Part shown: piece after piece, positions 1-64,000 of the stretch
How the letters are laid out: every line of letters starts with the position of its first letter
Position numbering within the stretch: the first letter of the stretch is position 1
Assembly (NCBI RefSeq): GCF_000513295.1
Contig: NC_023065.1
Coordinates: forward strand, 930,001-994,000
Length of the DNA: 64,000 nucleotides
Source: Magnetospirillum gryphiswaldense MSR-1 v2
Lineage (GTDB): Bacteria > Pseudomonadota > Alphaproteobacteria > Rhodospirillales > Magnetospirillaceae
Direction of reading: 5' to 3'
Made by a program: the position numbers and the translations under genes
Notes under the pieces: model-generated
Databases searched by the model: none
What the model was told of the DNA's origin: nothing
Seen by the model: the letters and a program-made list of their open reading frames with translations, nothing else

Positions 1-26
1 GTGGCGGCATCGGACAAGGTTTTCAT
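1..26 (-). CDS. 5' end of a gene downstream of bcp (partial)
   Basis: Only nine codons are inside the window, reading MKTLSDAA and then leaving at base 1. The ATG at 26-24 is preceded on the minus strand by an AAAGGGGCGG Shine-Dalgarno-like run at about 8 bases, and the gene follows bcp in the same direction after 46 bases, so co-transcription is plausible. In several alphaproteobacteria a ferritin-like DUF455 gene follows bcp; the few residues visible do not prove that identity. Confidence 0.4.
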
Positions 27-72
27 GGCCCGCCCCTTTAGCAGATGCAGCGCCGCCACGCCATTGGAAGTG

Positions 73-534
73 TTACAGTTCGTGCAAGGCGTGCAAAACT
101 TCCGTCACATGATCGGCGACCTTGACCTTGCGCCAGACGGCACGGACCACGCCTTCCTCGTCGATCAGGAAGGTCGAGCGTTCGATGCCCATGTGCTTCT
201 TGCCGTACATATTCTTTTCCTTCCACACGCCGAACGCCTCGCACAAGGCGCCGTCGGGGTCGGAAATCAGCGGGAAGGGCAGGTTGTGCTTGGCCCGGAA
301 CTTGGTGTGGCTGGCCACCGAATCCTTGGACACGCCCAGGATTTCCGCCTTGTTGATGGTGAAGCGCAAAAACTCGTCGCGGAACTGGCGGGCCTCGGTG
401 GTGCAGCCCGAGGTGTCGTCCTTGGGATAGAAATAAAGCACCAGCCGCTTGCCGGCATAATCGGACAGGCCGCGCGGGCCTTCATCGGTGACGGCGGAAA
501 AGTCGGGGGCTTTCTGGCCGATGGTCACGCTCAT
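73..534 (-). CDS. bcp: thioredoxin-dependent thiol peroxidase (peroxiredoxin Bcp/PrxQ)
   Basis: A 153-residue cytoplasmic peroxiredoxin that would reduce H2O2 and organic hydroperoxides. The peroxidatic cysteine is Cys44 in YFYPKDDTSGCTTEA, the signature of the AhpC/TSA Bcp-PrxQ group, and the later GIERSTFLIDEEG segment is also typical. In E. coli Bcp the resolving cysteine lies five residues after the peroxidatic one; here that position (49) is Arg, so the protein should work as a 1-Cys enzyme or use Cys98 or an external thiol. It lies 73 bases downstream of glnE on the same strand. The start has only a weak purine-rich RBS. Family assignment is secure; the mechanism is inferred. Confidence 0.95.
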   Translation of the reverse strand: MSVTIGQKAPDFSAVTDEGPRGLSDYAGKRLVLYFYPKDDTSGCTTEARQFRDEFLRFTINKAEILGVSKDSVASHTKFRAKHNLPFPLISDPDGALCEAFGVWKEKNMYGKKHMGIERSTFLIDEEGVVRAVWRKVKVADHVTEVLHALHEL

Positions 535-607
535 GGCTTTGTCTCTCTATGTTTCACGGGGCCGGTGTAGACAATCCCATGGATTTGTAGAAGTCCGGTA
601 TCAACAA

Positions 608-3571
608 TCAAGTTACGGTTTTTCTGCCTGGTTCGGCGATCAGGCGGTCGAACACCTCAAGCGAAGCTTGTGCGCAATCGTCCATGCGATCAACCATGGT
701 CTTGAAATCGGTCAGCCCGGTGGCGCGCACCATCACTTCCTTCAGGCCCGGCGGTGCGGTGTCTTCGTCGAAGGCGCCGGCCAATGTCTGGCGCAGCACT
801 AACTGCACCGCCGACCACAGCCGCCATGCCTCGATCAGGGAATCGTGGTCGCCGCGTGACAGCAGGCCAGCATCACAGGCCCGGTCCAGCACGTCGCGGG
901 TATTGGTGGCCAGTACTGCGGGGTGTTCGGCGCCAAAGCGCAATTGCAGCCATTGGGCGGTGAACTCGATATCCACCAGACCGCCGCGCAGATGCTTGAC
1001 CTCCCAGCGATTGGCGGCCTTGTGTTCACGCGCCATCAGCTCGCGCATTTCGGCCACGTCGTGGATCAGCTTGGCCGCGTCGCGCGGTGCGGTCAGGGTG
1101 CGGTGGATGATGGCCTCGACCTTGGCCGCCAGCAGCGGGCTGCCACAGGCGACCCGGGCGCGGGTCAGGGCCATGTGTTCCCAGGTCCAGGCCGATTCCT
1201 GCTGATAGCGGTCGAAGGATTGCAGGCTGGTGGCGATGGGGCCGGAATTGCCCGACGGACGCAGGCGCATGTCCACTTCGTAAAGCGTGCCCTCGGCGGT
1301 TTTGGCGGTCAGCGCGTTGACGATGCGCTGGGCCAGCCGGGCGAACCATGCCGACGCCGCCAGCGGACGCCCGCCCACCGATTCGGCGGCGGTGTCGGGG
1401 ATGTCGTAGATCAGGATCAAATCCATGTCCGAGGTGGCGGTCATTTCGTGCCCGCCCATCTTGCCCATGGCCAGGATGCACCATTGGCCGCCCTCGACCC
1501 GGCCATTGGCGCGGGCCAACTCGTCTTCCACCTTGGGACACAGGCAGTTCAGCACCGCGTCGGCGATGTCGGCGAAGGCGCGCGCCGCCCGGTCGGGTTC
1601 CAGCATGTTGCGAAGCGTCTGCACGCCCACCTGGAACTTGCGTTCGGCGGTCCAGCGGCGGCTGATGTCCAGCACCTCCTGGATATCGCCGGCTTCGGCC
1701 AGGGCCTTGTTGAGATCCTCGATCAGCCGCTCGGTGGGCGGCGGCGGCTCGAAGAAGCTGGGGGCGACCACCGCATCCAGTTGGGTGGTGTGCCGGGCCA
1801 GATGCTCGGCCAGCTTGGGGGCGTTGCCCATCAGTTCGGCCACCAGTTCCAACAACGACGGGTTGGAATAGAACAACGAGAACACCGGCACCCCCGCCGG
1901 CAGCCGCGACAAAAACTCGTCCAGGCGCATGAAGGCGTCGTCGGGGCTGGAGGTGGCGGCCAGGGCCTGCAACAACGATGGTGTCAGTTCGGTCAGCAAT
2001 TCCCGCGCCCGGGTCGAGCGGGTGGCGCGGATGCGGCCATGATGCCAGCCGCGAATGGTGGCGCACACGGTGTCGGCATTGTTGAAGCCCATGGCGCCGA
2101 TGGTGTTGACGGTCTCGGGGTCGTTTTCACCGCCGGTGAACACCAGATTGCCGCCGCTGGACAGGGCCGGGGCATCCTCGAACAGGCCGGCGTAGTGGCT
2201 TTCCACCTTTTGCAGGCGGCTGACCAGGGCGGACGAGAACGCATCGGTGTCGTCAAAACCCATGAAGGCGGCGATTTCCGCCAGACGCTGCGGCTGGTCG
2301 GGCAGGGTCTGGGTCTGCTTGTCGTCGATCATCTGCAAGCGGTGTTCAAGCTGGCGCAGGAAGCGATAGGCTTCGTCCAGTTCATCCACCGCCTTATCGG
2401 CCACCTGACCCATGTGGGCGAGGGCGCGGATGGCGTCAAGGGTACGGCAACAGCGCACCTCGGGGATGCGCCCGCCCCAGATCAGTTGTTGGGTCTGGGC
2501 GAAGAACTCGATCTCGCGGATGCCGCCACGGCCCAGTTTGACGTTGTGGCCGGCCACCGCGATGGAGCGCCCGCCGCGATGGGCGTTGATCTGGCGCTTG
2601 ATGGAATGGATATCCTGGATGGCGGCGAAATCCAGCGATTTGCGCCAGATGAACGGCTTGAGGAATTTCAGGAAATAGTCGCCGGTCACCGTGTCGCCGG
2701 CCACTTGGCGCGCCTTGATCATGGCGGCGCGTTCCCAGTTCTGGCCGAAGCCTTCATAATAAATCTCGGCGGCGGCCAGGGAAATGGCCACCGGGGTCGA
2801 GCCGGGATCGGGCCGCAGGCGCAGATCGGTACGGAAGACATAGCCGTGGGCGGTCCGCTCGTCCAAAATCTTCACCAGATCGCGGGTGATGGCGATCATG
2901 CATTCGGCCAGGGTCTTGCGGCCCTTGTATTCCAGCTTTTCATGGTCGAAGAAGACGATGATGTCGATGTCGCTGGAGTAATTGAGCTCGCGCGCGCCGA
3001 ACTTGCCCATGCCCAGGATGATGATGCCGGAGTCTTTTTCCGGGTCATCGGCATGGGGCAGCACCAGATCGCCCTTGGCCGCCTCGCGCCGCAGCAAGAA
3101 GCGCAAGGCGTGGCGGGTGGCGGCTTGGGCGAAATCGGCCAGGGCGCCGGTCACCGGTTCCAATTGCCAAACGCCGCCGATATCGGCCAGGGCCGTCAGC
3201 AGGGCAACGCGGCGTTTATAGATGCGCAGCGACTTCATCATGGCGGCCATGTCGGTCTGGCCGTCGACTTCCTCGGCCAACTCGCCCATCAGGGCGGCGA
3301 AGGTGGCGTCGGCGCCCTGATCCAGCAGGCGGCGCAGGAAGGCGGGCTCGAACAGACAGCACTGGGTCAGGAACGGGGAATTGCCGAACACCGAGGACAG
3401 CAGCTTTCTTGCCATCAAATCGCCAGGAAGCTGGCGCATGAAGGTGGCGAGATCGGCGTCGTCCTGTTCGCTGGCGATTTCGGCCCAGCGCTCGAACCCC
3501 CGCTCCATCAACGCGGAATCGGCGATCTTGGGTAACAGCTGCTCATCTAGTGGAAAGTTCACCTTGTGCAT
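608..3571 (-). CDS. glnE: bifunctional glutamine synthetase adenylyltransferase/adenylyl-removing enzyme
   Basis: GlnE attaches AMP to, and removes it from, glutamine synthetase in response to PII state, controlling ammonium assimilation. The 987-residue product has the two nucleotidyltransferase halves expected: an N-terminal removase site around residues 196-210 (GKFGARELNYSSDIDI) and a C-terminal transferase site around 700-716 (GKMGGHEMTATSDMDLI), both with intact GS-type and DxD acidic motifs. Length fits the family (about 950-990). The reading frame stays open much further upstream, but that part overlaps the divergent AsmA-type gene and is low-complexity; MHKVNFPLDEQ at 3571 is the first start that lies outside that gene. 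The RBS is weak, so the start could move by some tens of codons. Divergent from the next gene by 75 bases. Confidence 0.95.
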   Translation of the reverse strand: MHKVNFPLDEQLLPKIADSALMERGFERWAEIASEQDDADLATFMRQLPGDLMARKLLSSVFGNSPFLTQCCLFEPAFLRRLLDQGADATFAALMGELAEEVDGQTDMAAMMKSLRIYKRRVALLTALADIGGVWQLEPVTGALADFAQAATRHALRFLLRREAAKGDLVLPHADDPEKDSGIIILGMGKFGARELNYSSDIDIIVFFDHEKLEYKGRKTLAECMIAITRDLVKILDERTAHGYVFRTDLRLRPDPGSTPVAISLAAAEIYYEGFGQNWERAAMIKARQVAGDTVTGDYFLKFLKPFIWRKSLDFAAIQDIHSIKRQINAHRGGRSIAVAGHNVKLGRGGIREIEFFAQTQQLIWGGRIPEVRCCRTLDAIRALAHMGQVADKAVDELDEAYRFLRQLEHRLQMIDDKQTQTLPDQPQRLAEIAAFMGFDDTDAFSSALVSRLQKVESHYAGLFEDAPALSSGGNLVFTGGENDPETVNTIGAMGFNNADTVCATIRGWHHGRIRATRSTRARELLTELTPSLLQALAATSSPDDAFMRLDEFLSRLPAGVPVFSLFYSNPSLLELVAELMGNAPKLAEHLARHTTQLDAVVAPSFFEPPPPTERLIEDLNKALAEAGDIQEVLDISRRWTAERKFQVGVQTLRNMLEPDRAARAFADIADAVLNCLCPKVEDELARANGRVEGGQWCILAMGKMGGHEMTATSDMDLILIYDIPDTAAESVGGRPLAASAWFARLAQRIVNALTAKTAEGTLYEVDMRLRPSGNSGPIATSLQSFDRYQQESAWTWEHMALTRARVACGSPLLAAKVEAIIHRTLTAPRDAAKLIHDVAEMRELMAREHKAANRWEVKHLRGGLVDIEFTAQWLQLRFGAEHPAVLATNTRDVLDRACDAGLLSRGDHDSLIEAWRLWSAVQLVLRQTLAGAFDEDTAPPGLKEVMVRATGLTDFKTMVDRMDDCAQASLEVFDRLIAEPGRKTVT

Positions 3572-3631
3572 TCCCAGATGTTGTGATTCCTTCACACTGG
3601 TCAAACCAGGGCGATGGGTCAAGTCGATGAT

Positions 3632-3640
3632 GGAGGAAGG
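3632..3640 (+). promoter_or_regulatory. strong Shine-Dalgarno that sets the AsmA-type start
   Basis: GGAGGAAGG is close to the ideal anti-16S match and lies six bases before GTG 3647. It argues for a GTG start over the ATG at 3614, which this site would place inside the coding region. Confidence 0.75.
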
Positions 3641-3646
3641 CGCGTA

Positions 3647-6600
3647 GTGGTTCATGGTGCCGTCAGAAGCCTGTTTCAGCTTCTGGGAGTTCTCGTTGTC
3701 GGTCTGCTGGTGATCGTGCCGGTGCTGCTGTGGCGTTTGTCCAGCGGCCCTGTCGCGCTGGATTTTCTGACACCCTATATCGAGGAAGCCTTGGCCGCCC
3801 CGGAGGGCGGCGTTTCCGTGCGCCTGGACACCACGGTGCTGGCCTTGGGTGCCAACAACCGCACCTTGGAAATCCGGGCGCTGGGGGTCAATGCTTATGT
3901 GGGCGATAATGCCCGTCCCATCGCCTCGGTCCCCGAAATCGCCCTGACCTTGTCGGGGCAAGCGCTGCTGAACGGCCAACTGGCGCCAAAATCCATCACC
4001 TTGCTGCGCCCGCGTCTGCATCTGGTGCGCTCTGTCGACGGTCGATTCCAGATGGATATCGGTGCCGTCGGGGCCGAGACACCGACGCCGCCATCGGGCA
4101 ATGCCGCCGAGTCCTTGCTGGCGGCGTTGGTGGGCGAGCCCGATCCGACCAAGCCGGGGCGATCATTGCAGCGCGCCGCCATCATCGACGCCGATTTGAC
4201 CGTCGATGACCTTTACCTGAACACCACTTGGCAGGCCAAGGATGCCGACGTCGAACTGCATCGGGTCGAGGGTGGGCTGGACGGCAGCGCCCATCTGGAA
4301 TTCGATTTGGGCGGCGAAACCGGTATCGCCGACGCCACCGTGACCTATCGCAAGGACGGCGACAAACTGGGGGCGGAAATCGAGGTATCGGGCATCCGTC
4401 CGGCGGCTTTGGCCCGTTTGGGCGGGCCACTGACCCAGTTGCAGGCGTTGGATTTGCCGCTGGCCGGCATGGTCCGGGCCAAGGGCGATGTCAGCGGCAA
4501 GGTGGAGGAAGTGGCGTTTGAACTGGCCGGCGGCGCCGGCACCTTCAGTTTGCCCGATCCGGTCAATATGCGGCGCAAGGTGGACAGCGTCTCGCTGAAA
4601 GGGCGGGCCTTCGATGGCCTGACCAAGGCGCGGCTGGAGGAATTGCTGATCGATTTCGGCGGGCCGCGCCTGCGTCTGGCCGCCGAGGCCGAGGGGCTGG
4701 GGGGCGCGTCGTCCCTGTTTCTGGAAGCCAGCCTGAACGATGTGCCGCTCGATGAACTGCCCAGCCTGTGGCCGGCCATCGCCGCCCCCAATCCGCGCGA
4801 ATGGGTGGTGAACAACCTGTCCAAGGGCATGGCCCGCGAGGCCCGCGTCACCGTGGCAGCGCGTTCGGCCTCGGGCCGCTTCGACGATCTGGTGGTCGAC
4901 AGCCTGTCGGGGGAATTGCATGGCGACGGCGTCCAGGTGGATTACCTGCACCCCATGCCGGTGGTGAAGAACGCTGCCGCTCACGCCACTTTCGACGCTT
5001 CGGCCTTCCGCATCGACGTCAAGGGCGGCGAAGTTTACGGCCTGTCGCTGAAGGCCGGTCAGATTGTCCTGTCGGGGCTTGATGCGGTCGATCAGTTCGC
5101 CGATATCGACCTGACCATCGCCGGCCCGGCCCGCGACGCCCTGACCTTGATCGACAACAAGCCGTTGCGCTATGCCACCGCCTTGGGCATCGACCCCGGC
5201 ACGGTCTCCGGCGAGGGCGTCACCCGTCTGCGCTTGAAATTTCCGCTGCTCAAGAATCTGCGCCTGGATGATTTGGAGGTGAAGGTCCATTCCTCGGTCA
5301 AGAAGGTGTTCCTGCCCAAGGTGGTGATGGGGTTGGACCTGACCCAGGGCGATCTTGAAATCGACGTCGATGCCAAGGGCCTGGACGCCACCGGTCCTAT
5401 CGTCTTGGGCTCCATCGCCGGTGACCTGAAATGGCGCGAGAATTTTTCCACCAAGGGCGTCGCCTTCCGCTCGCGCTACGAGGTCAAGGCGCCGTCCATC
5501 AGCGAAGACCAGCGCAAGCTGTTGCGCCTGGAAGGCCCACCCTTCGTCGCGCCCTTCATGACCGGACCGGTGGCGGCCAACGTGGTGGCGACGCTGTATG
5601 GTGGCGGCAGGGGCGATATCGAGGCCAAGGTCGACCTGTCCCCCGCCTTCATGCGCCTGCCCGGATTGGGCTGGTACAAGCGCGACGGCACCACCGGCGG
5701 CGCCGATGTCTCGGTGCGGCTGGTCAACAACGAGATCGCTGCCATCCCCCATTTCTCGGTGATCGCCGGCGATTTGCAGACCGAGGGCGCGGTGGCGTTC
5801 AGCGACGGCAGGCCGCGACGGGTGGAGTTCGAGCGCCTGCGTTACGGCGGGCGCACCGATGTGGCCGGTACGCTGACCCTGCGGCCCAATGGCGGGTTGG
5901 ATATCGTCGCCCGCGGCGATCAGTTCAACGCCGAGCCGGTGGTGGGCGAGGAAGCCCCCATTCCCGGCGATCCGCCGTTGCCCACCGGCGTGGAAAAGCA
6001 CCGCAAAAAGGCCGATCTGCCGCCCATGACCATCCAAGGCAGCGTCAAGAATGCCTGGGTGTCCAAGGACGGCAAGCTGGTCGACGCCAGCGCCCATTTG
6101 CAGCGCGACGGCCAGGAATGGCGACAAATGCAGGTCAAGGGCAAGGTCGGCGATGGCAAGGTGTTCGATTTCGACCTCCACCAAAGCGGCCCCAACCGTC
6201 GTGCACTGAAGGTGACTTCGGACGATGCCGGGGCGGTGTTGAAGGCCTTCGACAGCTATTCGCACATGGTGGGGGGCAAGCTGGAGGTGGATGCCGTCTA
6301 TGAAGACGACAAGGACGGTCAGCCTTTGGTCGGTACCATCAAGGTGGCCGATTATTACATCGTCAACGCCCCGGCCCTGGCCCGGTTGCTGACGGTGGCG
6401 GCGTTGACCGGTATTTTGGACCTGATGCAGGATCAAGGCGTCGGTTTTTCCACCCTGGACGCCCCCTTCGTCCTGAAAGACGGCCTGCTGACCCTGAACG
6501 ACGCCCGCGCCTATGGCGCCGCCCTGGGCCTGACCGCCAAGGGCGAGTTGGACCTGGATTCCAAGCGCATGGCCCTGGAAGGCACGGTGGTGCCGGCCTA

Positions 6601-6871
6601 TGCGCTCAATTCGGTGCTGGGCAATATCCCGGTGCTGGGCTGGCTGGTGACCGGCGGTGAAAAGGGCGGCGGGTTGGTGGCGTTCAATTATTCCATGCGT
6701 GGGCCCAGCCAGGACCCCGACGTCATGGTCAACCCGCTGTCGGCGTTGACCCCGGGCTTTTTGCGCAATCTGTTCAACATCTTCGACGATGGCTCGGAAA
6801 CCGAGGCGCGCAAGCGGGCGCCGGAAAAGCCGGTGGAAAAACCAGCCGAAGCGCAGCCGTTGCGGCAATGA
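3647..6871 (+). CDS. AsmA/YhdP-family envelope protein (DUF3971, AsmA-like C-terminal region)
   Basis: A 1074-residue protein with one N-terminal membrane segment (about residues 9-30), then a very long periplasmic part rich in beta-strand repeats. The C-terminal 160 residues, with ADYYIVNAPALARLL, GFSTLDAPF, LNDARAYG and LEGTVVPAYALNSVLGNIPVLG, match the conserved end of the AsmA_2/YhdP group. Known relatives are bridge-like proteins implicated in phospholipid traffic to the outer membrane; that role here is inferred from family. The GTG start at 3647 is chosen because GGAGGAAGG at 3632-3640 sits six bases ahead; an in-frame ATG at 3614 has no RBS. The tail is a charged Pro/Lys/Glu stretch. 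It is divergent from glnE and ends at a bidirectional terminator. Confidence 0.85.
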   Translation: MVHGAVRSLFQLLGVLVVGLLVIVPVLLWRLSSGPVALDFLTPYIEEALAAPEGGVSVRLDTTVLALGANNRTLEIRALGVNAYVGDNARPIASVPEIALTLSGQALLNGQLAPKSITLLRPRLHLVRSVDGRFQMDIGAVGAETPTPPSGNAAESLLAALVGEPDPTKPGRSLQRAAIIDADLTVDDLYLNTTWQAKDADVELHRVEGGLDGSAHLEFDLGGETGIADATVTYRKDGDKLGAEIEVSGIRPAALARLGGPLTQLQALDLPLAGMVRAKGDVSGKVEEVAFELAGGAGTFSLPDPVNMRRKVDSVSLKGRAFDGLTKARLEELLIDFGGPRLRLAAEAEGLGGASSLFLEASLNDVPLDELPSLWPAIAAPNPREWVVNNLSKGMAREARVTVAARSASGRFDDLVVDSLSGELHGDGVQVDYLHPMPVVKNAAAHATFDASAFRIDVKGGEVYGLSLKAGQIVLSGLDAVDQFADIDLTIAGPARDALTLIDNKPLRYATALGIDPGTVSGEGVTRLRLKFPLLKNLRLDDLEVKVHSSVKKVFLPKVVMGLDLTQGDLEIDVDAKGLDATGPIVLGSIAGDLKWRENFSTKGVAFRSRYEVKAPSISEDQRKLLRLEGPPFVAPFMTGPVAANVVATLYGGGRGDIEAKVDLSPAFMRLPGLGWYKRDGTTGGADVSVRLVNNEIAAIPHFSVIAGDLQTEGAVAFSDGRPRRVEFERLRYGGRTDVAGTLTLRPNGGLDIVARGDQFNAEPVVGEEAPIPGDPPLPTGVEKHRKKADLPPMTIQGSVKNAWVSKDGKLVDASAHLQRDGQEWRQMQVKGKVGDGKVFDFDLHQSGPNRRALKVTSDDAGAVLKAFDSYSHMVGGKLEVDAVYEDDKDGQPLVGTIKVADYYIVNAPALARLLTVAALTGILDLMQDQGVGFSTLDAPFVLKDGLLTLNDARAYGAALGLTAKGELDLDSKRMALEGTVVPAYALNSVLGNIPVLGWLVTGGEKGGGLVAFNYSMRGPSQDPDVMVNPLSALTPGFLRNLFNIFDDGSETEARKRAPEKPVEKPAEAQPLRQ

Positions 6872-6897
6872 AAAAGGCGCCGTTTCCGGCGCCTTTT
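6872..6897. terminator. bidirectional rho-independent terminator
   Basis: Arms AAAAGGCGCC and GGCGCCTTTT flank a six-base loop (GTTTCC) directly after the AsmA-type stop codon and just before the tyrS stop codon. The A-run and T-run on the two sides make it usable from both strands, as expected between convergent genes. Confidence 0.9.
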
Positions 6898-6901
6898 GCT
6901 T

Positions 6902-8167
6902 TTATTCCGGCTTGACCAGAACGTTACGCTTTTTACCCGCCGTCAGCTTGATGACGCCGTCCTTGAGGGCGTCGGCGCCGATGGGGGCTGCCGGGTCGGT
7001 GACCTGGGCATCGTTGACGCGACCGCCGCCTTGTTGCAGCAGGCGCCGGGCCTCGCCGTTGGAGGTGGACAAGCCGGCCCGCACGAACAGGGCGAAGGCC
7101 GGGATACCGGCATTCAGGTCCGCCGCCGGGATGGCAATGGTCGGCAGGTTGTCGGCCAGCGCCCCTTCCTCGAAGGTCTTGCGTGCGGTTTCCGCCGCTT
7201 CGCGGGCGGCGTCCTCGCCGTGACACAGGCGGGTGACCTCGTTCGCCAGGATCTTCTTGGCCTCGTTGATCTCGGCCCCTTGCAGGGCTTCCAGCCGGGC
7301 GATCTCGTCCAGCGGCAATTCAGTGTAGAGCTTGAGGAAGCGGCCCACATCGGCGTCTTCGGTGTTGCGCCAGTATTGCCAGAATTCCCACGCCGACAGC
7401 ATGTCTGCGTTCAGCCACACCGCGCCGCCTACGGTCTTGCCCATCTTGGCGCCCGAGCTGGTGGTCAAAAGCGGGCTGGTCAGGCCGAAAAGTTCGGCCT
7501 GATGCACGCGGCGACCCAATTCGACGCCGTTGATGATGTTGCCCCACTGGTCGGACCCGCCCATCTGCAACACGCATTTGTGGCGGCTCCACAACTCGGC
7601 GAAGTCGTAACCTTGCAGGATCATGTAATTGAATTCCAGGAAGGTCAGCGGCTGTTCGCGTTCCAGCCGCAGCTTGACCGAATCGAAGGTCAGCATGCGG
7701 TTGATGGTGAAATGCTTGCCGTAATCGCGCAGGAACGAAATGTAATTAAGCTGGTCCAGCCAATCGGCGTTGTTGACCATCATGGCGTCGGTAGCGCCAT
7801 CGCCGAACGTCAGGTACTTGGCGAACACCTGCTTGATGCCGGCCATGTTGCGGGCGATGGCGGCATCGTCCAGCATCTTGCGGGCTTCGTCCTTGCCGGT
7901 GGGGTCGCCGATGCGGGTGGTGCCGCCGCCCATCAGCACGATGGGCTTGTTGCCGGTCTTCTGCCACCAACGCAGCAACATGATCTGCATCAGGCCGCCC
8001 ACATGCAGGGATTCGGCGGTGCAGTCGAAGCCGATATACGCCGCCGCCGGACCTTGGTTCAGGCGCTTGTCCAGCGCCTCCAGGTCGGTGCATTGGTGCA
8101 TGTAGCCGCGTTCGGCGACGACGCGCAGGAATTCGGAGCGGGCGGTGGTCATGGCGTTATCGATCAT
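6902..8167 (-). CDS. tyrS: tyrosyl-tRNA synthetase
   Basis: Class I aminoacyl-tRNA synthetase charging tRNA-Tyr. The 421-residue protein shows the family's order: [16 protein letters not shown] (the HIGH-type signature, around residue 55), the tyrosine pocket [10 protein letters not shown], the KMSKS-type loop as GAKMGKT near residue 242, and a C-terminal S4-like RNA-binding segment ([18 protein letters not shown]). The length is normal. Starts at [13 protein letters not shown]; Met6 is an alternative, and neither has a convincing RBS. Divergent from anmK with 75 bases between them, which must hold both promoters. Confidence 0.97.
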
Positions 8168-8242
8168 TCGGTTGCTTGAACAAAGTGAGCCCGTTTAGCA
8201 CAATCACCGCCGGTCAACAATCGGCGCAAAGGCGCATCCTTC

Positions 8243-9316
8243 ATGCACATGCTGGCTTTGGGTCTGATGAGCGGCACCTCGCTCGACGGTATCGACGCCG
8301 CCCTGGTGGAAACCGATGGTGAAACGGTGCGGGCCACCGGTGCGGCCCTGACCATTCCCTATGACGACGATCTGCGCAACGGTTTGCGCTCGGTGCTGGG
8401 CGGAACCGGCCCGGTGGCCGAGGTGGAACAGCGCCTGACCCAAGCCCATGCCCAGGCGGTGCAGCGCCTGCTGGGTCAAGCCGGCATCGACGCCGAGCGG
8501 GTCGGGGTGATCGGTTTTCACGGCCATACCATCCTGCACCGGCCCGAACAGCGCCGCACCTGGCAGATCGGCGACCGGGCCTTGCTGGCGCGGCTGACCG
8601 GTATCCGCGTGGTCGGTGATTTCCGCAGCGACGACGTGGCGGCGGGCGGGCAGGGGGCGCCGTTGGTGCCGGTCTATCACGCCGCCCTGGCGCAAGGATT
8701 GGCGGCGCCCTTGGCGGTGCTGAATTTGGGCGGTGTCGGCAACGTCACCTGGATCGGCGCGGATGGAACCTTGCTGGCCTTCGACACCGGGCCGGGTAAT
8801 GCCCTGATCGATGATTGGGCGCTGACCCATACCGGACGTCCGGTGGATGAAGGCGGCGCCCTGGCTGCTGCCGGCAGCATCGACCGGGCTGCGGTGGATG
8901 GCTTCGCCGGCCATGATTATTTCTCGGCCCTCCCGCCCAAATCCCTGGACCGCGACGATTTCCAGGCCATGGCGGCATCGCTGGTGGCGGGTAAGGGGGC
9001 TGCGGACGGCGCCGCCACCCTGACCGCCTTCACCGTTCGTGCCGTGGCGTTGGCGGCCCAGCATTTCCCCGCCCCGGTGTCGCGTTGGCTGGTCTGCGGC
9101 GGCGGGCGCCACAACCCGGTGCTGATGCGCATGCTGGCCGCCCAACTGGCGGCCCCCGTCGCCCCGGTCGAGACGGTGGGCTGGGATGGCGATGCCCTGG
9201 AGGCCCAGGCCTTCGCCTTTCTCGCCGTGCGCTCGTTGCGAGGGCTGCCGTTGACGTTTCCCGGCACCACCGGGGTGCCGCAGCCCCTGACCGGGGGACG
9301 GGTAACCGTTTTCTAA
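8243..9316 (+). CDS. anmK: anhydro-N-acetylmuramic acid kinase
   Basis: Recycles cell-wall 1,6-anhydroMurNAc by hydrolysing the anhydro ring and phosphorylating it to MurNAc-6-phosphate in the cytoplasm. The 357-residue protein has the N-terminal nucleotide-binding GLMSGTSLDGID (about residues 7-18), NLGGVGNVTWI, the DTGPGNALIDD segment with the catalytic Asp near 190, and the closing EAQAFAFLAVRSL...FPGTTG block, all diagnostic for AnmK. MHM and Met3 are both possible starts; an AAAGG lies ten bases upstream of the first. The next gene follows after 42 bases in the same direction. Confidence 0.95.
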   Translation: MHMLALGLMSGTSLDGIDAALVETDGETVRATGAALTIPYDDDLRNGLRSVLGGTGPVAEVEQRLTQAHAQAVQRLLGQAGIDAERVGVIGFHGHTILHRPEQRRTWQIGDRALLARLTGIRVVGDFRSDDVAAGGQGAPLVPVYHAALAQGLAAPLAVLNLGGVGNVTWIGADGTLLAFDTGPGNALIDDWALTHTGRPVDEGGALAAAGSIDRAAVDGFAGHDYFSALPPKSLDRDDFQAMAASLVAGKGAADGAATLTAFTVRAVALAAQHFPAPVSRWLVCGGGRHNPVLMRMLAAQLAAPVAPVETVGWDGDALEAQAFAFLAVRSLRGLPLTFPGTTGVPQPLTGGRVTVF

Positions 9317-9333
9317 CCCTGATCGGGTTAGAA
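9311..9333. repeat. perfect 9-bp hairpin spanning the anmK stop codon
   Basis: Arms TTCTAACCC (9311-9319) and GGGTTAGAA (9325-9333) around a five-base loop. The anmK TAA lies in the left arm. No T-run follows on the plus strand, so it is not a standard terminator; it may protect the mRNA 3' end or modulate readthrough into the next gene, whose RBS begins 13 bases later. Confidence 0.6.
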
Positions 9334-9358
9334 AGGGGCGGTATCAAGGAGATTGGTC

Positions 9359-9688
9359 ATGAAGCGCATCTTGTTTGTCGCGATGATGATGATGGCGGTA
9401 TCCGCACCGGTATCGGCACCGGCTTGGGCCGATCAGGCCAGCGCCATCGCGGCGGTGCGCCAGCAGCCACGCGTGGTCGATGTCAGCGCCGACAGCCAGG
9501 GCAACATGTATGTGCTGGTCAAGGCCGAGAACCTGTCCTGGCCGCAATATGCCGCCTTCATGTGCAAGGTGGTGGCGCCGCACCAAGCCCGCATCTTCCG
9601 CGTCCGCGTCGTCGAATTGACCAAGGCGGTCAGAACCCTGCCGGAAGCCAAGTGGGACCGGCTGGGCGAAGCTTCGTGCGGTCGTTAA
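9359..9688 (+). CDS. small exported protein of unknown function
   Basis: Encodes 109 residues beginning MKRILFVAMMMMAVSAPVSA, a classical signal peptide with a likely cleavage after Ala-Trp-Ala, giving a mature periplasmic protein of about 85 residues. The mature part holds two cysteines (in FMCKV and the C-terminal SCGR), which could form one disulfide. AAGGAG at 9346-9351 is seven bases before the ATG, which fixes this start. I do not recognise a family. It may be co-transcribed with anmK and is convergent with phoU (nine bases apart). Confidence 0.75.
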   Translation: MKRILFVAMMMMAVSAPVSAPAWADQASAIAAVRQQPRVVDVSADSQGNMYVLVKAENLSWPQYAAFMCKVVAPHQARIFRVRVVELTKAVRTLPEAKWDRLGEASCGR

Positions 9689-9697
9689 GGCGAAGCC

Positions 9698-10420
9698 TCA
9701 CACAGGAGAGGTGCCGTCCTCGTAGGCCGAGGTGTCGCGCTTGGGCCGCTGGTCGTTGAGCGAGCGCCCGGTGGCGATGAAATAGGTCATCTCGGCGATG
9801 TTGGTGGCGTGGTCGCCGACCCGTTCGATGTTCTTGGCGATGAACATCAGATGCGAGCAGGCGGTGATGGTGCGCGGGTCTTCCATCATGTAGGTCAGGA
9901 TTTCGCGGAACAGGCTGGAATACAAATCGTCCACTTCCTGGTCGCGCGACCGCACTGCCAAGGCGCGCTCGGCGTCGTGGGCCAAGAAGGCGTCCAACAC
10001 CTCGTTCAGCAATTCCGCCACCAGCTTGCCCATGCGCACCAGCGACCGCATGGGGGCGACCGGGGGCATCTGGTTCAGCACCAAGGACCGCTTGGCGGCG
10101 TTGGCGGCGTGGTCGGCGATGCGTTCGATGTCGCCGGCGGCCTTGAGGGCCGAAATCACCATGCGCAGATCGTCGGCGACGGGGGCGCGCAGCGCCAGCA
10201 GGCGCACGGTCTGTTCATTGATGAAATGCTCGCATTCATCCACCTTGGGGTCGTCGTTCATCACCCGGGTGGCGATGTCGGAATCGCGCTTGTCCAAGGC
10301 CTCGATCGCGGCGGCCAATTGCGCTTCGGCCAGTCCGGCCATGCGGGCCAGGGCGTCGTGCAGACGCTTCAGTTCGTCGTCATAGGATTTGACGATGTGC
10401 TGGTCGCCGATGGTGGGCAT
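9698..10420 (-). CDS. phoU: phosphate transport system regulatory protein PhoU
   Basis: PhoU couples the state of the Pst phosphate transporter to the PhoR kinase and lowers Pho-regulon signalling when phosphate is ample. The 240-residue all-helical protein shows two copies of the three-helix PhoU repeat with its acidic metal-binding motifs: DLRMVISALKAAGDIERIADHA in the first and the equivalent TACSHLMFIAKNIERVGDHA in the second. GGAGAA precedes the ATG. It lies 13 bases after pstB, so they form an operon; pstS, pstC and pstA are not in the window. Confidence 0.97.
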   Translation of the reverse strand: MPTIGDQHIVKSYDDELKRLHDALARMAGLAEAQLAAAIEALDKRDSDIATRVMNDDPKVDECEHFINEQTVRLLALRAPVADDLRMVISALKAAGDIERIADHAANAAKRSLVLNQMPPVAPMRSLVRMGKLVAELLNEVLDAFLAHDAERALAVRSRDQEVDDLYSSLFREILTYMMEDPRTITACSHLMFIAKNIERVGDHATNIAEMTYFIATGRSLNDQRPKRDTSAYEDGTSPV

Positions 10421-10433
10421 AGGTGTTCTCCGA

Positions 10434-11234
10434 TCAGCCGAAACGGCCGGTGATGTAGCCTTGGGTCAATTGCTGCGCGGGCGCGGTGAAGATCTGTTCG
10501 GTATCGCCCACTTCGATGACTTCGCCAAGATGGAAAAATGCCGTGCGCTGCGACACGCGGGCCGCCTGCTGCATGGAATGGGTGACGATGACGATGGTGA
10601 AGTTCTCGCGCAATTCGTCGATCAATTCCTCGACCTTGGCGGTGGCGATGGGGTCCAGGGCCGAACAGGGCTCGTCCATCAGGATCACTTCCGGCGACAC
10701 GGCGATGGCCCTGGCGATGCACAGGCGCTGCTGCTGGCCGCCGGAAATACCGGTGCCTTTTTCATACAGGCGGTCCTTGACCTCGTGCCACAACCCGGCC
10801 TTTTCCAAGGCGTGGGTGACGATCTGGTCCAGGTGGTCGTTGTCGCGGTACAGGCCGTGGATGCGCGGGCCGAAGGCGACATTGTCATAGATGGATTTGG
10901 GGAACGGATTGGGCTTTTGGAACACCATGCCGACGCGCATGCGCAACAGCACCGGGTCGATGCCGCCGGGGCCATAGATGCCCTCGCCGTCCAAGGTCAC
11001 CTGACCGCTGACCCGGGCGATGCCGATGGTGTCGTTCATGCGGTTGAGGCAGCGCAGGAAGGTGGACTTGCCGCAGCCCGAGGGACCGATCAGGGCGGTG
11101 ACCTCGTTGGTGCGGAAATCCAGGTCAACGCCTTTCAGCGCCATCTTGTCGCCGTAATGCACCTTGACGCCGCGGGCGGTCATCTTGATATCGGTGGCGA
11201 CAATCTGGTCGGTGGCTTCCGGCATGGGGGTCAT
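10434..11234 (-). CDS. pstB: phosphate ABC transporter ATP-binding protein
   Basis: The cytoplasmic ATPase of the high-affinity PstSCAB phosphate importer. The 266-residue protein has Walker A GPSGCGKS at 50-57, the family Q-loop region [15 protein letters not shown], the ABC signature SGGQQQRL near 163 and Walker B VILMDEP near 187. The length is standard for PstB. It is the first gene of pstB-phoU here; 66 bases separate it from cobN, which is transcribed the same way and has no obvious terminator before it. MTPMPEATD has two candidate Met starts and neither has a clear RBS. Confidence 0.97.
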
Positions 11235-11300
11235 CCGTGTCAGTCAAAGGCAGGGCTGGTATAGCGGCAGCAAGGCCCGAGGCAATGTGAAAGTTCAGAG

Positions 11301-14300
11301 TCAGTTATCGAGCAAAGCATGCACTGAATTGCGCCGGGGCCGCCACAATCCTCTTTCGATGGCTTCGCGCAGGCGGGCGCGGATTTCCTGCAAGGCGGCG
11401 GGATTGTTGCGCTGCAAGAAATCGCGCACGTCGTCGTCGCCCAGATAGGCATCGGCGATCAGGTCGAAATGGTGGTTCTTGACCGCGTCGGTGGTGGCGG
11501 CGAAGGCGAACAGGTAATCCACCGTGGCGGCCATCTCGAAGGCGCCCTTGTAGCCGTGGCGCATCACGCCCTTGATCCATTTGGGATTGACGGCGCGGGC
11601 GCGGACCACACGGGCGATTTCCTCGGAAAGCGTGCGGATACGTGGCGATTCGGGGCGCGAATGGTCGGGGTGATAGATGGCGGGCGCCTTGCCCGAGGCG
11701 TGTTTGACCGCCGCCGCCATGCCGCCCTCGAACTGATAATAATCGTCCGAATCCAACAAATCGTGTTCGCGGTTGTCCTGGTTTTGCACCACCGCCTCCA
11801 CCTGCGACAGCCGTTCGTGGAACAGGTCGCGGGCGTCGCTGCCCTCGGCGCCGTTGCCATAGGCCCAGCCGCCCCAGGCCACGTATGCCTGCGCCAGATC
11901 GCCGTCGTCGCTCCAGCCGCCTTCGTCGATCAGCGCCTGCAGGCCGGCGCCATAAGCGCCGGGTTTCGAGCCGAACACCCGCGCCGCCGCCTGGGCGCCC
12001 AGGCGTGGGGTGTCGGCGCGCACGCGGGCAGCCAGCGGGTTGATGCTGTCGTCTTCGTCCAGGGCGGCGATGGCACGGACGGCGGAATCGAACAAATTGA
12101 TCAGATCGGGGAAGGCGTCGCGGAAAAACCCCGACACCCGCAAGGTGACGTCCACGCGCGGACGGTCCAGCACCGTCTGCGGCAGGATCTCGAAGCCGGT
12201 GACCCGGCGCGAGGCGGCGTCCCAGGTCGGGCGCGCCCCCAGCAGGGCCAGTCCTTGGGCGATGTCGTCGCCGCCGGTGCGCATGTTGCTGGTGCCCCAG
12301 GCGGTCACCGCCATGGCCCGTGGCCAGTCGCCATTGTCCTGCAAATAGCGTTCGACCAGCAATTGCGCCGATTTCCACCCCAGCAGCCACGCCGCCGGCG
12401 TCGGCACCACGCGGGTGTCGACGGAATAGAAATTGCGCCCGGTGGGCAGCACGTCGGGCCGGCCCCTGGTCGGTGCCCCCGACGGGCCGGGAGCGACGAA
12501 ACGGCCATCGAGGCCGCGCAGTAGACCGGCGATTTCCGCGTCGCCGCAACCATCGACGGCGGGCGCTAGCATGGTCTGGATGTGCTCCAGTACCGCCTGG
12601 GTTTGCGTCCAGCCGGTATCGGCGGCCTGCCCGGCCACCAGGGCGCGGGCCAGGTTTTCCAGCCGCTCCACCGTGTCGCCATTGCTGCGCCAGATGCCGC
12701 CGGCCAGGATGTCCGGGCGCGGGCCGGGCCATTCGTCGCCCAATACGCAATCGAGCGGGTCGAAACCCAAACCCAGATCGGCGGCCAGGGCGCGCAGCAA
12801 TGATTGCTGTCCCGGCTGCGTCCCGCGCCCGATGCGGGCCAGGGCGACCAGCAGGTCCAGGCGCTGGTCGCCTTGCGGGCTTTGGCCGAAGATGTGCAGG
12901 CCGTCGCGGATCTGCAATTCCTTCAGTTCGCACAGATGGTTGTCCAGCTTGGCCAGGGCATCGTCGGCATCGTCGCTGGGCTTGATGCCCAGATCGGCAT
13001 CCAGGCCGGCACTGGCGGTCAGGCTCAGGATATCCTTGCGCAGAATGGCCAGACGGCGCGGATCGACGCCCGCCGCTTCATAATATTCGTCCACCAGCCG
13101 CTCGAGCTCGGCCAGCGGGCCATAGCTTTCCGCCCGCGTCAACGGCGGCGTCAGGTGGTCGATGATCACCGCCGCCGCCCGGCGCTTGGCCTGGGTGCCT
13201 TCGCCCGGATCGTTGACGATGAAGGGGTAGAGATTGGGCAACGGCCCCAGGCAGGCCTCGGGGTAGCAATTGGCTGACAGCGCCAGCGATTTGCCCGGCA
13301 GCCATTCCAGATTGCCGTGCTTGCCCATGTGGATGACGGCGTCGGCACGGAACTGCTCGCGCATCCAGGCGTGGAAGGCCAGATAATTGTGCGGCGGCAC
13401 CAGATCGGGGTCGTGATAGGAACTGGCCGGATCGATGTTGTAGCCGCGCGCCGGCTGGATGCCCACCGCCACCTTGCCCAACACCAGGATGGGCAGCAGG
13501 AACTTGCCGCAACTGAGCTCGCCGGTGCGGAAGAACGGGTCGCTTTCCGGCGCCCCCCACCGCTCGCGCACCGCCTGTTGCACCGGTTGGGGCAGGTCAT
13601 GGAAGAACGCCAGATAATCGGGCAGGGCGATGCTTTCGCGCTGCTGCCGGTGGTCCAACTGGCGCCAGTCGTTGGTGGCGCCTTGTTGCAGCAGGTCCAG
13701 CAGGTGGTTGCCGTCGGCGGGCAGGGTGTCGAGGCCATAGCCGGCGCCCTGCATGGCCCGCAGCACCTCGACCGCCGCCGCCGGGGTGTCCAGGCCGACA
13801 CCGTTGCCCAACCGTCCGTCGCGGTTGGGATAATTGGCCAGCACCACCATCACCCGTCGCTGGGATGGGGCTTTGCGCCGCAGCTTGGCCCAATTGGTGG
13901 CCAGGGCGGCGGCGAAGGCGATGCGGTCGGCTTCCGGCTGATGGCGGGCCAGATCGCATTGGGTGGGCTCGTCTCGCGTCGCCGCCTTGAACGACACCGC
14001 GCGGGCGAGGATGCGGCCATCCACCTCGGGCAGGGCCACGTTCATGGCGATGTCCTTCGGCCCCAGGCCGGTATTGCCGTTTTGCCAGGTCTGGCGGTCG
14101 CTGCCGGCCAACACCACCTGCAACACCGGGCAATCGGCGGCGGCAAACGGCGAATCCTCGGGCTTGCCGGGGGTGGCGACGGCGAAACCGGTGGCGTTGA
14201 CGATGATGTCAGGGCACATGCGGCCCAGCAAGCCTTCGACCATGGCCGCCGAGGCGTTGTCCTTCAGCGATTGCACATGGATGGCCGCCGCGTTCAGGCC

Positions 14301-14951
14301 GCGCCCGCGCAAATCGGCCAGCAGCGCATCGACGGGGGCGGTGTCGCCGGCCAGCACCTGGGCGCGGTAGAACACCACCACGGCGCTGGGCTTGGTCTGG
14401 TCCCAATCCTGTTGCCAATCCACCGACGGATAGGGGCCGGCGGCGGGCAGCGGCTTGGGCTCCAGCCAGTCATCTTGGGTGCCGGCCCACCGGATCAGGC
14501 TGTCCATATTGGCGGGGCCGCCCTGGATCAGCCAGCGCCACACCCGGTCGAGATCGGGACGGTCCAAGGTGGACAGCGCCATCAAATCGGGGTCGGGTTT
14601 GTCGTCGCCGGGCAACAGCGCCAGGGCGATACCCTTACGGTGGCAGGTGGCGGCGATCTGCTCGACGCCATAGGGCCAATAGGATTGCCCGCCCAGCAGG
14701 CGGATGATCACCAGCCGGGCATGGGCGATCACCTGATCGACGTAAAAGTCCACCGACATGTGGTGGTTCAGGCGCAACAGATTGGCCAGCCGCAGGGCGA
14801 ACGGCGCCCCCCGCCGCCCGTGGGCGGCGGCGATGGCCGACAATTCGGTGTCGGCGGCGGACAGCATCACCACCTCGCCGGGACTTTGTCCCAGGTCGAC
14901 GGCTTCGGCGCCGTCGGTGATGCTGCCGGGCTGGGCGGCCAGAAGGTGCAT
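11301..14951 (-). CDS. cobN: cobaltochelatase subunit CobN
   Basis: The large subunit that inserts cobalt into hydrogenobyrinic acid a,c-diamide in the aerobic (late-cobalt) cobalamin pathway, with ATPase partners CobS/CobT or related ChlI/ChlD proteins that are not in this window. The 1216-residue length is normal for the CobN/BchH family. Conserved blocks seen include AVIHMGKHGNLEWLPGKSLA near residue 540, the preceding NYLAFHAWM, and GDRLDLLVALARIGRG-like and YGNGAEGSDARDLF segments further on. It starts five bases after the cobW stop, with which it is translationally coupled; cobU and cobW lie upstream. Confidence 0.95.
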   Translation of the reverse strand: MHLLAAQPGSITDGAEAVDLGQSPGEVVMLSAADTELSAIAAAHGRRGAPFALRLANLLRLNHHMSVDFYVDQVIAHARLVIIRLLGGQSYWPYGVEQIAATCHRKGIALALLPGDDKPDPDLMALSTLDRPDLDRVWRWLIQGGPANMDSLIRWAGTQDDWLEPKPLPAAGPYPSVDWQQDWDQTKPSAVVVFYRAQVLAGDTAPVDALLADLRGRGLNAAAIHVQSLKDNASAAMVEGLLGRMCPDIIVNATGFAVATPGKPEDSPFAAADCPVLQVVLAGSDRQTWQNGNTGLGPKDIAMNVALPEVDGRILARAVSFKAATRDEPTQCDLARHQPEADRIAFAAALATNWAKLRRKAPSQRRVMVVLANYPNRDGRLGNGVGLDTPAAAVEVLRAMQGAGYGLDTLPADGNHLLDLLQQGATNDWRQLDHRQQRESIALPDYLAFFHDLPQPVQQAVRERWGAPESDPFFRTGELSCGKFLLPILVLGKVAVGIQPARGYNIDPASSYHDPDLVPPHNYLAFHAWMREQFRADAVIHMGKHGNLEWLPGKSLALSANCYPEACLGPLPNLYPFIVNDPGEGTQAKRRAAAVIIDHLTPPLTRAESYGPLAELERLVDEYYEAAGVDPRRLAILRKDILSLTASAGLDADLGIKPSDDADDALAKLDNHLCELKELQIRDGLHIFGQSPQGDQRLDLLVALARIGRGTQPGQQSLLRALAADLGLGFDPLDCVLGDEWPGPRPDILAGGIWRSNGDTVERLENLARALVAGQAADTGWTQTQAVLEHIQTMLAPAVDGCGDAEIAGLLRGLDGRFVAPGPSGAPTRGRPDVLPTGRNFYSVDTRVVPTPAAWLLGWKSAQLLVERYLQDNGDWPRAMAVTAWGTSNMRTGGDDIAQGLALLGARPTWDAASRRVTGFEILPQTVLDRPRVDVTLRVSGFFRDAFPDLINLFDSAVRAIAALDEDDSINPLAARVRADTPRLGAQAAARVFGSKPGAYGAGLQALIDEGGWSDDGDLAQAYVAWGGWAYGNGAEGSDARDLFHERLSQVEAVVQNQDNREHDLLDSDDYYQFEGGMAAAVKHASGKAPAIYHPDHSRPESPRIRTLSEEIARVVRARAVNPKWIKGVMRHGYKGAFEMAATVDYLFAFAATTDAVKNHHFDLIADAYLGDDDVRDFLQRNNPAALQEIRARLREAIERGLWRPRRNSVHALLDN

Positions 14952-14956
14952 TCAGA

Positions 14957-15961
14957 TCAGGCCAGCAACGCCGCTTCGATGGCGGCGCGGTCCAGGCCCT
15001 TTTCACCGATCACCACCAGGCGGCTGAGGCGGTCCTCGCCCGCCTGCCAGGGGCGGTCGAACCAGCGTTCGATGCGGGTGCCCACCGCCTGCACCACATG
15101 GCGGGCCGGCTTGCCCGACACCGCCAGGAAGCCTTTCAGGCGCAGGATGTCGTGCAGGGCGATGACTTGGCTCAGGCGGGCTTCCAGCGCCGCCGGGTCG
15201 GCCACTTCGGCCAGGGTGATGGCGAAGCTTTCGAAATCGTCGTGGTCGTGGCCGTCCTCGGTGTCGTGATGGCTGGGCCGGGCGGCCAGATCGTCTTCCG
15301 CCGCCGCCGACAGGCCCAGAGCGATCAGCGGGTCGATGGCGCTGCGGCTGGTGCGGATCACCCGCACGCCGGGACGCAGCTTGGCCGTCAATTCGCCATG
15401 GGTGGTGTCGAGTTGGGCCGCGTCCAGCAGATCGCTCTTGTTCAACAGCACCATGTCGGCGCAGGCCAATTGGTCCTCGAACACTTCTTCCAGCGGATTG
15501 TCGTGGTCGGGCTGGGCCATCTGCTCGGGGGTGTCGGCAAAGCGGCCGGCGGCGACAGCCGCGGCGTCGACCACCGCAAGCACGCCGTCGACGGTGACGC
15601 GCGAGCGGATTTCCGGCCAGTGGAAGGCCTTGACCAGCGGCTTGGGCAGGGCCAGACCGGAGGTCTCGATCAGGATGTGATCGGGCGGATTGGGCCGGTC
15701 GAGCAGCGCCTGCATGGTCGGCAGGAACTCGTCGGCGACGGTGCAGCACAGGCAGCCATTGGCCAGTTCGATGATGTCATCATCGGCACAGCCCTCGATG
15801 CCGCACGAGGCCAGCAAATCGCCATCGACGCCCACATCGCCGAATTCGTTGACGATCAGGGCGATGCGCCGGCCCTGGTTGTTCTCCATCAGATGGCGGA
15901 CCAAGGTGGTCTTGCCGGCGCCCAAAAAGCCGGTGATGACGGTGGTGGGAACTTTGCGCAT
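14957..15961 (-). CDS. cobW: CobW-type GTP-dependent metallochaperone
   Basis: COG0523 GTPase thought to deliver cobalt to the chelatase. The 334-residue protein has Walker A GFLGAGKTT (residues 11-19), the metal-binding GCLCC motif (69-73), the guanine-specificity NKSD near 175 and a His/Asp-rich stretch (HHDTEDGHDHDD, about 233-244) that probably adds metal sites. Its position between cobU and cobN supports the CobW rather than the zinc-homeostasis branch of the family. An AAAGGAT RBS overlaps the cobU stop codon region, indicating translational coupling. Confidence 0.95.
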   Translation of the reverse strand: MRKVPTTVITGFLGAGKTTLVRHLMENNQGRRIALIVNEFGDVGVDGDLLASCGIEGCADDDIIELANGCLCCTVADEFLPTMQALLDRPNPPDHILIETSGLALPKPLVKAFHWPEIRSRVTVDGVLAVVDAAAVAAGRFADTPEQMAQPDHDNPLEEVFEDQLACADMVLLNKSDLLDAAQLDTTHGELTAKLRPGVRVIRTSRSAIDPLIALGLSAAAEDDLAARPSHHDTEDGHDHDDFESFAITLAEVADPAALEARLSQVIALHDILRLKGFLAVSGKPARHVVQAVGTRIERWFDRPWQAGEDRLSRLVVIGEKGLDRAAIEAALLA

Positions 15962-15968
15962 GAACGGC

Positions 15969-16493
15969 TTATCCTTTTAAAATGAGCGGCAGGCCGGCGG
16001 CGACGAACACCACATGGCGGCAAACCTGGGCGATACGTTGGTTGACGCGGCCCTGATGATCGCGGAAGTCGCGGCCCAGCCGGGTTTCCGGCACCAGACC
16101 CAACCCCACTTCGCTGGAGACCAGCACCACGTCGCCGCGGGCACCGGCCACCACCTCGGCCAGGGTCTCGGTCGCGGCGGCGACGTCGCGGCCCGCATGC
16201 ATCAGGTTGCTGATCCACAAGGTCAGGCAATCGACCAGGATGGGCCGGGCCGGATCAAGGTGACGGTCGAGCAATGCCGGCAGGTCCAGCGGCTCCTCGA
16301 TGGTGCTCCAGGTGGGGCCGCGCCGGTCCACATGCAAGCGGATACGTTCGGCCATCTCGTCGTCGAAGGCTTGGCCGGTGGCCACATACAGGGCCGGCGC
16401 CCCGGCCAGCAGGCCTTCCGCATAGACGCTTTTGCCCGAACGGGCGCCGCCAAGGACCAAGGTGGTGTGGGTCATGAGGTGACCGTCTACCAT
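15969..16493 (-). CDS. cobU: adenosylcobinamide kinase/adenosylcobinamide-phosphate guanylyltransferase
   Basis: Phosphorylates adenosylcobinamide and then makes the GDP-cobinamide used to attach the lower ligand of cobalamin; called CobP in Pseudomonas. The P-loop GGARSGKS opens the protein, followed by the family blocks LVDCLTLWISNL, VSSEVGLGLVPETRLGRDFRDHQG and the closing VVFVAAGLPLILKG. The frame opens at 16493, six bases after the yqhD stop, which suits coupled translation; Met7 (16475, giving 168 residues) is an alternative with no better RBS. Part of yqhD-cobU-cobW-cobN. Confidence 0.95.
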   Translation of the reverse strand: MVDGHLMTHTTLVLGGARSGKSVYAEGLLAGAPALYVATGQAFDDEMAERIRLHVDRRGPTWSTIEEPLDLPALLDRHLDPARPILVDCLTLWISNLMHAGRDVAAATETLAEVVAGARGDVVLVSSEVGLGLVPETRLGRDFRDHQGRVNQRIAQVCRHVVFVAAGLPLILKG

Positions 16494-16499
16494 ATCTTG

Positions 16500-17657
16500 C
16501 TAGGCGGCGGCCAGTACCCGTTTAACCATGGCGCTGTCGATATCCCCGTGCTCGCCCAAGGGCGCCTGATTGCGAGCATCCAGGCGGGCGGCAACCTGAT
16601 CGGCGATGTCGGCGGGCAGATCATAAGGCGCCAGTCCCGACGGCACGCCGACCGATTCGAAGAAGGCGCGGGTATGGGCGATGGCGGCGCGGGCCTTGTC
16701 GTCCACCGATCCTTCGCGCACGTTCCACACCCGCTCGGCATATTGGGCCAGTTTGGCCTTTTTCGCCTCGAACTTCACCGCCATCACGCCGGGCCAGACA
16801 GCGGCCAGGGTGCGGGCGTGGTCGATGCCGGCGATGGCGGTCAGTTCATGGCCGATGTAATGGGTGGCCCAATCCTGCGGCACGCCGGCGCCGACCAGAC
16901 CGTTCAGCGCCATGGCGGCGCACCACATCAGATTGGCACGGGCCTGATAATCGGGCGGATTGCTCATGGCGGCGGGGGCGATTTCCACCAAGGTGGACAA
17001 GATGGCCTCGGCCATGCGGTCGGTCAGCGGCGCCTGGGCCGGATAGGTCAGGTATTGCTCGACCACGTGGACGAAGGCGTCGACGATGCCGTTACCGATC
17101 TGGCGCGGCGGCAGGGTATAGGTGCTTTCCGGGTCGAGAACCGAGAATTTCGGCCACACCGCCGGGCTGCCGAAGGACAGCTTTTCGTGGGTTTCGTCGC
17201 GGCTGACCACGGCGAAGCAGTTCATCTCCGATCCCGTCGCCGGCAGGGTGAGGACGATGCCCAAGGGGGTGGCGGTATTGACACGGGCGCGCTTGGCCAG
17301 GATATCCCAGGGCTCGCCGTCGAAGGGGATGGCGGCGGCGATGAATTTGCAGCCGTCGGCCACCGAACCGCCGCCCACCGCCAGGACGAAATCAAGCTTT
17401 TCGGCACGGGCCAGATGCACGGCCTTCATCAGGGTTTCATAGCGGGGATTGGGCTCGATGCCGGAAAATTCCAGCCAGAACAGGCCGGCCGCCTGCAACG
17501 CCGCCACCACTTGGGCATGGACGCCGTTGGTCTTGATGGAACCGCCGCCAAAGGCGAACAGCACGCGGGCGCCGGCAGGGATTTCCTTGGCGATCTGGGC
17601 GATCTGGCCTTGGCCGAAAATCAGCCGGACCGGATTGTGGAAGGTGAAATTGTCCAT
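16500..17657 (-). CDS. yqhD: YqhD-like NADPH-dependent iron-containing aldehyde reductase
   Basis: Group III alcohol dehydrogenase reducing short aldehydes with NADPH. The 385-residue protein follows E. coli YqhD almost block by block: GGGS at 37-40 for NADPH, LTLPATGSE near 137-144, and metal ligands Asp193, His197, His266 and His280 in VDAFVHVVEQY, DWATHYIGHELT and DHARTLA. The ATG at 17657 is used because AAAGGGTG lies upstream; a GTG three codons earlier is less likely. It is the first gene of the cob group. A metabolic link with cobalamin is not obvious, although B12-dependent diol dehydratases produce aldehydes that such enzymes reduce. Only 70 bases precede it, too few for a cobalamin riboswitch. 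Confidence 0.93.
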   Translation of the reverse strand: MDNFTFHNPVRLIFGQGQIAQIAKEIPAGARVLFAFGGGSIKTNGVHAQVVAALQAAGLFWLEFSGIEPNPRYETLMKAVHLARAEKLDFVLAVGGGSVADGCKFIAAAIPFDGEPWDILAKRARVNTATPLGIVLTLPATGSEMNCFAVVSRDETHEKLSFGSPAVWPKFSVLDPESTYTLPPRQIGNGIVDAFVHVVEQYLTYPAQAPLTDRMAEAILSTLVEIAPAAMSNPPDYQARANLMWCAAMALNGLVGAGVPQDWATHYIGHELTAIAGIDHARTLAAVWPGVMAVKFEAKKAKLAQYAERVWNVREGSVDDKARAAIAHTRAFFESVGVPSGLAPYDLPADIADQVAARLDARNQAPLGEHGDIDSAMVKRVLAAA

Positions 17658-17727
17658 GGCGCGCACCCTTTGATCAAGAAGCCGGGGGCGGATTGGGCCA
17701 TGGTCCGGGCCCCAAGGTCAAGGATCG

Positions 17728-19569
17728 TTAACCCTGGTCTTGCGCCGATGGCATGTCGACGGGCAGGCTTGCCTTGTCTTCAAGGGTGAAGCAGAAGACG
17801 GAGCCCTGGCCGGGGGCATCTTGCACCCAGATGTGACCGCCGTGCAGTTCGACGATCTTTTTGGCGCTGGCCAGCCCGATGCCGGTCCCTTGATACGCGT
17901 TACGGCCATGCAGGCGCTGGAACAGGCCGAAGATACGTTCGCGGTATTCCGGGGCGATGCCGATACCGTTGTCGGCTACCTTGATCACCCAAGCCGTGCC
18001 ATCGCGCTCGGCCTTGATCTCGACCCGGGGCGGCTGGTCGGGGCGGCGATACTTCAAGGCGTTGCCGATGAGATTCTGGAACAGGCGGACCAGTTCGACA
18101 CGGTTGCCGACCAGTGTGGGCAAGGTGTCGGCCAGCACCACCGTACCGCCGGAATCGGCCAAGGCGAGTCTCAGATTGTTCAAGGCCTCGGTCGCCAGCT
18201 CACGCAGATCCAGGGGTTCGGGGTGGCCGTCTTGTCGCCCGATGCGGGAATAATCCAGCAGATCCTTGATCAGTTCGCTCATGCGCAAGGCGCCTTCGCG
18301 GGCGAAACCGATAAATTCGAAGGCGTCCTTGTCCAGTTTGTCGCCATAACGCCGGGCCAGCAGGTCTACATAGGACACCACCATGCGCAACGGCTCTTGC
18401 AGATCGTGCGAGGCGACATAGGCGAATTGCTCGAGTTCGCGGTTGGAGGCCTGCAGCGCCGCCGTGCGCTCGGCGACCATCTGTTCCAGGTGGTCGCGGT
18501 ATTGTTGCAGTTCGCGCTCGACCGCCTTCAGGGTGTGGCTGATCTCGATCGCCTCGATCGGGCCGTGATCCAGCACCACCACCGGCGCGCCGGTGCCCAG
18601 GGCGATGGCCGGTGCGGCCAGGGCGCGGATGGATCGGCTGATCTTGCCGCCGATGACCCACACCGTCGCCACCCCGGCCAGCAGCAGTACGGTGATGCCG
18701 CCATAGATCAGGGCGATCTGGTTCAGGGTTTCCGCCAGGACGACGGTCCACGGCATGGATATCCCCACCGTCCAATTGGTCTCGGTCGAGCGGTTGAAGG
18801 CGATGATGACACCCAACCCCTCCAAGGTGTGGGTTTCGACTATTCCTTCCGTCGCCGTCTCAATCCGTTGCAGCAGGACGGGCGCCCCCTTTTTGCCCAC
18901 CAGTTGCTCGGCCATGTGGGTGCGCGCGGCGATCACTCCTTGCGGGTCGAAGATTGCGGCCATCCGTCCTTCGGGCAGGCGCTGATCCGTCAAAATCCTG
19001 GTCAGCGAATCGGTCAGGAAGCCGACGCTGAGCGCATAGGCGACTTTGCCGTCACGCCACACCGGCACCTCGATGCTGACCACCGGGCGCTTCATCACCC
19101 CGCCCATATACAGGTCGGAGATGCTTGGCTTGCCGGTCAGGAAGACCTGACGCAGGTTCTCGGGATTGCCGTGCCGGGGCAAGACTTCGCCATAGGGGCG
19201 GATGGTGTTCAGCAATTGCTGGCCGCTTTCGTCGCTCAGGACGAAGGTGAAACCGGGAAAACGGTCGTTCAGGACGCTTTTGGCTTCGGCGTGAAAGCCG
19301 GCGAAGTCCGATTGTTGCAGTTTCGAGGACACCGCCAGGGCCTGGGCCACGTTCAGGCCGATACTGAAGTTGCGGTCCAGCGCCGAAGTCAGTGCGCGGG
19401 CCGTCTGCAACAGGTCGATCTCGCTCTGCTTCTTTTGATTGCCGTAAAACGTGGCCGCCATCACGCCCAAGGCGATAGCCGCAGGAATGGCGGTGGCCAG
19501 GACAATGGCGATCAGCCTGGAGCGAATACTGGGCAGCGCAAACAGGGTTTGGATAGGCGTGAACCGCAT
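17728..19569 (-). CDS. membrane sensor histidine kinase with periplasmic Cache-like domain
   Basis: A 613-residue kinase: membrane helix about 17-40, a periplasmic double-Cache-type domain to about 285, second helix about 287-310, a coiled region, then HisKA with the H-box ASHDLQEPLRMV (His near 388) and HATPase_c with NLIGNALKYR, DNGIGIAP and GTGIGLA. The DLQEPLR form of the H-box is typical of phytochrome- and CHASE-type kinases. There is no receiver domain and no response-regulator gene adjacent. A periplasmic amino-acid-type binding protein gene lies 93 bases upstream on the same strand, so the binding protein may feed this sensor. The start lacks a clear RBS. The ligand is unknown. Confidence 0.9.
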   Translation of the reverse strand: MRFTPIQTLFALPSIRSRLIAIVLATAIPAAIALGVMAATFYGNQKKQSEIDLLQTARALTSALDRNFSIGLNVAQALAVSSKLQQSDFAGFHAEAKSVLNDRFPGFTFVLSDESGQQLLNTIRPYGEVLPRHGNPENLRQVFLTGKPSISDLYMGGVMKRPVVSIEVPVWRDGKVAYALSVGFLTDSLTRILTDQRLPEGRMAAIFDPQGVIAARTHMAEQLVGKKGAPVLLQRIETATEGIVETHTLEGLGVIIAFNRSTETNWTVGISMPWTVVLAETLNQIALIYGGITVLLLAGVATVWVIGGKISRSIRALAAPAIALGTGAPVVVLDHGPIEAIEISHTLKAVERELQQYRDHLEQMVAERTAALQASNRELEQFAYVASHDLQEPLRMVVSYVDLLARRYGDKLDKDAFEFIGFAREGALRMSELIKDLLDYSRIGRQDGHPEPLDLRELATEALNNLRLALADSGGTVVLADTLPTLVGNRVELVRLFQNLIGNALKYRRPDQPPRVEIKAERDGTAWVIKVADNGIGIAPEYRERIFGLFQRLHGRNAYQGTGIGLASAKKIVELHGGHIWVQDAPGQGSVFCFTLEDKASLPVDMPSAQDQG

Positions 19570-19662
19570 GATGTCGACCAGGAAGAATAATCCAATGAAT
19601 TATGCCATCAGCTTTAGCCGTCTCGCCAAATTTTTCATCGGGTTCTGCCGTATCCGGGGGGG

Positions 19663-20406
19663 CTAAAAGATATCGAAGGGGACATAGGCGCGGACGATGC
19701 GGCCCAGGCTGCCGTCACGGCTGGCATCTTCCAGCGCCTTGTCCAGCCGTTGCTGCAAATCGGGGCGGTCCTTGTTGAGGACGATATGGACCGGCCAGCC
19801 GGAATCGATGGGGTCAGAAACAAAGCCGAAATCGGTGCCGTCGGCGCTGATCAGAAACGGATGCACCGTCATCATCGGCGCCAGGATCAGATGGGCCTGT
19901 TGCAAGGGCAAGGTGGCGATGACGTCGAAAATGGTCGGGCGCGGCACCGGAATATAGCTGCCGCCATATTTGTCGGCCAGCCATTTGGCCTGGCGCGAGC
20001 CTTCCTGCACCGCCACCTTGCGGCCCCGGACCAGATCGTCCATGGAGTGGCCGGCCAGATCGCGGTGACCGACGAAAACCGAGGTGGAACGCCAATAGGG
20101 CCGCGAAAACAGCATGTCCTTTTCGCGTTCCGGCGTTTTGGTCAGATTGCCGAAGCCGATCTGCGCCTTGCCGTCGCGCACATGGGCGACCAGGGCGGCC
20201 AAGGGCATCAATTGATAGCGGCAGCGCAGTTCCAGGCGTTGGCACAACAGCCGGGCCAGATCCATGTTGATGCCGGTGATGCTGCCGTCCGGCTGATGCA
20301 TGCTGAAATTGGGGGTGGAATCGGTAAGGGCGACAATCACATCCTCGGCTGCCACCGGCATGGCGGAGAACAGCCAGATGATGGCTGCGAACTTAACCCT
20401 TCGCAT
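19663..20406 (-). CDS. periplasmic solute-binding protein, family 3
   Basis: Encodes 247 residues with a signal peptide (residues 1-20, cleavage after VAA) and the SBP_bac_3 fold signature: GSITGINMDLARLLCQRL, the GKAQIGFGNLTKTPERE core and a C-terminal RLDKALEDASRDGSLGRI helix typical of polar amino-acid binding proteins. GGGAGGGG before the ATG at 20406 defines the start; the frame is open further up only because it overlaps tsaD. No ABC permease or ATPase is adjacent; the next gene downstream is the sensor kinase, which suggests a sensory role rather than uptake. The ligand cannot be told from sequence. Confidence 0.85.
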   Translation of the reverse strand: MRRVKFAAIIWLFSAMPVAAEDVIVALTDSTPNFSMHQPDGSITGINMDLARLLCQRLELRCRYQLMPLAALVAHVRDGKAQIGFGNLTKTPEREKDMLFSRPYWRSTSVFVGHRDLAGHSMDDLVRGRKVAVQEGSRQAKWLADKYGGSYIPVPRPTIFDVIATLPLQQAHLILAPMMTVHPFLISADGTDFGFVSDPIDSGWPVHIVLNKDRPDLQQRLDKALEDASRDGSLGRIVRAYVPFDIF

Positions 20407-20453
20407 AGATTCCCCTCCCAATCCCCACTCGAAAGTATGGAGATTGTGCGTGA

Positions 20454-22517
<2,064 letters not shown>

Positions 22518-22519
22518 CG

Positions 22520-23251
22520 ATGATGAAGACGGCGCTGGTCACCCGCCCGCGCGAGGACGCGCAAGGTCTGGCGGATGAGCTGACCGGGCGCGGTCTGGCG
22601 GTGATGATCGAGCCGTTGCTGGATATCGTCCCGGTGGAGGGGGCGGATATTCCCACCCAGGGCGTCCAGGGCATCCTGGCCACTTCGGCCAACGGCGTGC
22701 GCGCCTTGGCCCGGCGCCTGCCCGACCGATCCTTGCCCGTGTGGGCGGTGGGCGATGCCTCGGCCCGTGAGGCGCGGCGCATGGGTTACACTTCGGTGGA
22801 AAGCGCCGGTGGCGACGTCGATGATCTGGCGGCCCTGGTCGCCGGGCGCTGCCGGCCCGAGGACGGCTGTTTCCTCCATGCCGCCGGCACCGTGGTGGCC
22901 GGCGATCTGGCCGGCATGCTGGGGCGTCAGGGCTTCGACGTGCGTCGTCTGGTTTTGTATCAGGCCCGCACCGCCAGCGTCTTGTCGGCTGACCTGCTTC
23001 AGGCCCTGGCGGCGGGGGAAATCGACGCCGCCTTGTTTTTCTCTCCCCGCACGGCGGCAACCTTTGTTACCTTGGCTGGCGCTGCCGGCGCGGGGGAAAT
23101 GACTGCCGGCATTGTCGCCTATGCCCTCAGCCCCGCCGTCGCGCGGGAGCTGTCCGCCTTGCCCTGGTCCGCCCTGCGGGTGGCCGAGGCTCCCACGCAA
23201 GCGGCGCTGCTGGCAGCGCTGGATACGGATTTGAAGCGGGGATATTCATGA
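22520..23251 (+). CDS. hemD: uroporphyrinogen-III synthase
   Basis: Closes hydroxymethylbilane with inversion of ring D to give uroporphyrinogen III. HemD sequences are poorly conserved; the 243-residue product matches in length and in the typical VTRPREDAQGLADEL opening, the LATSANGVRALA block, VWAVGDASAREARRMGY and FFSPRTAATF near the C-terminal domain. Two adjacent ATG codons follow the hemC TGA after two bases. Its last codons overlap the ATG of the mitofilin gene by four bases (ATGA), a sign of translational coupling. Confidence 0.93.
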   Translation: MMKTALVTRPREDAQGLADELTGRGLAVMIEPLLDIVPVEGADIPTQGVQGILATSANGVRALARRLPDRSLPVWAVGDASAREARRMGYTSVESAGGDVDDLAALVAGRCRPEDGCFLHAAGTVVAGDLAGMLGRQGFDVRRLVLYQARTASVLSADLLQALAAGEIDAALFFSPRTAATFVTLAGAAGAGEMTAGIVAYALSPAVARELSALPWSALRVAEAPTQAALLAALDTDLKRGYS

Positions 23252-24354
23252 CCGAGAGTGAAAAGCCGGAACCGACCGAGGACAACACCGTCGCCGCCGA
23301 AACTCCGGCCCTTTCTCCTGACCCTGTCGCCACCGACAATGGGCCCGTCAAAGCCAAGTCCGCGCCCTGGCTGGCCCTGGGCGCCTCGGCCTCGTTGATC
23401 GCCCTGGTGGTGGCCGGGGTGGCGTCGTTCGATCATTGGAAGGATCTGGTGCTGCCGGCGCGGACCCAGGCCCCGGTGCCGGTGGCCGCCAGCCCGGTGA
23501 ACCCGGCCCCGGCTCCAGCCTTCCGCCCGGCCTCGGAAACCGACGGCCTGCGGGCCGAGCTGAATTCCCTGCGCGACCGACTGGGCCAGTTGGAAAACCG
23601 CGACATCGGCGCCGATCCGGCCCGCTTGGGCAAGGCCGAGGCCGCCATCCAGGCGTTGCAGGCGCTGCCCCAGATGCCGCCGAATCTGGTGGCCGAAATG
23701 GGCGAATTGTCCAAGCAGGTGGTCGAGCTCAAGCGTACCAGCGCCGATGCGGCGGCGGTCCTGCGTCTGGCCGACCGGGTGGAAAAGGCCGAGGCGGAAA
23801 TGCGCGAGCTTCAGGCCAAGCGGTCCTCCGCCGTCGCCCAATTGCTGGCGGTGGGCCAATTGCGCGAGGCGCTGGCCCGCGCCATGCCCTATGACAATGA
23901 ATTGCGCGCGTTGCTGGCCCTGGCCGGATCGGACCCGGAGGTGGTCAGCGTCACCCAGCCGCTGAAGGCCCGCGCCGTTACCGGCATTCCCACCGCGCCG
24001 ACATTGATTGGCCGCTTCCATCGTCTGGCCCCCGATCTGGTCCGCGCCCAGGTGCTGCCGGCTGACCAAAGCTGGTGGCGGCAGACCTTGGACCGCCTCA
24101 CCTCGTTGGTGACCGTCCGGCGTGAAGACGGCGAGGCCGCCGGTGACAGCGCCGCCGCCATCGTCGCCCGCGTCGAGGCCCGGCTGGCCGAGGACGATCT
24201 GGAACACGCCGCCGCCGAAGCCGCCGGCCTGAAGGATGCCGCCGCCGAGATCGCCGCCCCCTGGCTGGCCGATGTGCAGGCGCGGCTGGTCGCCGACAAG
24301 GCGGCATCCGCCTTGACCGCCCATGTGGTGGCCCAGGTGGGGGCGCGGCAATGA
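23248..24354 (+). CDS. alphaproteobacterial mitofilin/Mic60-family inner-membrane protein
   Basis: A 368-residue protein with a short acidic cytoplasmic N-terminus, one membrane helix at about 41-61, a Pro/Ala-rich linker, a heptad-rich coiled-coil region about 95-200 and a C-terminal mitofilin-like domain (GQLREALARAMPYDNELRAL at the start, with alternating short helices to the end). Homologues shape mitochondrial cristae and bacterial intracytoplasmic membranes; the adjacency to hem genes and hemY is the arrangement described for alphaproteobacterial Mic60. It is coupled by ATGA overlaps to hemD before and hemY after. In a Magnetospirillum-like host a role in membrane invagination is an attractive inference, not shown here. 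Confidence 0.85.
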   Translation: MTESEKPEPTEDNTVAAETPALSPDPVATDNGPVKAKSAPWLALGASASLIALVVAGVASFDHWKDLVLPARTQAPVPVAASPVNPAPAPAFRPASETDGLRAELNSLRDRLGQLENRDIGADPARLGKAEAAIQALQALPQMPPNLVAEMGELSKQVVELKRTSADAAAVLRLADRVEKAEAEMRELQAKRSSAVAQLLAVGQLREALARAMPYDNELRALLALAGSDPEVVSVTQPLKARAVTGIPTAPTLIGRFHRLAPDLVRAQVLPADQSWWRQTLDRLTSLVTVRREDGEAAGDSAAAIVARVEARLAEDDLEHAAAEAAGLKDAAAEIAAPWLADVQARLVADKAASALTAHVVAQVGARQ

Positions 24355-25661
24355 TGGCCCGCCGCCTGTTCCTGTTCGCCCTGCTGGTCGCGGCCCTGGT
24401 GGCGGCATCGGTGTGGTTGGCCGAACGTCCCGGTCAGGTGACCGTGCATTGGCAGGGCTGGCGCGTCGATACCAGCGTGCCGGTGCTGTTGGTGGCCATG
24501 CTGACCTTCATGGTGCTGGTGGCGGTTGTCACCCGTTTCGTCGCTGCTGTTGTTTCCGCCCCCGGTCGCTTTCTTGCCCGCCGGCGGGAAAAGCGGCGCC
24601 GGCGTGGTTATGCCGCCTTGTCCGACGGTTTGGCGGCGGTGGCCATCGGTGACCGCAAGGCCGCCGGCAAACTGGCCCGGCAGGCCGACAAGCTGCTGGC
24701 CGATCCGCAGCTGACCGGGTTGCTGACCGCCCAGGCGGCGGAACTGTCGGGTGACGAAGACGAGGCCGAACGACGCCTCAAGACCATGGTCGAGCGCCCG
24801 CAGACGGCGCTGTTGGGGTTGAAGGGGCTGCTGGCCCTGGCCCAGCGCCGTGGCGATCATGGTGCCGCCTTGGATTATGCCCGCCGCGCCTGGGCCATGG
24901 GGGTTCCGGCCCAGGATCTGGCCGAGGCGCTGTTCCGACTGCAAGCCGGTGCCGGCCAGTGGGTCGAGGCCGAGGTGACCCTGGACGAGGCGCGCAAGCG
25001 CCGGGCGATGAAGCCCGAGGATATCCGCCATCTGTCGGCTTTGGTGCAGTTGGAGCGGTCATTGCAGGTGGAGCGCGACGGTGACCCCGCCGCCGCCCTG
25101 TCGCTGGCCCTGAAGGCCCATCAGGCCGATTTCACCCTGGTCGAGGCGTCGGCCCGTGCCGCCCGTCTGCTGCACCGCGCCGGCAAGGACCGCAAGGCCC
25201 TGGCCGTCATCGTCACCACTTGGCAGGTGGCGCCGCATCCGCATCTGGTCGAGGCCTGCATCGCCCTGGCTCCGGCGGAAACGCCGTTGCAGCGTGTCAA
25301 GCGGCTGGAAAAGCTGGTCAAGGCCAATCCCGATGCCGCCGATGGTCATGTGGCCCTGGCCGAGGCGGCGCTGGCGGCGAAATTGTGGGGGCAGGCGCGC
25401 AACCATCTGGAACTGGCCGCCAAGCTGCGGCCCAGCGCCGGCACCTTCTTTCTGCTGGCGCGGCTGGAGCGCGAGGAGCGCCAGGACGAAGCGGCGGCGC
25501 AGGCCTGGATGGCCAAGGCCACCACCGCCCCGGCGGAGCCGGCTTGGCACTGCCACGCCTGTGGCCGGCCCGCCGATGGCTGGGCTTCGGCCTGTCCGGC
25601 CTGCGGCGCCTTTGATGCCCTGGACTGGCGTCAGCCGGCGGTGGCGCTGCTGCCGGTTTAA
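24351..25661 (+). CDS. hemY: HemY-type tetratricopeptide membrane protein with C-terminal zinc ribbon
   Basis: Encodes 436 residues: two N-terminal membrane helices (about 5-22 and 41-64) with the GQVTVHWQGWRVDTSVPVL linker typical of the HemY N-terminal domain, a basic cytosolic stretch RRREKRRRR, then TPR-like helices to about 390. The end carries a four-cysteine ribbon, Cys401/Cys404 and Cys415/Cys418 (CHACG...CPACG). This HemY is not protoporphyrinogen oxidase; its biochemical role in tetrapyrrole synthesis is unsettled. It is the last gene of the operon; its stop codon overlaps the cyaY stop codon on the other strand by four bases. Confidence 0.9.
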   Translation: MMARRLFLFALLVAALVAASVWLAERPGQVTVHWQGWRVDTSVPVLLVAMLTFMVLVAVVTRFVAAVVSAPGRFLARRREKRRRRGYAALSDGLAAVAIGDRKAAGKLARQADKLLADPQLTGLLTAQAAELSGDEDEAERRLKTMVERPQTALLGLKGLLALAQRRGDHGAALDYARRAWAMGVPAQDLAEALFRLQAGAGQWVEAEVTLDEARKRRAMKPEDIRHLSALVQLERSLQVERDGDPAAALSLALKAHQADFTLVEASARAARLLHRAGKDRKALAVIVTTWQVAPHPHLVEACIALAPAETPLQRVKRLEKLVKANPDAADGHVALAEAALAAKLWGQARNHLELAAKLRPSAGTFFLLARLEREERQDEAAAQAWMAKATTAPAEPAWHCHACGRPADGWASACPACGAFDALDWRQPAVALLPV

Positions 25662-25984
25662 AAAGCCAGCGTTACGCCGAATTTGGCGTTCAGTTCCGCC
25701 GCCAGCACCGTCGGCAACGTCTTGGACGGGTCGCGGGTGGACAGCCATTGGCCGTCGGCGAAGTCGTAATGGCTGGCGCCGCTGGCCGGCGACGACATCC
25801 ATATTTGCCGATTGGGCGTGTGCTTGTTGATGACGTACTGGCCGCCGGTCTCCAGCGACAGGGTCAGGATGCCGCCTTGCAATTCGGCGTCGATGTCGTC
25901 GCCTAAGGCGTCGTCGATCAGATCGGCTGCGCGGCTCAAGAATTCATCGGCGGCGGCGGTGAAACGGCTTTCCTCAACGCTCAT
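25658..25984 (-). CDS. cyaY: iron donor/frataxin-like protein CyaY
   Basis: Frataxin-family protein that binds iron through acidic residues and tunes Fe-S cluster assembly. The 108-residue product shows an acidic first helix (DDALGDDIDAELQGG), then the beta-sheet signature GGILTLSLE, YVINKHTPNRQIWMSSP and DFADGQW. AAAGGA is seven bases before ATG 25984, which decides the start over two upstream Met codons in the frame. It sits tail to tail with hemY, an iron-using pathway neighbour; the two transcripts must overlap. Confidence 0.95.
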   Translation of the reverse strand: MSVEESRFTAAADEFLSRAADLIDDALGDDIDAELQGGILTLSLETGGQYVINKHTPNRQIWMSSPASGASHYDFADGQWLSTRDPSKTLPTVLAAELNAKFGVTLAF

Positions 25985-26052
25985 GACCATTCCTTTCATG
26001 CTTGCGGCGGATGGTACCCAAGCCGGCTGATCGGGTCATCACCTGATTTCCG

Positions 26053-26082
26053 TTGCAAGCATTTCAATTGCCGGGTGATACT
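26053..26082 (+). promoter_or_regulatory. candidate sigma-70 promoter for the receiver-like gene
   Basis: TTGCAA at 26053-26058 and GATACT at 26077-26082 are separated by 18 bases, 52 bases upstream of the ATG of the next gene. The match is moderate. Confidence 0.4.
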
Positions 26083-26134
26083 GTCTCGAATGCAGGAGCC
26101 ACGACAGAGGGCCCGCAGGTGGAGGGAGACATCC

Positions 26135-26461
26135 ATGAAACGCATCATGGTCATCGAGACCGAGGCGCGCGCCCGTCAGGCTTTGAAGTCAATTCTGGAA
26201 ACCGCTGGCTATGAAGTGGTGGTGGCCGTCGATGGCGGTGACGCCCAATCAAGGCACAGCGCCCGTCCCGCCGATCTGGTCATCGCCGACGGCATCGACG
26301 ATCCGCCGGTTGGTGCCCGGATTCTGGCGGTTCCCGGCGGTACCGACCAGCGCCGGGCCATGCTGTCGGAACGGTTGCGGCTGTCGGGGGCGCAGACCTT
26401 TCTGCCCAAGCCGTTCCGCCGTGACGACCTGTTGGACGCCGTCCGCTTGTCGTTGGCGTGA
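26135..26461 (+). CDS. short, degenerate stand-alone receiver-domain protein
   Basis: Encodes 108 residues with a receiver-like pattern: MKRIMVIETEARARQALKSILETAGYEVVVAVDGGDA, a phospho-acceptor-like Asp52 in DLVIADGIDD and the conserved Lys92 in FLPKPF. The usual acidic pair after strand 1 (ED or DD) is Glu8-Thr9, and the segment between Asp52 and the next strand is shortened, so phosphorylation may be impaired. GGAGGGAG at 26121-26128 supports the start at 26135. Neighbours are cyaY (divergent) and rpmE; no kinase is near. Function unknown. Confidence 0.75.
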   Translation: MKRIMVIETEARARQALKSILETAGYEVVVAVDGGDAQSRHSARPADLVIADGIDDPPVGARILAVPGGTDQRRAMLSERLRLSGAQTFLPKPFRRDDLLDAVRLSLA

Positions 26462-26468
26462 ACAAAAA

Positions 26469-26499
26469 TGCGGGAAGCGTGAAAAACTTGTTTCCCGCA
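26469..26499. repeat. 8-bp inverted repeat after the receiver-like gene
   Basis: Arms TGCGGGAA (26469-26476) and TTCCCGCA (26492-26499) with a 15-base loop, seven bases after the stop codon. There is no clear T-run downstream, so it is at best an imperfect terminator. It ends immediately upstream of the rpmE promoter. Confidence 0.45.
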
Positions 26500-26500
26500 C

Positions 26501-26529
26501 TTGCACAGGGCTTAGGTTTTCTGTATAGA
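26501..26529 (+). promoter_or_regulatory. sigma-70 promoter for rpmE
   Basis: TTGCAC (26501-26506), a 17-base spacer and TATAGA (26524-26529) form a good housekeeping promoter 31 bases upstream of the rpmE ATG. Confidence 0.7.
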
Positions 26530-26560
26530 GGGCGCCTTCGATTTGCAAAGCAGGACGGCC

Positions 26561-26785
26561 ATGAAGAACGACATTCATCCCGACTACCATGAGATCAACG
26601 TGGTGATGACGGACGGCACCGAATTCAAGACCCGTTCGACCATGGGCAAGGCCGGCGACACTCTGCGTCTGGATATTGATCCCAAGTCCCATCCGGCTTG
26701 GACCGGCGTGCATCGCATGGTGGATTCGGGCGGTCAGATCGCCAAGTTCAACAAGCGTTTCGCCAGCTTCGGCATCAAGTCGTAA
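26561..26785 (+). CDS. rpmE: 50S ribosomal protein L31, zinc-free type
   Basis: A 74-residue protein starting [19 protein letters not shown] and ending [15 protein letters not shown], matching the alphaproteobacterial L31. It has no cysteine, so it is the C-minus form lacking the CxxC zinc site found in E. coli RpmE. The start is the Met six codons into the longer open frame, preceded by a GGACGG-like RBS. It has its own promoter and terminator and so is a monocistronic unit. Confidence 0.95.
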
Positions 26786-26830
26786 GTCTTTAATCCGCTT
26801 GCGGTTTTCAGCCGCGCGGTGGTCGAAAAG

Positions 26831-26866
26831 AATGCCGTTGGATCCTTGATCCGACGGCATTTTTTC
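26831..26866 (+). terminator. rho-independent terminator after rpmE
   Basis: Arms AATGCCGTTGGATC (26831-26844) and GATCCGACGGCATT (26848-26861), with one G-T pair and a three-base loop, are followed by a T-run ending at 26865. A strong intrinsic terminator. Confidence 0.9.
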
Positions 26867-26956
26867 TGCTTTATGGTGGACTTCGCACCGCGAAGGCGGT
26901 ACAGCAAGGCGGGGTAGGGAAGGCTCTCGAGCCGATTAGGCGGACGCGCGTTAACC

Positions 26957-28744
26957 ATGATCATCGTCCACTACGAGGTGTATGTCCTCGAAGGCCGCGG
27001 ATGGATGCTGCATGCGCGTTTTCCACGCATGGAGAGAGAGGGTGCCTTGGCCGAAGCCAAGGAATTGGAAAATACCCTGAAGATCAAGGTCAGGGTTGTC
27101 CGCGAGACCTACTACACCGACAACAACGCCTTCGAAGAAGCCGAAATCTATATCACCGGCGGTAAACTGTCGGACCGTACTCCAACCCCAGCCGCTGGCG
27201 GTAAATCCGGTGGTGGCGGGGGTGGGAGCGGGGGCGGTGCCGGGGCGCGCAGGCCGGTCGGCACGGTCAAGGCCGCAGCCGCCGTGGCCGCCATGCGCAA
27301 GACCGGGGGCGCCAAGGCGCGGACCAAGCCCAAAGCCAGCGAAGAAGAGGTTGCCCAGGCCCGCCAGTTGATCGGTCGGTTGCTGGCCATCGTCGCCTTT
27401 GCCCTGGCGGCGGCGTTGCTGGCCATCAAGGTCACCCCCAACGTCATTCTGATGCTGTGGAAGATGGGGTTCGGCATCAAGGTCGATGCCAATACCTACA
27501 GCCAGTTGCTGCTGGGGGTGTTTGCCCTGACCTTCCTGATGGTGGCCGTGCCTTTGGGCATGAAGTTCCTGCCGCGCAAGACCGCCATTCCCAAGTTCCG
27601 TGCCCCTAGTCTGGCTTTGGCCGGGGCAGGGGGCGGGGCGCCGACGGGCCGCGCGCCGATCAGTCAGGAGATGAAGAAATCCTTGGACAAGCTGGCCAAG
27701 GAAGCGGCGCAAGAAGGATTGTCGGCCAAGGACGATGACGACGACTTGCCGCCTTTGGACCTGGATTTGGACGCCGACAAGCCCATTGCCGCCGAGCCGG
27801 AAAAAGGCGTGGAGATGGCAGAGGAAAAAGCGGCACCGGGACAAAGCGTCGAAGCTCAGATGCCCAAGGTTTCCCGCTTTCTTGACGGAGCCATGGAGCA
27901 GTGTCGGCAAGAACGCATCACCATGGACAATTACAACAAGTTCGCCCTGCATCTGTACATGGCCGGCGCGGTCGAGGCCCTGGCCGAGTTCCGCAAACTG
28001 GGCGGCAAGGCGGTTGAACCGTTGATGCACGATGCGCTTGACGTCTTGGGCACCCGGGGCGAGAGCGCCAAGTCATTCCATGAAAAATTGCCCGAATACC
28101 GGCGCGAAGCCCGCTACAAGACGGTGATCGAGGCCGGGCATAACGCCATGGGCAATTATCTGCTGGGCGACGAGATGGGGGCGCATATCTCGTTGCGCGA
28201 CGTCTTCCGCGAATGGAACCGCAAGGTCGACCAGAAGCAGGGGCAGATGATGACCGTGCTGTTCACCGACATGGTCGATTCCACCAACATGACTCAGATC
28301 AGGGGCGACGCCGCCGCCCAGGAAATCGTCCGCCGTCACAATCTGATCGTGCGCAACGCCCTGTCGAAATTCGGTGGTCACGAAGTCAAGCATACCGGTG
28401 ACGGCATCATGGCGTCGTTCCTGTCGGCGGCGGGGGCCATCGACGCCATGATCCAGGTGCAGCGTCAGGTGGCCGAGCACAATGCCCGTATGCCCAATCA
28501 GACCCTGCATCTGCGCATCGGCCTCAATGCCGGCGAACCGATTCAGGAAGAAGACGATTTGTTCGGCTCGACCGTGCAGCTTGCCGCCCGTGTCTGTGCC
28601 GCTACCGGTACCGACGAAATCTATTGCACAGCCTCGGTGATGGAATTGTCGGGCAAGCCCAATTCCATGTTCCGTTCGGTCGGAGCCAAGGCGGTCAAGG
28701 GCTTCCGCGATCCCATCACCATGTATGACATCGTCTGGCGTTAG
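26957..28744 (+). CDS. membrane-anchored class III adenylate/guanylate cyclase
   Basis: Makes cyclic nucleotide from ATP or GTP. The 595-residue protein has an unfamiliar N-terminal domain (1-75), a Gly-rich linker near 80-96, two membrane helices (about 137-157 and 181-202), an acidic cytosolic segment, a helical region and a C-terminal cyclase domain (about 425-595). Catalytic features are the metal Asp in VLFTDMVDST near 438, the second metal Asp in KHTGDGIMASF near 482, and STVQLAARVCA near the end, where the arginine is kept but the usual asparagine is Gln. Whether it is an adenylate or a guanylate cyclase cannot be settled by eye. It stands alone, convergent with the RcdA-like gene six bases away. 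Confidence 0.88.
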   Translation: MIIVHYEVYVLEGRGWMLHARFPRMEREGALAEAKELENTLKIKVRVVRETYYTDNNAFEEAEIYITGGKLSDRTPTPAAGGKSGGGGGGSGGGAGARRPVGTVKAAAAVAAMRKTGGAKARTKPKASEEEVAQARQLIGRLLAIVAFALAAALLAIKVTPNVILMLWKMGFGIKVDANTYSQLLLGVFALTFLMVAVPLGMKFLPRKTAIPKFRAPSLALAGAGGGAPTGRAPISQEMKKSLDKLAKEAAQEGLSAKDDDDDLPPLDLDLDADKPIAAEPEKGVEMAEEKAAPGQSVEAQMPKVSRFLDGAMEQCRQERITMDNYNKFALHLYMAGAVEALAEFRKLGGKAVEPLMHDALDVLGTRGESAKSFHEKLPEYRREARYKTVIEAGHNAMGNYLLGDEMGAHISLRDVFREWNRKVDQKQGQMMTVLFTDMVDSTNMTQIRGDAAAQEIVRRHNLIVRNALSKFGGHEVKHTGDGIMASFLSAAGAIDAMIQVQRQVAEHNARMPNQTLHLRIGLNAGEPIQEEDDLFGSTVQLAARVCAATGTDEIYCTASVMELSGKPNSMFRSVGAKAVKGFRDPITMYDIVWR

Positions 28745-28750
28745 CTGTAG

Positions 28751-29149
28751 CTAATGCATCCGCTCCAGCATCTGGTTTTCCAGGCGGGCGATGCGCTGGT
28801 ACAAGCTCAGGCTGCGTTCCAGCAGGCTGCGCAGGCCGGTGGGCAGGGCCTCGTCGCGACCGAAGGTCTGATCCAGGCAAACCTCCAGGCCGGACAGGCG
28901 GTTGGGTTCGGATAAGGCGTCATCTGCCTCGATTTCGCCGGCATGGACGGCGCGCTGCATCATCAGCCAAGCCATCACCTGGGTCAGCCGCGAGGTCACT
29001 CGCATGGCCTCGCACGACATTCTGAGGCCGGCCATGGCCTCGGCCTTGCGGCGCTCGCGCTGCTCCACATAGGCCATGTAGTTGCGCGCCTCGACCATCA
29101 GCGTCATGGCTTCATCATAGGTGCGCCCGAAAAATGCAGGTTGCTGCAT
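28751..29149 (-). CDS. DUF1465/RcdA-like protein
   Basis: Encodes 132 residues with the pattern of the DUF1465 family, which includes Caulobacter RcdA, an adaptor that helps ClpXP degrade the cell-cycle regulator CtrA: FGRTYDEAMTLMVEARNYM, then SCEAMRVTSRLTQVMAWLMMQRAVHAGEI and a helical C-terminus. GGGAG before ATG 29149 chooses this start over an in-frame start 27 codons earlier. RcdA-type function is inferred from family only. The stop codon lies inside a small palindrome (TTAGCT GT AGCTAA at 28741-28754) shared with the cyclase stop codon. Confidence 0.75.
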   Translation of the reverse strand: MQQPAFFGRTYDEAMTLMVEARNYMAYVEQRERRKAEAMAGLRMSCEAMRVTSRLTQVMAWLMMQRAVHAGEIEADDALSEPNRLSGLEVCLDQTFGRDEALPTGLRSLLERSLSLYQRIARLENQMLERMH

Positions 29150-29230
29150 GGCAACGCTCCCGTCGCGTCCGCGGCTCCCCCAAGCCATGGGTTGATCTTT
29201 GTCCTGGCCGCCACGAAGTGACGCTTTCAT

Positions 29231-29379
29231 CTAAGGATGGAAATAATTATGAAAAATATCAAGGGGCAACTGATCGTCAGTAAACAAGCGTAAAATTAGA
29301 TAAAATTATAAATATTGAATAAATATGGTGCTGTTGACATAATATTTTTAATGTATTCATGCGGGGTTGCGAGGGTGTC
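29231..29379. other. AT-rich intergenic patch
   Basis: About 130 bases from 29238 are dominated by A and T (runs such as AAAATTAGATAAAATTATAA), in sharp contrast with the GC-rich surroundings. It contains a TTGACA hexamer at 29334-29339 without a well-spaced -10 box, and a possible 18-codon ORF at 29237-29293 that I do not count as a gene. It probably holds the promoter of the small gene that follows and may bind a xenogeneic silencer. Confidence 0.6.
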
Positions 29380-29574
29380 ATGCGCTTCGTCGTCACAGAA
29401 TCTTTCGATAAAAGTGAAGTAAATCACTTTTTCGACGCCGAGATAAGTTGCCGCATTGGCGGCATCATCCGTTCACGTGCCGGCAAGGTCTATCGGGTCG
29501 AGGATGTCGCTTGGCATAGCGATACTTTCGACCATACACCGAATGTCAGGGTGCTGTTGAAGCGCGAGAAATAA
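29380..29574 (+). CDS. small protein of unknown function
   Basis: Encodes 64 residues, MRFVVTESFDKSEVNHFF onward, mixed charged with one cysteine and no signal or membrane segment. GAGGGTG six bases before ATG 29380 supports this start over a Met seven codons earlier. The sequence reads like a small beta-rich domain (GGIIRSRAGKVYRVEDVAW) but I do not recognise a family. It sits behind the AT-rich patch and is convergent with the thioesterase gene (two bases apart). It could be a horizontally acquired gene. Confidence 0.6.
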   Translation: MRFVVTESFDKSEVNHFFDAEISCRIGGIIRSRAGKVYRVEDVAWHSDTFDHTPNVRVLLKREK

Positions 29575-29576
29575 TC

Positions 29577-30011
29577 TCAGCCCAGATGCTGCTGGAACAC
29601 CTGGCGGATCAGCGCGGGAATGGGGGTGGGGCGCTGATTGTGGCGATCGACGAAGACGTGGACCCAATGGCCCTCGGCTGCGGCTTCGTCGCTGCTGTCA
29701 TCGAACAGGGCGATGGTGTAGCGCACCGATGAAGTACCCAGGCTTTCCACCTTCAGGCCGCCGCTGACCGGGTTGGGCCACGACAGCGGGCGGCGGAAGC
29801 GGCACAGGCTTTCGGCGGCGAAGGCCACCACCTGGGCATTCAGCAAATCCATGGCGCACGGCCCGCGCAGGAACTCCACCACGATCATCTCGAAGAAGCG
29901 GTAGTATTCCACGTTGTTGATGTGGCCGAACATGTCGTTGTCCGACCACCGGGTCTGGATTTGGGTCAGGAAGCGGAAATCCTGCCGTCGGGCCGTGAGC
30001 GCCTTGGTCAT
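29577..30011 (-). CDS. hotdog-fold acyl-CoA thioesterase
   Basis: A 144-residue 4HBT-family protein; the RWSDNDMFGHINNVEYYRFFE block carries the catalytic Asp in the DxxGHxNN motif of 4-hydroxybenzoyl-CoA-type thioesterases. It would hydrolyse a CoA thioester in the cytoplasm; chain length is unknown. It starts two bases after the bdhA stop, so it is translated from the same mRNA, which suggests a substrate in 3-hydroxybutyrate or related acyl-CoA metabolism. RBS sequence overlaps the end of bdhA. Confidence 0.85.
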   Translation of the reverse strand: MTKALTARRQDFRFLTQIQTRWSDNDMFGHINNVEYYRFFEMIVVEFLRGPCAMDLLNAQVVAFAAESLCRFRRPLSWPNPVSGGLKVESLGTSSVRYTIALFDDSSDEAAAEGHWVHVFVDRHNQRPTPIPALIRQVFQQHLG

Positions 30012-30013
30012 GT

Positions 30014-30790
30014 TTATTGCGCGGTCCAGCCGCCATCCATGGTCAGCGAGGTGCCGGTCATGTTGCCGGCGGCCTTCGACGACAGGAACACCGCCAGTTC
30101 CCCCAGTTCTTCCGGCGTGGTGAAACGCTTGGACGGCTGCTTTTCGCTCAACAGGTCGCGCCCGGCATCGGCGATGGAGACACCCTGGGCTTCAGCCCGG
30201 GCGTCGATCTGCTTTTGCACCAGCGGCGTCAGCACCCAACCGGGGCAGATGGCGTTGCAGGTGATGCCGTTTTCGGCGTTTTCCAGGGCGACAACCTTGG
30301 TCAGGCCGATGATGCCGTGCTTGGCCGCCACATAGGCCGCCTTGTTGACCGACGCCACCAGACCATGGACCGAGGCGACGTTGATCAGTCGGCCCCAGCC
30401 GCGCGCCTTCATGCCGGGCAGGGCGGTGCGGATGGTGTGGAAAGCCGAGGACAGATTGATGGCGATGACCGCATCCCAGCGGGCGACGGGAAAGTTTTCC
30501 ACCGCATCCACGTGCTGGATGCCGGCATTGTTGACCAGGATGTCCACCGAACCCAGGCGCTTTTCGGCGTCTTCGATCAGGCTGGCGCATTCCTCGGCCT
30601 TGGACAGGTCGGCGCCGTTGTAAAGCACGGTGACGCCGAATTCCTGGGCCAGGCCCGCGCGCAAATCCTCGATGCCGTCGCCGAAGCCGTTCAACATGAT
30701 GCCGCAGCCTTGCGCGGCCAGGGCGCGGGCGATGCCCAGGCCGATGCCGCTGGTGGAGCCGGTAACGACAGCGTTGCGTCCCTTAAGCAT
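30014..30790 (-). CDS. bdhA: 3-hydroxybutyrate dehydrogenase
   Basis: NAD-dependent short-chain dehydrogenase interconverting (R)-3-hydroxybutyrate and acetoacetate during polyhydroxybutyrate turnover. The 258-residue protein has the cofactor motif TGSTSGIG at 10-17, NNAG at 87-90 and the catalytic Ser140, Tyr153 and Lys157; NGFGDG and the C-terminal LTMDGGWTAQ are characteristic of the 3-hydroxybutyrate enzymes among SDRs. AAGGGGA sets ATG 30790; the longer frame upstream is the DUF1192 gene read out of frame. Middle gene of DUF1192-bdhA-thioesterase. Confidence 0.92.
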   Translation of the reverse strand: MLKGRNAVVTGSTSGIGLGIARALAAQGCGIMLNGFGDGIEDLRAGLAQEFGVTVLYNGADLSKAEECASLIEDAEKRLGSVDILVNNAGIQHVDAVENFPVARWDAVIAINLSSAFHTIRTALPGMKARGWGRLINVASVHGLVASVNKAAYVAAKHGIIGLTKVVALENAENGITCNAICPGWVLTPLVQKQIDARAEAQGVSIADAGRDLLSEKQPSKRFTTPEELGELAVFLSSKAAGNMTGTSLTMDGGWTAQ

Positions 30791-30800
30791 GCTTTTCCCC

Positions 30801-30986
30801 TTATGCTTTCCTGAACAGGGCCTCGGCCCCCGATTTGACTTTTTCCTTGGCGGCGATGGTGGCCTCGGCCCGGATGATCTCGGCCTGTAATTGGGCGATA
30901 TAGTCGCGCAATTCCTCGACCCCCAAGGTTCCCAAGTCGCGCGATTGCGCCGTTTTCTTCTTGGGGTCCAGGTCGTCCACGTCCAT
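30801..30986 (-). CDS. DUF1192 small protein
   Basis: A 61-residue protein, MDVDDLDPKKKTAQSRDLG then LGVEELRDYIAQLQAEIIRAE and an Ala/Lys-rich coil, the signature of DUF1192, a small coiled-coil family common in alphaproteobacteria with no known function. AAGGAGG before ATG 30986 makes the start certain. It is first in the operon, ten bases before bdhA, and is divergent from the quinone oxidoreductase gene. Confidence 0.88.
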   Translation of the reverse strand: MDVDDLDPKKKTAQSRDLGTLGVEELRDYIAQLQAEIIRAEATIAAKEKVKSGAEALFRKA

Positions 30987-31068
30987 GGGGCCTCCTTCGC
31001 CGCTTGCCATGACGGCATGAACGTACCAGATTGACCCGAACAGGGACAGACTAAGGAACGCCACGGCC

Positions 31069-32061
31069 ATGCTGCCTGAAACCATGACCTGCATCGAAAT
31101 CACCACCCCCGGCGACGCCCATGTGCTGAAGCCGGCGCAGCGCCCGCTGCCGAGGCCAGCCAAGGGGCAGGTGCTGATCAAGGTGGCCGCCGCCGGCATC
31201 AACCGTCCCGACGTGTTGCAACGCCAGGGTGCCTATCCGGCACCGCCCGGCGCCTCGGACCTGCCGGGCCTGGAAGTGTCGGGCACCGTCGCCGGTTTGG
31301 GCGAGGGGGTGGATCAATGGCGCTTGGGCGATTCGGTCTGTGCGCTCACCGCCGGCGGCGGCTATGCCCAGTTTGTCACCGCCGATGCCCGCCATTGCCT
31401 GCCTATTCCCGACGATCTGGAATTCGTCGCCGCGGCGGCGTTGCCGGAAACCTTGTTCACCGTCTGGCACAACGTGTTCGAGCGCGGCGGCCTGAAGGCG
31501 GGCGAGAAATTCCTGGTCCATGGCGGCGGCTCGGGTATCGGCACCACCGCCATCCAACTGGCCAAGGCCTTGGGCGCCACCGTCTTCGCCACCGCCGGCG
31601 GCAAGGCCAAGTGCGAGGCCTGCGTCAAGTTGGGCGCCGACCGTGTCATCGATTATCAGACCGAGGATTTCGTCGAGGTGATCAAGGCGGAAACCGGCGG
31701 CAAGGGTGTCGATGTCATCCTGGATATGGTCGGCGGCGATTATCTGCCGCGCAACGTCAAATGCCTGGGCTTTGATGGCCGGCTGGTCAACATCGCCTTC
31801 CTTAAGGGCCCGGTGGCGGAAATGAACATGATGCCGGTGATGCTCAAGCGCCTGACCTTGACCGGCTCGACCCTGCGTCCGCAATCGGATGCGGCCAAGG
31901 CGCGCATGGCCGAGGGGCTGAAAACCACGGTTCTGCCCTTGGTCGCCGCCGGTCGCGTGCGTCCGCTGATCCATGCGGTGTTCCCGCTGGACCAAGCCGC
32001 CCAGGCGCATGAACTGATGGAATCCAACACCCATGTGGGCAAGATCGTCTTGACCGTTTGA
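31069..32061 (+). CDS. NAD(P)H-quinone oxidoreductase, zeta-crystallin/PIG3 type
   Basis: Zinc-free medium-chain dehydrogenase/reductase of 330 residues that would reduce quinones or enones with NADPH. Signature blocks are AAGINRPDVLQRQGAYP, GLEVSGTVAGLGEGV and the nucleotide-binding HGGGSGIGTTAIQLAKALGA at about 151-170. The PIG3-like GINRPDVLQRQG motif separates it from zinc alcohol dehydrogenases. Met1 or Met6 may be the start. Its stop codon overlaps the -35 box of the trcR promoter. Confidence 0.9.
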   Translation: MLPETMTCIEITTPGDAHVLKPAQRPLPRPAKGQVLIKVAAAGINRPDVLQRQGAYPAPPGASDLPGLEVSGTVAGLGEGVDQWRLGDSVCALTAGGGYAQFVTADARHCLPIPDDLEFVAAAALPETLFTVWHNVFERGGLKAGEKFLVHGGGSGIGTTAIQLAKALGATVFATAGGKAKCEACVKLGADRVIDYQTEDFVEVIKAETGGKGVDVILDMVGGDYLPRNVKCLGFDGRLVNIAFLKGPVAEMNMMPVMLKRLTLTGSTLRPQSDAAKARMAEGLKTTVLPLVAAGRVRPLIHAVFPLDQAAQAHELMESNTHVGKIVLTV

Positions 32062-32086
32062 CCCGCCGTCGCCTGTCCCATATAAC
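32058..32086 (+). promoter_or_regulatory. sigma-70 promoter for trcR
   Basis: TTGACC (32058-32063), a 17-base spacer and TATAAC (32081-32086). The -35 box includes the TGA stop of the upstream gene. The predicted 5' leader to the trcR ATG is about 80 bases. Confidence 0.65.
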
Positions 32087-32174
32087 TACGCCAATCCCTA
32101 TATGTGCCCGCCATCGGCACCGGGACCGACGCCTTGACCGGCCGGTTCCGATCGAGATTTTGCAAGGAGGATTC

Positions 32175-32747
32175 ATGGCTCTGCCGCTCATGCCCAAGGC
32201 GACTGCCGTCTGGCTGGTCGAAAACACCGCCCTTAGCTTTGAGCAGATCGCCGAGTTCTGTGGTCTGCATTCCCTGGAAGTGCAGGCCATCGCAGACGGC
32301 GAAGTGGCGACCGGTATCGTCGGTCTGGACCCCGTGGCCAACGGTCAGTTGTCCAAGTCCGAGCTGGAACGCTGCGAAGCCAACCCGGATGCCCATCTGA
32401 AGCTGAACATCACCGATTATCCGCAGCCGCGGGCCAAGCCCAAGGGCGCGCGCTATACCCCGGTGTCCAAGCGCCAGGACCGCCCTGACGCCATCGCCTG
32501 GCTGCTGAAGCATCACCCGGAACTGTCCGACGGCCAGTTGTGCAAGCTGATCGGCACCACCAAGCCGACCATCCAGTCGGTGCGGGAAAAAAGCCATTGG
32601 AACGCGCCCAACATCAAGCCGCGCAATCCGGTGACCTTGGGCCTGTGCACCGAATCGGATCTGGAAAAGGCGGTGACCATCGGTCGCGGCCGCGCCGGCG
32701 GCACCGTGGCGCCGCAATATCATGAGGAAGAGGACGGCGCCGAGTAA
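32175..32747 (+). CDS. trcR: cell-cycle transcriptional regulator TrcR (DUF1013)
   Basis: A 190-residue DUF1013 protein, MALPLMPKATAVWLVENTALS then FEQIAEFCGLHSLEVQAIADG and a second helix-turn-helix-like block KHHPELSDGQLCKLIGTTKPTIQSVR. The family is widespread in alphaproteobacteria and is named TrcR from Caulobacter, where it is reported as an essential cell-cycle regulator; the exact role here is inferred. AAGGAGG at 32164-32170 sets the ATG at 32175; the longer frame upstream is noncoding. It has its own promoter and terminator. Confidence 0.88.
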   Translation: MALPLMPKATAVWLVENTALSFEQIAEFCGLHSLEVQAIADGEVATGIVGLDPVANGQLSKSELERCEANPDAHLKLNITDYPQPRAKPKGARYTPVSKRQDRPDAIAWLLKHHPELSDGQLCKLIGTTKPTIQSVREKSHWNAPNIKPRNPVTLGLCTESDLEKAVTIGRGRAGGTVAPQYHEEEDGAE

Positions 32748-32768
32748 TCGGCCCGTTCCATACAGATG

Positions 32769-32797
32769 AAAACGCCCGCCATTTGGCGGGCGTTTTT
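32769..32797 (+). terminator. rho-independent terminator after trcR
   Basis: Arms AAAACGCCCGCC (32769-32780) and GGCGGGCGTTTT (32785-32796) with an ATTT loop and a six-T run. The A-rich left flank means it could also act on the minus strand. Confidence 0.9.
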
Positions 32798-32804
32798 TAT
32801 GTCT

Positions 32805-32840
32805 AAAAAAACAAACGGCGGAACTTTTTGGGTTCCGCCG
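32805..32840 (-). terminator. rho-independent terminator of the RND operon
   Basis: Read on the minus strand, arms CGGCGGAAC and GTTCCGCCG with a seven-base loop (32816-32840) are followed by a T-rich run, the complement of A-rich 32805-32815. It lies just after the pump gene stop codon. Confidence 0.85.
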
Positions 32841-32847
32841 CTTTTAT

Positions 32848-35800
32848 TTATTCCGCCCCTTCGGCGGCGATGTGGCCGTGCACTTGTGGTGCGGCCCGTT
32901 GTTTGCGATCGGTGGCCAGGAAGGTGTAGATCACCGGCAGCACGAATAGCGTGAACAAGGTGCCGATGCTCATGCCGGCGACGATCACCACGGCGATGGA
33001 GAAGCGGCTGGCGGCGCCGGCCCCCGAGGCCATCAACAGCGGGATCAGGCCGGCGACCATGGCCGCCGTGGTCATCAGGATCGGGCGCAGACGCAGGCTG
33101 GCCGCCACCTGCACCGCTTCCAGGCGCGACAGGCCTTCCTGTTCCTGCCGCTCGCGCGCCACTTCACAGATCAGGATGCCGTGCTTGGTGATCAGCCCGA
33201 TCAGGGTGATCAGCCCCACCTGGGTATAGATGTTCATGCTGGCCACGCCGAGCGCCAGCGGGATCAGGGCCCCGCACAGCGACAACGGCACCGACACCAT
33301 GATCACCAGCGGATCGCGGAAGCTTTCGAACTGCGCCGCCAGCACCAGGAAGATGATGACCAGGGCGAAGACGAACGTGACGGTCAGCGAGGCGCCTTCC
33401 TGCTTGTACTGGCGCGATTGGCCGGCGAAGTCGTAGGTGGTGCCCTGGGGCAGGACTTCGGTGGCGATGCCTTCCAGCGTCGCCAGCGACTGGCCCAAGG
33501 TGGTGCCGGGCATGGGGAACGCGCTGATGGTGAAGCTGTTCAACTGGTTGAACTGGTTGAGCGACACCGGCTTGACCGCCTGCTTCAGCGTCACCAGCGA
33601 CGACAGCGGCACCGCGCCGCCGTCCGAGGTGCGCACGTGGAAGCGGCCCAACTGGTGCGGGTCGAGGCGGAAATCGCGCGGCACCTGCGGGATGACCTGA
33701 TAGGACCGGCCTTGCAGATTGACCAGATTGACGTAATTGCCGCCGGTCATGGTGGCCAGCGATTCGCCGATCTGCTGCATGGTGATGCCGTAAGACCCGG
33801 CCTTGTCGCGGTCGATGTCGACCACCGTCTGCGGGCTTTGGAACTTCAGGTCGCTGTCGATGAAGGCGTACATGCCCGAGGCGGTGGCCCGGCGCATGAT
33901 CTCGGCCTGCAAATCGTTGAGCGCCTTGTAATCCGAGGTCGAGGTGATGACGAACTGCACCGGCAGGCCATCGGAGCCGGGCAAGGGCGGCGGCGAGAAC
34001 ACCGAGGCCTTGACGCCGGAAATGCCGTCCAGCTTCTGCTGGAACAAGGGCGTCAGTTGCTTGGTCGACAGCTTGCGCTCTTCCCACGGCTTGGTGACGG
34101 CACCGCCGAAGCCCTGGTTGATGGAGCCGATGCCGGCGATGAGGAAGCGATCGCGCACCTCGGGGAATTCCTTCAGCGCCTTGTCGATCTCGCCGGCGAA
34201 CACCTCCATGTACTCGGTGTTGGCCGAGGCCGGACCGGTGAAGGCGGTGAATACCACGCCCTGGTCTTCTTCGGGGGCCAGTTCGGTCGGCACCGCCATG
34301 AACAGGAAGGGCAGCACCCCCATGACGATGGCCGCGAACAGCAAGGTGGTGGAACGGTCGGCCAGCGACGCCGCCAGGGCCCGGCGGTAGCGGCCCTGCA
34401 GGCCGTCGAAGATGGCGTCGATGCGGGCCGGCAGGCCCTTCTTGTCCTCGTCGTGCTTGAGGATCAGCGAGCACATCATTGGCGACAAGGTCAGCGCGAT
34501 GATGCCCGAGACGATGACCGAACCGGCCAGGGCCAGGGCGAATTCCTTGAACAACGAGCCGGTCAGGCCGCCCATGAAGGCGATGGGGGCATAAACCGCG
34601 GCCAGGGTGATGGTCATGGAAATGACCGGGCCGGCGATTTCACGGGTGCCGACGATGGCCGCCTGGAACGGCGACAATCCTTCCTCGATGTGACGATGGA
34701 CGTTCTCGACGACGACGATGGCGTCGTCGACCACCAGACCGATGGCCAGGACCATGGCCAAAAGCGTCAGCAGGTTGATGGAAAAGCCCAGGGCCAGCAG
34801 GAACAGGGCGACGCCGATCAATGACAGCGGCACCGTCACCACCGGGATGGCGACCGAGCGGAACGAGCCCATGAAGGCGAAGATGACGATCATCACGATC
34901 ACCGCCGCTTCCAGGATGGTTTTCACCACCTCGTCGATGGCGGCCTGGATGAACACGGTGGAATCATAGGCGATTTCCGCGTTCAGGCCGGGCGGCAACT
35001 GGGCGACGATGCCGGGCAGGGCGCTGTCGCGGATCTCCTTGATCACCGTCAGCGGGTTGGCTTCGGGAGTGGTGAAAACACCGACGAAGATGGCCCGCTT
35101 GCCGCTGGCGAACACCGCCATTTCGTCATTCTGGGCGCCCAAGGACACCTCGGCAATGTCCGACAGGCGGACCAGTCGGGTGCCTTCGTGGCGGATCACC
35201 AGATTGCGGAAATCGGCGATGGTGTTGAGATCGGTGCGCGCCTGGGTGGTGACCACGTCATAGGCGCCCTTGGTCGAGCCGGCGGCGGCGGTGAAGTTGT
35301 TGGCGGTCAGGGCGGCGTTGACGTCGTCGGCGGTCATGTCAAGCTGTGCCAGCTTTTCCGGGTCGAGCCAGACGCGGATGGAAAAGTTCTGGCCGCCGAA
35401 CACTTCCGGGTTGGCGACGCCGGGGACCGAGGCCAGCTTGGGCTGGATCACCCGGTTAACGTAATCGGTGATCTGTTCCTGGCTCAGCTCCGCCGACGAA
35501 AACGCCAGATAGGCCGAGGCGAAGGTCTGGCCGGTTTCCTTTTTCAGCACCGGGTCGTTGATGCCGCGCGGCAGCACCGAGCGCACCTCGTTGACCTTGC
35601 TCATCACCTCGGTCATGGCGGCGTCGGGGTCTTCGTTCAGACGGACGAAGGCCTTGATCACCGAGGCGCTTTGCACCGATTGCGAGGTGATGTAATCGAG
35701 ACCGGCCGAGGTCGCCACCGCCTTTTGCAAGGGCTGGGTGATGAACCCCTGGATCAGCTCGGCGTCGGCGCCCGGATAGGTGGTGGTGATGGTGATCACC

Positions 35801-35922
35801 GTATTTTTCATTTCCGGGTATTGCCGCACCGGCAGCATCAACAGCGCCCGCAAGCCGACGAACAGGATCAGCAGGCTGATGACGCTGGCCAGGACCGGGC
35901 GCTTGATGAAAATATCGAACAT
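32848..35922 (-). CDS. RND multidrug efflux permease (HAE1 family)
   Basis: Inner-membrane proton-driven pump of 1024 residues, the family's normal length. MFDIFIKRPVLASVISLLI is the canonical HAE1 start; the proton-relay Asp pair is in GLVVDDAIVVVENVHRH near 404 and the later relay Lys in GLITKHGILICEVARE near 918. GMGG-type conserved IDGS blocks and PTELAPEEDQGVVF before the second half also fit. AGGAG precedes the ATG, nine bases after the adaptor gene. No outer-membrane TolC partner is encoded nearby, so a TolC from elsewhere must be used. Substrates cannot be predicted. Confidence 0.95.
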   Translation of the reverse strand: MFDIFIKRPVLASVISLLILFVGLRALLMLPVRQYPEMKNTVITITTTYPGADAELIQGFITQPLQKAVATSAGLDYITSQSVQSASVIKAFVRLNEDPDAAMTEVMSKVNEVRSVLPRGINDPVLKKETGQTFASAYLAFSSAELSQEQITDYVNRVIQPKLASVPGVANPEVFGGQNFSIRVWLDPEKLAQLDMTADDVNAALTANNFTAAAGSTKGAYDVVTTQARTDLNTIADFRNLVIRHEGTRLVRLSDIAEVSLGAQNDEMAVFASGKRAIFVGVFTTPEANPLTVIKEIRDSALPGIVAQLPPGLNAEIAYDSTVFIQAAIDEVVKTILEAAVIVMIVIFAFMGSFRSVAIPVVTVPLSLIGVALFLLALGFSINLLTLLAMVLAIGLVVDDAIVVVENVHRHIEEGLSPFQAAIVGTREIAGPVISMTITLAAVYAPIAFMGGLTGSLFKEFALALAGSVIVSGIIALTLSPMMCSLILKHDEDKKGLPARIDAIFDGLQGRYRRALAASLADRSTTLLFAAIVMGVLPFLFMAVPTELAPEEDQGVVFTAFTGPASANTEYMEVFAGEIDKALKEFPEVRDRFLIAGIGSINQGFGGAVTKPWEERKLSTKQLTPLFQQKLDGISGVKASVFSPPPLPGSDGLPVQFVITSTSDYKALNDLQAEIMRRATASGMYAFIDSDLKFQSPQTVVDIDRDKAGSYGITMQQIGESLATMTGGNYVNLVNLQGRSYQVIPQVPRDFRLDPHQLGRFHVRTSDGGAVPLSSLVTLKQAVKPVSLNQFNQLNSFTISAFPMPGTTLGQSLATLEGIATEVLPQGTTYDFAGQSRQYKQEGASLTVTFVFALVIIFLVLAAQFESFRDPLVIMVSVPLSLCGALIPLALGVASMNIYTQVGLITLIGLITKHGILICEVARERQEQEGLSRLEAVQVAASLRLRPILMTTAAMVAGLIPLLMASGAGAASRFSIAVVIVAGMSIGTLFTLFVLPVIYTFLATDRKQRAAPQVHGHIAAEGAE

Positions 35923-35931
35923 TGCGCGCTC

Positions 35932-37035
35932 CTATTCGGCCTTGGCCGCTTGTTTCAGCGGATCGTTGGCACTGACTTGGACCTTGGAGCCGTTTTCCAG
36001 CTTCAATTGGCCGGTGGTCACCACCTGGGCGCCGGCTTCAAGTCCCTTCAGCACCACCACGCGACCGGCCTTGCGTTCACCCAATTGCACCACCTGACGG
36101 GCGGCCTCGGGGCCATCGGCACCGTCCTTGACGATGAAGACGGCGTCGCCATGCAGATTGTAGGACACCGCTTCCATCGGCACCGTCACCACCTCGGCCA
36201 TGTCGGGACGCAGAATCTCGATGCGGGCGAACATGCCCGGTCGCAGGGCGCCGTCGGTGTTGAGGAAGCGGGCCTGGGCCAGGACCATGCCGGTCTTGGC
36301 ATCGACCTGGGGTTCGACGGCGGCGATGACGCCTTCAAACACCCGGTCGGGCCAAGCATCGGTGGTCATGCGGATGGCGCGACCGACGCTGGTCAGCGCC
36401 AGGTCACGTTGTGACACCGAGAAATCGGCCAGCATCACCGACAAATCCTGCAAATTGACGATGGCGGTGCCGGCCTGGATGAACTGGCCCAAATCCACCT
36501 TGCGCACGCCCAAGACCCCGTCGAAGGGGGCGTGGACCTGCTTCTTGTCGATCTGCGCCCTGAGGCCGGCGGCATTGGCTTCCTTGACCTTCAACTCGGC
36601 CTCGGCCTTGTCGACGGCGGATTGACTGACCGCATCGGTGCGCACCAGCTTGCGCTGGCGGTCGGCGGAAATGCGCGCCAGATCGGCATCGGCTTGGGCC
36701 GAGCGCAGATTGGCCCGTTCCACGTCAGCGTCCAGGCGCAGCAAGACCTGCCCCTTTTTCACCGCCTGACCGGACTGGAAACCGATTTCGGTAACCAGAC
36801 CCGAGGTCGAGGCACTGATGTCGACGCCATTGACGGCGGCCAAGGTGCCGATGGCCGAGACGCTGTCCTGCCACTTTTCCGACTTGGCCTGTTCGGTGGT
36901 CACCGGGATCACCGGCTTGGGCATGGACGCGAAATATTGGGCGATCATGTGCTGGCGGAATTGGACAAATCCCAGCACGCCGCCGAAAACGACGGCACTG
37001 GCGGTCAGCATGATGGCCATGCGCTTGATATTCAT
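35932..37035 (-). CDS. RND efflux periplasmic adaptor subunit
   Basis: A 367-residue membrane-fusion protein linking the pump to TolC. It has an N-terminal membrane anchor (about residues 6-26), the first lipoyl half-motif GLVTEIGFQSGQAVKKGQVLLRLD, a hairpin about 85-150, the second half-motif IDKKQVHAPFDGVLGVRKVDLGQFI and beta-barrel and membrane-proximal domains at the end. GGAGCC precedes the ATG. It lies 18 bases after the tetR gene and 9 bases before the pump gene. Confidence 0.93.
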   Translation of the reverse strand: MNIKRMAIMLTASAVVFGGVLGFVQFRQHMIAQYFASMPKPVIPVTTEQAKSEKWQDSVSAIGTLAAVNGVDISASTSGLVTEIGFQSGQAVKKGQVLLRLDADVERANLRSAQADADLARISADRQRKLVRTDAVSQSAVDKAEAELKVKEANAAGLRAQIDKKQVHAPFDGVLGVRKVDLGQFIQAGTAIVNLQDLSVMLADFSVSQRDLALTSVGRAIRMTTDAWPDRVFEGVIAAVEPQVDAKTGMVLAQARFLNTDGALRPGMFARIEILRPDMAEVVTVPMEAVSYNLHGDAVFIVKDGADGPEAARQVVQLGERKAGRVVVLKGLEAGAQVVTTGQLKLENGSKVQVSANDPLKQAAKAE

Positions 37036-37053
37036 GGGGTAGGCTCCGTCGCT

Positions 37054-37590
37054 TTATTTCAGCAGCTCAAGGGCTTGCAGTTTGATGCGTTCACAGGATT
37101 CTTCGTCGCACAGGGGCAGCTTCAGCATGCGTTCGAACACATAGCCATCCATGGCCATGCAAACCAGGGCAGCCAGGGTTGGATTAGGGCTGTCGCTTTT
37201 CACCCGTTCGATCCATTCGGCGAATTTGGCATGGATGGGGGCCAGCAGATCCGGGTTGACGGTCACCGCCGCCAACAGGGCGCCGCCCACTGGATCACCG
37301 GATGGGCCGCGCGGATCGAAGGCGGTGCGCACCACCGTCCTGGCCCAGCGATACGGTCCATCGGGTTCCTGAGCGTAAAATTCCAGATGCAAGGCGTCGC
37401 AGGAATCGATCATCCGCTGCACCATGGCGCGGATCAGGTCGTCCTTGCTTTTGAAATGATAAAGCACGCCGCCCTTGGACAGCTTGGCCACCTTGGCCGC
37501 CGCATCCAGCGTCAACTTGTTGACACCTTGCTCGCGCACGATGGCCATGGCGGCGTCAATAATGGTTTCGCGGGTGCTGGGGGCGCTCAT
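37054..37590 (-). CDS. TetR-family repressor of the RND operon
   Basis: A 178-residue regulator. The N-terminal TetR helix-turn-helix is clear (TRETIIDAAMAIVREQGVNKL, then LDAAAKVAKLSKGGVLYHFKSKDDLIRAM, residues about 8-52); the C-terminal part is a ligand-binding domain of the kind seen in regulators with a TetR_C_37-like fold. AAGGA upstream supports the start. It is the first gene of tetR-adaptor-pump, and a strong palindrome lies 19-57 bases before its ATG, so autorepression is the simplest model. Confidence 0.93.
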   Translation of the reverse strand: MSAPSTRETIIDAAMAIVREQGVNKLTLDAAAKVAKLSKGGVLYHFKSKDDLIRAMVQRMIDSCDALHLEFYAQEPDGPYRWARTVVRTAFDPRGPSGDPVGGALLAAVTVNPDLLAPIHAKFAEWIERVKSDSPNPTLAALVCMAMDGYVFERMLKLPLCDEESCERIKLQALELLK

Positions 37591-37608
37591 GCCATAGGGT
37601 CCTTACTG

Positions 37609-37647
37609 TACCGTCTGGTCGGTTTACTATACCGACCGGACGGTATA
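37609..37647. promoter_or_regulatory. TetR operator: two nested palindromes
   Basis: The sequence TATACCGACCGGACGGTATA (37628-37647) is an inverted repeat with perfect 7-bp arms. A third related half-site, TACCGTCTGGTCGGT (37609-37623), pairs with the right-hand part in a longer 15-bp palindrome with one mismatch and a 7-base spacer. A TATAGT hexamer on the minus strand (37631-37626) lies between the half-sites, so binding should block transcription of tetR and the pump genes. Confidence 0.75.
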
Positions 37648-37672
37648 TGGCATGTTATCGAACGAAAATCAT

Positions 37673-37690
37673 CCCCTACCGAAGGTGGGG
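37673..37690 (-). terminator. probable terminator of the ABC exporter operon
   Basis: CCCCTACC and GGTGGGG form a compact hairpin (one bulged base, GAA loop). On the minus strand it lies about 40 bases past the ATPase stop codon and is followed by GATGATTTTCG, a short T-run. Confidence 0.4.
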
Positions 37691-37728
37691 CAGCTATGCG
37701 TGTCGAGCAGGCCCGCCTTGGGGGGCTT

Positions 37729-38403
37729 TTACGCCAAACGTCCGTCCACCAGATGGATGCGGCGGTCAGCGGTGGCGGCCAGATCGTTGTCGTGGGTGAC
37801 CACCACCACCGCCCGGTTCTGCTCGCGCGCCAATCGGCGGAACATGGTGAAGACCACCTCCGCCGATTTGCTGTCCAGATTGCCGGTGGGTTCGTCGGCC
37901 AGGATGACGCCGGGGTCGTTGGCCAGGGCGCGGGCGATGGCGACGCGCTGGCGCTGGCCGCCGGACATCTGTTCCGGCAGTTTGTCGGCGTGGTCGGCCA
38001 GCCCCAGGGCGTCGAGCAGCCAATGGGCGCGGGCGCGGATTTCCTTGGCCCCCAGGGCACGCAGGCGGCGCATGGGGATTTCGACGTTGGCGCGGGCGGA
38101 AAATTCCGGCAGCAGGAAGTGGAACTGAAAGACGAAGCCGAAGCGGGCCAATCTCAAATCGGCCAATTGGTTTTCGCTCAGGCCGGCGGTGGCATTGCCG
38201 TCCACCAGCACTTCGCCGCCGGTTGGGGTATCGAGCAGACCCAAAAGGTACAAGAGCGACGATTTGCCCGATCCTGACGGGCCGGTGATGGCGACGAACT
38301 CACCCGGTTCGACCACCATATCGATGTCGCGCACCAAGGTGACCGGGACCAAACCGGGCAATTCACGGGTCAGGGCGCGTGTTTGCAGGATGGGGGCGGT
38401 CAT
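37729..38403 (-). CDS. ABC transporter ATP-binding protein (LolD/MacB type)
   Basis: A 224-residue ATPase with Walker A GPSGSGKS at 41-48, the LolD/MacB-type LLGLLDTPTGGEVLVDG following it, the signature MSGGQRQRVAIARALAND near 145 and Walker B VILADEPTGNLDSKS. It should energise the adjacent FtsX-type permease. It starts by a four-base ATGA overlap with the permease stop. Last gene of adaptor-permease-ATPase. Mechanotransmission-type export of a lipid, peptide or drug is likely; the substrate is not known. Confidence 0.93.
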   Translation of the reverse strand: MTAPILQTRALTRELPGLVPVTLVRDIDMVVEPGEFVAITGPSGSGKSSLLYLLGLLDTPTGGEVLVDGNATAGLSENQLADLRLARFGFVFQFHFLLPEFSARANVEIPMRRLRALGAKEIRARAHWLLDALGLADHADKLPEQMSGGQRQRVAIARALANDPGVILADEPTGNLDSKSAEVVFTMFRRLAREQNRAVVVVTHDNDLAATADRRIHLVDGRLA

Positions 38404-39650
38404 GCGCCGCCTCGGACGATATCCACCGGCTTCATGCGGCTGGCCCGGCGCGCCGGCAGCCAGGCGGCGAAGGTGGAGGCGACCAGGGCCATGGCGCCGC
38501 TGATGATGTAATGCTTGGGCGTGCGGTAGAGGATGAAGCCCTGGGCGCGGACGAAGCCTTCCATCTTGAAATCCAAGGTGCCCATGAACTCCACCAGCCC
38601 ATAACCCAAGGCCCAGCCCAGCAGCATGCCGATGATGCCGACCATCAGTCCCTGATAGACGAAGATGCGGCGGATGTCGGTTTCACGGAAACCCATGGAT
38701 TTGAGGATGCCGATATCCTTGGTCTTTTCGTAGACCACGGTGGAGATGACGTTGAAGATGCCGAAACAGGCGACGATCAGGATGGCGCCGACGGTGGAAT
38801 ACATGATGGCGTTCTGGATGACGAAGATGCCCAGGACGTTGGACGATTGTTCCTGCCAGCTTTCGGTGCGATAGCCGAAGCGGGCCTCGATGGTCTTGGC
38901 CAGATCGGCGGCCTGTTCGACGTCGTCCAGGCGGATGCGGATACGGTTGATGACGTTGGGGCGGTTTTGCAGCACCTGCGCCTTCTTCATCAGCGCATAG
39001 GTGTCGAAATTGTCCATCAGGGTCAGGCCGCTTCTGAAGATGCCCACCACCTTCATGCGCATGACCACGCCTTCGGGGCTGACCACCGAGACCATGTCGT
39101 CGAGGCCGATGCCGGCCTTGAGGGCGATGCCCTCGCCGATGATGATGCCGTTGGCCGCCGTGTACAGGCTTTGCAGCGACCCGGCGATCAGGTCTTTTTC
39201 CAGCTTGGTCACCAGCCGCTCGCGGTCGGGGACGATGCCGGTGACGTTGGCGGAGATATCGCGCGAGCCGAAGCGCAGCAGGATGTTGCCCGACAGGGTC
39301 GGCGCCACCTTCAGCCCCGGCATCTCTTCCAGCGCGTCGATGATGGCCCGCGCCCCCCTCAGGCCGCGCACCTCTTCCTTGGGTTTGATGCCGCGCAGTT
39401 CGACCACCGCGCCGGGATAGGCGGCCTCGACCGGCTGCACCGGCGCAAGGCGATATTCGTCCTTGATGGTGATATGGGGGGCGACATCGATGATGCGGTT
39501 GACGAAGTCGCGTTGAAAGCCCTGCATCATCGAGGCGATGGCGATGAAGAAGGCCACCCCCAGCGATACCCCCACCAACGAGGTCAGGGTCTGCCGGCGC
39601 CGATGCACCAGATGACGCACGGCGATGGACAAACCCAACGGCAGGGCCAT
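38400..39650 (-). CDS. ABC transporter permease (FtsX/MacB-like)
   Basis: A 416-residue inner-membrane protein with the FtsX arrangement: one membrane helix near 21-43 (LTSLVGVSLGVAFFIAIAS), a periplasmic domain of about 230 residues, then three helices in the C-terminal third, with the cytosolic coupling motif KTKDIGILKSMGFRETDI and the closing LPARRASRMKPVDIVRGG. These are hallmarks of the DevC/MacB/LolC group. It follows the adaptor gene by two bases. Confidence 0.92.
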   Translation of the reverse strand: MALPLGLSIAVRHLVHRRRQTLTSLVGVSLGVAFFIAIASMMQGFQRDFVNRIIDVAPHITIKDEYRLAPVQPVEAAYPGAVVELRGIKPKEEVRGLRGARAIIDALEEMPGLKVAPTLSGNILLRFGSRDISANVTGIVPDRERLVTKLEKDLIAGSLQSLYTAANGIIIGEGIALKAGIGLDDMVSVVSPEGVVMRMKVVGIFRSGLTLMDNFDTYALMKKAQVLQNRPNVINRIRIRLDDVEQAADLAKTIEARFGYRTESWQEQSSNVLGIFVIQNAIMYSTVGAILIVACFGIFNVISTVVYEKTKDIGILKSMGFRETDIRRIFVYQGLMVGIIGMLLGWALGYGLVEFMGTLDFKMEGFVRAQGFILYRTPKHYIISGAMALVASTFAAWLPARRASRMKPVDIVRGGA

Positions 39651-39652
39651 GA

Positions 39653-40663
39653 TTATTGCGCCTTGATGCGATCGCCGGCTTTGAGTCCGGCGGGGGGGCT
39701 GGCGACGATGCGCTCGGCGGCGGCAAGGCCGGACAGGATTTCGACCCGGTCGCGGCCCTTGATGCCCAGCACCACCGGGCGGGTCTGGGCATGGCCGTCT
39801 TGTTCCACCAGCACGGCGCCGTTGACGACGGCGCTGGCCGGAATCAGCCAGGCATCGGCCTTTTCAGCGGTGATGATGTTGATTTCCGTGGTCATGCCGA
39901 TCAGCAGCGGCGTGTCGTCGGGCAGGCGGACGCGGACGCGGAAGGTCTTGTTGACCGGGTCGCCCTTGGGGGTGATGTGGTCGATGGTACCGCCAAGGCC
40001 GCTATCGGGGAAGGCGTCGGCCTTGATCAGCACCTTTTGCCCCGACGCCACCAGGGCGATGTCTTCCTCGTCCACATCGGCGGTGATGCGCAAAGGCCGG
40101 CTTTCACCGATCCAGAAGATGGTGTTCTCCGGTTTGACCACCTCGCCCGGTTCGCCGTCGCGGCGCAGCACCACCCCGTCCAGGGGGGCGATGACCAGCA
40201 AATCGGTGCGGCGCTGACGGGCGGCGTTGATGGCGGCATTGGCCTGATCATATTCGCTTTTGGCCTTTTGCGCCGATTCACGCGGGCGGATGCCGCTATC
40301 GGCCAGGGTCTTGGCCCGAGCCAGTTCCTCGCGCCAATAAACCGCGCGGGCCTCAAGTTCGTTCACCTTGGCGCTGGCCTCGCGGTCGTCGAGACGGGCC
40401 AGATGCTGGCCGCGCTTGACCACATCGCCCTCGTCCACCAGCATTTCGGCGATGCGCCCGGTGGTCACCGGGCCGATCTTGGCCCAGTTTTCCGGCTCGA
40501 CCGTACCGGTGGCATAGACCGCTTCCACTGCCATGCCGCGCTGTGGCGACACCAGGGCGACCGCGCGGGCGCCGTTGCGGTTAAGGGCATAAACGGCACC
40601 GGCGGCCAAGGCGGCGACGACCAGGATGACCGGGATGATCCGGGCGGGTTTGCGGGTGTTCAT
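39653..40663 (-). CDS. HlyD-family periplasmic adaptor of the ABC exporter
   Basis: A 336-residue membrane-fusion protein with an N-terminal anchor (about 9-27), lipoyl half-motifs (GRIAEMLVDEGDVVKRGQHLARLDD and APLDGVVLRRDGEPGEVV), an alpha-hairpin between them and beta-barrel regions (ITADVDEEDIALVASGQ). The DevB/MacA resemblance and the operon order adaptor-permease-ATPase indicate a tripartite export system. The start has no strong RBS. It lies 53 bases downstream of the proline-rich orphan gene of the biotin cluster and may be read from there. Confidence 0.9.
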   Translation of the reverse strand: MNTRKPARIIPVILVVAALAAGAVYALNRNGARAVALVSPQRGMAVEAVYATGTVEPENWAKIGPVTTGRIAEMLVDEGDVVKRGQHLARLDDREASAKVNELEARAVYWREELARAKTLADSGIRPRESAQKAKSEYDQANAAINAARQRRTDLLVIAPLDGVVLRRDGEPGEVVKPENTIFWIGESRPLRITADVDEEDIALVASGQKVLIKADAFPDSGLGGTIDHITPKGDPVNKTFRVRVRLPDDTPLLIGMTTEINIITAEKADAWLIPASAVVNGAVLVEQDGHAQTRPVVLGIKGRDRVEILSGLAAAERIVASPPAGLKAGDRIKAQ

Positions 40664-40716
40664 GAGTGTCAGGATACACCACCTTTGGCTTCAAGCCATG
40701 CGTATCCGCAACGTTG

Positions 40717-41259
40717 CTAAAGAAGTGCGATGACCACGCCGGCGGCCACGCACAGGGACAGCAGGACCAGAAAATCCCGACCGCCGTGGCGGAACCTCGG
40801 AGGGATCGGCGTCACCGGCTTGGGCGGCGGTTCGGTGATCAGCACCGGTCCGTCCTGCGCCGGCGGTCCCAGGCGGATGGCTGGGCCGTGGGCCGTGGGC
40901 GGCGGCAGGCAAGCGGTTTTGGCCGGAGCAGGCAGACTGGCCGGAGCGGGCGGTAAGGCGGCGACGGGTGGTTCGGGCTCTGGCTCTGGTTCTGGCCCCG
41001 GCTCGACCACGACCTTGGCCTTGCGCGGGGTGCGCGGTTTTTTCGGCTTTGTCGGCGGGGCATTACGGGCCTTTTCCCGCTTGTCCTGGATGGCGACGAT
41101 CATGGCCAAGGCCTCGGCGTTGGAAACCCCCACCGGGCGCAGCCGCCGCAACGCCGCCTTGTCGGCGGCCAGGGCCGCCAACTTTTCGTCGCTCAGGGCG
41201 TCTAGGGAATAACGGAATTCGTCATCCATGGCCCCGACGATTTCCTCGATGCGCAGCAC
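40717..41259 (-). CDS. proline-rich, C-terminally anchored protein of unknown function
   Basis: A 180-residue product: a helical N-terminus (LRIEEIVGAMDDEFRYSLDA), a basic Lys/Pro-rich stretch, a PEPEPEPEP repeat near 95, a proline-rich region and a single hydrophobic helix at the extreme C-terminus (FLVLLSLCVAAGVVIALL), a tail-anchored layout. The GTG start at 41259 has AGGAG seven bases upstream and makes the gene overlap the end of bioA by 58 bases; an alternative ATG is ten codons later. I do not recognise a family. Being last in the biotin operon may be coincidental. Confidence 0.7.
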   Translation of the reverse strand: MLRIEEIVGAMDDEFRYSLDALSDEKLAALAADKAALRRLRPVGVSNAEALAMIVAIQDKREKARNAPPTKPKKPRTPRKAKVVVEPGPEPEPEPEPPVAALPPAPASLPAPAKTACLPPPTAHGPAIRLGPPAQDGPVLITEPPPKPVTPIPPRFRHGGRDFLVLLSLCVAAGVVIALL

Positions 41260-42557
41260 GGGTCCGCTCCTGAAATCTTGGAAACCTCGTCCTCGATGAT
41301 ATCCCAGGCTTGGTGCAGTGCACCATCATTCATGCAATAGGGCGGCAATAAATAAAGCACATTGCCCATGGGCCGCAGCAGCAGGCCGCGTTCCCGGAAG
41401 ATCAGCTTCAGCTTGGCGCCCGCTTCGCCATTGGGCAGGTCGAAGGCGGCCATGGTACCGCACAGACGCGGCTTGGATACTGCCGCAAGCCCGGCCATGC
41501 GGTCGAGGCGGGCGCGGTGCACGGCTTCGATGGCCTGGATGCGGGCTTGGCATTCTGCCCCCAGCAGCAACTCCAGCGACGCCAGACCGGCGGCGCAGCC
41601 CAAGGGGTTGGCGGTATAGGAATGGCCGTGCAGGAAGGCGCGCGACACGTCCTGGCCCAAAAACGCCTGATAGATGAAGTCGCGCGTCACCGTCATGGCC
41701 ATGGGCAGGAAACCGCCGGTCAGCCCCTTGGACAGGCAGATCATGTCCGGGGTGATGCCGGCCTTCTGGCAGGCGAAAACGGCGCCGGTGCGACCGAAAC
41801 CGGTCATCACCTCGTCCAAAATCAGCAAGGTGCCGGCGGCCTTGGCCCGCTCGGCCACCGCCCGCAGATATTCGGGCCGGCACAGGCGCATGCCGGCGGC
41901 GCCCTGGATCAACGGCTCGATGATGATGGCGGCGATCTGGCCCTGGTTGCGGTCCAAGATGGCGTCGAAGTCAGCCAGCGCCGCCGCCTCGCGCGCCTCG
42001 ATGGTATCGTCGCCGTCCCAGGTATGGGGGAAGGGGGCGATCTCCACCGGGAACAGCATGCTTTCCCAGGCGCCGAAATAGCCCGAGGTCCGACCCAGCG
42101 ACATGGCGCCGACAGTGTCGCCGTGATAGCCGCCGTCGAAACCCACATAGACGCGGCGATCCTGGCCCATATTGCCCCAATATTGCCGGGCCATCTTCAT
42201 GGCCACTTCCACTGCGGTGGAGCCGTCGTCGGAATAGAACACCCGGTCCAGGTCGCCGGGCAATTGGGCGCAGATTTTGGCCGCCAGCCGGGCTGCCGGT
42301 GCGTGGGTGAATTCGGCGAAGATGGCTTGTTCCAGCGTACCCGCCTGTTCGGCCACGGCCCGCGCGATCACTGGGTTGGCGTGGCCGTGCAGGTTGACCC
42401 ACCACGACGACACCAGATCCACGTATTGCTTGCCGTCCGCGGTTTCGATCACCGCACCCTGGCCGCGCACCGCGTGCAGGGCGGGGGCGGCGGTGGCCGC
42501 CTGGGTGAACGGGTGCCACACATGTTTGGCGTCAAGAGCAAGGATGTCGTCGGACAT
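41202..42557 (-). CDS. bioA: adenosylmethionine-8-amino-7-oxononanoate aminotransferase
   Basis: PLP enzyme converting KAPA to DAPA with S-adenosylmethionine as amino donor, the third step of biotin ring assembly. The 451-residue protein has HVWHPFTQ at the start, SSWWVNLHGHANP, YGYHGDTVGAMSLG-like GGYHGDTVGAMSLG, LILDEVMTGFGRTG and the PLP lysine near 274 in CLSKGLTGGFLPMA. The last 20 residues after DEVSKIS are unusual and coincide with the 58-base overlap with the next gene, so the natural stop codon lies inside that gene. It begins four bases after bioD. Confidence 0.95.
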   Translation of the reverse strand: MSDDILALDAKHVWHPFTQAATAAPALHAVRGQGAVIETADGKQYVDLVSSWWVNLHGHANPVIARAVAEQAGTLEQAIFAEFTHAPAARLAAKICAQLPGDLDRVFYSDDGSTAVEVAMKMARQYWGNMGQDRRVYVGFDGGYHGDTVGAMSLGRTSGYFGAWESMLFPVEIAPFPHTWDGDDTIEAREAAALADFDAILDRNQGQIAAIIIEPLIQGAAGMRLCRPEYLRAVAERAKAAGTLLILDEVMTGFGRTGAVFACQKAGITPDMICLSKGLTGGFLPMAMTVTRDFIYQAFLGQDVSRAFLHGHSYTANPLGCAAGLASLELLLGAECQARIQAIEAVHRARLDRMAGLAAVSKPRLCGTMAAFDLPNGEAGAKLKLIFRERGLLLRPMGNVLYLLPPYCMNDGALHQAWDIIEDEVSKISGADPCCASRKSSGPWMTNSVIP

Positions 42558-42561
42558 GGTC

Positions 42562-43212
42562 TCAGCCTTCGGGGCGGGTAAGGTCGGGGGGACAGGAAAA
42601 GTCGGGCGGCGGCAGACTGGCCACCAGGGCCGGCGTTACTGCCGGCAAGGGCTGGATTTCCGCCAGCACGCGCACCGAGCCGAAATGTTCGATGGCCTGG
42701 CGGTTGGCCGGGTTCTTCTGGCCGTTCAGCACCACCCCCAACACCGGGATATGGCGGCGGCGCAGCGCGTCGAGGGTCAACAAGGTGTGGTTGATGGTGC
42801 CCAGGCCCGAGCGCGCCACCACCACCACCGGCAGATTGAGCATTTCCATGAAATCGATGGTCAGGGCCACTTCGTTCAACGGCACCAGGATTCCGCCGGC
42901 CCCTTCCACCACCAGCGGGCCCGGGGTGGCGGGCGGCTTCAGGCCGGACAGTTCGATGCGCGCGCCCTCGCGCCTAGCCGCCTCGTGCGGGGACAAGGGC
43001 GCCTGGAACACATAGGCGGGGGGATGGATGATGGCGGCGGGCGCCAGCTTGGCCACGGTGGCGGAATCGGAATCCTCGGTCGCACCGGTCTGCACCGGCT
43101 TCCAATAGCCGGCGCGCCAGTGATGGACCAGCCAGGCGCAAACCAGGGTCTTGCCGATATTGGTGTCGGTGCCGGTGACGAACACGCCTTGCACAGAGGG
43201 GCTTTTGGCCAT
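42562..43212 (-). CDS. bioD: dethiobiotin synthase
   Basis: ATP-dependent carboxylation of DAPA to dethiobiotin. The 216-residue protein has the P-loop GTDTNIGKT at 14-22, the substrate segment YWKPVQTGATEDSDS near 37-51, PAYVFQAPLSPHEAAR and VEGAGGILVPLNE, all typical of BioD. It starts four bases after bioC on the same mRNA. Confidence 0.96.
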   Translation of the reverse strand: MAKSPSVQGVFVTGTDTNIGKTLVCAWLVHHWRAGYWKPVQTGATEDSDSATVAKLAPAAIIHPPAYVFQAPLSPHEAARREGARIELSGLKPPATPGPLVVEGAGGILVPLNEVALTIDFMEMLNLPVVVVARSGLGTINHTLLTLDALRRRHIPVLGVVLNGQKNPANRQAIEHFGSVRVLAEIQPLPAVTPALVASLPPPDFSCPPDLTRPEG

Positions 43213-43216
43213 GGGC

Positions 43217-43957
43217 TTACCTTGGGCCGATCACGACATGCAGCACATCATAAGTGATGCTGGCCGGCTGCCCCAAGCGTTGCAGCACGGCGCGCATGTC
43301 CGCCACCTTCAGCGGGCGATGGCCGGGGCTGGGGGTGCCGGCGCCGATCCGCTTCAATTCGGCGGCGAAGGCGCGGCCATGGTCGTAGGGCAGGGTGAAC
43401 AACTGCTCGTCGATGCGGGCGGCGGGCAAGATGTTTTGCAATGCGGCCCGGCTGGGAAAAGCGGGGATGCCGCAGGGCAGATCCAAAGCCGCATGGGCGT
43501 CGCGCCATTGCCGAAACGATTGCGCCCCCAAGGTGGAAAACACCAGATGCCCGCCGGGAGCGAGCAGGGCGGTCAGGCGGGCGATCGCCGCCCCCAGATC
43601 ATGGAACCATTGCGCCGCCAGATTGGACACGATCAGGTCGAAACGCTGCTCGCCCACCTCCGGCCATTCGGCGTCCATGACCTGAAAACGGGCGTGGGCG
43701 GCGATGGTGCGGGCGGTTTCCAGCATGGTGGGCGACAGATCGGTGATCAGCCAGTCGCCCGCGACCAGCGGCAGCAGGCGGCGGGTCAACAGCCCGGTGC
43801 CGCAGCCGAATTCCAACACCGTGGCTTGGGGCGGGCGGGGCAGGGCGGCAACCATGGCGGCCAGATGATCGGCGCTGATCGCTTGGGCGCGGGCGGCGGC
43901 TTCATAGGTGGCGGTGGCGGCGGAAAAGGCGGCGGCCACCTGATCCTTGCGCGTCAT
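43217..43957 (-). CDS. bioC: malonyl-ACP O-methyltransferase
   Basis: Methylates malonyl-ACP so that it can enter fatty-acid elongation and form the pimeloyl moiety. The 246-residue SAM methyltransferase has motif I VLEFGCGTGLLTR near 48-60, the DLSPTMLETA loop and a DLIVSNLAAQWFHDL active region. The ATG at 43957 overlaps the stop of the upstream hydrolase gene by four bases. BioC at this position identifies the BioC-BioH route of pimelate synthesis. Confidence 0.94.
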   Translation of the reverse strand: MTRKDQVAAAFSAATATYEAAARAQAISADHLAAMVAALPRPPQATVLEFGCGTGLLTRRLLPLVAGDWLITDLSPTMLETARTIAAHARFQVMDAEWPEVGEQRFDLIVSNLAAQWFHDLGAAIARLTALLAPGGHLVFSTLGAQSFRQWRDAHAALDLPCGIPAFPSRAALQNILPAARIDEQLFTLPYDHGRAFAAELKRIGAGTPSPGHRPLKVADMRAVLQRLGQPASITYDVLHVVIGPR

Positions 43958-44586
43958 GGGATGGTGGACGCGAACAATCTGATCTGGCTGGCCACCCAGT
44001 CGGGGTGGGTCCAGGGGAGCAGATGGCCGGCCCCTTCCACCAGGGTCAGGCATTGCGGCGGGAAGGAATCGCGGCTCATGGCCTCGGGTACGACAAGATC
44101 GCGGGTGCCGGCCAAGGCCAGCAGCGGGCAGTCCAACTGGGCCATGGTTTGGCGTTCATCGCATTCCGCCAGCCATTTCAGCGCCTCGGCCATGGGGGCG
44201 GGGCGGATGGTTTCGGTGTCGGGGGTGTCGATGCCGCAGCGTTGCATGAAATCCGCCGTCACCTCGTGCGGATGGGTGGCGAAGCGGTCGATCATGCGGT
44301 CCAGGCTGCGCGGCGGCGTGCCGGCGACGAAATCCTGGGCGCGGGTGAAGCGGGGAAAGGCGTTGACCGCCACCGCCCCGGCCCACGGACGGGGAAAACC
44401 GGCCAAGGCCCAGGCGAATCCCATGGAATGGCCGATGATGATGGGATTGTTGGCCCCGGGCCGCACGGCTTCGGCGCGGAAGCCCAAATCCACGAAGATG
44501 CGGGCGAATTCCGGCAGGCGGTCGGCTACCGGGCGCCAGAAATGGGCGTCGAAGCCCCATCCGTGAACAAAGGCCAGGGTCTTCAT
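43954..44586 (-). CDS. pimeloyl-ACP methyl ester esterase-like alpha/beta hydrolase (BioH-type)
   Basis: Encodes 210 residues with an intact alpha/beta-hydrolase triad: Ser54 in GHSMG, Asp163 in GTRDLVVP and His188 in GAGHLLPW, plus the HGWGFDAHFW oxyanion region that resembles the HGWGLN of BioH. It should remove the methyl group from pimeloyl-ACP methyl ester, the job paired with BioC. It is about 45 residues shorter than E. coli BioH, so the lid is trimmed; BioG- or BioJ-type alternatives are possible. ATGA overlaps couple it to bioF and bioC. Confidence 0.85.
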   Translation of the reverse strand: MKTLAFVHGWGFDAHFWRPVADRLPEFARIFVDLGFRAEAVRPGANNPIIIGHSMGFAWALAGFPRPWAGAVAVNAFPRFTRAQDFVAGTPPRSLDRMIDRFATHPHEVTADFMQRCGIDTPDTETIRPAPMAEALKWLAECDERQTMAQLDCPLLALAGTRDLVVPEAMSRDSFPPQCLTLVEGAGHLLPWTHPDWVASQIRLFASTIP

Positions 44587-45761
44587 GCAATGGTTCCGGC
44601 GGCGGTGATGATTGCGTCGGCCAGGCGTTCCACATCCTCTTCGGCATGGCCGGCGGACAGGGCGAAGCGGATGCGGCTGCTGCCCGGCGGCACCGTCGGC
44701 GGGCGGATGGCGATGCCCAGGAAACCCAGTTCCTCCAGCCGTGCCGCCACCTTCAAGGTGCGGTCCTCGTCGCCCAGGATGACCGGCACGATCTGGGTGG
44801 TGGAATGTCCGGTATCAAGCCCGGCATCGTTGAGCCGCAGCCGCAGCCGTTGGGCCATGGCTTGCAGGCGGGCGCGGTGGTTGGTCAGGGTGGGGACCAG
44901 ATCGATGGCGGCATCCATGGCGCCGAGCACCGCCGGCGGCAGCGCGGTGGCATAGATCAGGCCCGAGGCGCGGTTGACGAGAAAGTCCTTCAAAGCCTGC
45001 GACCCGGCCACATAGGCGCCGAAGCCGCCCATGGCCTTGGAGAAGGTGCCCATGGCCAGATCCACATGGGTGCCCACCGACAGGCCGAAGCCGTTGGACC
45101 CCAGAACACCGGTGGCGTGGGCTTCGTCCAGGTACAGAAACGCGTCCCATTCCTCGGCGATGGCCACCAACTGGTCGACGTCGGGGGCATCGCCATCCAT
45201 GGAAAACACCGATTCGGTGACGATGAAGCGCGGCCCTTCGCCGCGCCCGGTGCGGTCCAGCAATTCCTTCAGATGGGTCAGGTCGTTATGGCGGAAGCGG
45301 GTCTGCTTGACGCCTGCCGACTGGCAGCCCATGTGCAGCGACGCATGGTTCAGGCGGTCGGCGAAGACCAGCGGTTCCGCCCCCCACACCGTACGGTCGA
45401 GCAGGGCCGGCAACACCGAGGCGTTGCATTGCCAGCCGCTGGCCATGACCACGGCGGCTTCCACCCCTTTGGCGGCGGCGATCTTTTCCTCGACCGCCTC
45501 CAGCGCCCGGTTGTGGCCGGTGACCAGCCGCGACGCCCCCGATCCGGCGCCATACTTGGCCGCCCATTCCCGCGCCCGCTCGATCAACAGCGGGTGGTGG
45601 GTAAGGCCCAGATAGTCGTTGGAGGAGAAGTTCAGCAATTCCCGTCCGTCCTTGAGGACACGTCCGCCGGACAGGTGCTCGACCACGCGCAAACACCGCC
45701 GCCGGCCCGTTTGGGCCAGATCGTCGAGCACGCGGGAAAGGGTGGCGTCAAGATTTTGCAT
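44583..45761 (-). CDS. bioF: 8-amino-7-oxononanoate synthase
   Basis: PLP enzyme condensing pimeloyl-ACP with alanine to KAPA. The 392-residue protein has [15 protein letters not shown] near 42-56, [40 protein letters not shown] and the PLP lysine near 240 in [15 protein letters not shown]. It is the first gene of the minus-strand biotin operon, 121 bases from divergent bioB. Frame and length are normal. Confidence 0.96.
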
Positions 45762-45882
45762 GGCCGACCTTCTAACGCCTTATCGGGATTCTTGCAAAGC
45801 CAGTGTTCACGGTTCTACATTGCGGTCCCGGAAAGTGGCGAAAAACCACGTTTCCAACAGGGTTTATAAGGAGATTGGCAAG
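45762..45882. promoter_or_regulatory. divergent bioF-bioB promoter region
   Basis: These 121 bases must carry both biotin promoters. Toward bioB, TTGCAA (45792-45797) and TACATT (45816-45821), spaced 18, are the best candidate. I see no good promoter toward bioF and no clear BirA-like or BioR (TTATMKATAA-type) box. Confidence 0.35.
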
Positions 45883-46857
45883 GTGAACCAAGCGGCGCAG
45901 ATCAAGCCTTTGGGCGACGGGCTCAGACACGACTGGCAGGCGGAGGAGGTGCAGGCCTTCTTCTCCATGCCGTTCATGGACTTGATGTTCCAGGCGCAGC
46001 AGGTGCACCGGGCCAATTTCGACGCCAACAAGATCCAGGTGTCGCGGCTGATTTCCATCAAGACCGGCTCGTGCCCCGAGGATTGCACCTACTGCCCGCA
46101 ATCCGCCCATTACGCCACCGGCCTGGAAAAGGAAAAGCTGATGGCGGTGGAAGAGGTGGTCGCCGCCGCCCGCCAGGCCAAGGAAGAAGGCGCCTCGCGC
46201 TTTTGCATGGGCGCCGCTTGGCGCGGCCCCAAGGGCGACGATTTCGAGGTGGCCGTGGCCATGATCGAGGGCGTCAAGGCCCTGGGCATGCAGACCTGCG
46301 CCACCTTCGGCCTGCTCGACAAGTGGCAGGCCCAGCGCCTGAAGGATGCCGGCCTGGATTATTACAACCACAACATCGACACCAGCCCGGAACACTATAA
46401 GGAAGTCATCACCACCCGGACCTTCCAGGATCGCCTGGATACCCTGGACACCGTGCGTGAAGTCGGCCTGCATGTGTGTTCCGGCGGCATCGTCGGCCTG
46501 GGCGAGACCAACAATGACCGCGCCAAGATGCTGCTGACCCTGGCCAACATGGAGAAGCATCCCGATAGCGTGCCCATCAACCTGTTGATCGCCATCCCCG
46601 GCACGCCGTTGGAAAACGCCGAGAAGCCCGATAATTTCGACTTCATCCGCACCATCGCCGCCGCCCGTATCATGATGCCCCAATCCTATGTCCGCCTGTC
46701 GGCGGGCCGCGAGGGCATGAGCGAGGAAATGCAGGCCCTGTGCTTCATGGCCGGCGCCAATTCCATCTTCTGCGGCCACAAGCTGCTGACCGCCAAGAAC
46801 GCGGCGCCGGGTTCGGACAAAAGTCTGTTCGGGCGTCTGGGGCTGTCGCCGCTGTAA
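45883..46857 (+). CDS. bioB: biotin synthase
   Basis: Radical-SAM enzyme inserting sulfur into dethiobiotin. The 324-residue protein binds its radical cluster through Cys64, Cys68 and Cys71 (SCPEDCTYC) and keeps the later family blocks [34 protein letters not shown] and GGIVGLGET. The GTG at 45883 is the start: AAGGAG lies nine bases before it, and this gives standard length. Upstream the frame is open but overlaps the bioF promoter region. Ends at a strong terminator. Confidence 0.96.
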
Positions 46858-46876
46858 ACGACGTATCAAACCATCA

Positions 46877-46905
46877 AACCCGCCGGTGCCGCCGGCGGGT
46901 TTTTT
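46877..46905 (+). terminator. rho-independent terminator after bioB
   Basis: Arms AACCCGCCGG (46877-46886) and CCGGCGGGTT (46892-46901), five-base loop, followed by a T-run to 46905. Confidence 0.9.
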
Positions 46906-47004
46906 ATTGGGATGGCTGGTATGACAAATACGCTTTAGCCATACCTATACGTTGTGGTAATTATTCTTTGGTATGTAATGTTGGTTCCGGTGAGTGTGGC
47001 GCCC

Positions 47005-49425
47005 ATGCAAGTCCTGCTGGTCGAAGACAATCAGATCGACGCCTCGGTGGTGTTGGGACGCATGCGGCATTTCGCCGACATGCGTTTTCATTGGGTGGAA
47101 AGCCTGGCCGGGTGTCTGGCTTTCCTGTCGGTGCATCGGGTCGATGCCCTGCTGTTGGACCTGAATTTGGGCGACGGCGCCGGCACGGCTTTGATCGACG
47201 CGGTTCGCGCCGCTGCCCAGGGCGCCGCCATCGTCATCCTGACCGGCAATGACGACGAGGAAACCGGCCTGTTGTCGCTGCGCCACGGCTGTCAGGATTT
47301 CCTGGTCAAGGGCCGCACCGACGGCCCGCTGATCCGCCAGACCATCTTGCATTCCATCTTGCGTCATCGTCTGGATCAGGCGCGGCTGGCGGCCGAGGAA
47401 AAGGCCCGCCAGGGTGAACAACTGGCGGCGATGATCCTGCATACCGCCCCCGAGGCCATGCTGGTCATCGATGCCGATGACAAGGTAATCCGCGCCAACG
47501 CCCACGCCGCCGCCTTGTTCGGCCACGGGCCGGAAGCGCTATTGGGCAAGCCATTGCCCATTCTGGTCCCCGATCTGCCCGCCGATGCCGGTGAAACCGT
47601 GGGTCTGCGCCGCGACGGCGGTTTCTTTCCCATTCAGGTGCGGGTCGGCGCCTTGCATTTCGGCGACGAGTCCTATCGGGTGGTCAGTATCCAGGACCTG
47701 ACCGCGCGCAAGGTGGCCGAGGCGGAAAGCCGCCTGCATGGCGAGATTTTCACCCATGCCCAGGAAGGGGTGCTGGTGACCGACACCAGCGGCACCATCC
47801 TCAGCGCCAATCCGGCCTTTTGCCGCATGACCGGCTATGAACTGGACGAGTTGGTGGGCAGCCCTTCCGGTTTCCTGAGATCAGGGCGGCATCCCGACGA
47901 TTTCTACGGCGATATGTGGGAGGTTTTGCACCGCGACGGCCATTGGAGCGGCGAAATCTGCAATCGCCGCCGCGATGGCGACGTCATCCCGCAATGGGTC
48001 AGCATTTCGGCGGTGCGCGACGCCAACGGCAGCGTCGGCAATTACGTCGGCGTCTACATGGATATTTCGGCGCTGAAGCGGCACGAAGAGGCGTTGCGCC
48101 ATATGGCCCATCACGACGCCCTGACCGGTCTGCCCAATCGCCTGCTGCTGGCCGACCGTCTGGATGTGGCCCTGGCCAAGGCCCGTCGCACCGGCAAGAT
48201 GGTGGCGGTGGCTTATGTGGATTTGGATGGGTTTAAGCCCGTCAACGACCGTCTGGGCCACCATGTGGGCGATTCGGTGCTGATCCAGGCCGGGCGGCGG
48301 CTGTTGGACAGCGTTGCCGCCGATGACACCGTCGCCCGCCTGGGCGGCGACGAATACGTCTTGGTGATGCAGGATCTGGATGACGACCAGCAATGTCGCC
48401 AGCGTCTGTCGCAGGTGTTGACGGCCATGGCCGAACCCATGCGTTTCACCGACGAGGATTCCGCCATCAGCATCACCGCCAGCATCGGTGCCGCCCTTTA
48501 TCCCAACGACGATGCCGATCCCGATACCTTGCTGCGCCATGCCGACCGCGCCATGTACCAGGCCAAGCAGGAGGGCCGCAACCGCTTCGCCATGTTCGAT
48601 CCCCAATTGGATCTGCAAGGCACCTTGCGCCGCAACACCATGAAATCGGTACGGTTGGCGCTGGAGGATGGGCAGTTCGTGCTGTTCTACCAGCCCAAGG
48701 TCAACATGCGCCTGGGCACGGTGGTGGGGGCCGAGGCGCTGATCCGTTGGCTGCACCCGGAACGCGGCTTGCTGCCGCCGGCGGAATTCCTGCCGTTGAT
48801 CGAGGATGACAGCCTGGATCTGGCCATCGGCGAATGGGTGACGCGCTCGTCACTGGCGCAGATGGCGGCGTGGAAGCGGGCCGGTGCGGTCATTCCGGTC
48901 AGCGTCAACGTTGCCGCCAGCCATCTTCTGTCCAATGATTTCGCCGGACGTCTGGCGGAAATCCTGGCCGAGTTCCCCGACGTGCCGCCGCGTATGTTGC
49001 AGTTGGAGGTGGTGGAAACCGCCGCCCTGGAAGACATCGGCCGGGCGCGCGAGGTGCTGGAGGCGTGCCGGGCCTTGGGGGTTTCGGTGGCGCTCGATGA
49101 TTTCGGCACCGGCTATTCGTCGCTGACCTATCTGCGCCATCTGCCCATCGACACTCTTAAGATCGACCGTTCCTTCGTCCTCAATCTGCCCGATGACGCC
49201 GATGACTTGACCATCGTCCGCGGTGTCATCGTGCTGGCCGCCGGCTTTGGCCGCGATGTTCTGGCCGAAGGCATCGAAAAGACCGAGCATGGCGACATGC
49301 TGTTGGAATTGGGTTGCGAATTGGGCCAGGGCTATCGCATCGCGCCGCCGATGCCGGCCGGTGATTTCCTTGGTTGGCTGGCGGCTTGGCAGCCCGAGGA
49401 AAGCTGGTGTAAGCCTTCCGCATAG
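47005..49425 (+). CDS. receiver-PAS-PAS-GGDEF-EAL cyclic-di-GMP signalling protein
   Basis: An 806-residue cytoplasmic protein: receiver domain 1-120 with phospho-acceptor Asp52 (DALLLDLNLGDG), two PAS domains about 145-365, a GGDEF domain with GGDEY at 447-451, and an EAL domain with EAL at 577-579 (GAEALIRWLHPE), DDFGTGYSSLTYL and LKIDRSF catalytic segments. The EAL half looks active as a phosphodiesterase. The GGDEF motif has Tyr as its last residue and the inhibitory-site Arg (RxxD) is absent, so its cyclase activity is uncertain. The start could also be an ATG nine codons upstream. It begins a plus-strand run with the next two signalling genes. Confidence 0.9.
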   Translation: MQVLLVEDNQIDASVVLGRMRHFADMRFHWVESLAGCLAFLSVHRVDALLLDLNLGDGAGTALIDAVRAAAQGAAIVILTGNDDEETGLLSLRHGCQDFLVKGRTDGPLIRQTILHSILRHRLDQARLAAEEKARQGEQLAAMILHTAPEAMLVIDADDKVIRANAHAAALFGHGPEALLGKPLPILVPDLPADAGETVGLRRDGGFFPIQVRVGALHFGDESYRVVSIQDLTARKVAEAESRLHGEIFTHAQEGVLVTDTSGTILSANPAFCRMTGYELDELVGSPSGFLRSGRHPDDFYGDMWEVLHRDGHWSGEICNRRRDGDVIPQWVSISAVRDANGSVGNYVGVYMDISALKRHEEALRHMAHHDALTGLPNRLLLADRLDVALAKARRTGKMVAVAYVDLDGFKPVNDRLGHHVGDSVLIQAGRRLLDSVAADDTVARLGGDEYVLVMQDLDDDQQCRQRLSQVLTAMAEPMRFTDEDSAISITASIGAALYPNDDADPDTLLRHADRAMYQAKQEGRNRFAMFDPQLDLQGTLRRNTMKSVRLALEDGQFVLFYQPKVNMRLGTVVGAEALIRWLHPERGLLPPAEFLPLIEDDSLDLAIGEWVTRSSLAQMAAWKRAGAVIPVSVNVAASHLLSNDFAGRLAEILAEFPDVPPRMLQLEVVETAALEDIGRAREVLEACRALGVSVALDDFGTGYSSLTYLRHLPIDTLKIDRSFVLNLPDDADDLTIVRGVIVLAAGFGRDVLAEGIEKTEHGDMLLELGCELGQGYRIAPPMPAGDFLGWLAAWQPEESWCKPSA

Positions 49426-49514
49426 GTGTTTACGATCGGTTCATGCGGGGCGCAAACGCTGTTCAAGCTTTGGCTTTATATGCATCGGCAGATACCAAAG
49501 TGGAGTATGGGGCG

Positions 49515-50351
49515 ATGATTCTACGTTCGGTGATGACCTCGGCGCTGATCCTGCTGGCCGGTCTGTCGCAGGCCGGGGCGGAAACCCTGACCTTCGCGCC
49601 CTTGCCCATGGAAACGCCGGAAACCGTGGTCAAGCAGGTCAAGCCCATGCTGAACCATCTGGAAAAGGCCTTGGACATCCAGGTCAAGATCGAGTTTTCC
49701 TCGGATTACGCCGAGATCCTGAGCAAGTTTGAAAGCGGCAAGCTGGATCTGGCCTATCTGGGGCCGCTGCCTTACCTGACGCTACGCGACCGTGTCGCCG
49801 CCGCCACCCCCCTGGTCCATTTCAAGGAAGCCTCGGGCAGCGCCACCTATACCTGCGCCATCGTCGCCGCCGCCGATGCCAAGACCGATCTGGCCAAGGT
49901 CAAGGGCCGCAAGGTCGCCCTGACCCAGCCTTTGTCCACCTGCGGCTATCTGTCCACCGACGGCTTGCTGCGCCAGGCCGGCTCGAGCCTGGAAGACAAC
50001 AAGTACCGTTATCTTGACAAGCACGACGAAGTGGCCTTGGCCGTTATCCGGGGCGAGTTCGACCTGGGCGGCCTCAAGACCGCCATCGGTCGGAAATACG
50101 CCCATATGGGCCTGCTGGTGGTGGCCGAATCGGCCCCCTTGCCCGGTTTCGCCCTGGTTGCCAATGCCAAGACCGTTTCGAAGGAGCGCATGAACCAATT
50201 GCGTGACGCCCTGGTCGGCATGGACAGCGAAACCGCCAAGAGCTGGGGCGACAACATCCGCCACGGTGCCGTCGCCGCCTTTGACGGCGATTACGACGCG
50301 CTACGGCGTTTGCGCCGCAAGGCGAATATTCCCAATAACGGCAATTTCTAA
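49515..50351 (+). CDS. PhnD-like phosphate/phosphonate-type periplasmic binding protein
   Basis: A 278-residue exported protein (signal peptide 1-22, cleavage after AGA) with the PhnD-family pattern: LTFAPLPMETPETVVKQVKPM, the YAEILSKFESGKLDLAYLGPLPYL strap and the VKGRKVALTQPLSTCGYL block. Such proteins bind phosphonate, phosphite or similar oxyanions. There is no ABC permease or ATPase in the neighbourhood; a hybrid kinase gene starts 30 bases after the stop codon, so the protein more likely presents a ligand to that sensor. GGAG lies nine bases before ATG 49515. The ligand is unknown. Confidence 0.85.
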   Translation: MILRSVMTSALILLAGLSQAGAETLTFAPLPMETPETVVKQVKPMLNHLEKALDIQVKIEFSSDYAEILSKFESGKLDLAYLGPLPYLTLRDRVAAATPLVHFKEASGSATYTCAIVAAADAKTDLAKVKGRKVALTQPLSTCGYLSTDGLLRQAGSSLEDNKYRYLDKHDEVALAVIRGEFDLGGLKTAIGRKYAHMGLLVVAESAPLPGFALVANAKTVSKERMNQLRDALVGMDSETAKSWGDNIRHGAVAAFDGDYDALRRLRRKANIPNNGNF

Positions 50352-50381
50352 ATCTCACTTCGGGGGCGGGGGGATTTGGAA

Positions 50382-53300
50382 ATGGGCCGTATCGTGGCCG
50401 TGTTCGTGGTGCTGGAAGCCTTGGTCGTGCTGTTCCTCAACATGGTACGGCTGGACAAGGAACAGCAGCATTTCGACCAATACACCGCCGTGCTGGAAAC
50501 CGCCTATCGTTCCAGCCTGCAGATGTATCGGCTGGCCATGGAGCTGTCTTATTTCGATCTGATGGCCAAGCCGGAAGTGGCGGAATTGATGGAACGCGCC
50601 ATTACCGCCGACGACCAGGAAAAGGCCATCCTGCGCGGGCGGCTGTACCGCACTCTTTATCCGTTTTACCGCGAACTGCAAAAGCGCGACCTGCGGCAAT
50701 TGCATTTCCATCTGCCCGACGGCACCAGCTTTTTGCGCTTTCACCAGCCCGACCGCTTCGGCGATCCGTTGTTCGACATCCGTCCGTCGGTACGGGTCGC
50801 CAATACGGAATTGCGCAGCGTCCAGGGGTTTGAAGCGGGGCGGGTGGGGTCTGGCTTTCGCTTCGTTCATCCGGTGCTGCGTGAGGGCCGCCACGTGGGC
50901 AGCGTCGAAACCAGCCTGACCTTCAAGGCCATCCGCAACGCCATGGCCGAACTGGATGCCACCCGCGAATACGCCTTCGTCGTCCGCCGCGAGGTGGTCG
51001 AGGGTATCTTGTTTGCCAGTCAAGCCAATCTGTACAAGCCCTCGGCCCTCAGCAACGACTTCCTGGTCGAGGATTCCGGCGTACGGTTGGCCGATTCGCT
51101 GCCCGAGCTCAGTTCCAGCGCCCAGGCGGTCAATGTGGATCTGGCGACCAAGCCGGAAATCAGCCGCCGCATGCAGCGGGGCGACACCTTCACCATCAAG
51201 GCCACCAGCGGCAATTCCATTTATGCGGTGTCGCTGGTGGCGGTCAATGATGTGGGCGGCAAAGCGGCGGGTTATGTGATTTCCTATGCCCCGGCGCCGT
51301 TGGCCGGGCTGATCATGCGCGAATTCATGGTTTCGCTGGTGGTGGCGACCGTGATGTTGGCGGCGGCCTGCGTTTTGTTCGGACGCCTCAAACGCAGTTC
51401 CACCGCGCTCGAACATGAACGGGCCAGCCTGAAGGCCATCACCGACACCATGGCCGACGGCTTGTTCGTCATGGACAATCACGGTCTGATCGTCCTGGCC
51501 AACCCGGCGGCCTGCGCCATGCTGGGCTATCAGGAAAACGAAATGCTGGGCCATCAGGCCCATGCTCTGTTCCATTCCCATGCCGTCAACGACCACCTGC
51601 CCATCTCGGAATGCCCGGTGTTCAAGGCGGTGAGCGGCGGCAAGCCCTATGCGGGCGAGGAATATTTCAGCCACAAGGATGGCCGCGTCATCGCCATGGA
51701 CGTGGCCTCCATGCCGCTGGTGCAGGATGGTCAATTGACCGGGTCGGTGAACGCCTTCCGCGACATCACCCCGCGCAAGGAAACCGAACAGGCCCTGATC
51801 GCCGCCAAGCACGCGGCGGAACGTGCCAACATGGCCAAATCCGATTTCCTGGCGACCATGAGCCACGAAATCCGCACCCCCATGAACGGCATCATCGGCA
51901 TGACCAGCCTGTTGCTGGACACCCATCTGTCGTCGGAGCAGAACTATTACACCAACACCATCCGGGTCTCGGCGGAATCGTTGCTGACCATCATCAACGA
52001 TATCCTGGATTTCTCGAAGATGGAGGCGGGCAAGCTGGAATTCGAGGAAACCCCCTTCCTGCTGACGCCCCTGGTGGAAGGGGTGGTGGACATTCTGGCG
52101 CCCAGGGCCAAGGCCAAGGGGATCGGCCTGACCTTCGCCGTGCCGCGCGACGCCTCCCGCGTGTTCATCAGCGATGCCGGTCGGTTGCGTCAGGTGTTGC
52201 TCAATCTGGCCGGAAACGCGGTGAAGTTCACCGAAAAGGGCAGCGTTGCCATCACCGTCACGCTGGAGCCCAAGGATGAAACCTGCGTCGAAGCGTGCTT
52301 CGCCATCACCGATACCGGGATCGGGATCGCCGACGAGGCCAAGGACCGTCTGTTCAGCCGGTTTACCCAGGCCGATTCCTCCACCGCCCGCAAATTCGGC
52401 GGTACCGGTCTGGGACTGGTCATCTGCCAGCGCATCGTCGAGGCGCTGGGCGGGGCTATCGGTTTCGACAGTATTCCCGGCCAGGGTAGCCGCTTCTGGT
52501 TCCAATTTCCCTTGCGCCTGGGGGATCCGCACATGAGCTTGGACGTTCAGGGCACGCCGCTGGTTGGTCTGTCCATCCTGGTGGTGGCCGCCGATGAGGA
52601 ACTGCGCGAAAGCCTGGATGCGCCCCTGACCGATTGGGGGGCAAGGGTCGGCCAGGCCAGCGACGCCCTGTCCGGCCTGACCGCTGCCCGCGACGCCATG
52701 CAGGACGGCAATCCGTTCAATGTCATCCTGATCGAGGCGGGTATGAGTGGCATGAGCGGCCGTGATCTGGCCAGCATCCTGCGCGCCGATTCGGCCCTGT
52801 CCGGGCTCAGGATTTTGATGTTCAGCCACAATCCCCAGGATTTCGGCGCCGACGATCGCCGTCGGCTGGCCCTGACCGCGGTGCTGGACCAGCCGGTACG
52901 GCAAAGCCAGTTGCTGGACAATCTGATGCCGTTGGCTCCGCGCCAGACGCAAACCCAGGGTGCTGACGGCAGCGGCGGCGAACGGGCGCTGCGCATCCTG
53001 GTGGCCGAGGACAATGCCATCAATCAGCAGGTGGCGGTGGGGTTGCTGACCAAACTGGGGCATCGCGCCGATGTCGCCCATGACGGGGCCGAGGCCTTGA
53101 TTCAGGTTCAGCAGGGTGATTACGATCTGGTGTTGATGGACATGCAGATGCCCAACATGGACGGCCTGACCGCCGCCCGGGCCATTCGCGCCCTGGATGG
53201 CAGCATCTCCGCCATCACCATCATCGCCATGACCGCCAATGCCATGGACGAGGACCGGAATGCCTGTCTGGCCGCCGGTATGAACGATTACATCTCCAAG

Positions 53301-53762
53301 CCCATCGATCGGCAACGCCTTGCCGCCTTACTGTCGCGCTGGCAGGGACGGCTGGAAAATGCCGCCAAAGTCAGCGATCAGGGTATGCCTTCGCCTCAGT
53401 CGGGCATCGTCGTCGATGCCGAGATTCAGGCCGATCTGGTCGATGCCCTGGGGGAAGAATATTGCCGGCAATTGCTGGTCAGCTTCGCCGCGTCGCTCCC
53501 TGACAAGCTCGGCGATGTGGAAGCGGCCCTTCAGTCCGGCGATTCCGCCTGGGCTGCCAGTACCGCCCATTCCATCAAGGGCAGCGCCGCCAATCTGGGA
53601 TATGTGTGGCTGGCCGATGCCGCAAGCACGGTGGAACGTTTGTGCAAGGACGGTGATCTGGATGCCGCCCGCGCCGCCCACACCAGCTTGGACGCGGCGG
53701 CGGCGGCCACGCGGACACATATCAATGTCAACACCGATACTTTAATACCGCCCGGCCAATGA
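50382..53762 (+). CDS. hybrid sensor histidine kinase with pseudo-receiver, receiver and HPt domains
   Basis: A 1126-residue membrane kinase: helix 4-22, a periplasmic sensor of about 290 residues including the [20 protein letters not shown] block, second helix about 311-335, PAS about 345-465, HisKA with His495 in [10 protein letters not shown], HATPase_c about 610-730, a first receiver-like domain about 740-860, a true receiver with Asp920 ([13 protein letters not shown]) and a C-terminal HPt domain with His1063 ([12 protein letters not shown]). In the first receiver the phospho-acceptor position is Glu785 (LIEAGMSG) and the conserved Lys is Gln, so it cannot be phosphorylated normally. GGGGGA precedes ATG 50382. 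It follows the PhnD-like gene by 30 bases; no response regulator is adjacent. Confidence 0.92.
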
Positions 53763-53784
53763 ACTGATCCGTTGGATCAGTTCA
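53760..53784. repeat. perfect 11-bp hairpin starting at the kinase stop codon
   Basis: Arms TGAACTGATCC and GGATCAGTTCA with a GTT loop. The kinase TGA is part of the left arm. A T-run is missing, so it is not a typical terminator, but such a stem would end or stabilise the transcript's 3' end. Confidence 0.7.
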
Positions 53785-53820
53785 CGCCGAGACGGCAACG
53801 CTCAACGCCGCGCGGGCTTG

Positions 53821-53897
53821 CCGGTCGCCTGAACGGATCATTTCAAGGGGCGACCGGTATGACTGATTAAACCGGTTCAATCACAAGGTTGACCGGT
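53821..53897. promoter_or_regulatory. CCGGT-repeat region upstream of the MFS gene
   Basis: A 9-bp inverted repeat (CCGGTCGCC at 53821-53829 and GGCGACCGG at 53849-53857) is followed by further ACCGGT copies at 53871-53876 and 53892-53897; the copy at 53870-53877 is the palindrome AACCGGTT. This spacing of about two helical turns looks like an operator array for a transcription factor controlling the MFS gene. No clear -35/-10 pair was found. Confidence 0.5.
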
Positions 53898-53924
53898 CGT
53901 GACCAAGCGGCCAAGGTCGGGGTT

Positions 53925-55163
53925 ATGAATAGTGTAACGCCTTCCGCCACCACCTTGGCCCTGCGGGTCTTGCTGCCGTTTGCCGGCGGCTATTTCCTGT
54001 CCTATCTGTACCGCACCGTCAACGCCGTGCTGGCCCCCCATATCGCTGCCGACATCATGCTTGATGCCGGTGCCTTGGGCCTGATGACCGGCATGTATCT
54101 GCTGGCCTTCGGCTCGGTGCAATTGCCCTTGGGCATTCTGCTCGACCGTTACGGCCCGCGCCGGGTGGAAGCGGCGCTTCTGCTGTTTGCCGCCGCTGGC
54201 TCCGCCTTGTTCGCCATCGCCGAACAACCGTCGGCGCTGATCATGGGCCGTGCCCTGGTCGGCCTGGGGGTATCGGCCTGTCTGATGGCCGCCATCAAGG
54301 CCAACGTGCAATTCTATCCGCCGCAAAAGCTGGCCTTGGTCAACGGTATCATCCTGTTCGCCGGCGGCTTGGGCGCGGTGGCGGCGACCCAGCCGGTACA
54401 GGCGGCGCTGGCCTTGACCGACTGGCGCGGCATCTTTTGGATTTTGGCCGGACTCAGTCTGGCCATGGCGGTCATTTTGTTCGTCACCGTGCCCGACAAG
54501 GGCAGCGGGGCAGGGGGCGGCAGCCTGCTGGCGCAGATGGGCGATGTTGCCGCCATTCTCCGCAACCCAGATTTCCTGCGGGTGATGCCGGTCACCGCCA
54601 TCGCCTTGGGCTCATTCATGGCCATCCAGGGGTTATGGGCCGGGCCGTGGCTGCGCGACGTCGCCGGCCTGGACAGCAACGCCGTCGCTCAATCGCTGCT
54701 GGCCATGGCTGCCGGCATGGCCGCCGGCTATCTGGCCTGGGGCGCGGTCAGCGATTTTCTCGGTCGCCGTGGCATCCATATCCTGGTGGTCGCCGCCTTC
54801 GGCATGGTCTGGTACGGGCTGTCCATGACGGCCATGGCCCTGGGCTGGGGCGGCGCGCCGGTGTTTCTGTCCGCCAATTTCGGTTTTGCCGGGGCGTCGG
54901 TGTCCTTGTGCTATGTGGTGGTGGCGCAACTGGTGCCGTCCACCATGTCGGGACGGGCGACCACCACCTTGAACCTGATCATCTTCGCCGTCGCCTTCGC
55001 CGTGCAATGGGGCTTGGGCGCTATCATCAATCTGTGGCCCAAGATCGATGGCGGCTGGCCGCCCTTGGCCCATCAGGTGGCGCTCTGGGTGCCGGTGGTC
55101 CTGACCGTGGCCGCCATGATGTGGTTGGCCCCCCTGGTGGTGCGATCCTGGCGCAACAGGTAG
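53925..55163 (+). CDS. major facilitator superfamily transporter
   Basis: A 412-residue protein with about 12 hydrophobic helices and the MFS cytosolic loop motif between helices 2 and 3 in LPLGILLDRYGPRRVEAALL, repeated less perfectly as WGAVSDFLGRRGIHIL between helices 8 and 9. The FLSYLYRTVNAVLAPHIAAD opening resembles nitrate/oxalate- and phthalate-type antiporters in general, but the substrate is not recognisable. The ATG at 53925 follows an AAGGTCGGGG purine-rich region; a longer in-frame start at 53889 lies inside the repeat region. Confidence 0.85.
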   Translation: MNSVTPSATTLALRVLLPFAGGYFLSYLYRTVNAVLAPHIAADIMLDAGALGLMTGMYLLAFGSVQLPLGILLDRYGPRRVEAALLLFAAAGSALFAIAEQPSALIMGRALVGLGVSACLMAAIKANVQFYPPQKLALVNGIILFAGGLGAVAATQPVQAALALTDWRGIFWILAGLSLAMAVILFVTVPDKGSGAGGGSLLAQMGDVAAILRNPDFLRVMPVTAIALGSFMAIQGLWAGPWLRDVAGLDSNAVAQSLLAMAAGMAAGYLAWGAVSDFLGRRGIHILVVAAFGMVWYGLSMTAMALGWGGAPVFLSANFGFAGASVSLCYVVVAQLVPSTMSGRATTTLNLIIFAVAFAVQWGLGAIINLWPKIDGGWPPLAHQVALWVPVVLTVAAMMWLAPLVVRSWRNR

Positions 55164-55211
55164 GCGGCTTGCCTGCCCGGCAGGGCAGTGGTTTGAATTA
55201 GAGTGATGTCA

Positions 55212-55217
55212 TATAAT
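55212..55217 (+). promoter_or_regulatory. perfect TATAAT -10 box before the candidate RNA
   Basis: TATAAT matches the consensus at all six positions. The start site expected about seven bases downstream (55224-55225) falls at the first base of the long stem described next. No good -35 box is present at 16-18 bases, so an activator or an alternative promoter type would be needed. Confidence 0.5.
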
Positions 55218-55224
55218 GGGCGCC

Positions 55225-55292
55225 GCGAAAAGCCTTGCGGGACCGCCCCGTCCCACATCCAGGCGTTGCCCGCGCCATGCAAGGCTTTTCGC
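55225..55292 (+). ncRNA. candidate structured small RNA (three-way junction)
   Basis: Arms GCGAAAAGCCTTGC (55225-55238) and GCAAGGCTTTTCGC (55279-55292) pair perfectly over 14 bp and enclose 40 bases that fold into two further hairpins, GGGAC/GTCCC (55239-55254) and GGCG/CGCC (55262-55276). Together they make a closed three-way junction. A CCTG/CAGG stem with TTTTCCCTT behind it (55298-55320) could end the transcript. No coding potential is evident. I do not recognise it as a known riboswitch, 6S or SRP RNA; a palindromic repeat element is an alternative. Confidence 0.45.
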
Positions 55293-55428
55293 CCCTTGCC
55301 TGCCCGTACAGGTGTCAATTTTCCCTTAACGTCAGCATGAACCTTTGTTGACGCGAGAAGCTGTCACTTTTCCCCACCGCCCATTGCCGCTACAAATGAG
55401 CCGTTGCAGCCAATGATGGTGACGGAAA

Positions 55429-55629
55429 ATGCTTCATCACGGCAGGAATAGCTGCTTTAACGCGCTTATGGGTGTGGGTGGCGCTGTGGCCGAACGGGAT
55501 TCCCTGGCCATGCGCCGGGTGATCGACGATGTCCTGGCCTGTGACAAGCTGGTCCGGTGCAGTGATCGGCTGGAATGTACTTGGCTGGCCTCGCAGATGG
55601 CCGATTCCATGCGTAATCGTCAGGGCTGA
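55429..55629 (+). CDS. small cysteine-containing protein of unknown function
   Basis: Encodes 66 residues (MLHHGRNSCFNALMGVGG onward) with four cysteines, no signal peptide and no family I recognise. A GACGGAAA sequence directly precedes the ATG. Its last ten bases overlap the 3' end of the hemerythrin gene on the other strand. It may be a real small gene or an open frame by chance; composition resembles that of neighbouring genes, which mildly favours coding. Confidence 0.4.
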   Translation: MLHHGRNSCFNALMGVGGAVAERDSLAMRRVIDDVLACDKLVRCSDRLECTWLASQMADSMRNRQG

Positions 55630-56027
55630 GCGGTAAACAGGCTTTTGTACTTCATGTCCTCGACCAGGATGTGGTCCATCAGCCAGGTCTTCAGGAACTT
55701 AGCCATGTCCTCGGTCAGGGCATCGGGCTTGTTGCCGGCCAGATGACGGGCGCGGAACGCCATGACCATTTCGCGCAAGCGCTCATGCTGGGCGTGGTGA
55801 GCCGCCAGATCGGCGTAATCGCGGGCGGCCAGTTTGCTTTCCTCGCGGTTGAAGTGACCGTCGGTGTAGTCCAGCAACTCATCGAACAACTGATCCAGTT
55901 CGACCTTGGACGGATCGATCTGCCAGGAATCATAGATACGGTTGAGGATTTCGATCAGCCGGCGATGATCGGCATCCAAGGCGGTGGTTCCGACGCTGAA
56001 CGACTTGTCCCACTGAATAAAGGCCAT
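55620..56027 (-). CDS. bacteriohemerythrin
   Basis: A 135-residue O2-binding di-iron four-helix protein. All seven expected metal ligands are visible: His21, His58, Glu62 (HFNREE), His77, His81 (HHAQH), His119 and Asp124 (DHILVED). Single-domain hemerythrins of this length store or deliver O2, or sense it, in micro-aerobic and magnetotactic bacteria. It has no fused signalling domain. A terminator was not evident; its upstream region (56028-56141) contains no gene. Confidence 0.93.
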   Translation of the reverse strand: MAFIQWDKSFSVGTTALDADHRRLIEILNRIYDSWQIDPSKVELDQLFDELLDYTDGHFNREESKLAARDYADLAAHHAQHERLREMVMAFRARHLAGNKPDALTEDMAKFLKTWLMDHILVEDMKYKSLFTAQP

Positions 56028-56141
56028 GACGGGGCGACACTTTCAAATTGGGCTAACCTGTGCCTACCGAAATAGCCAATTCGCTTCGCTACTGCAATGT
56101 CGCCCGGCGACATCGAGGGATGCGCCGGGGGCATGACTGAT

Positions 56142-56426
56142 TTACGTGCGGTCGTTTTGTTCCCGCAGAAGGCGCAGCAATGGGTTGGCCTCGGCCAATT
56201 GGCGCCAGGGCGCGGTCCAGGCTTCCATGGCTTGGCCCCACAGCGCCATGGGGGCGAACAGCGGCGACATCTGCCCCAGGCCGCCGATCAGCGGCAGGGC
56301 CGATTGAAAATCGGGGGTGGCGCGCAGATTGATGGTCATGATCTCGGCGCCGCCATCGGGGTCGCTATGATGGCGGATCTCCACACTCATGTTGGGCAAG
56401 GTGCCGGTGATGGTGGTTTCGTCCAT
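56142..56426 (-). CDS. small protein of unknown function
   Basis: Encodes 94 residues starting MDETTITGTLPNMSVEIRH, then ITINLRATPDFQ-like strand (MTINLRATPDFQ) and a Trp/Pro-rich end (WGQAMEAWTAPWRQLAEANPLLRLL). No membrane segment. GAGG five bases before ATG 56426 supports the start over an upstream Met. Family not recognised. It lies 99 bases downstream of the Cys-rich copper-binding gene, separated by that gene's terminator. Confidence 0.6.
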   Translation of the reverse strand: MDETTITGTLPNMSVEIRHHSDPDGGAEIMTINLRATPDFQSALPLIGGLGQMSPLFAPMALWGQAMEAWTAPWRQLAEANPLLRLLREQNDRT

Positions 56427-56486
56427 GGTGACCTCGGTTGTGGTGGCTGCCGGCAAGGTGCCATGAAGAACGGCTACGGTTCCATG

Positions 56487-56517
56487 AAAAAACCCGCCCC
56501 GAACGGATCGGGGCGGG
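56487..56517 (-). terminator. rho-independent terminator after the Cys-rich copper-binding gene
   Basis: On the minus strand, arms CCCGCCCCGA and TCGGGGCGGG (56493-56517) with a five-base loop are followed by six T residues (complement of 56487-56492), nine bases past the stop codon of the 56526 gene. Confidence 0.85.
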
Positions 56518-56525
56518 GGTATCGG

Positions 56526-56852
56526 TTACAGCACCTTGCGGCACTGGGTTGCCGCCCGTCGACAGGATTCGGCACATTCCTTCATGCGCAGATCGATCGG
56601 GGCCAGCTTTTCGCAGGCATCGGCGCATTTGTCGGCGATTTCCGCCGTCACCCGCAGCACCGAAGTATATTGGCGCGACGAGCGCAACAGGAAGTCGGCG
56701 GCGGTTTCGGTGATGTCGGCGGTATCCAGCAGCAATTGCACCAATTCCCAATTGGCCAGATCGCCGCCTTGCTGCATGCCGTGGATGGCCGCCTCGGTGG
56801 CGGTACGGTGCGCAAGGTCGCAGGCGTTGATGCAATCTTTCATCATCGGCAT
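56526..56852 (-). CDS. four-helix bundle copper-binding protein (DUF326/ferredoxin-like Cys-rich)
   Basis: A 108-residue helical protein with cysteines at 7, 11, 76, 80, 93, 97 and 104 in CxxxC spacing (DCINAC, KCADAC, ECAESC), the layout of the DUF326 and Csp-like copper-storage bundles. Seven cysteines are fewer than the 13-18 of Csp1/Csp3. GGGAGGG eight bases before ATG 56852 fixes the start; two later Met codons are close by. No signal peptide, so cytosolic. Copper binding is inferred from family. Confidence 0.8.
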   Translation of the reverse strand: MPMMKDCINACDLAHRTATEAAIHGMQQGGDLANWELVQLLLDTADITETAADFLLRSSRQYTSVLRVTAEIADKCADACEKLAPIDLRMKECAESCRRAATQCRKVL

Positions 56853-56925
56853 CGGTTCAACCCTCCCTGTGGTGTCTCCTCTGGGTTGAAAGCCTGATCC
56901 CAAACCACGGTACCGTCAATGCGAA

Positions 56926-56951
56926 AGGCCCGGCGCTTGCGCGCCGGGCCT
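56926..56951 (-). terminator. terminator of the liv operon
   Basis: Arms AGGCCCGGCGC and GCGCCGGGCCT with a TTGC loop (11-bp stem) lie about 25 bases past the livK stop on the minus strand; a TTTCGC tract follows. Confidence 0.7.
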
Positions 56952-56976
56952 GCCGTCAAAGCCTTGGATAGGCTTG

Positions 56977-58074
56977 TCAATCGGCGTAAACGTACTTGCC
57001 GTTCTTCCACACATACATGACATAATTGGGGCCGACGACATCGCCCTTGGCGTCGAAGCCGATATTGCCGATGACGGTGTCGAACTTGTTGGCCTTGAGC
57101 GCGGCAGTCACCTTCTTGCCGTCCAGGCTGCCGGCCTTTTCGGCGGCCATGGCCCAGGCTTGGATGGCGCCGAACGAGTACAGGGTATAGGTCTCGGGCT
57201 CGTACTTCTTGTCGCGATAGTACTTCACCAAAGCCGCGTTTTGCGGCAGCAGGCGCGGATCGGGGCTGAAGGTGACCAAGGTGCCTTCGCCGGCGGCGCC
57301 GGTGATGGCCCAGAATTCTTCCACCAGCAAGGCGTCGCCGCCGACCAGGGTGGTCTTCAGGCCCTGGTCGCGCATCTGCCGCACGATCAGGCCGCCTTCG
57401 GTCTTGTAGCCGCCCAGGAAGACGAAGTCGGCGCCCGCCGCCTTCAGCTTGGTGACCAGGGCGGAATAGTCCTTTTCACCGGCGGTGATGGCTTCGTAGA
57501 ACACTTCCTGCACGCCGGCGGCGTTCAGCGCCTTCTTGAACTCGTCGGCCAGGCCTTTGCCGTAAGCCGACTTGTCCTGAATGATGGCGACCTTCTTGCC
57601 GGGGAACTTCTTGGCGATGTAATTGGCGGCGGTCGGGCCCTGCTGGTCGTCACGACCGCAAACGCGGAAGACGTTGTTAAGGCCGCGTTCGGTATAGGTC
57701 GGATTGGTCGAGCCGGGGGAAATCTGCGGAATGCCGTTTTCCTGATAGACTTCCGAGGCGGGGATGGACGAACCCGAGCAGAAATGGCCGATTACCGCCG
57801 CCACCTTCTTCGACGACAGCTCTTCGGCCACCGAACGGGCCTGCTTGGGGTCGCAGGCGTCATCGCCGACGACGATCTTGACCTGCTGACCCAGCACGCC
57901 GCCCTTGGCGTTGAGGTCGGCGACGGCCTTGTCGGCGCCTTGCTTGAACTGTTCGCCGAACTGGGCTTCCGGTCCGGTCATCGGGCCAGCCAGGCCCAGC
58001 AGGATGTCGGCATGCGCCGTACCGGCAATGGCGGCGATGGTGGTGGCTAAGGCCAAAGTCTTGAAAGTCCTCAT
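56977..58074 (-). CDS. livK: branched-chain amino-acid-type ABC transporter substrate-binding protein
   Basis: A 365-residue periplasmic protein with signal peptide (residues 1-22, ending TAHA) and the Peripla_BP_6 pattern: ILLGLAGPMTGPEAQFGEQF, ADLNAKGGVLGQQVKIVVGDDACDPKQA, ISPGSTNPTYTERG and VYQENGIPQ. GGAGGG nine bases before ATG 58074 sets the start. It is the last gene of the liv operon, 65 bases after the DUF6867 gene. Ligands could be branched-chain amino acids or related compounds such as urea or amides; the sequence does not say which. Confidence 0.92.
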   Translation of the reverse strand: MRTFKTLALATTIAAIAGTAHADILLGLAGPMTGPEAQFGEQFKQGADKAVADLNAKGGVLGQQVKIVVGDDACDPKQARSVAEELSSKKVAAVIGHFCSGSSIPASEVYQENGIPQISPGSTNPTYTERGLNNVFRVCGRDDQQGPTAANYIAKKFPGKKVAIIQDKSAYGKGLADEFKKALNAAGVQEVFYEAITAGEKDYSALVTKLKAAGADFVFLGGYKTEGGLIVRQMRDQGLKTTLVGGDALLVEEFWAITGAAGEGTLVTFSPDPRLLPQNAALVKYYRDKKYEPETYTLYSFGAIQAWAMAAEKAGSLDGKKVTAALKANKFDTVIGNIGFDAKGDVVGPNYVMYVWKNGKYVYAD

Positions 58075-58139
58075 CTCCCGTAACCCTCCGTCTGGTTGAT
58101 GCAAAAACACTAACACCGGGTTTGGGGAATGACATCCAT

Positions 58140-58481
58140 CTATAGGTGATGGTGCAGTCTTTCCCGCCAGCCGAACAGGCCGACCCGCTCATAAAGCCAG
58201 GGATATTGCAGACACATGCGCCGCGCCCGGGTGGCGCGCCATGCCGCGGCGCCGATGGCGGCCAGCACCAGCGTGTCCAGTATGTAGCCGGCAAGGCTGA
58301 GCAACGGCCCGCCGAACAGGGCGAACACCAAGAAGCGGTCGGCGGCACCCAGCAGCAGGGCATAGGCCAACACCTGCCACAGCGGGCGCCAAGTGTTGGA
58401 AATGGAATGGCCGGTCATGAAGGCGCAGCCGCCCATGAAGCCGAGGGTTACACCGATGAAGACGGGGATGGAATGGATCAT
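58140..58481 (-). CDS. DUF6867 small membrane protein of the liv operon
   Basis: A 113-residue protein with three hydrophobic helices (IPVFIGVTLGFMGGCAF, PLWQVLAYALLLGAADRFLVFAL, SLAGYILDTLVLAAIGAAAW) and a basic C-terminus, matching the DUF6867 family that accompanies liv genes in alphaproteobacteria. Its function is unknown; co-transcription and ATGA overlap with livF suggest a transporter accessory role. Confidence 0.75.
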   Translation of the reverse strand: MIHSIPVFIGVTLGFMGGCAFMTGHSISNTWRPLWQVLAYALLLGAADRFLVFALFGGPLLSLAGYILDTLVLAAIGAAAWRATRARRMCLQYPWLYERVGLFGWRERLHHHL

Positions 58482-59200
58482 GCCGTGGCTCCGTGCCCGC
58501 CTTCCAGGTAATGGGCGCGGATTTCCGGGTTGGCCAGCAACTCCGCCCCGGTCCCGGCCAGGGTGACCCGACCGTTGACCAGCACATAGCCGCGATGGGC
58601 CAGCTTCAGCGCGTGATGGGCGTTCTGTTCGACCAGGAACACCGTCATGCCCTGGTCCTGGTTGATCTGGCGGATCAGGTCGAAGATGTGGCGGACCACC
58701 AGCGGCGCCAGACCCAGCGACGGCTCGTCCAGCAACAGCACACGCGGACGGCTCATCAGGGCGCGACCGATGGCCAGCATCTGCTGTTCACCGCCGGAAA
58801 GCGTGCCGCCGCGCTGGTTCAGGCGTTCGCGCAGACGTGGGAACAAGCCCAGCACCTTGTCCAAATCCTCGGCGTAATGGGCGGGGTCGCCGGCCACCGC
58901 GCCCATTTGCAGGTTTTCCAGCACGCTCATGCGGCCAAAGATGCGCCGGCCCTCGGGGCTGTGGGCCAGACCCAGGCGGGCGATCTGGTGCATGGGCATC
59001 TGGGTGATGTCCTGGCCGTCCAGCAGCACCCGGCCCTTGCTTGCCCGGGGCGCGCCGCAGATGGTCATCAACAGCGTGGTCTTGCCGGCGCCGTTGGCAC
59101 CGATCAGGGTGACGATCTCGCCTTGCCGGACCTCGACGTCGATGCCGTGCAGGGCCTGGATGCGGCCATAACCGGAATGCAGGTTTTCCACCGCCAGCAT
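58478..59200 (-). CDS. livF: branched-chain amino-acid ABC transporter ATP-binding protein LivF
   Basis: A 240-residue ATPase: Walker A GANGAGKTT near 34-42, LivF-typical LAHSPEGRRIFGRMSVLENL, signature LSGGEQQMLAIGRALMSRP and Walker B LLLDEPSLGLAPLVV. The start lies one base after the livG stop and the end overlaps the DUF6867 gene by four bases. Confidence 0.95.
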   Translation of the reverse strand: MLAVENLHSGYGRIQALHGIDVEVRQGEIVTLIGANGAGKTTLLMTICGAPRASKGRVLLDGQDITQMPMHQIARLGLAHSPEGRRIFGRMSVLENLQMGAVAGDPAHYAEDLDKVLGLFPRLRERLNQRGGTLSGGEQQMLAIGRALMSRPRVLLLDEPSLGLAPLVVRHIFDLIRQINQDQGMTVFLVEQNAHHALKLAHRGYVLVNGRVTLAGTGAELLANPEIRAHYLEGGHGATA

Positions 59201-59201
59201 G

Positions 59202-60011
59202 TCAGGCCTCCGCCTCGTCGGGTTCGCCCAAGTACGCGCGGATCACCGCCTCGTCGGCGCGGATTTCGCCGGGTGTGCCCTCGGCGATTTTCTTGCCGTA
59301 ATCCAGCACCACCACCCAGTCGGAAATACCCATGACCACGCTCATGTCATGTTCGATCAGCAACAGGCCGATGCCGTGTTCGTCGCGGATGCCGGTCAGC
59401 AGGGTGTTGAGCTCCAGCGATTCACGCGGGTTCAGACCCGCCGCCGGCTCGTCCAGACACAAAAGCAGCGGGTCGGTGCACATGGCGCGGGCGATTTCCA
59501 ACCGACGTTGCGAGCCATAGGGCAGCGACCCGGCATCCTCGTCGGCCAAGTGCAGCAGGCCGACCTTGTCCAGCCAATAGCGGGCCTTGTCGACACCCAG
59601 CTTTTCCGCCTTGCTGTACCGCGACAGCCCCAGCAGACCGGCCAGGGAAAAGGCGCTGGCCCGCATCAACGTGTTGTGCTGGGCGACGATCAGGTTTTCC
59701 AGCACGCTCATGCGGGCGAACAGGCGGATATTCTGGAAGGTGCGACCGACCCGGGCCTTTTTGGCGATGTCGAAATCGTCGAGCCGCTCCAGATAGACCG
59801 GCCCCCGCTCCTGGTGCAGGGTGATGCGGCCCACCTGCGGCTTGTAAAAGCCGGTGATGCAGTTGAACAAAGTGGTCTTGCCGGCCCCATTGGGGCCGAT
59901 GATGGCGGTGATCTGCCGGGGCCGCGCCGTGAACGACAGATCGTTGACGGCGAACAGGCCGCCGAAGCGCATGGTGACGTGTTCCACCTCGAGCAGCGGA
60001 GTGTGGCTCAT
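59202..60011 (-). CDS. livG: branched-chain amino-acid ABC transporter ATP-binding protein LivG
   Basis: A 269-residue ATPase, MSHTPLLEVEHVTMRFGGLFA, Walker A GPNGAGKTTLFNCITGFY near 39, the GRTFQNIRLFARMSVLENLIVAQH segment typical of LivG and Walker B LLCLDEPAAGLNP. The start is taken at 60011 because it overlaps the livM stop by four bases (ATGA); the longer frame is livM read out of phase. Confidence 0.95.
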   Translation of the reverse strand: MSHTPLLEVEHVTMRFGGLFAVNDLSFTARPRQITAIIGPNGAGKTTLFNCITGFYKPQVGRITLHQERGPVYLERLDDFDIAKKARVGRTFQNIRLFARMSVLENLIVAQHNTLMRASAFSLAGLLGLSRYSKAEKLGVDKARYWLDKVGLLHLADEDAGSLPYGSQRRLEIARAMCTDPLLLCLDEPAAGLNPRESLELNTLLTGIRDEHGIGLLLIEHDMSVVMGISDWVVVLDYGKKIAEGTPGEIRADEAVIRAYLGEPDEAEA

Positions 60012-61276
60012 GCCGCCTTCTCCTTGCCCAGGCGGATGGTGGGGGCGCGGTGCGACAGCAGCCCCGACGGTTTCCACAGCATGATCAGCACCATGGCGCC
60101 GCCAAAGGCCAGCATGCGGTATTGCTGCAACTCGCGGAACCATTCCGGCAGGCCGACCAGCAACAAGGCCGCCAGCACCACGCCGATCTGGCTGCCCATG
60201 CCGCCCAGCACGACGATGGCCAGGATCACCGCCGATTCGATGAAGGTGAAGCTTTCCGGGCTGATGAAGCCCTGGCGGGTGGCGAAGAAGGAACCGGCGA
60301 AACCGGCGAACATGGCCCCCGTGGCAAAGGCCGACAGCTTGATGGTGGTCGGGTTCAAGCCCAGCGAGCGGCAGGCGATCTCATCCTCGCGCAGGGCCTC
60401 CCAGGCGCGGCCGATGGGCAGGCGGCGGATGCGTAGGGTGAACAGGTTGGTGAACAAAGCCAGGGCCAGGATGACGAAGTAAAGGAAGATCACCCGATGG
60501 TCGCCGGAAAAATCCAGGCCGAAATAATCGGCGAAGGTGGTCTTGCCGGCGGGCGCGTTGGCGGTGAAGGTCAGGCCGAACAGGGTCGGGCGCGGAATGG
60601 CGCTGATACCGGCGGGGCCATTGGTGAAATCCTGCCAGTTCTGCAAGATGACGCGGATGATCTCGCCGAAGCCCAAGGTGACGATGGCCAGATAATCGCC
60701 CCTCAGGCGCAGTACCGGAAAGCCCAGGGCGACACCGAAACCGGCGGCGAACAGTCCGGCGAGCGGCAGGCACAGCCAGAACGACAAATCCAGCTTGGTC
60801 GCCAGCAGCGCATAGGAATAGGCGCCGACGGCGTAAAAGGCGACAAAGCCCAGATCGAGCAAGCCGGCAAGGCCGACGACGATGTTGAGCCCCCAGCCCA
60901 GCATGACGTAGATCAGCACCAAGGTGGCCTTGTCCACCAGCGAACGGTCGGCGAAGGGCAGGAACGGCAGGGCGATGGCAAACCCGGCCAACCCCCAGCC
61001 CACGTAAAGCCGCGCTTTCGGGAAACGTTCGCCCCAATTGGGCAGGGCCAGAACCGGCAGGCGACCGGGCAGGGCATCACGTGACAGCGATAGCACAAAA
61101 CGCCCGATGCCGACCACCAGCGCCGCCCACAACACCCAGTCGAAGCGGAACCCCAGGGTCAGCGCCTGGGACGAATCCACCAGCCGGAAGCCCATCATCG
61201 GCAGCGCCAGGGCGGCGGCGACCACGGCCCCCAGCACGCCATCACGCAAAGCGCGGGGAAAGTTGACGGCGGCCAT
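60008..61276 (-). CDS. livM: branched-chain amino-acid ABC transporter permease LivM
   Basis: A 422-residue inner-membrane protein with about ten hydrophobic helices and the LivM signature GLAGLLDLGFVAFYAVGAYSYALL and LRLRGDYLAIVTLGFGEI; the permease coupling loop is GRAWEALREDEIACRSLGLN. The N-terminal extension of about 100 residues relative to the shortest LivM proteins is common in alphaproteobacteria. It follows livH by two bases. Confidence 0.94.
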   Translation of the reverse strand: MAAVNFPRALRDGVLGAVVAAALALPMMGFRLVDSSQALTLGFRFDWVLWAALVVGIGRFVLSLSRDALPGRLPVLALPNWGERFPKARLYVGWGLAGFAIALPFLPFADRSLVDKATLVLIYVMLGWGLNIVVGLAGLLDLGFVAFYAVGAYSYALLATKLDLSFWLCLPLAGLFAAGFGVALGFPVLRLRGDYLAIVTLGFGEIIRVILQNWQDFTNGPAGISAIPRPTLFGLTFTANAPAGKTTFADYFGLDFSGDHRVIFLYFVILALALFTNLFTLRIRRLPIGRAWEALREDEIACRSLGLNPTTIKLSAFATGAMFAGFAGSFFATRQGFISPESFTFIESAVILAIVVLGGMGSQIGVVLAALLLVGLPEWFRELQQYRMLAFGGAMVLIMLWKPSGLLSHRAPTIRLGKEKAA

Positions 61277-61278
61277 GC

Positions 61279-62193
61279 TCAGATCTTCTCCACTTCCGGC
61301 CGGCCCAGCAGGCCGGTGGGGCGGAACAGCAACACCAGAACCAGGATGGAGAAGGCGGCCACATCCTTGTATTCAATGGAGAAATAACCGGACCAGAAGG
61401 CCTCGATCAGGCCGATCAGCAAGCCGCCCAGCATGGCGCCGGGCAGCGAGCCGATGCCGCCCAGAACGGCGGCGGTGAAGGCCTTGATGCCGGCGAGGAA
61501 GCCGATATAGAAGTCGATGACGCCGTAATACAGCGTCACCATCAGCCCGGCGACGGCGGCCAGGGTGGCGCCCATGACGAAGGTGGCGGAAATGATGCGG
61601 TCGGTGTTGACCCCCAGCAGCGCCGCCATCTTCATGTCCTGCTCGGTGGCGCGCTGCGCCCGGCCCAAGGAGGTGCGGGTGATGATCCAGGTGAACACCG
61701 CCATCAGTGCCACGGTCAGGGCGATGATGACCATTTGCAGATAGGACAGGCTGACGGTGAAGCTGTCACCGTGCAAAATCTCGATCCCGCCCTTGAACAA
61801 AGGCGGCAGCGGCTTGACGCGCGCCCCTTGGGTCAGTTGCGAGAAGTTCTGCAACACGATGGACATGCCGATGGCGGAGATCAGCGGCGCCAGCTTGGGC
61901 GCGTTGCGAAGCGGGCGATAGGCGACGCGTTCCACCGCCCAACCCCATAAGGCGGTCAGGATCATGGTCGACATCAAGGCCAGGATCAACCCCAGGGCGA
62001 CCGAGGTGCCGCCGATGGTGGTGGCGGTGAGAAAGGCAATCAACGATATGAAGGCACCCAGCATGTAAATCTCGCCATGGGCGAAATTGATCATGCGAAT
62101 AATGCCATATACCATGGTGTAACCGATGGCGATCAGGCCATATATGGCCCCCAATGTCAGCCCGTTGATAAGCTGCTGTAGGAAATATTCCAT
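61279..62193 (-). CDS. livH: branched-chain amino-acid ABC transporter permease LivH
   Basis: A 304-residue permease with about eight helices and the LivH hallmarks INGLTLGAIYGLIAIGYTMVYGI, INFAHGEIYMLGAF and the loop GRAQRATEQDMKMAALLGVN. AAGGTGG before ATG 62193 marks the start; it is the first gene of livH-livM-livG-livF-DUF6867-livK, so the liv promoter lies in 62194-62356, shared with the divergent gene. Confidence 0.95.
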   Translation of the reverse strand: MEYFLQQLINGLTLGAIYGLIAIGYTMVYGIIRMINFAHGEIYMLGAFISLIAFLTATTIGGTSVALGLILALMSTMILTALWGWAVERVAYRPLRNAPKLAPLISAIGMSIVLQNFSQLTQGARVKPLPPLFKGGIEILHGDSFTVSLSYLQMVIIALTVALMAVFTWIITRTSLGRAQRATEQDMKMAALLGVNTDRIISATFVMGATLAAVAGLMVTLYYGVIDFYIGFLAGIKAFTAAVLGGIGSLPGAMLGGLLIGLIEAFWSGYFSIEYKDVAAFSILVLVLLFRPTGLLGRPEVEKI

Positions 62194-62356
62194 CCGCCCA
62201 CCTTGAATAGCCCGTTTTTTGCGCGGGATAGGTAAACCTACTCTTCACCCGGATCGTGTCAATCGTCAATGGCCCGATGGTGGGGAATTCACGATACTGT
62301 GGCCCCCGTCCCTGCTAAAATGCCGGAGCGGGCTAGGGCCTATGTGGGGGGCGAGC

Positions 62357-63400
62357 GTGGTGGCGAAGCTGATGGACGACGTTATCCGCATCCGAATCGA
62401 TGCGACGCTTGCCGTCGCTGAATTTCTGGCGCAACTGGCCGAACAGGCGGCGGAAGGGGAAACGGCGGCGCCGGCAAATCCGGCCAACCGGGCGATTTTC
62501 CGCGAACTGGCCCCCTTCCGGCTGGTGGAGTACAGCTACATCGACCCCGATATCGGTGCCATCGACGGGGTGTGCGTGGGCTTTGCCGACGGGTCGCTGT
62601 TTTCGGTCTCGGAAGATATCCCCGAAGCGGTCATCGACGCCCTGGTGACCCAGGACTTGGCCGATCTGCCACCCATCTACATCTATATTCTGCTGGCCGA
62701 ACCGCGCCCGGCTTCGGCCATCGACCATTTTCTCGAAGCCTTGGCAATCCATCTGGGGCGTCCGCTGATCGGTGTGTTCCGCGATGCCGGCGGTTGCATG
62801 GGCGGGCATTGCTATGCGCTCGATACTCCCATCGCCGGGCGCGAGGCCTTGGCGCAGCAAAAGAATCGCTCGGTGTTGGAAGCCAACCGTCATTTCGACA
62901 AGGCCCGCACCTTGCGCCATCTGGCCCAATCCAACCTGGCTGCCGATGGCCGGGCCTTTGCCCAGATCACCTATAAGTTCGCCCCGCACGTGGCGGAATT
63001 CGGCGATGCGGCCAAGCGCGACGACTTCATCGCCTGGAGCCGGACGCTGTGCGAATGGATTTATTCGCGCTGGTGCGATTGGCAGGATTTGGGCCTGACT
63101 GAAATATTGCGACCGGCGGAAATGGCGACAGCCCCGTCGGATGGGACGGTGGCGGTACGGCTGATCGCTCCGGCGGATTACGATGGCGGTCAGCCGTGGC
63201 GGGCTTTCGGTGGCGTCGACGCGGCCAGCGCCGTCAACTTCGCCCAGTCGGACGCGGCCAGCAGCGACGAATCCTTGCGCCAATCCCTGGCGGCGGCACG
63301 GCAATATTGGTCTTATGTGACCGAAACCATCGCCGCCGGCGAGGCGGTGGCCCGCGCTCGCGCCGACACCCGCCATCGGCGCGGCATGAAGCTGGATTGA
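62357..63400 (+). CDS. uncharacterised 347-residue protein
   Basis: The frame gives a protein with acidic N-terminus (AKLMDDVIRIRIDATLAVAEFLAQL), a central FRDAGGCMGGHCYALDTP and helical C-terminal half rich in aromatic and charged residues (EWIYSRWCDWQDL). No signal peptide, membrane helix or known motif is visible. GTG 62357 is chosen because GGGGGG lies just upstream; GTG 62360 and ATG 62372 are alternatives. It is divergent from livH. The response regulator gene 63410 is on the other strand and converges on it. I cannot assign a function. Confidence 0.7.
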   Translation: MVAKLMDDVIRIRIDATLAVAEFLAQLAEQAAEGETAAPANPANRAIFRELAPFRLVEYSYIDPDIGAIDGVCVGFADGSLFSVSEDIPEAVIDALVTQDLADLPPIYIYILLAEPRPASAIDHFLEALAIHLGRPLIGVFRDAGGCMGGHCYALDTPIAGREALAQQKNRSVLEANRHFDKARTLRHLAQSNLAADGRAFAQITYKFAPHVAEFGDAAKRDDFIAWSRTLCEWIYSRWCDWQDLGLTEILRPAEMATAPSDGTVAVRLIAPADYDGGQPWRAFGGVDAASAVNFAQSDAASSDESLRQSLAAARQYWSYVTETIAAGEAVARARADTRHRRGMKLD

Positions 63401-63409
63401 TCGGCAGGT

Positions 63410-63784
63410 TCAGCCGCCGGTGGCGACCTGGATGGCGGCCAGCAGGGAATCGATCTCGAACGGCTTTTCCAGCACCGCCACCGCGCCCAGGCGCTTGGCG
63501 GTATCCAGGCCGGCGGCTTTTTCCAGCCGGGCGCTGCCGCCGGAAATGGCGATGATCGGCGTCTCGGGGCTCATGGTCTGCACTTCCATGATCGCTTCGA
63601 TGCCATCCATTTCCGGCATGATGATGTCGGTGATGATCAGGTCGAAAACCTGGCCGGCGGCGATCATGTTCACCGCTTCGGCGCCGTTTTCGGCGGTGAC
63701 CACCTCGTGGTCCAGCTCGGTCAGCACATCGACCAGGGAATCGCGCATCAGCCGGGTGTCTTCGACGATGAGGATACGGCTCAT
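63410..63784 (-). CDS. single-domain response regulator (CheY-like)
   Basis: A 124-residue receiver with phospho-acceptor Asp53 in DLIITDIIMPEMDG, the acidic pair Glu8-Asp9 in IVEDTRLMRD and the switch Lys near 107 in VLEKPFEIDSL. It has no output domain. GGGAGAA precedes ATG 63784. It lies 43 bases downstream of the partial histidine kinase at the window edge, so the two probably form a two-component pair. Confidence 0.93.
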   Translation of the reverse strand: MSRILIVEDTRLMRDSLVDVLTELDHEVVTAENGAEAVNMIAAGQVFDLIITDIIMPEMDGIEAIMEVQTMSPETPIIAISGGSARLEKAAGLDTAKRLGAVAVLEKPFEIDSLLAAIQVATGG

Positions 63785-63827
63785 GATGTTCTCCCGGTTC
63801 TGGCGTTCAGGTGTTTGATAATCGGAT

Positions 63828-64000
63828 TCACGGTGTCGGGCAAGCCATGTCGGCCAAGGGCAGGGTGATGGTGAAGGTGGTGCCCTGGCCGCTGACGCTT
63901 TTGACACCGACCTTGCCGCCCATGGCGGTGACCAGACCGTGGACCACCGACAGGCCCAAGCCGGTGCCCTGGCCCACCGGTTTGGTGGTGAAGAAGGGGT
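63828..64000 (-). CDS. sensor histidine kinase, C-terminal end (partial)
   Basis: The last 56 codons and stop of a kinase that starts beyond the window. The ATPase-domain end is clear: [17 protein letters not shown], then [11 protein letters not shown] and [13 protein letters not shown], which are the F- and G2-box features of HATPase_c. The protein ends ADMACPTP. It is upstream of the response regulator on the same strand, which supports a kinase-regulator pair. Confidence 0.85.

Follow-up and report, generated by a model that had tools for sequence, protein, structure and literature searches.

Does the long palindrome behind an MFS transporter gene in Magnetospirillum gryphiswaldense MSR-1 mark a structured RNA and, if so, what would such an RNA do? 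The palindrome is located in the window, a 64-kb stretch of DNA that was analyzed as a whole and that corresponds to positions 930001-994000 of the MSR-1 genome (4,365,796 bases in a single contig). The MFS gene (53889-55163; Pfam MFS_1) lies upstream on the plus strand, and a hemerythrin gene (55620-56027; Pfam Hemerythrin) lies downstream on the minus strand. An earlier, sequence-only reading had proposed a candidate structured RNA in this interval, to which no ORF was assigned, between the MFS gene and the hemerythrin region. The element itself is indeed intergenic, but the interval also contains a conserved small ORF (55429-55629, plus strand), the predicted product of which is a cysteine-rich protein of 66 amino acids.

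Predicted fold of the element

The predicted RNA element spans 55225..55292 on the plus strand, a delimitation based on the fold, covariation, conservation and distribution among genomes. Its closing stem is formed by two arms, GCGAAAAGCCTTGC (55225-55238) and GCAAGGCTTTTCGC (55279-55292), which are exact reverse complements of each other, as expected of the 14-bp perfect inverted repeat originally described, and which enclose exactly 40 bases, also as described. In the minimum-energy fold of 55225-55292, the enclosed bases form two hairpins, such that the element adopts the three-way junction that had been proposed for it, with a closing stem of 14 bp. The energy of this fold is -39.0 kcal/mol (z -5.9), and none of 200 shuffled sequences folded as low. 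Hairpin 1 (55239-55254, plus strand) comprises 5 bp, in which GGGAC and GUCCC flank the loop CGCCCC, and hairpin 2 (GGCGUUGCCCGCGCC; 55262-55276, plus strand) comprises 5 bp closed by the loop UGCCC. The two arms of the closing stem were assigned from the fold together with pair changes among seven homologous sequences, hairpin 1 from the fold and pair changes on both sides, and hairpin 2, the most constant part of the element, from the fold and its near-identity across the homologues.

In the 64-kb window, no perfect inverted repeat other than the closing stem combines arms of 13 bp or more with a loop of 3-100 bases. Under the same criteria, 100 shuffled windows contained a mean of 0.32 such repeats, or 0.06 when arms of at least 14 bp were considered. 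The repeat by itself is hence just moderately unusual, and the case for the element rests on conservation and covariation.

Homologues, copy number and distribution

A DNA search of 61 genomes, including that of MSR-1, yielded matches at E <= 1e-9 in five other genomes, all of the same genus, together with many weaker matches that resemble chance. Searching at the protein level with the product of the MFS gene led to the same five loci (L031-L035), which belong to a MAG labelled Stygiobacter sp., M. sulfuroxidans J10, two Magnetospirillum MAGs and a Rhodospirillaceae MAG. In these loci and in the window, i.e., in six of the seven carriers, the element is located directly behind the MFS gene. 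A covariance model built from these six sequences (R1) detected the seventh homologue, that of genome G007, at 38.6 bits, before this sequence had entered any model; a further model (R2) was built from all seven.

R1 was run over the 13 genus genomes and over 248 genomes of the order, and R2 over 40 relatives, 385 genomes of the class and 317 of the order. Over the 317 genomes of the order, R2 gave exactly seven loci (E <= 0.01), which were distributed among 7 of the 13 genomes of the genus and none of the 304 outside it. The scores of the carriers are high by construction, since their own sequences built the models, and the information in these searches lies in the absence of the element elsewhere; searches of more than 40 genomes employed stricter filters, which lose weak matches and could miss a remote relative. 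Beyond the seven loci, R1 and R2 gave weak matches only, over genus, order and class. Two of these, in G022 (26.5 bits) and G616 (31.5 bits), were rejected: they lie within stop-free stretches of 1878 and 1968 nt, respectively, and in neither case is the fold this junction. Seven R1 places at 20.5-23.7 bits and one in G050 at 23.1 bits were treated as noise, the weak R1 places because none of them recurred with R2 at E <= 0.1 over the 40 relatives. Among the genomes searched, the element is restricted to one genus.

Within the MSR-1 genome, one match was found in 4,365,796 bases (E <= 0.001), and each of the two covariance models likewise gave one place. The sequence-only reading had named many genomic copies as the mark of a mere palindromic repeat; with its single copy the element is not a repeat element, and a palindromic (REP-like) origin was rejected. 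The remark that no known RNA family came to mind also proved correct, in that none of the 4227 models of Rfam release 15 matched anywhere in the window at its curated gathering score. Three sub-threshold matches were located in 55100-55450, all of them to microRNA hairpin models (20.1, 16.6 and 14.7 bits, versus gathering scores of 80, 70 and 114, respectively), and we take them as the chance product that any long hairpin would give.

Covariation and sequence conservation

All seven homologues adopt the same three-way junction in their minimum-energy folds. In the alignment of the seven sequences, 96.9% of the 161 cells pair, and 9 of the 23 pairs (14 cells) are changed on both sides, including 7 of the 13 modelled pairs of the closing stem and 2 of the 5 pairs of hairpin 1. 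None of 500 column shuffles matched the observed pairing or the observed changes on both sides. The covariation value was 0.325, versus 0.166 in the shuffles and at most 0.168 when the partners were slid, in which case 33-54% of the cells were paired. Simulations on the MFS tree, 500 in each of four settings, likewise never attained any of the three compared values. These simulations were based on the unrooted tree, with scales of 0.7 and 1.0 and two root sequences, and the mean divergence that they reached was not printed; an earlier trial had used the tree rooted on G007, with 30 simulations per setting. The number of further pair types in the seven sequences was not exceptional (224 of 500 shuffles reached it), and for the six-sequence alignment alone, 69 of 500 shuffles contained at least as many pairs with changes on both sides as were observed. 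Compensatory changes in related genomes, proposed in the sequence-only reading as a check, are present in the seven sequences beyond both shuffles and tree simulations.

Between the MSR-1 group (G000, G005 and G006) and the group of G008, G011 and G012, one A-U pair of the closing stem is replaced by G-C, one G-C pair is replaced by A-U in two of the latter three, and U-A takes the place of C-G as the last pair of hairpin 1. The most distant homologue is that of G007. Relative to MSR-1, six of its 11 closing-stem pairs are altered, five of them on both sides, and the fold is kept, with hairpin 1 now drawn as 7 bp around a loop of 3 nt.

Across six genomes, the element is 80% identical, as against 67% for the third codon positions of the MFS gene. 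Hairpin 2 reaches 89% and the element's own linker 47%, and the corresponding values for the flanks are 54% (upstream), 46% (-10 region) and 52% (tail). With its compensatory changes, its single copy and no match in Rfam, the candidate of the sequence-only reading is almost certainly a genuine structured RNA.

The type of conservation differs among the parts of the element, in that the letters of the closing stem vary freely with pairing kept, whereas those of hairpin 2 are fixed. Six of the seven homologues, that of G007 included, share all 15 letters of hairpin 2; in G006 the loop is one base shorter and one stem letter is changed. The 15-base string was detected at 19 places in 55 genomes of the family, 6 of which are the element (that of G006, with its shorter loop, is not one of these places). 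The other 13 places were rejected, since they showed no junction on folding; they lie in stop-free stretches of at least 783 nt, but stop-free length alone is no discriminator in this GC-rich DNA, where such stretches extend over 180 to 1554 nt around six of the elements. In the seven predicted folds, C accounts for 85 of the 147 unpaired bases and G for 10; the C-run in the loop of hairpin 1 is missing in G007.

Strand, candidate promoter and 3' end

G-U pairs occur in each of the seven folds (one or two in each, 12 in all), and they count in favor of the plus strand, since they would be A-C on the other strand. The model scores of the six training loci, which are partly high by construction, were 86-99.5 bits on the plus strand and at most 27 bits on the minus strand. 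Fold energies alone do not decide the strand, being lower for the minus strand in two of the seven homologues (G008 and G007).

The TATAAT box to which the sequence-only reading had drawn attention is present at 55212..55217 on the plus strand, and the promoter claimed for it finds support only in part. A TAnnnT motif stands 6-7 nt before the stem in six of the seven loci (TATACT, TATGAT, TAAGAT, TAGAGT and TAAAAT in the five relatives), but a -35 box is lacking: a consensus scan of 54500-56200 detected no sigma-70-type promoter and no recognizable -35 box accompanying TATAAT. Taken as a whole, the -10 region shows poor conservation (46%). In G007, no TAnnnT motif is located 6-7 nt before the stem, and TATAAG is found 10 nt upstream instead. 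In the passages considered of a published MSR-1 transcriptome, the -10 motif is given as TATaaT, with starts 6-9 bp downstream (PMC9549626), a spacing at which the start would fall on the first bases of the closing stem. The same passages describe transcription starts that are mostly A (PMC9549626), unlike the predicted start positions at the element, which are C or G. The one sRNA that they name via Rfam, BjrC80, is encoded at another place, and they name nothing at the place of the element (PMC9549626).

At the other end, a run of T directly behind the stem is absent from all seven loci, so that the element lacks the pattern of an intrinsic terminator, i.e., a GC-rich hairpin followed directly by a U run. 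The first run of at least four T residues lies 21-47 nt past the stem in six loci, and there is none within 60 nt in G007. A terminator-like site is found at 55297-55314 in the window and is not conserved in the alignment.

Neighboring genes

In one carrier, G007, the element is independent of the MFS gene. The MFS gene of this genome (C80:1477-2673) is separated by 1.8 kb from the element match (C80:4434-4521), and the element is preceded by a gene for a family-2 glycosyltransferase, which runs on the opposite strand. The glycosyltransferase frame has a stop at L117:1483, ahead of the element at L117:1511-1580. With a divergent upstream gene that closes before the element, a nearby upstream start would be the simplest source of a plus-strand transcript.

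On the downstream side, a homologue of the small cysteine-rich ORF follows the element on the same strand in all seven carriers, at a distance of 101-143 nt (starts chosen by alignment), which in G007 amounts to 101 nt. The small ORF may or may not be a member of one unit with the element. Its homologues were detected in 10 of the 13 genomes of the genus, and four cysteines (C9, C38, C44 and C50) are invariant among ten aligned sequences, which derive from nine genomes, with that of G002 left out. Searches of Pfam, NCBIfam and solved structures gave nothing of note for the protein.

Three genomes (G002, G004 and G010) contain small-ORF homologues and give no match to the element. In G002 (L148) the MFS gene and the small ORF stand side by side with the element absent, a natural comparison for gain or loss, and from this gene order it follows that the small ORF does not need the element everywhere. 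Upstream of the homologues in the three genomes, no such junction was apparent by eye when the three best 80-nt windows of each were folded (40 shuffles per window), and R2 found nothing in 12 loci.

In six minimum-energy folds that extend from the element to the small ORF, the element folds alone and does not pair with the start region of the ORF. Pairing of the element with the start regions of its two neighbor genes likewise showed no consistent gain over shuffles in the 10 of 12 regions covered: the small ORF of L031 was ~2 sd better than shuffles, one region was worse and the rest were within ~1 sd. The two regions left out, those of the L031 hemerythrin gene and the L033 small ORF, were not located by pattern.

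Between the element and the small ORF is an imperfect inverted repeat, TTGACGCGAGAAGCTGTCAC (TGAC-N10-GTCA; 55348-55367), within a block (55346-55370) with 76% identity across six orthologous loci. Within the window, this pattern is matched exactly once. The repeat may resemble redox sites of the RegA/PrrA type, and it is a possible activator site for the small ORF. Judged by eye, the repeat and an ACAAT-like box in the same interval look like a promoter belonging to the small ORF itself.

A further cysteine-rich ORF, of 125 amino acids, is located upstream of the hemerythrin gene (56526-56903, minus strand). A putative identity as a copper-binding (DUF326) protein was rejected, as Pfam does not support it and gave no match above the cut-off.

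Possible modes of action

The computed properties of the element, namely its fold, the compensatory conservation of that fold, its single copy and its linkage to the small ORF, can be read in several ways. Our preferred reading, to which as a whole we would give even chances, is a genus-restricted, trans-acting small RNA with a promoter of its own and C-rich loops that pair with mRNAs. Transcription would begin at the closing stem or no more than a few bases away, driven by a promoter whose -10 box is the TATAAT at 55212-55217. The long closing stem would hold the junction together and shield the ends of the RNA, and the junction would keep the C-rich positions exposed. We infer a trans-acting regulatory small RNA, in which the C-rich unpaired positions, chiefly the hairpin 2 loop UGCCC, may pair with G-rich stretches, e.g., ribosome-binding sites.

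One observation that counts against action in trans is the constant downstream neighbor, which is the pattern expected of a cis element. The element could accordingly be a cis-acting leader, i.e., the 5' part of the mRNA of the small cysteine-rich ORF, which it would control, e.g., upon binding of a metabolite, metal or protein. It precedes the ORF on the same strand in every carrier, even away from the MFS gene, the intervening distance is 101-143 nt, and, according to the transcriptome passages, leaders in MSR-1 commonly measure 150-300 nt (PMC9549626). The element resembles riboswitch-like leaders as a compact junction at that distance before a conserved gene on the same strand, and departs from them in that neither an expression platform nor a conserved terminator was seen: the six folds showed no pairing with the start region, and no terminator stands behind the element. 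Moreover, small-ORF homologues occur without the element in G002, G004 and G010, and the repeat at 55348-55367 with its ACAAT-like box resembles, by eye, a separate promoter for the ORF. A leader is possible on this evidence, if on the doubtful side. In hairpin 2 the letters of both stem and loop are kept, whereas the closing stem keeps its pairing only, and this would suit an RNA that serves a protein, with hairpin 2 as the recognition site of a regulatory protein that is titrated or scaffolded and with no mRNA pairing involved. The element is, however, a single copy with a single such site, and the C-rich loops would suit pairing equally well, so that we consider protein binding unlikely.

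A role at the level of DNA, whereby the palindrome ends MFS transcription or represents a DNA repeat of a structural or mobile kind, would be in keeping with the long perfect stem and with the position directly behind the MFS gene in six of the seven carriers. In G007, however, neither the MFS gene nor another same-strand gene directly precedes the element, which is far from the MFS gene and still upstream of the small ORF, a situation that speaks against a terminator of the MFS gene. In none of the seven loci is the stem directly followed by a run of T, the element is single-copy and the conserved letters of hairpin 2 would be needless for a terminator. A terminator of the MFS gene was therefore disfavored, and a DNA-level role of any of these kinds is scarcely credible.

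The trans-acting small RNA could also be elaborated into a scheme in which the junction RNA and the four-cysteine small protein constitute one unit, the protein, or the metal or redox state that it senses, binding the nearly invariant hairpin 2 and thereby freeing or hiding the C-rich positions. Such an arrangement is very unlikely, but if true it would represent a metal- or redox-responsive riboregulator, composed of an RNA and a small protein, in a model magnetic bacterium.

Relation to known RNAs

Two alphaproteobacterial RNAs invite comparison, each as described in the passages considered. GsrN of Caulobacter has a C-rich loop, its most conserved part, that base-pairs with a G-tract in the leader of katG, and the RNA is confined by BLASTn to the Caulobacteraceae (PMC5869019). 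PmaR of Agrobacterium tumefaciens combines a long stem with a C-rich loop region and is confined by sequence to Agrobacterium and a close relative (PMC6234868). The element, as predicted, is similarly a short alphaproteobacterial RNA with exposed C-rich loops and a narrow sequence distribution, a likeness by description only. Transcription and targets have been shown for GsrN and PmaR, whereas the element is known from sequence alone; the predicted three-way junction is a feature of the element, and none is described for GsrN or PmaR in those passages.

The -35 motif of sigma-EcfG promoters is GGAAC. No GGAAC was found within 80 nt upstream of any of the seven elements; a sigma-EcfG promoter was thus rejected, and the element lacks this mark of the GsrN family, as GsrN-like RNAs were sought via the sigma-EcfG site in the passages considered (PMC5869019).

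No report of the element was found in the open-licence literature searched, and no small RNA terms were found in the passages considered of two further papers (PMC7676999, PMC12774639). The MSR-1 genome paper gives a count of 11 misc_RNAs but no list of them (PMC3953193), so that an annotation of the element may already exist. The element is very probably a genus-restricted structured RNA without an Rfam family, and its general kind is already known. Many lineage-restricted small RNAs occur in bacteria, and the element is otherwise an ordinary kind of discovery. Since the transcriptome passages name one sRNA in MSR-1, via Rfam (PMC9549626), RNAs at the genus level may be largely unmapped. MSR-1, a genetically tractable magnetic bacterium, gains an RNA that is supported by covariation, with exact coordinates and a hairpin 2 that can be mutated.
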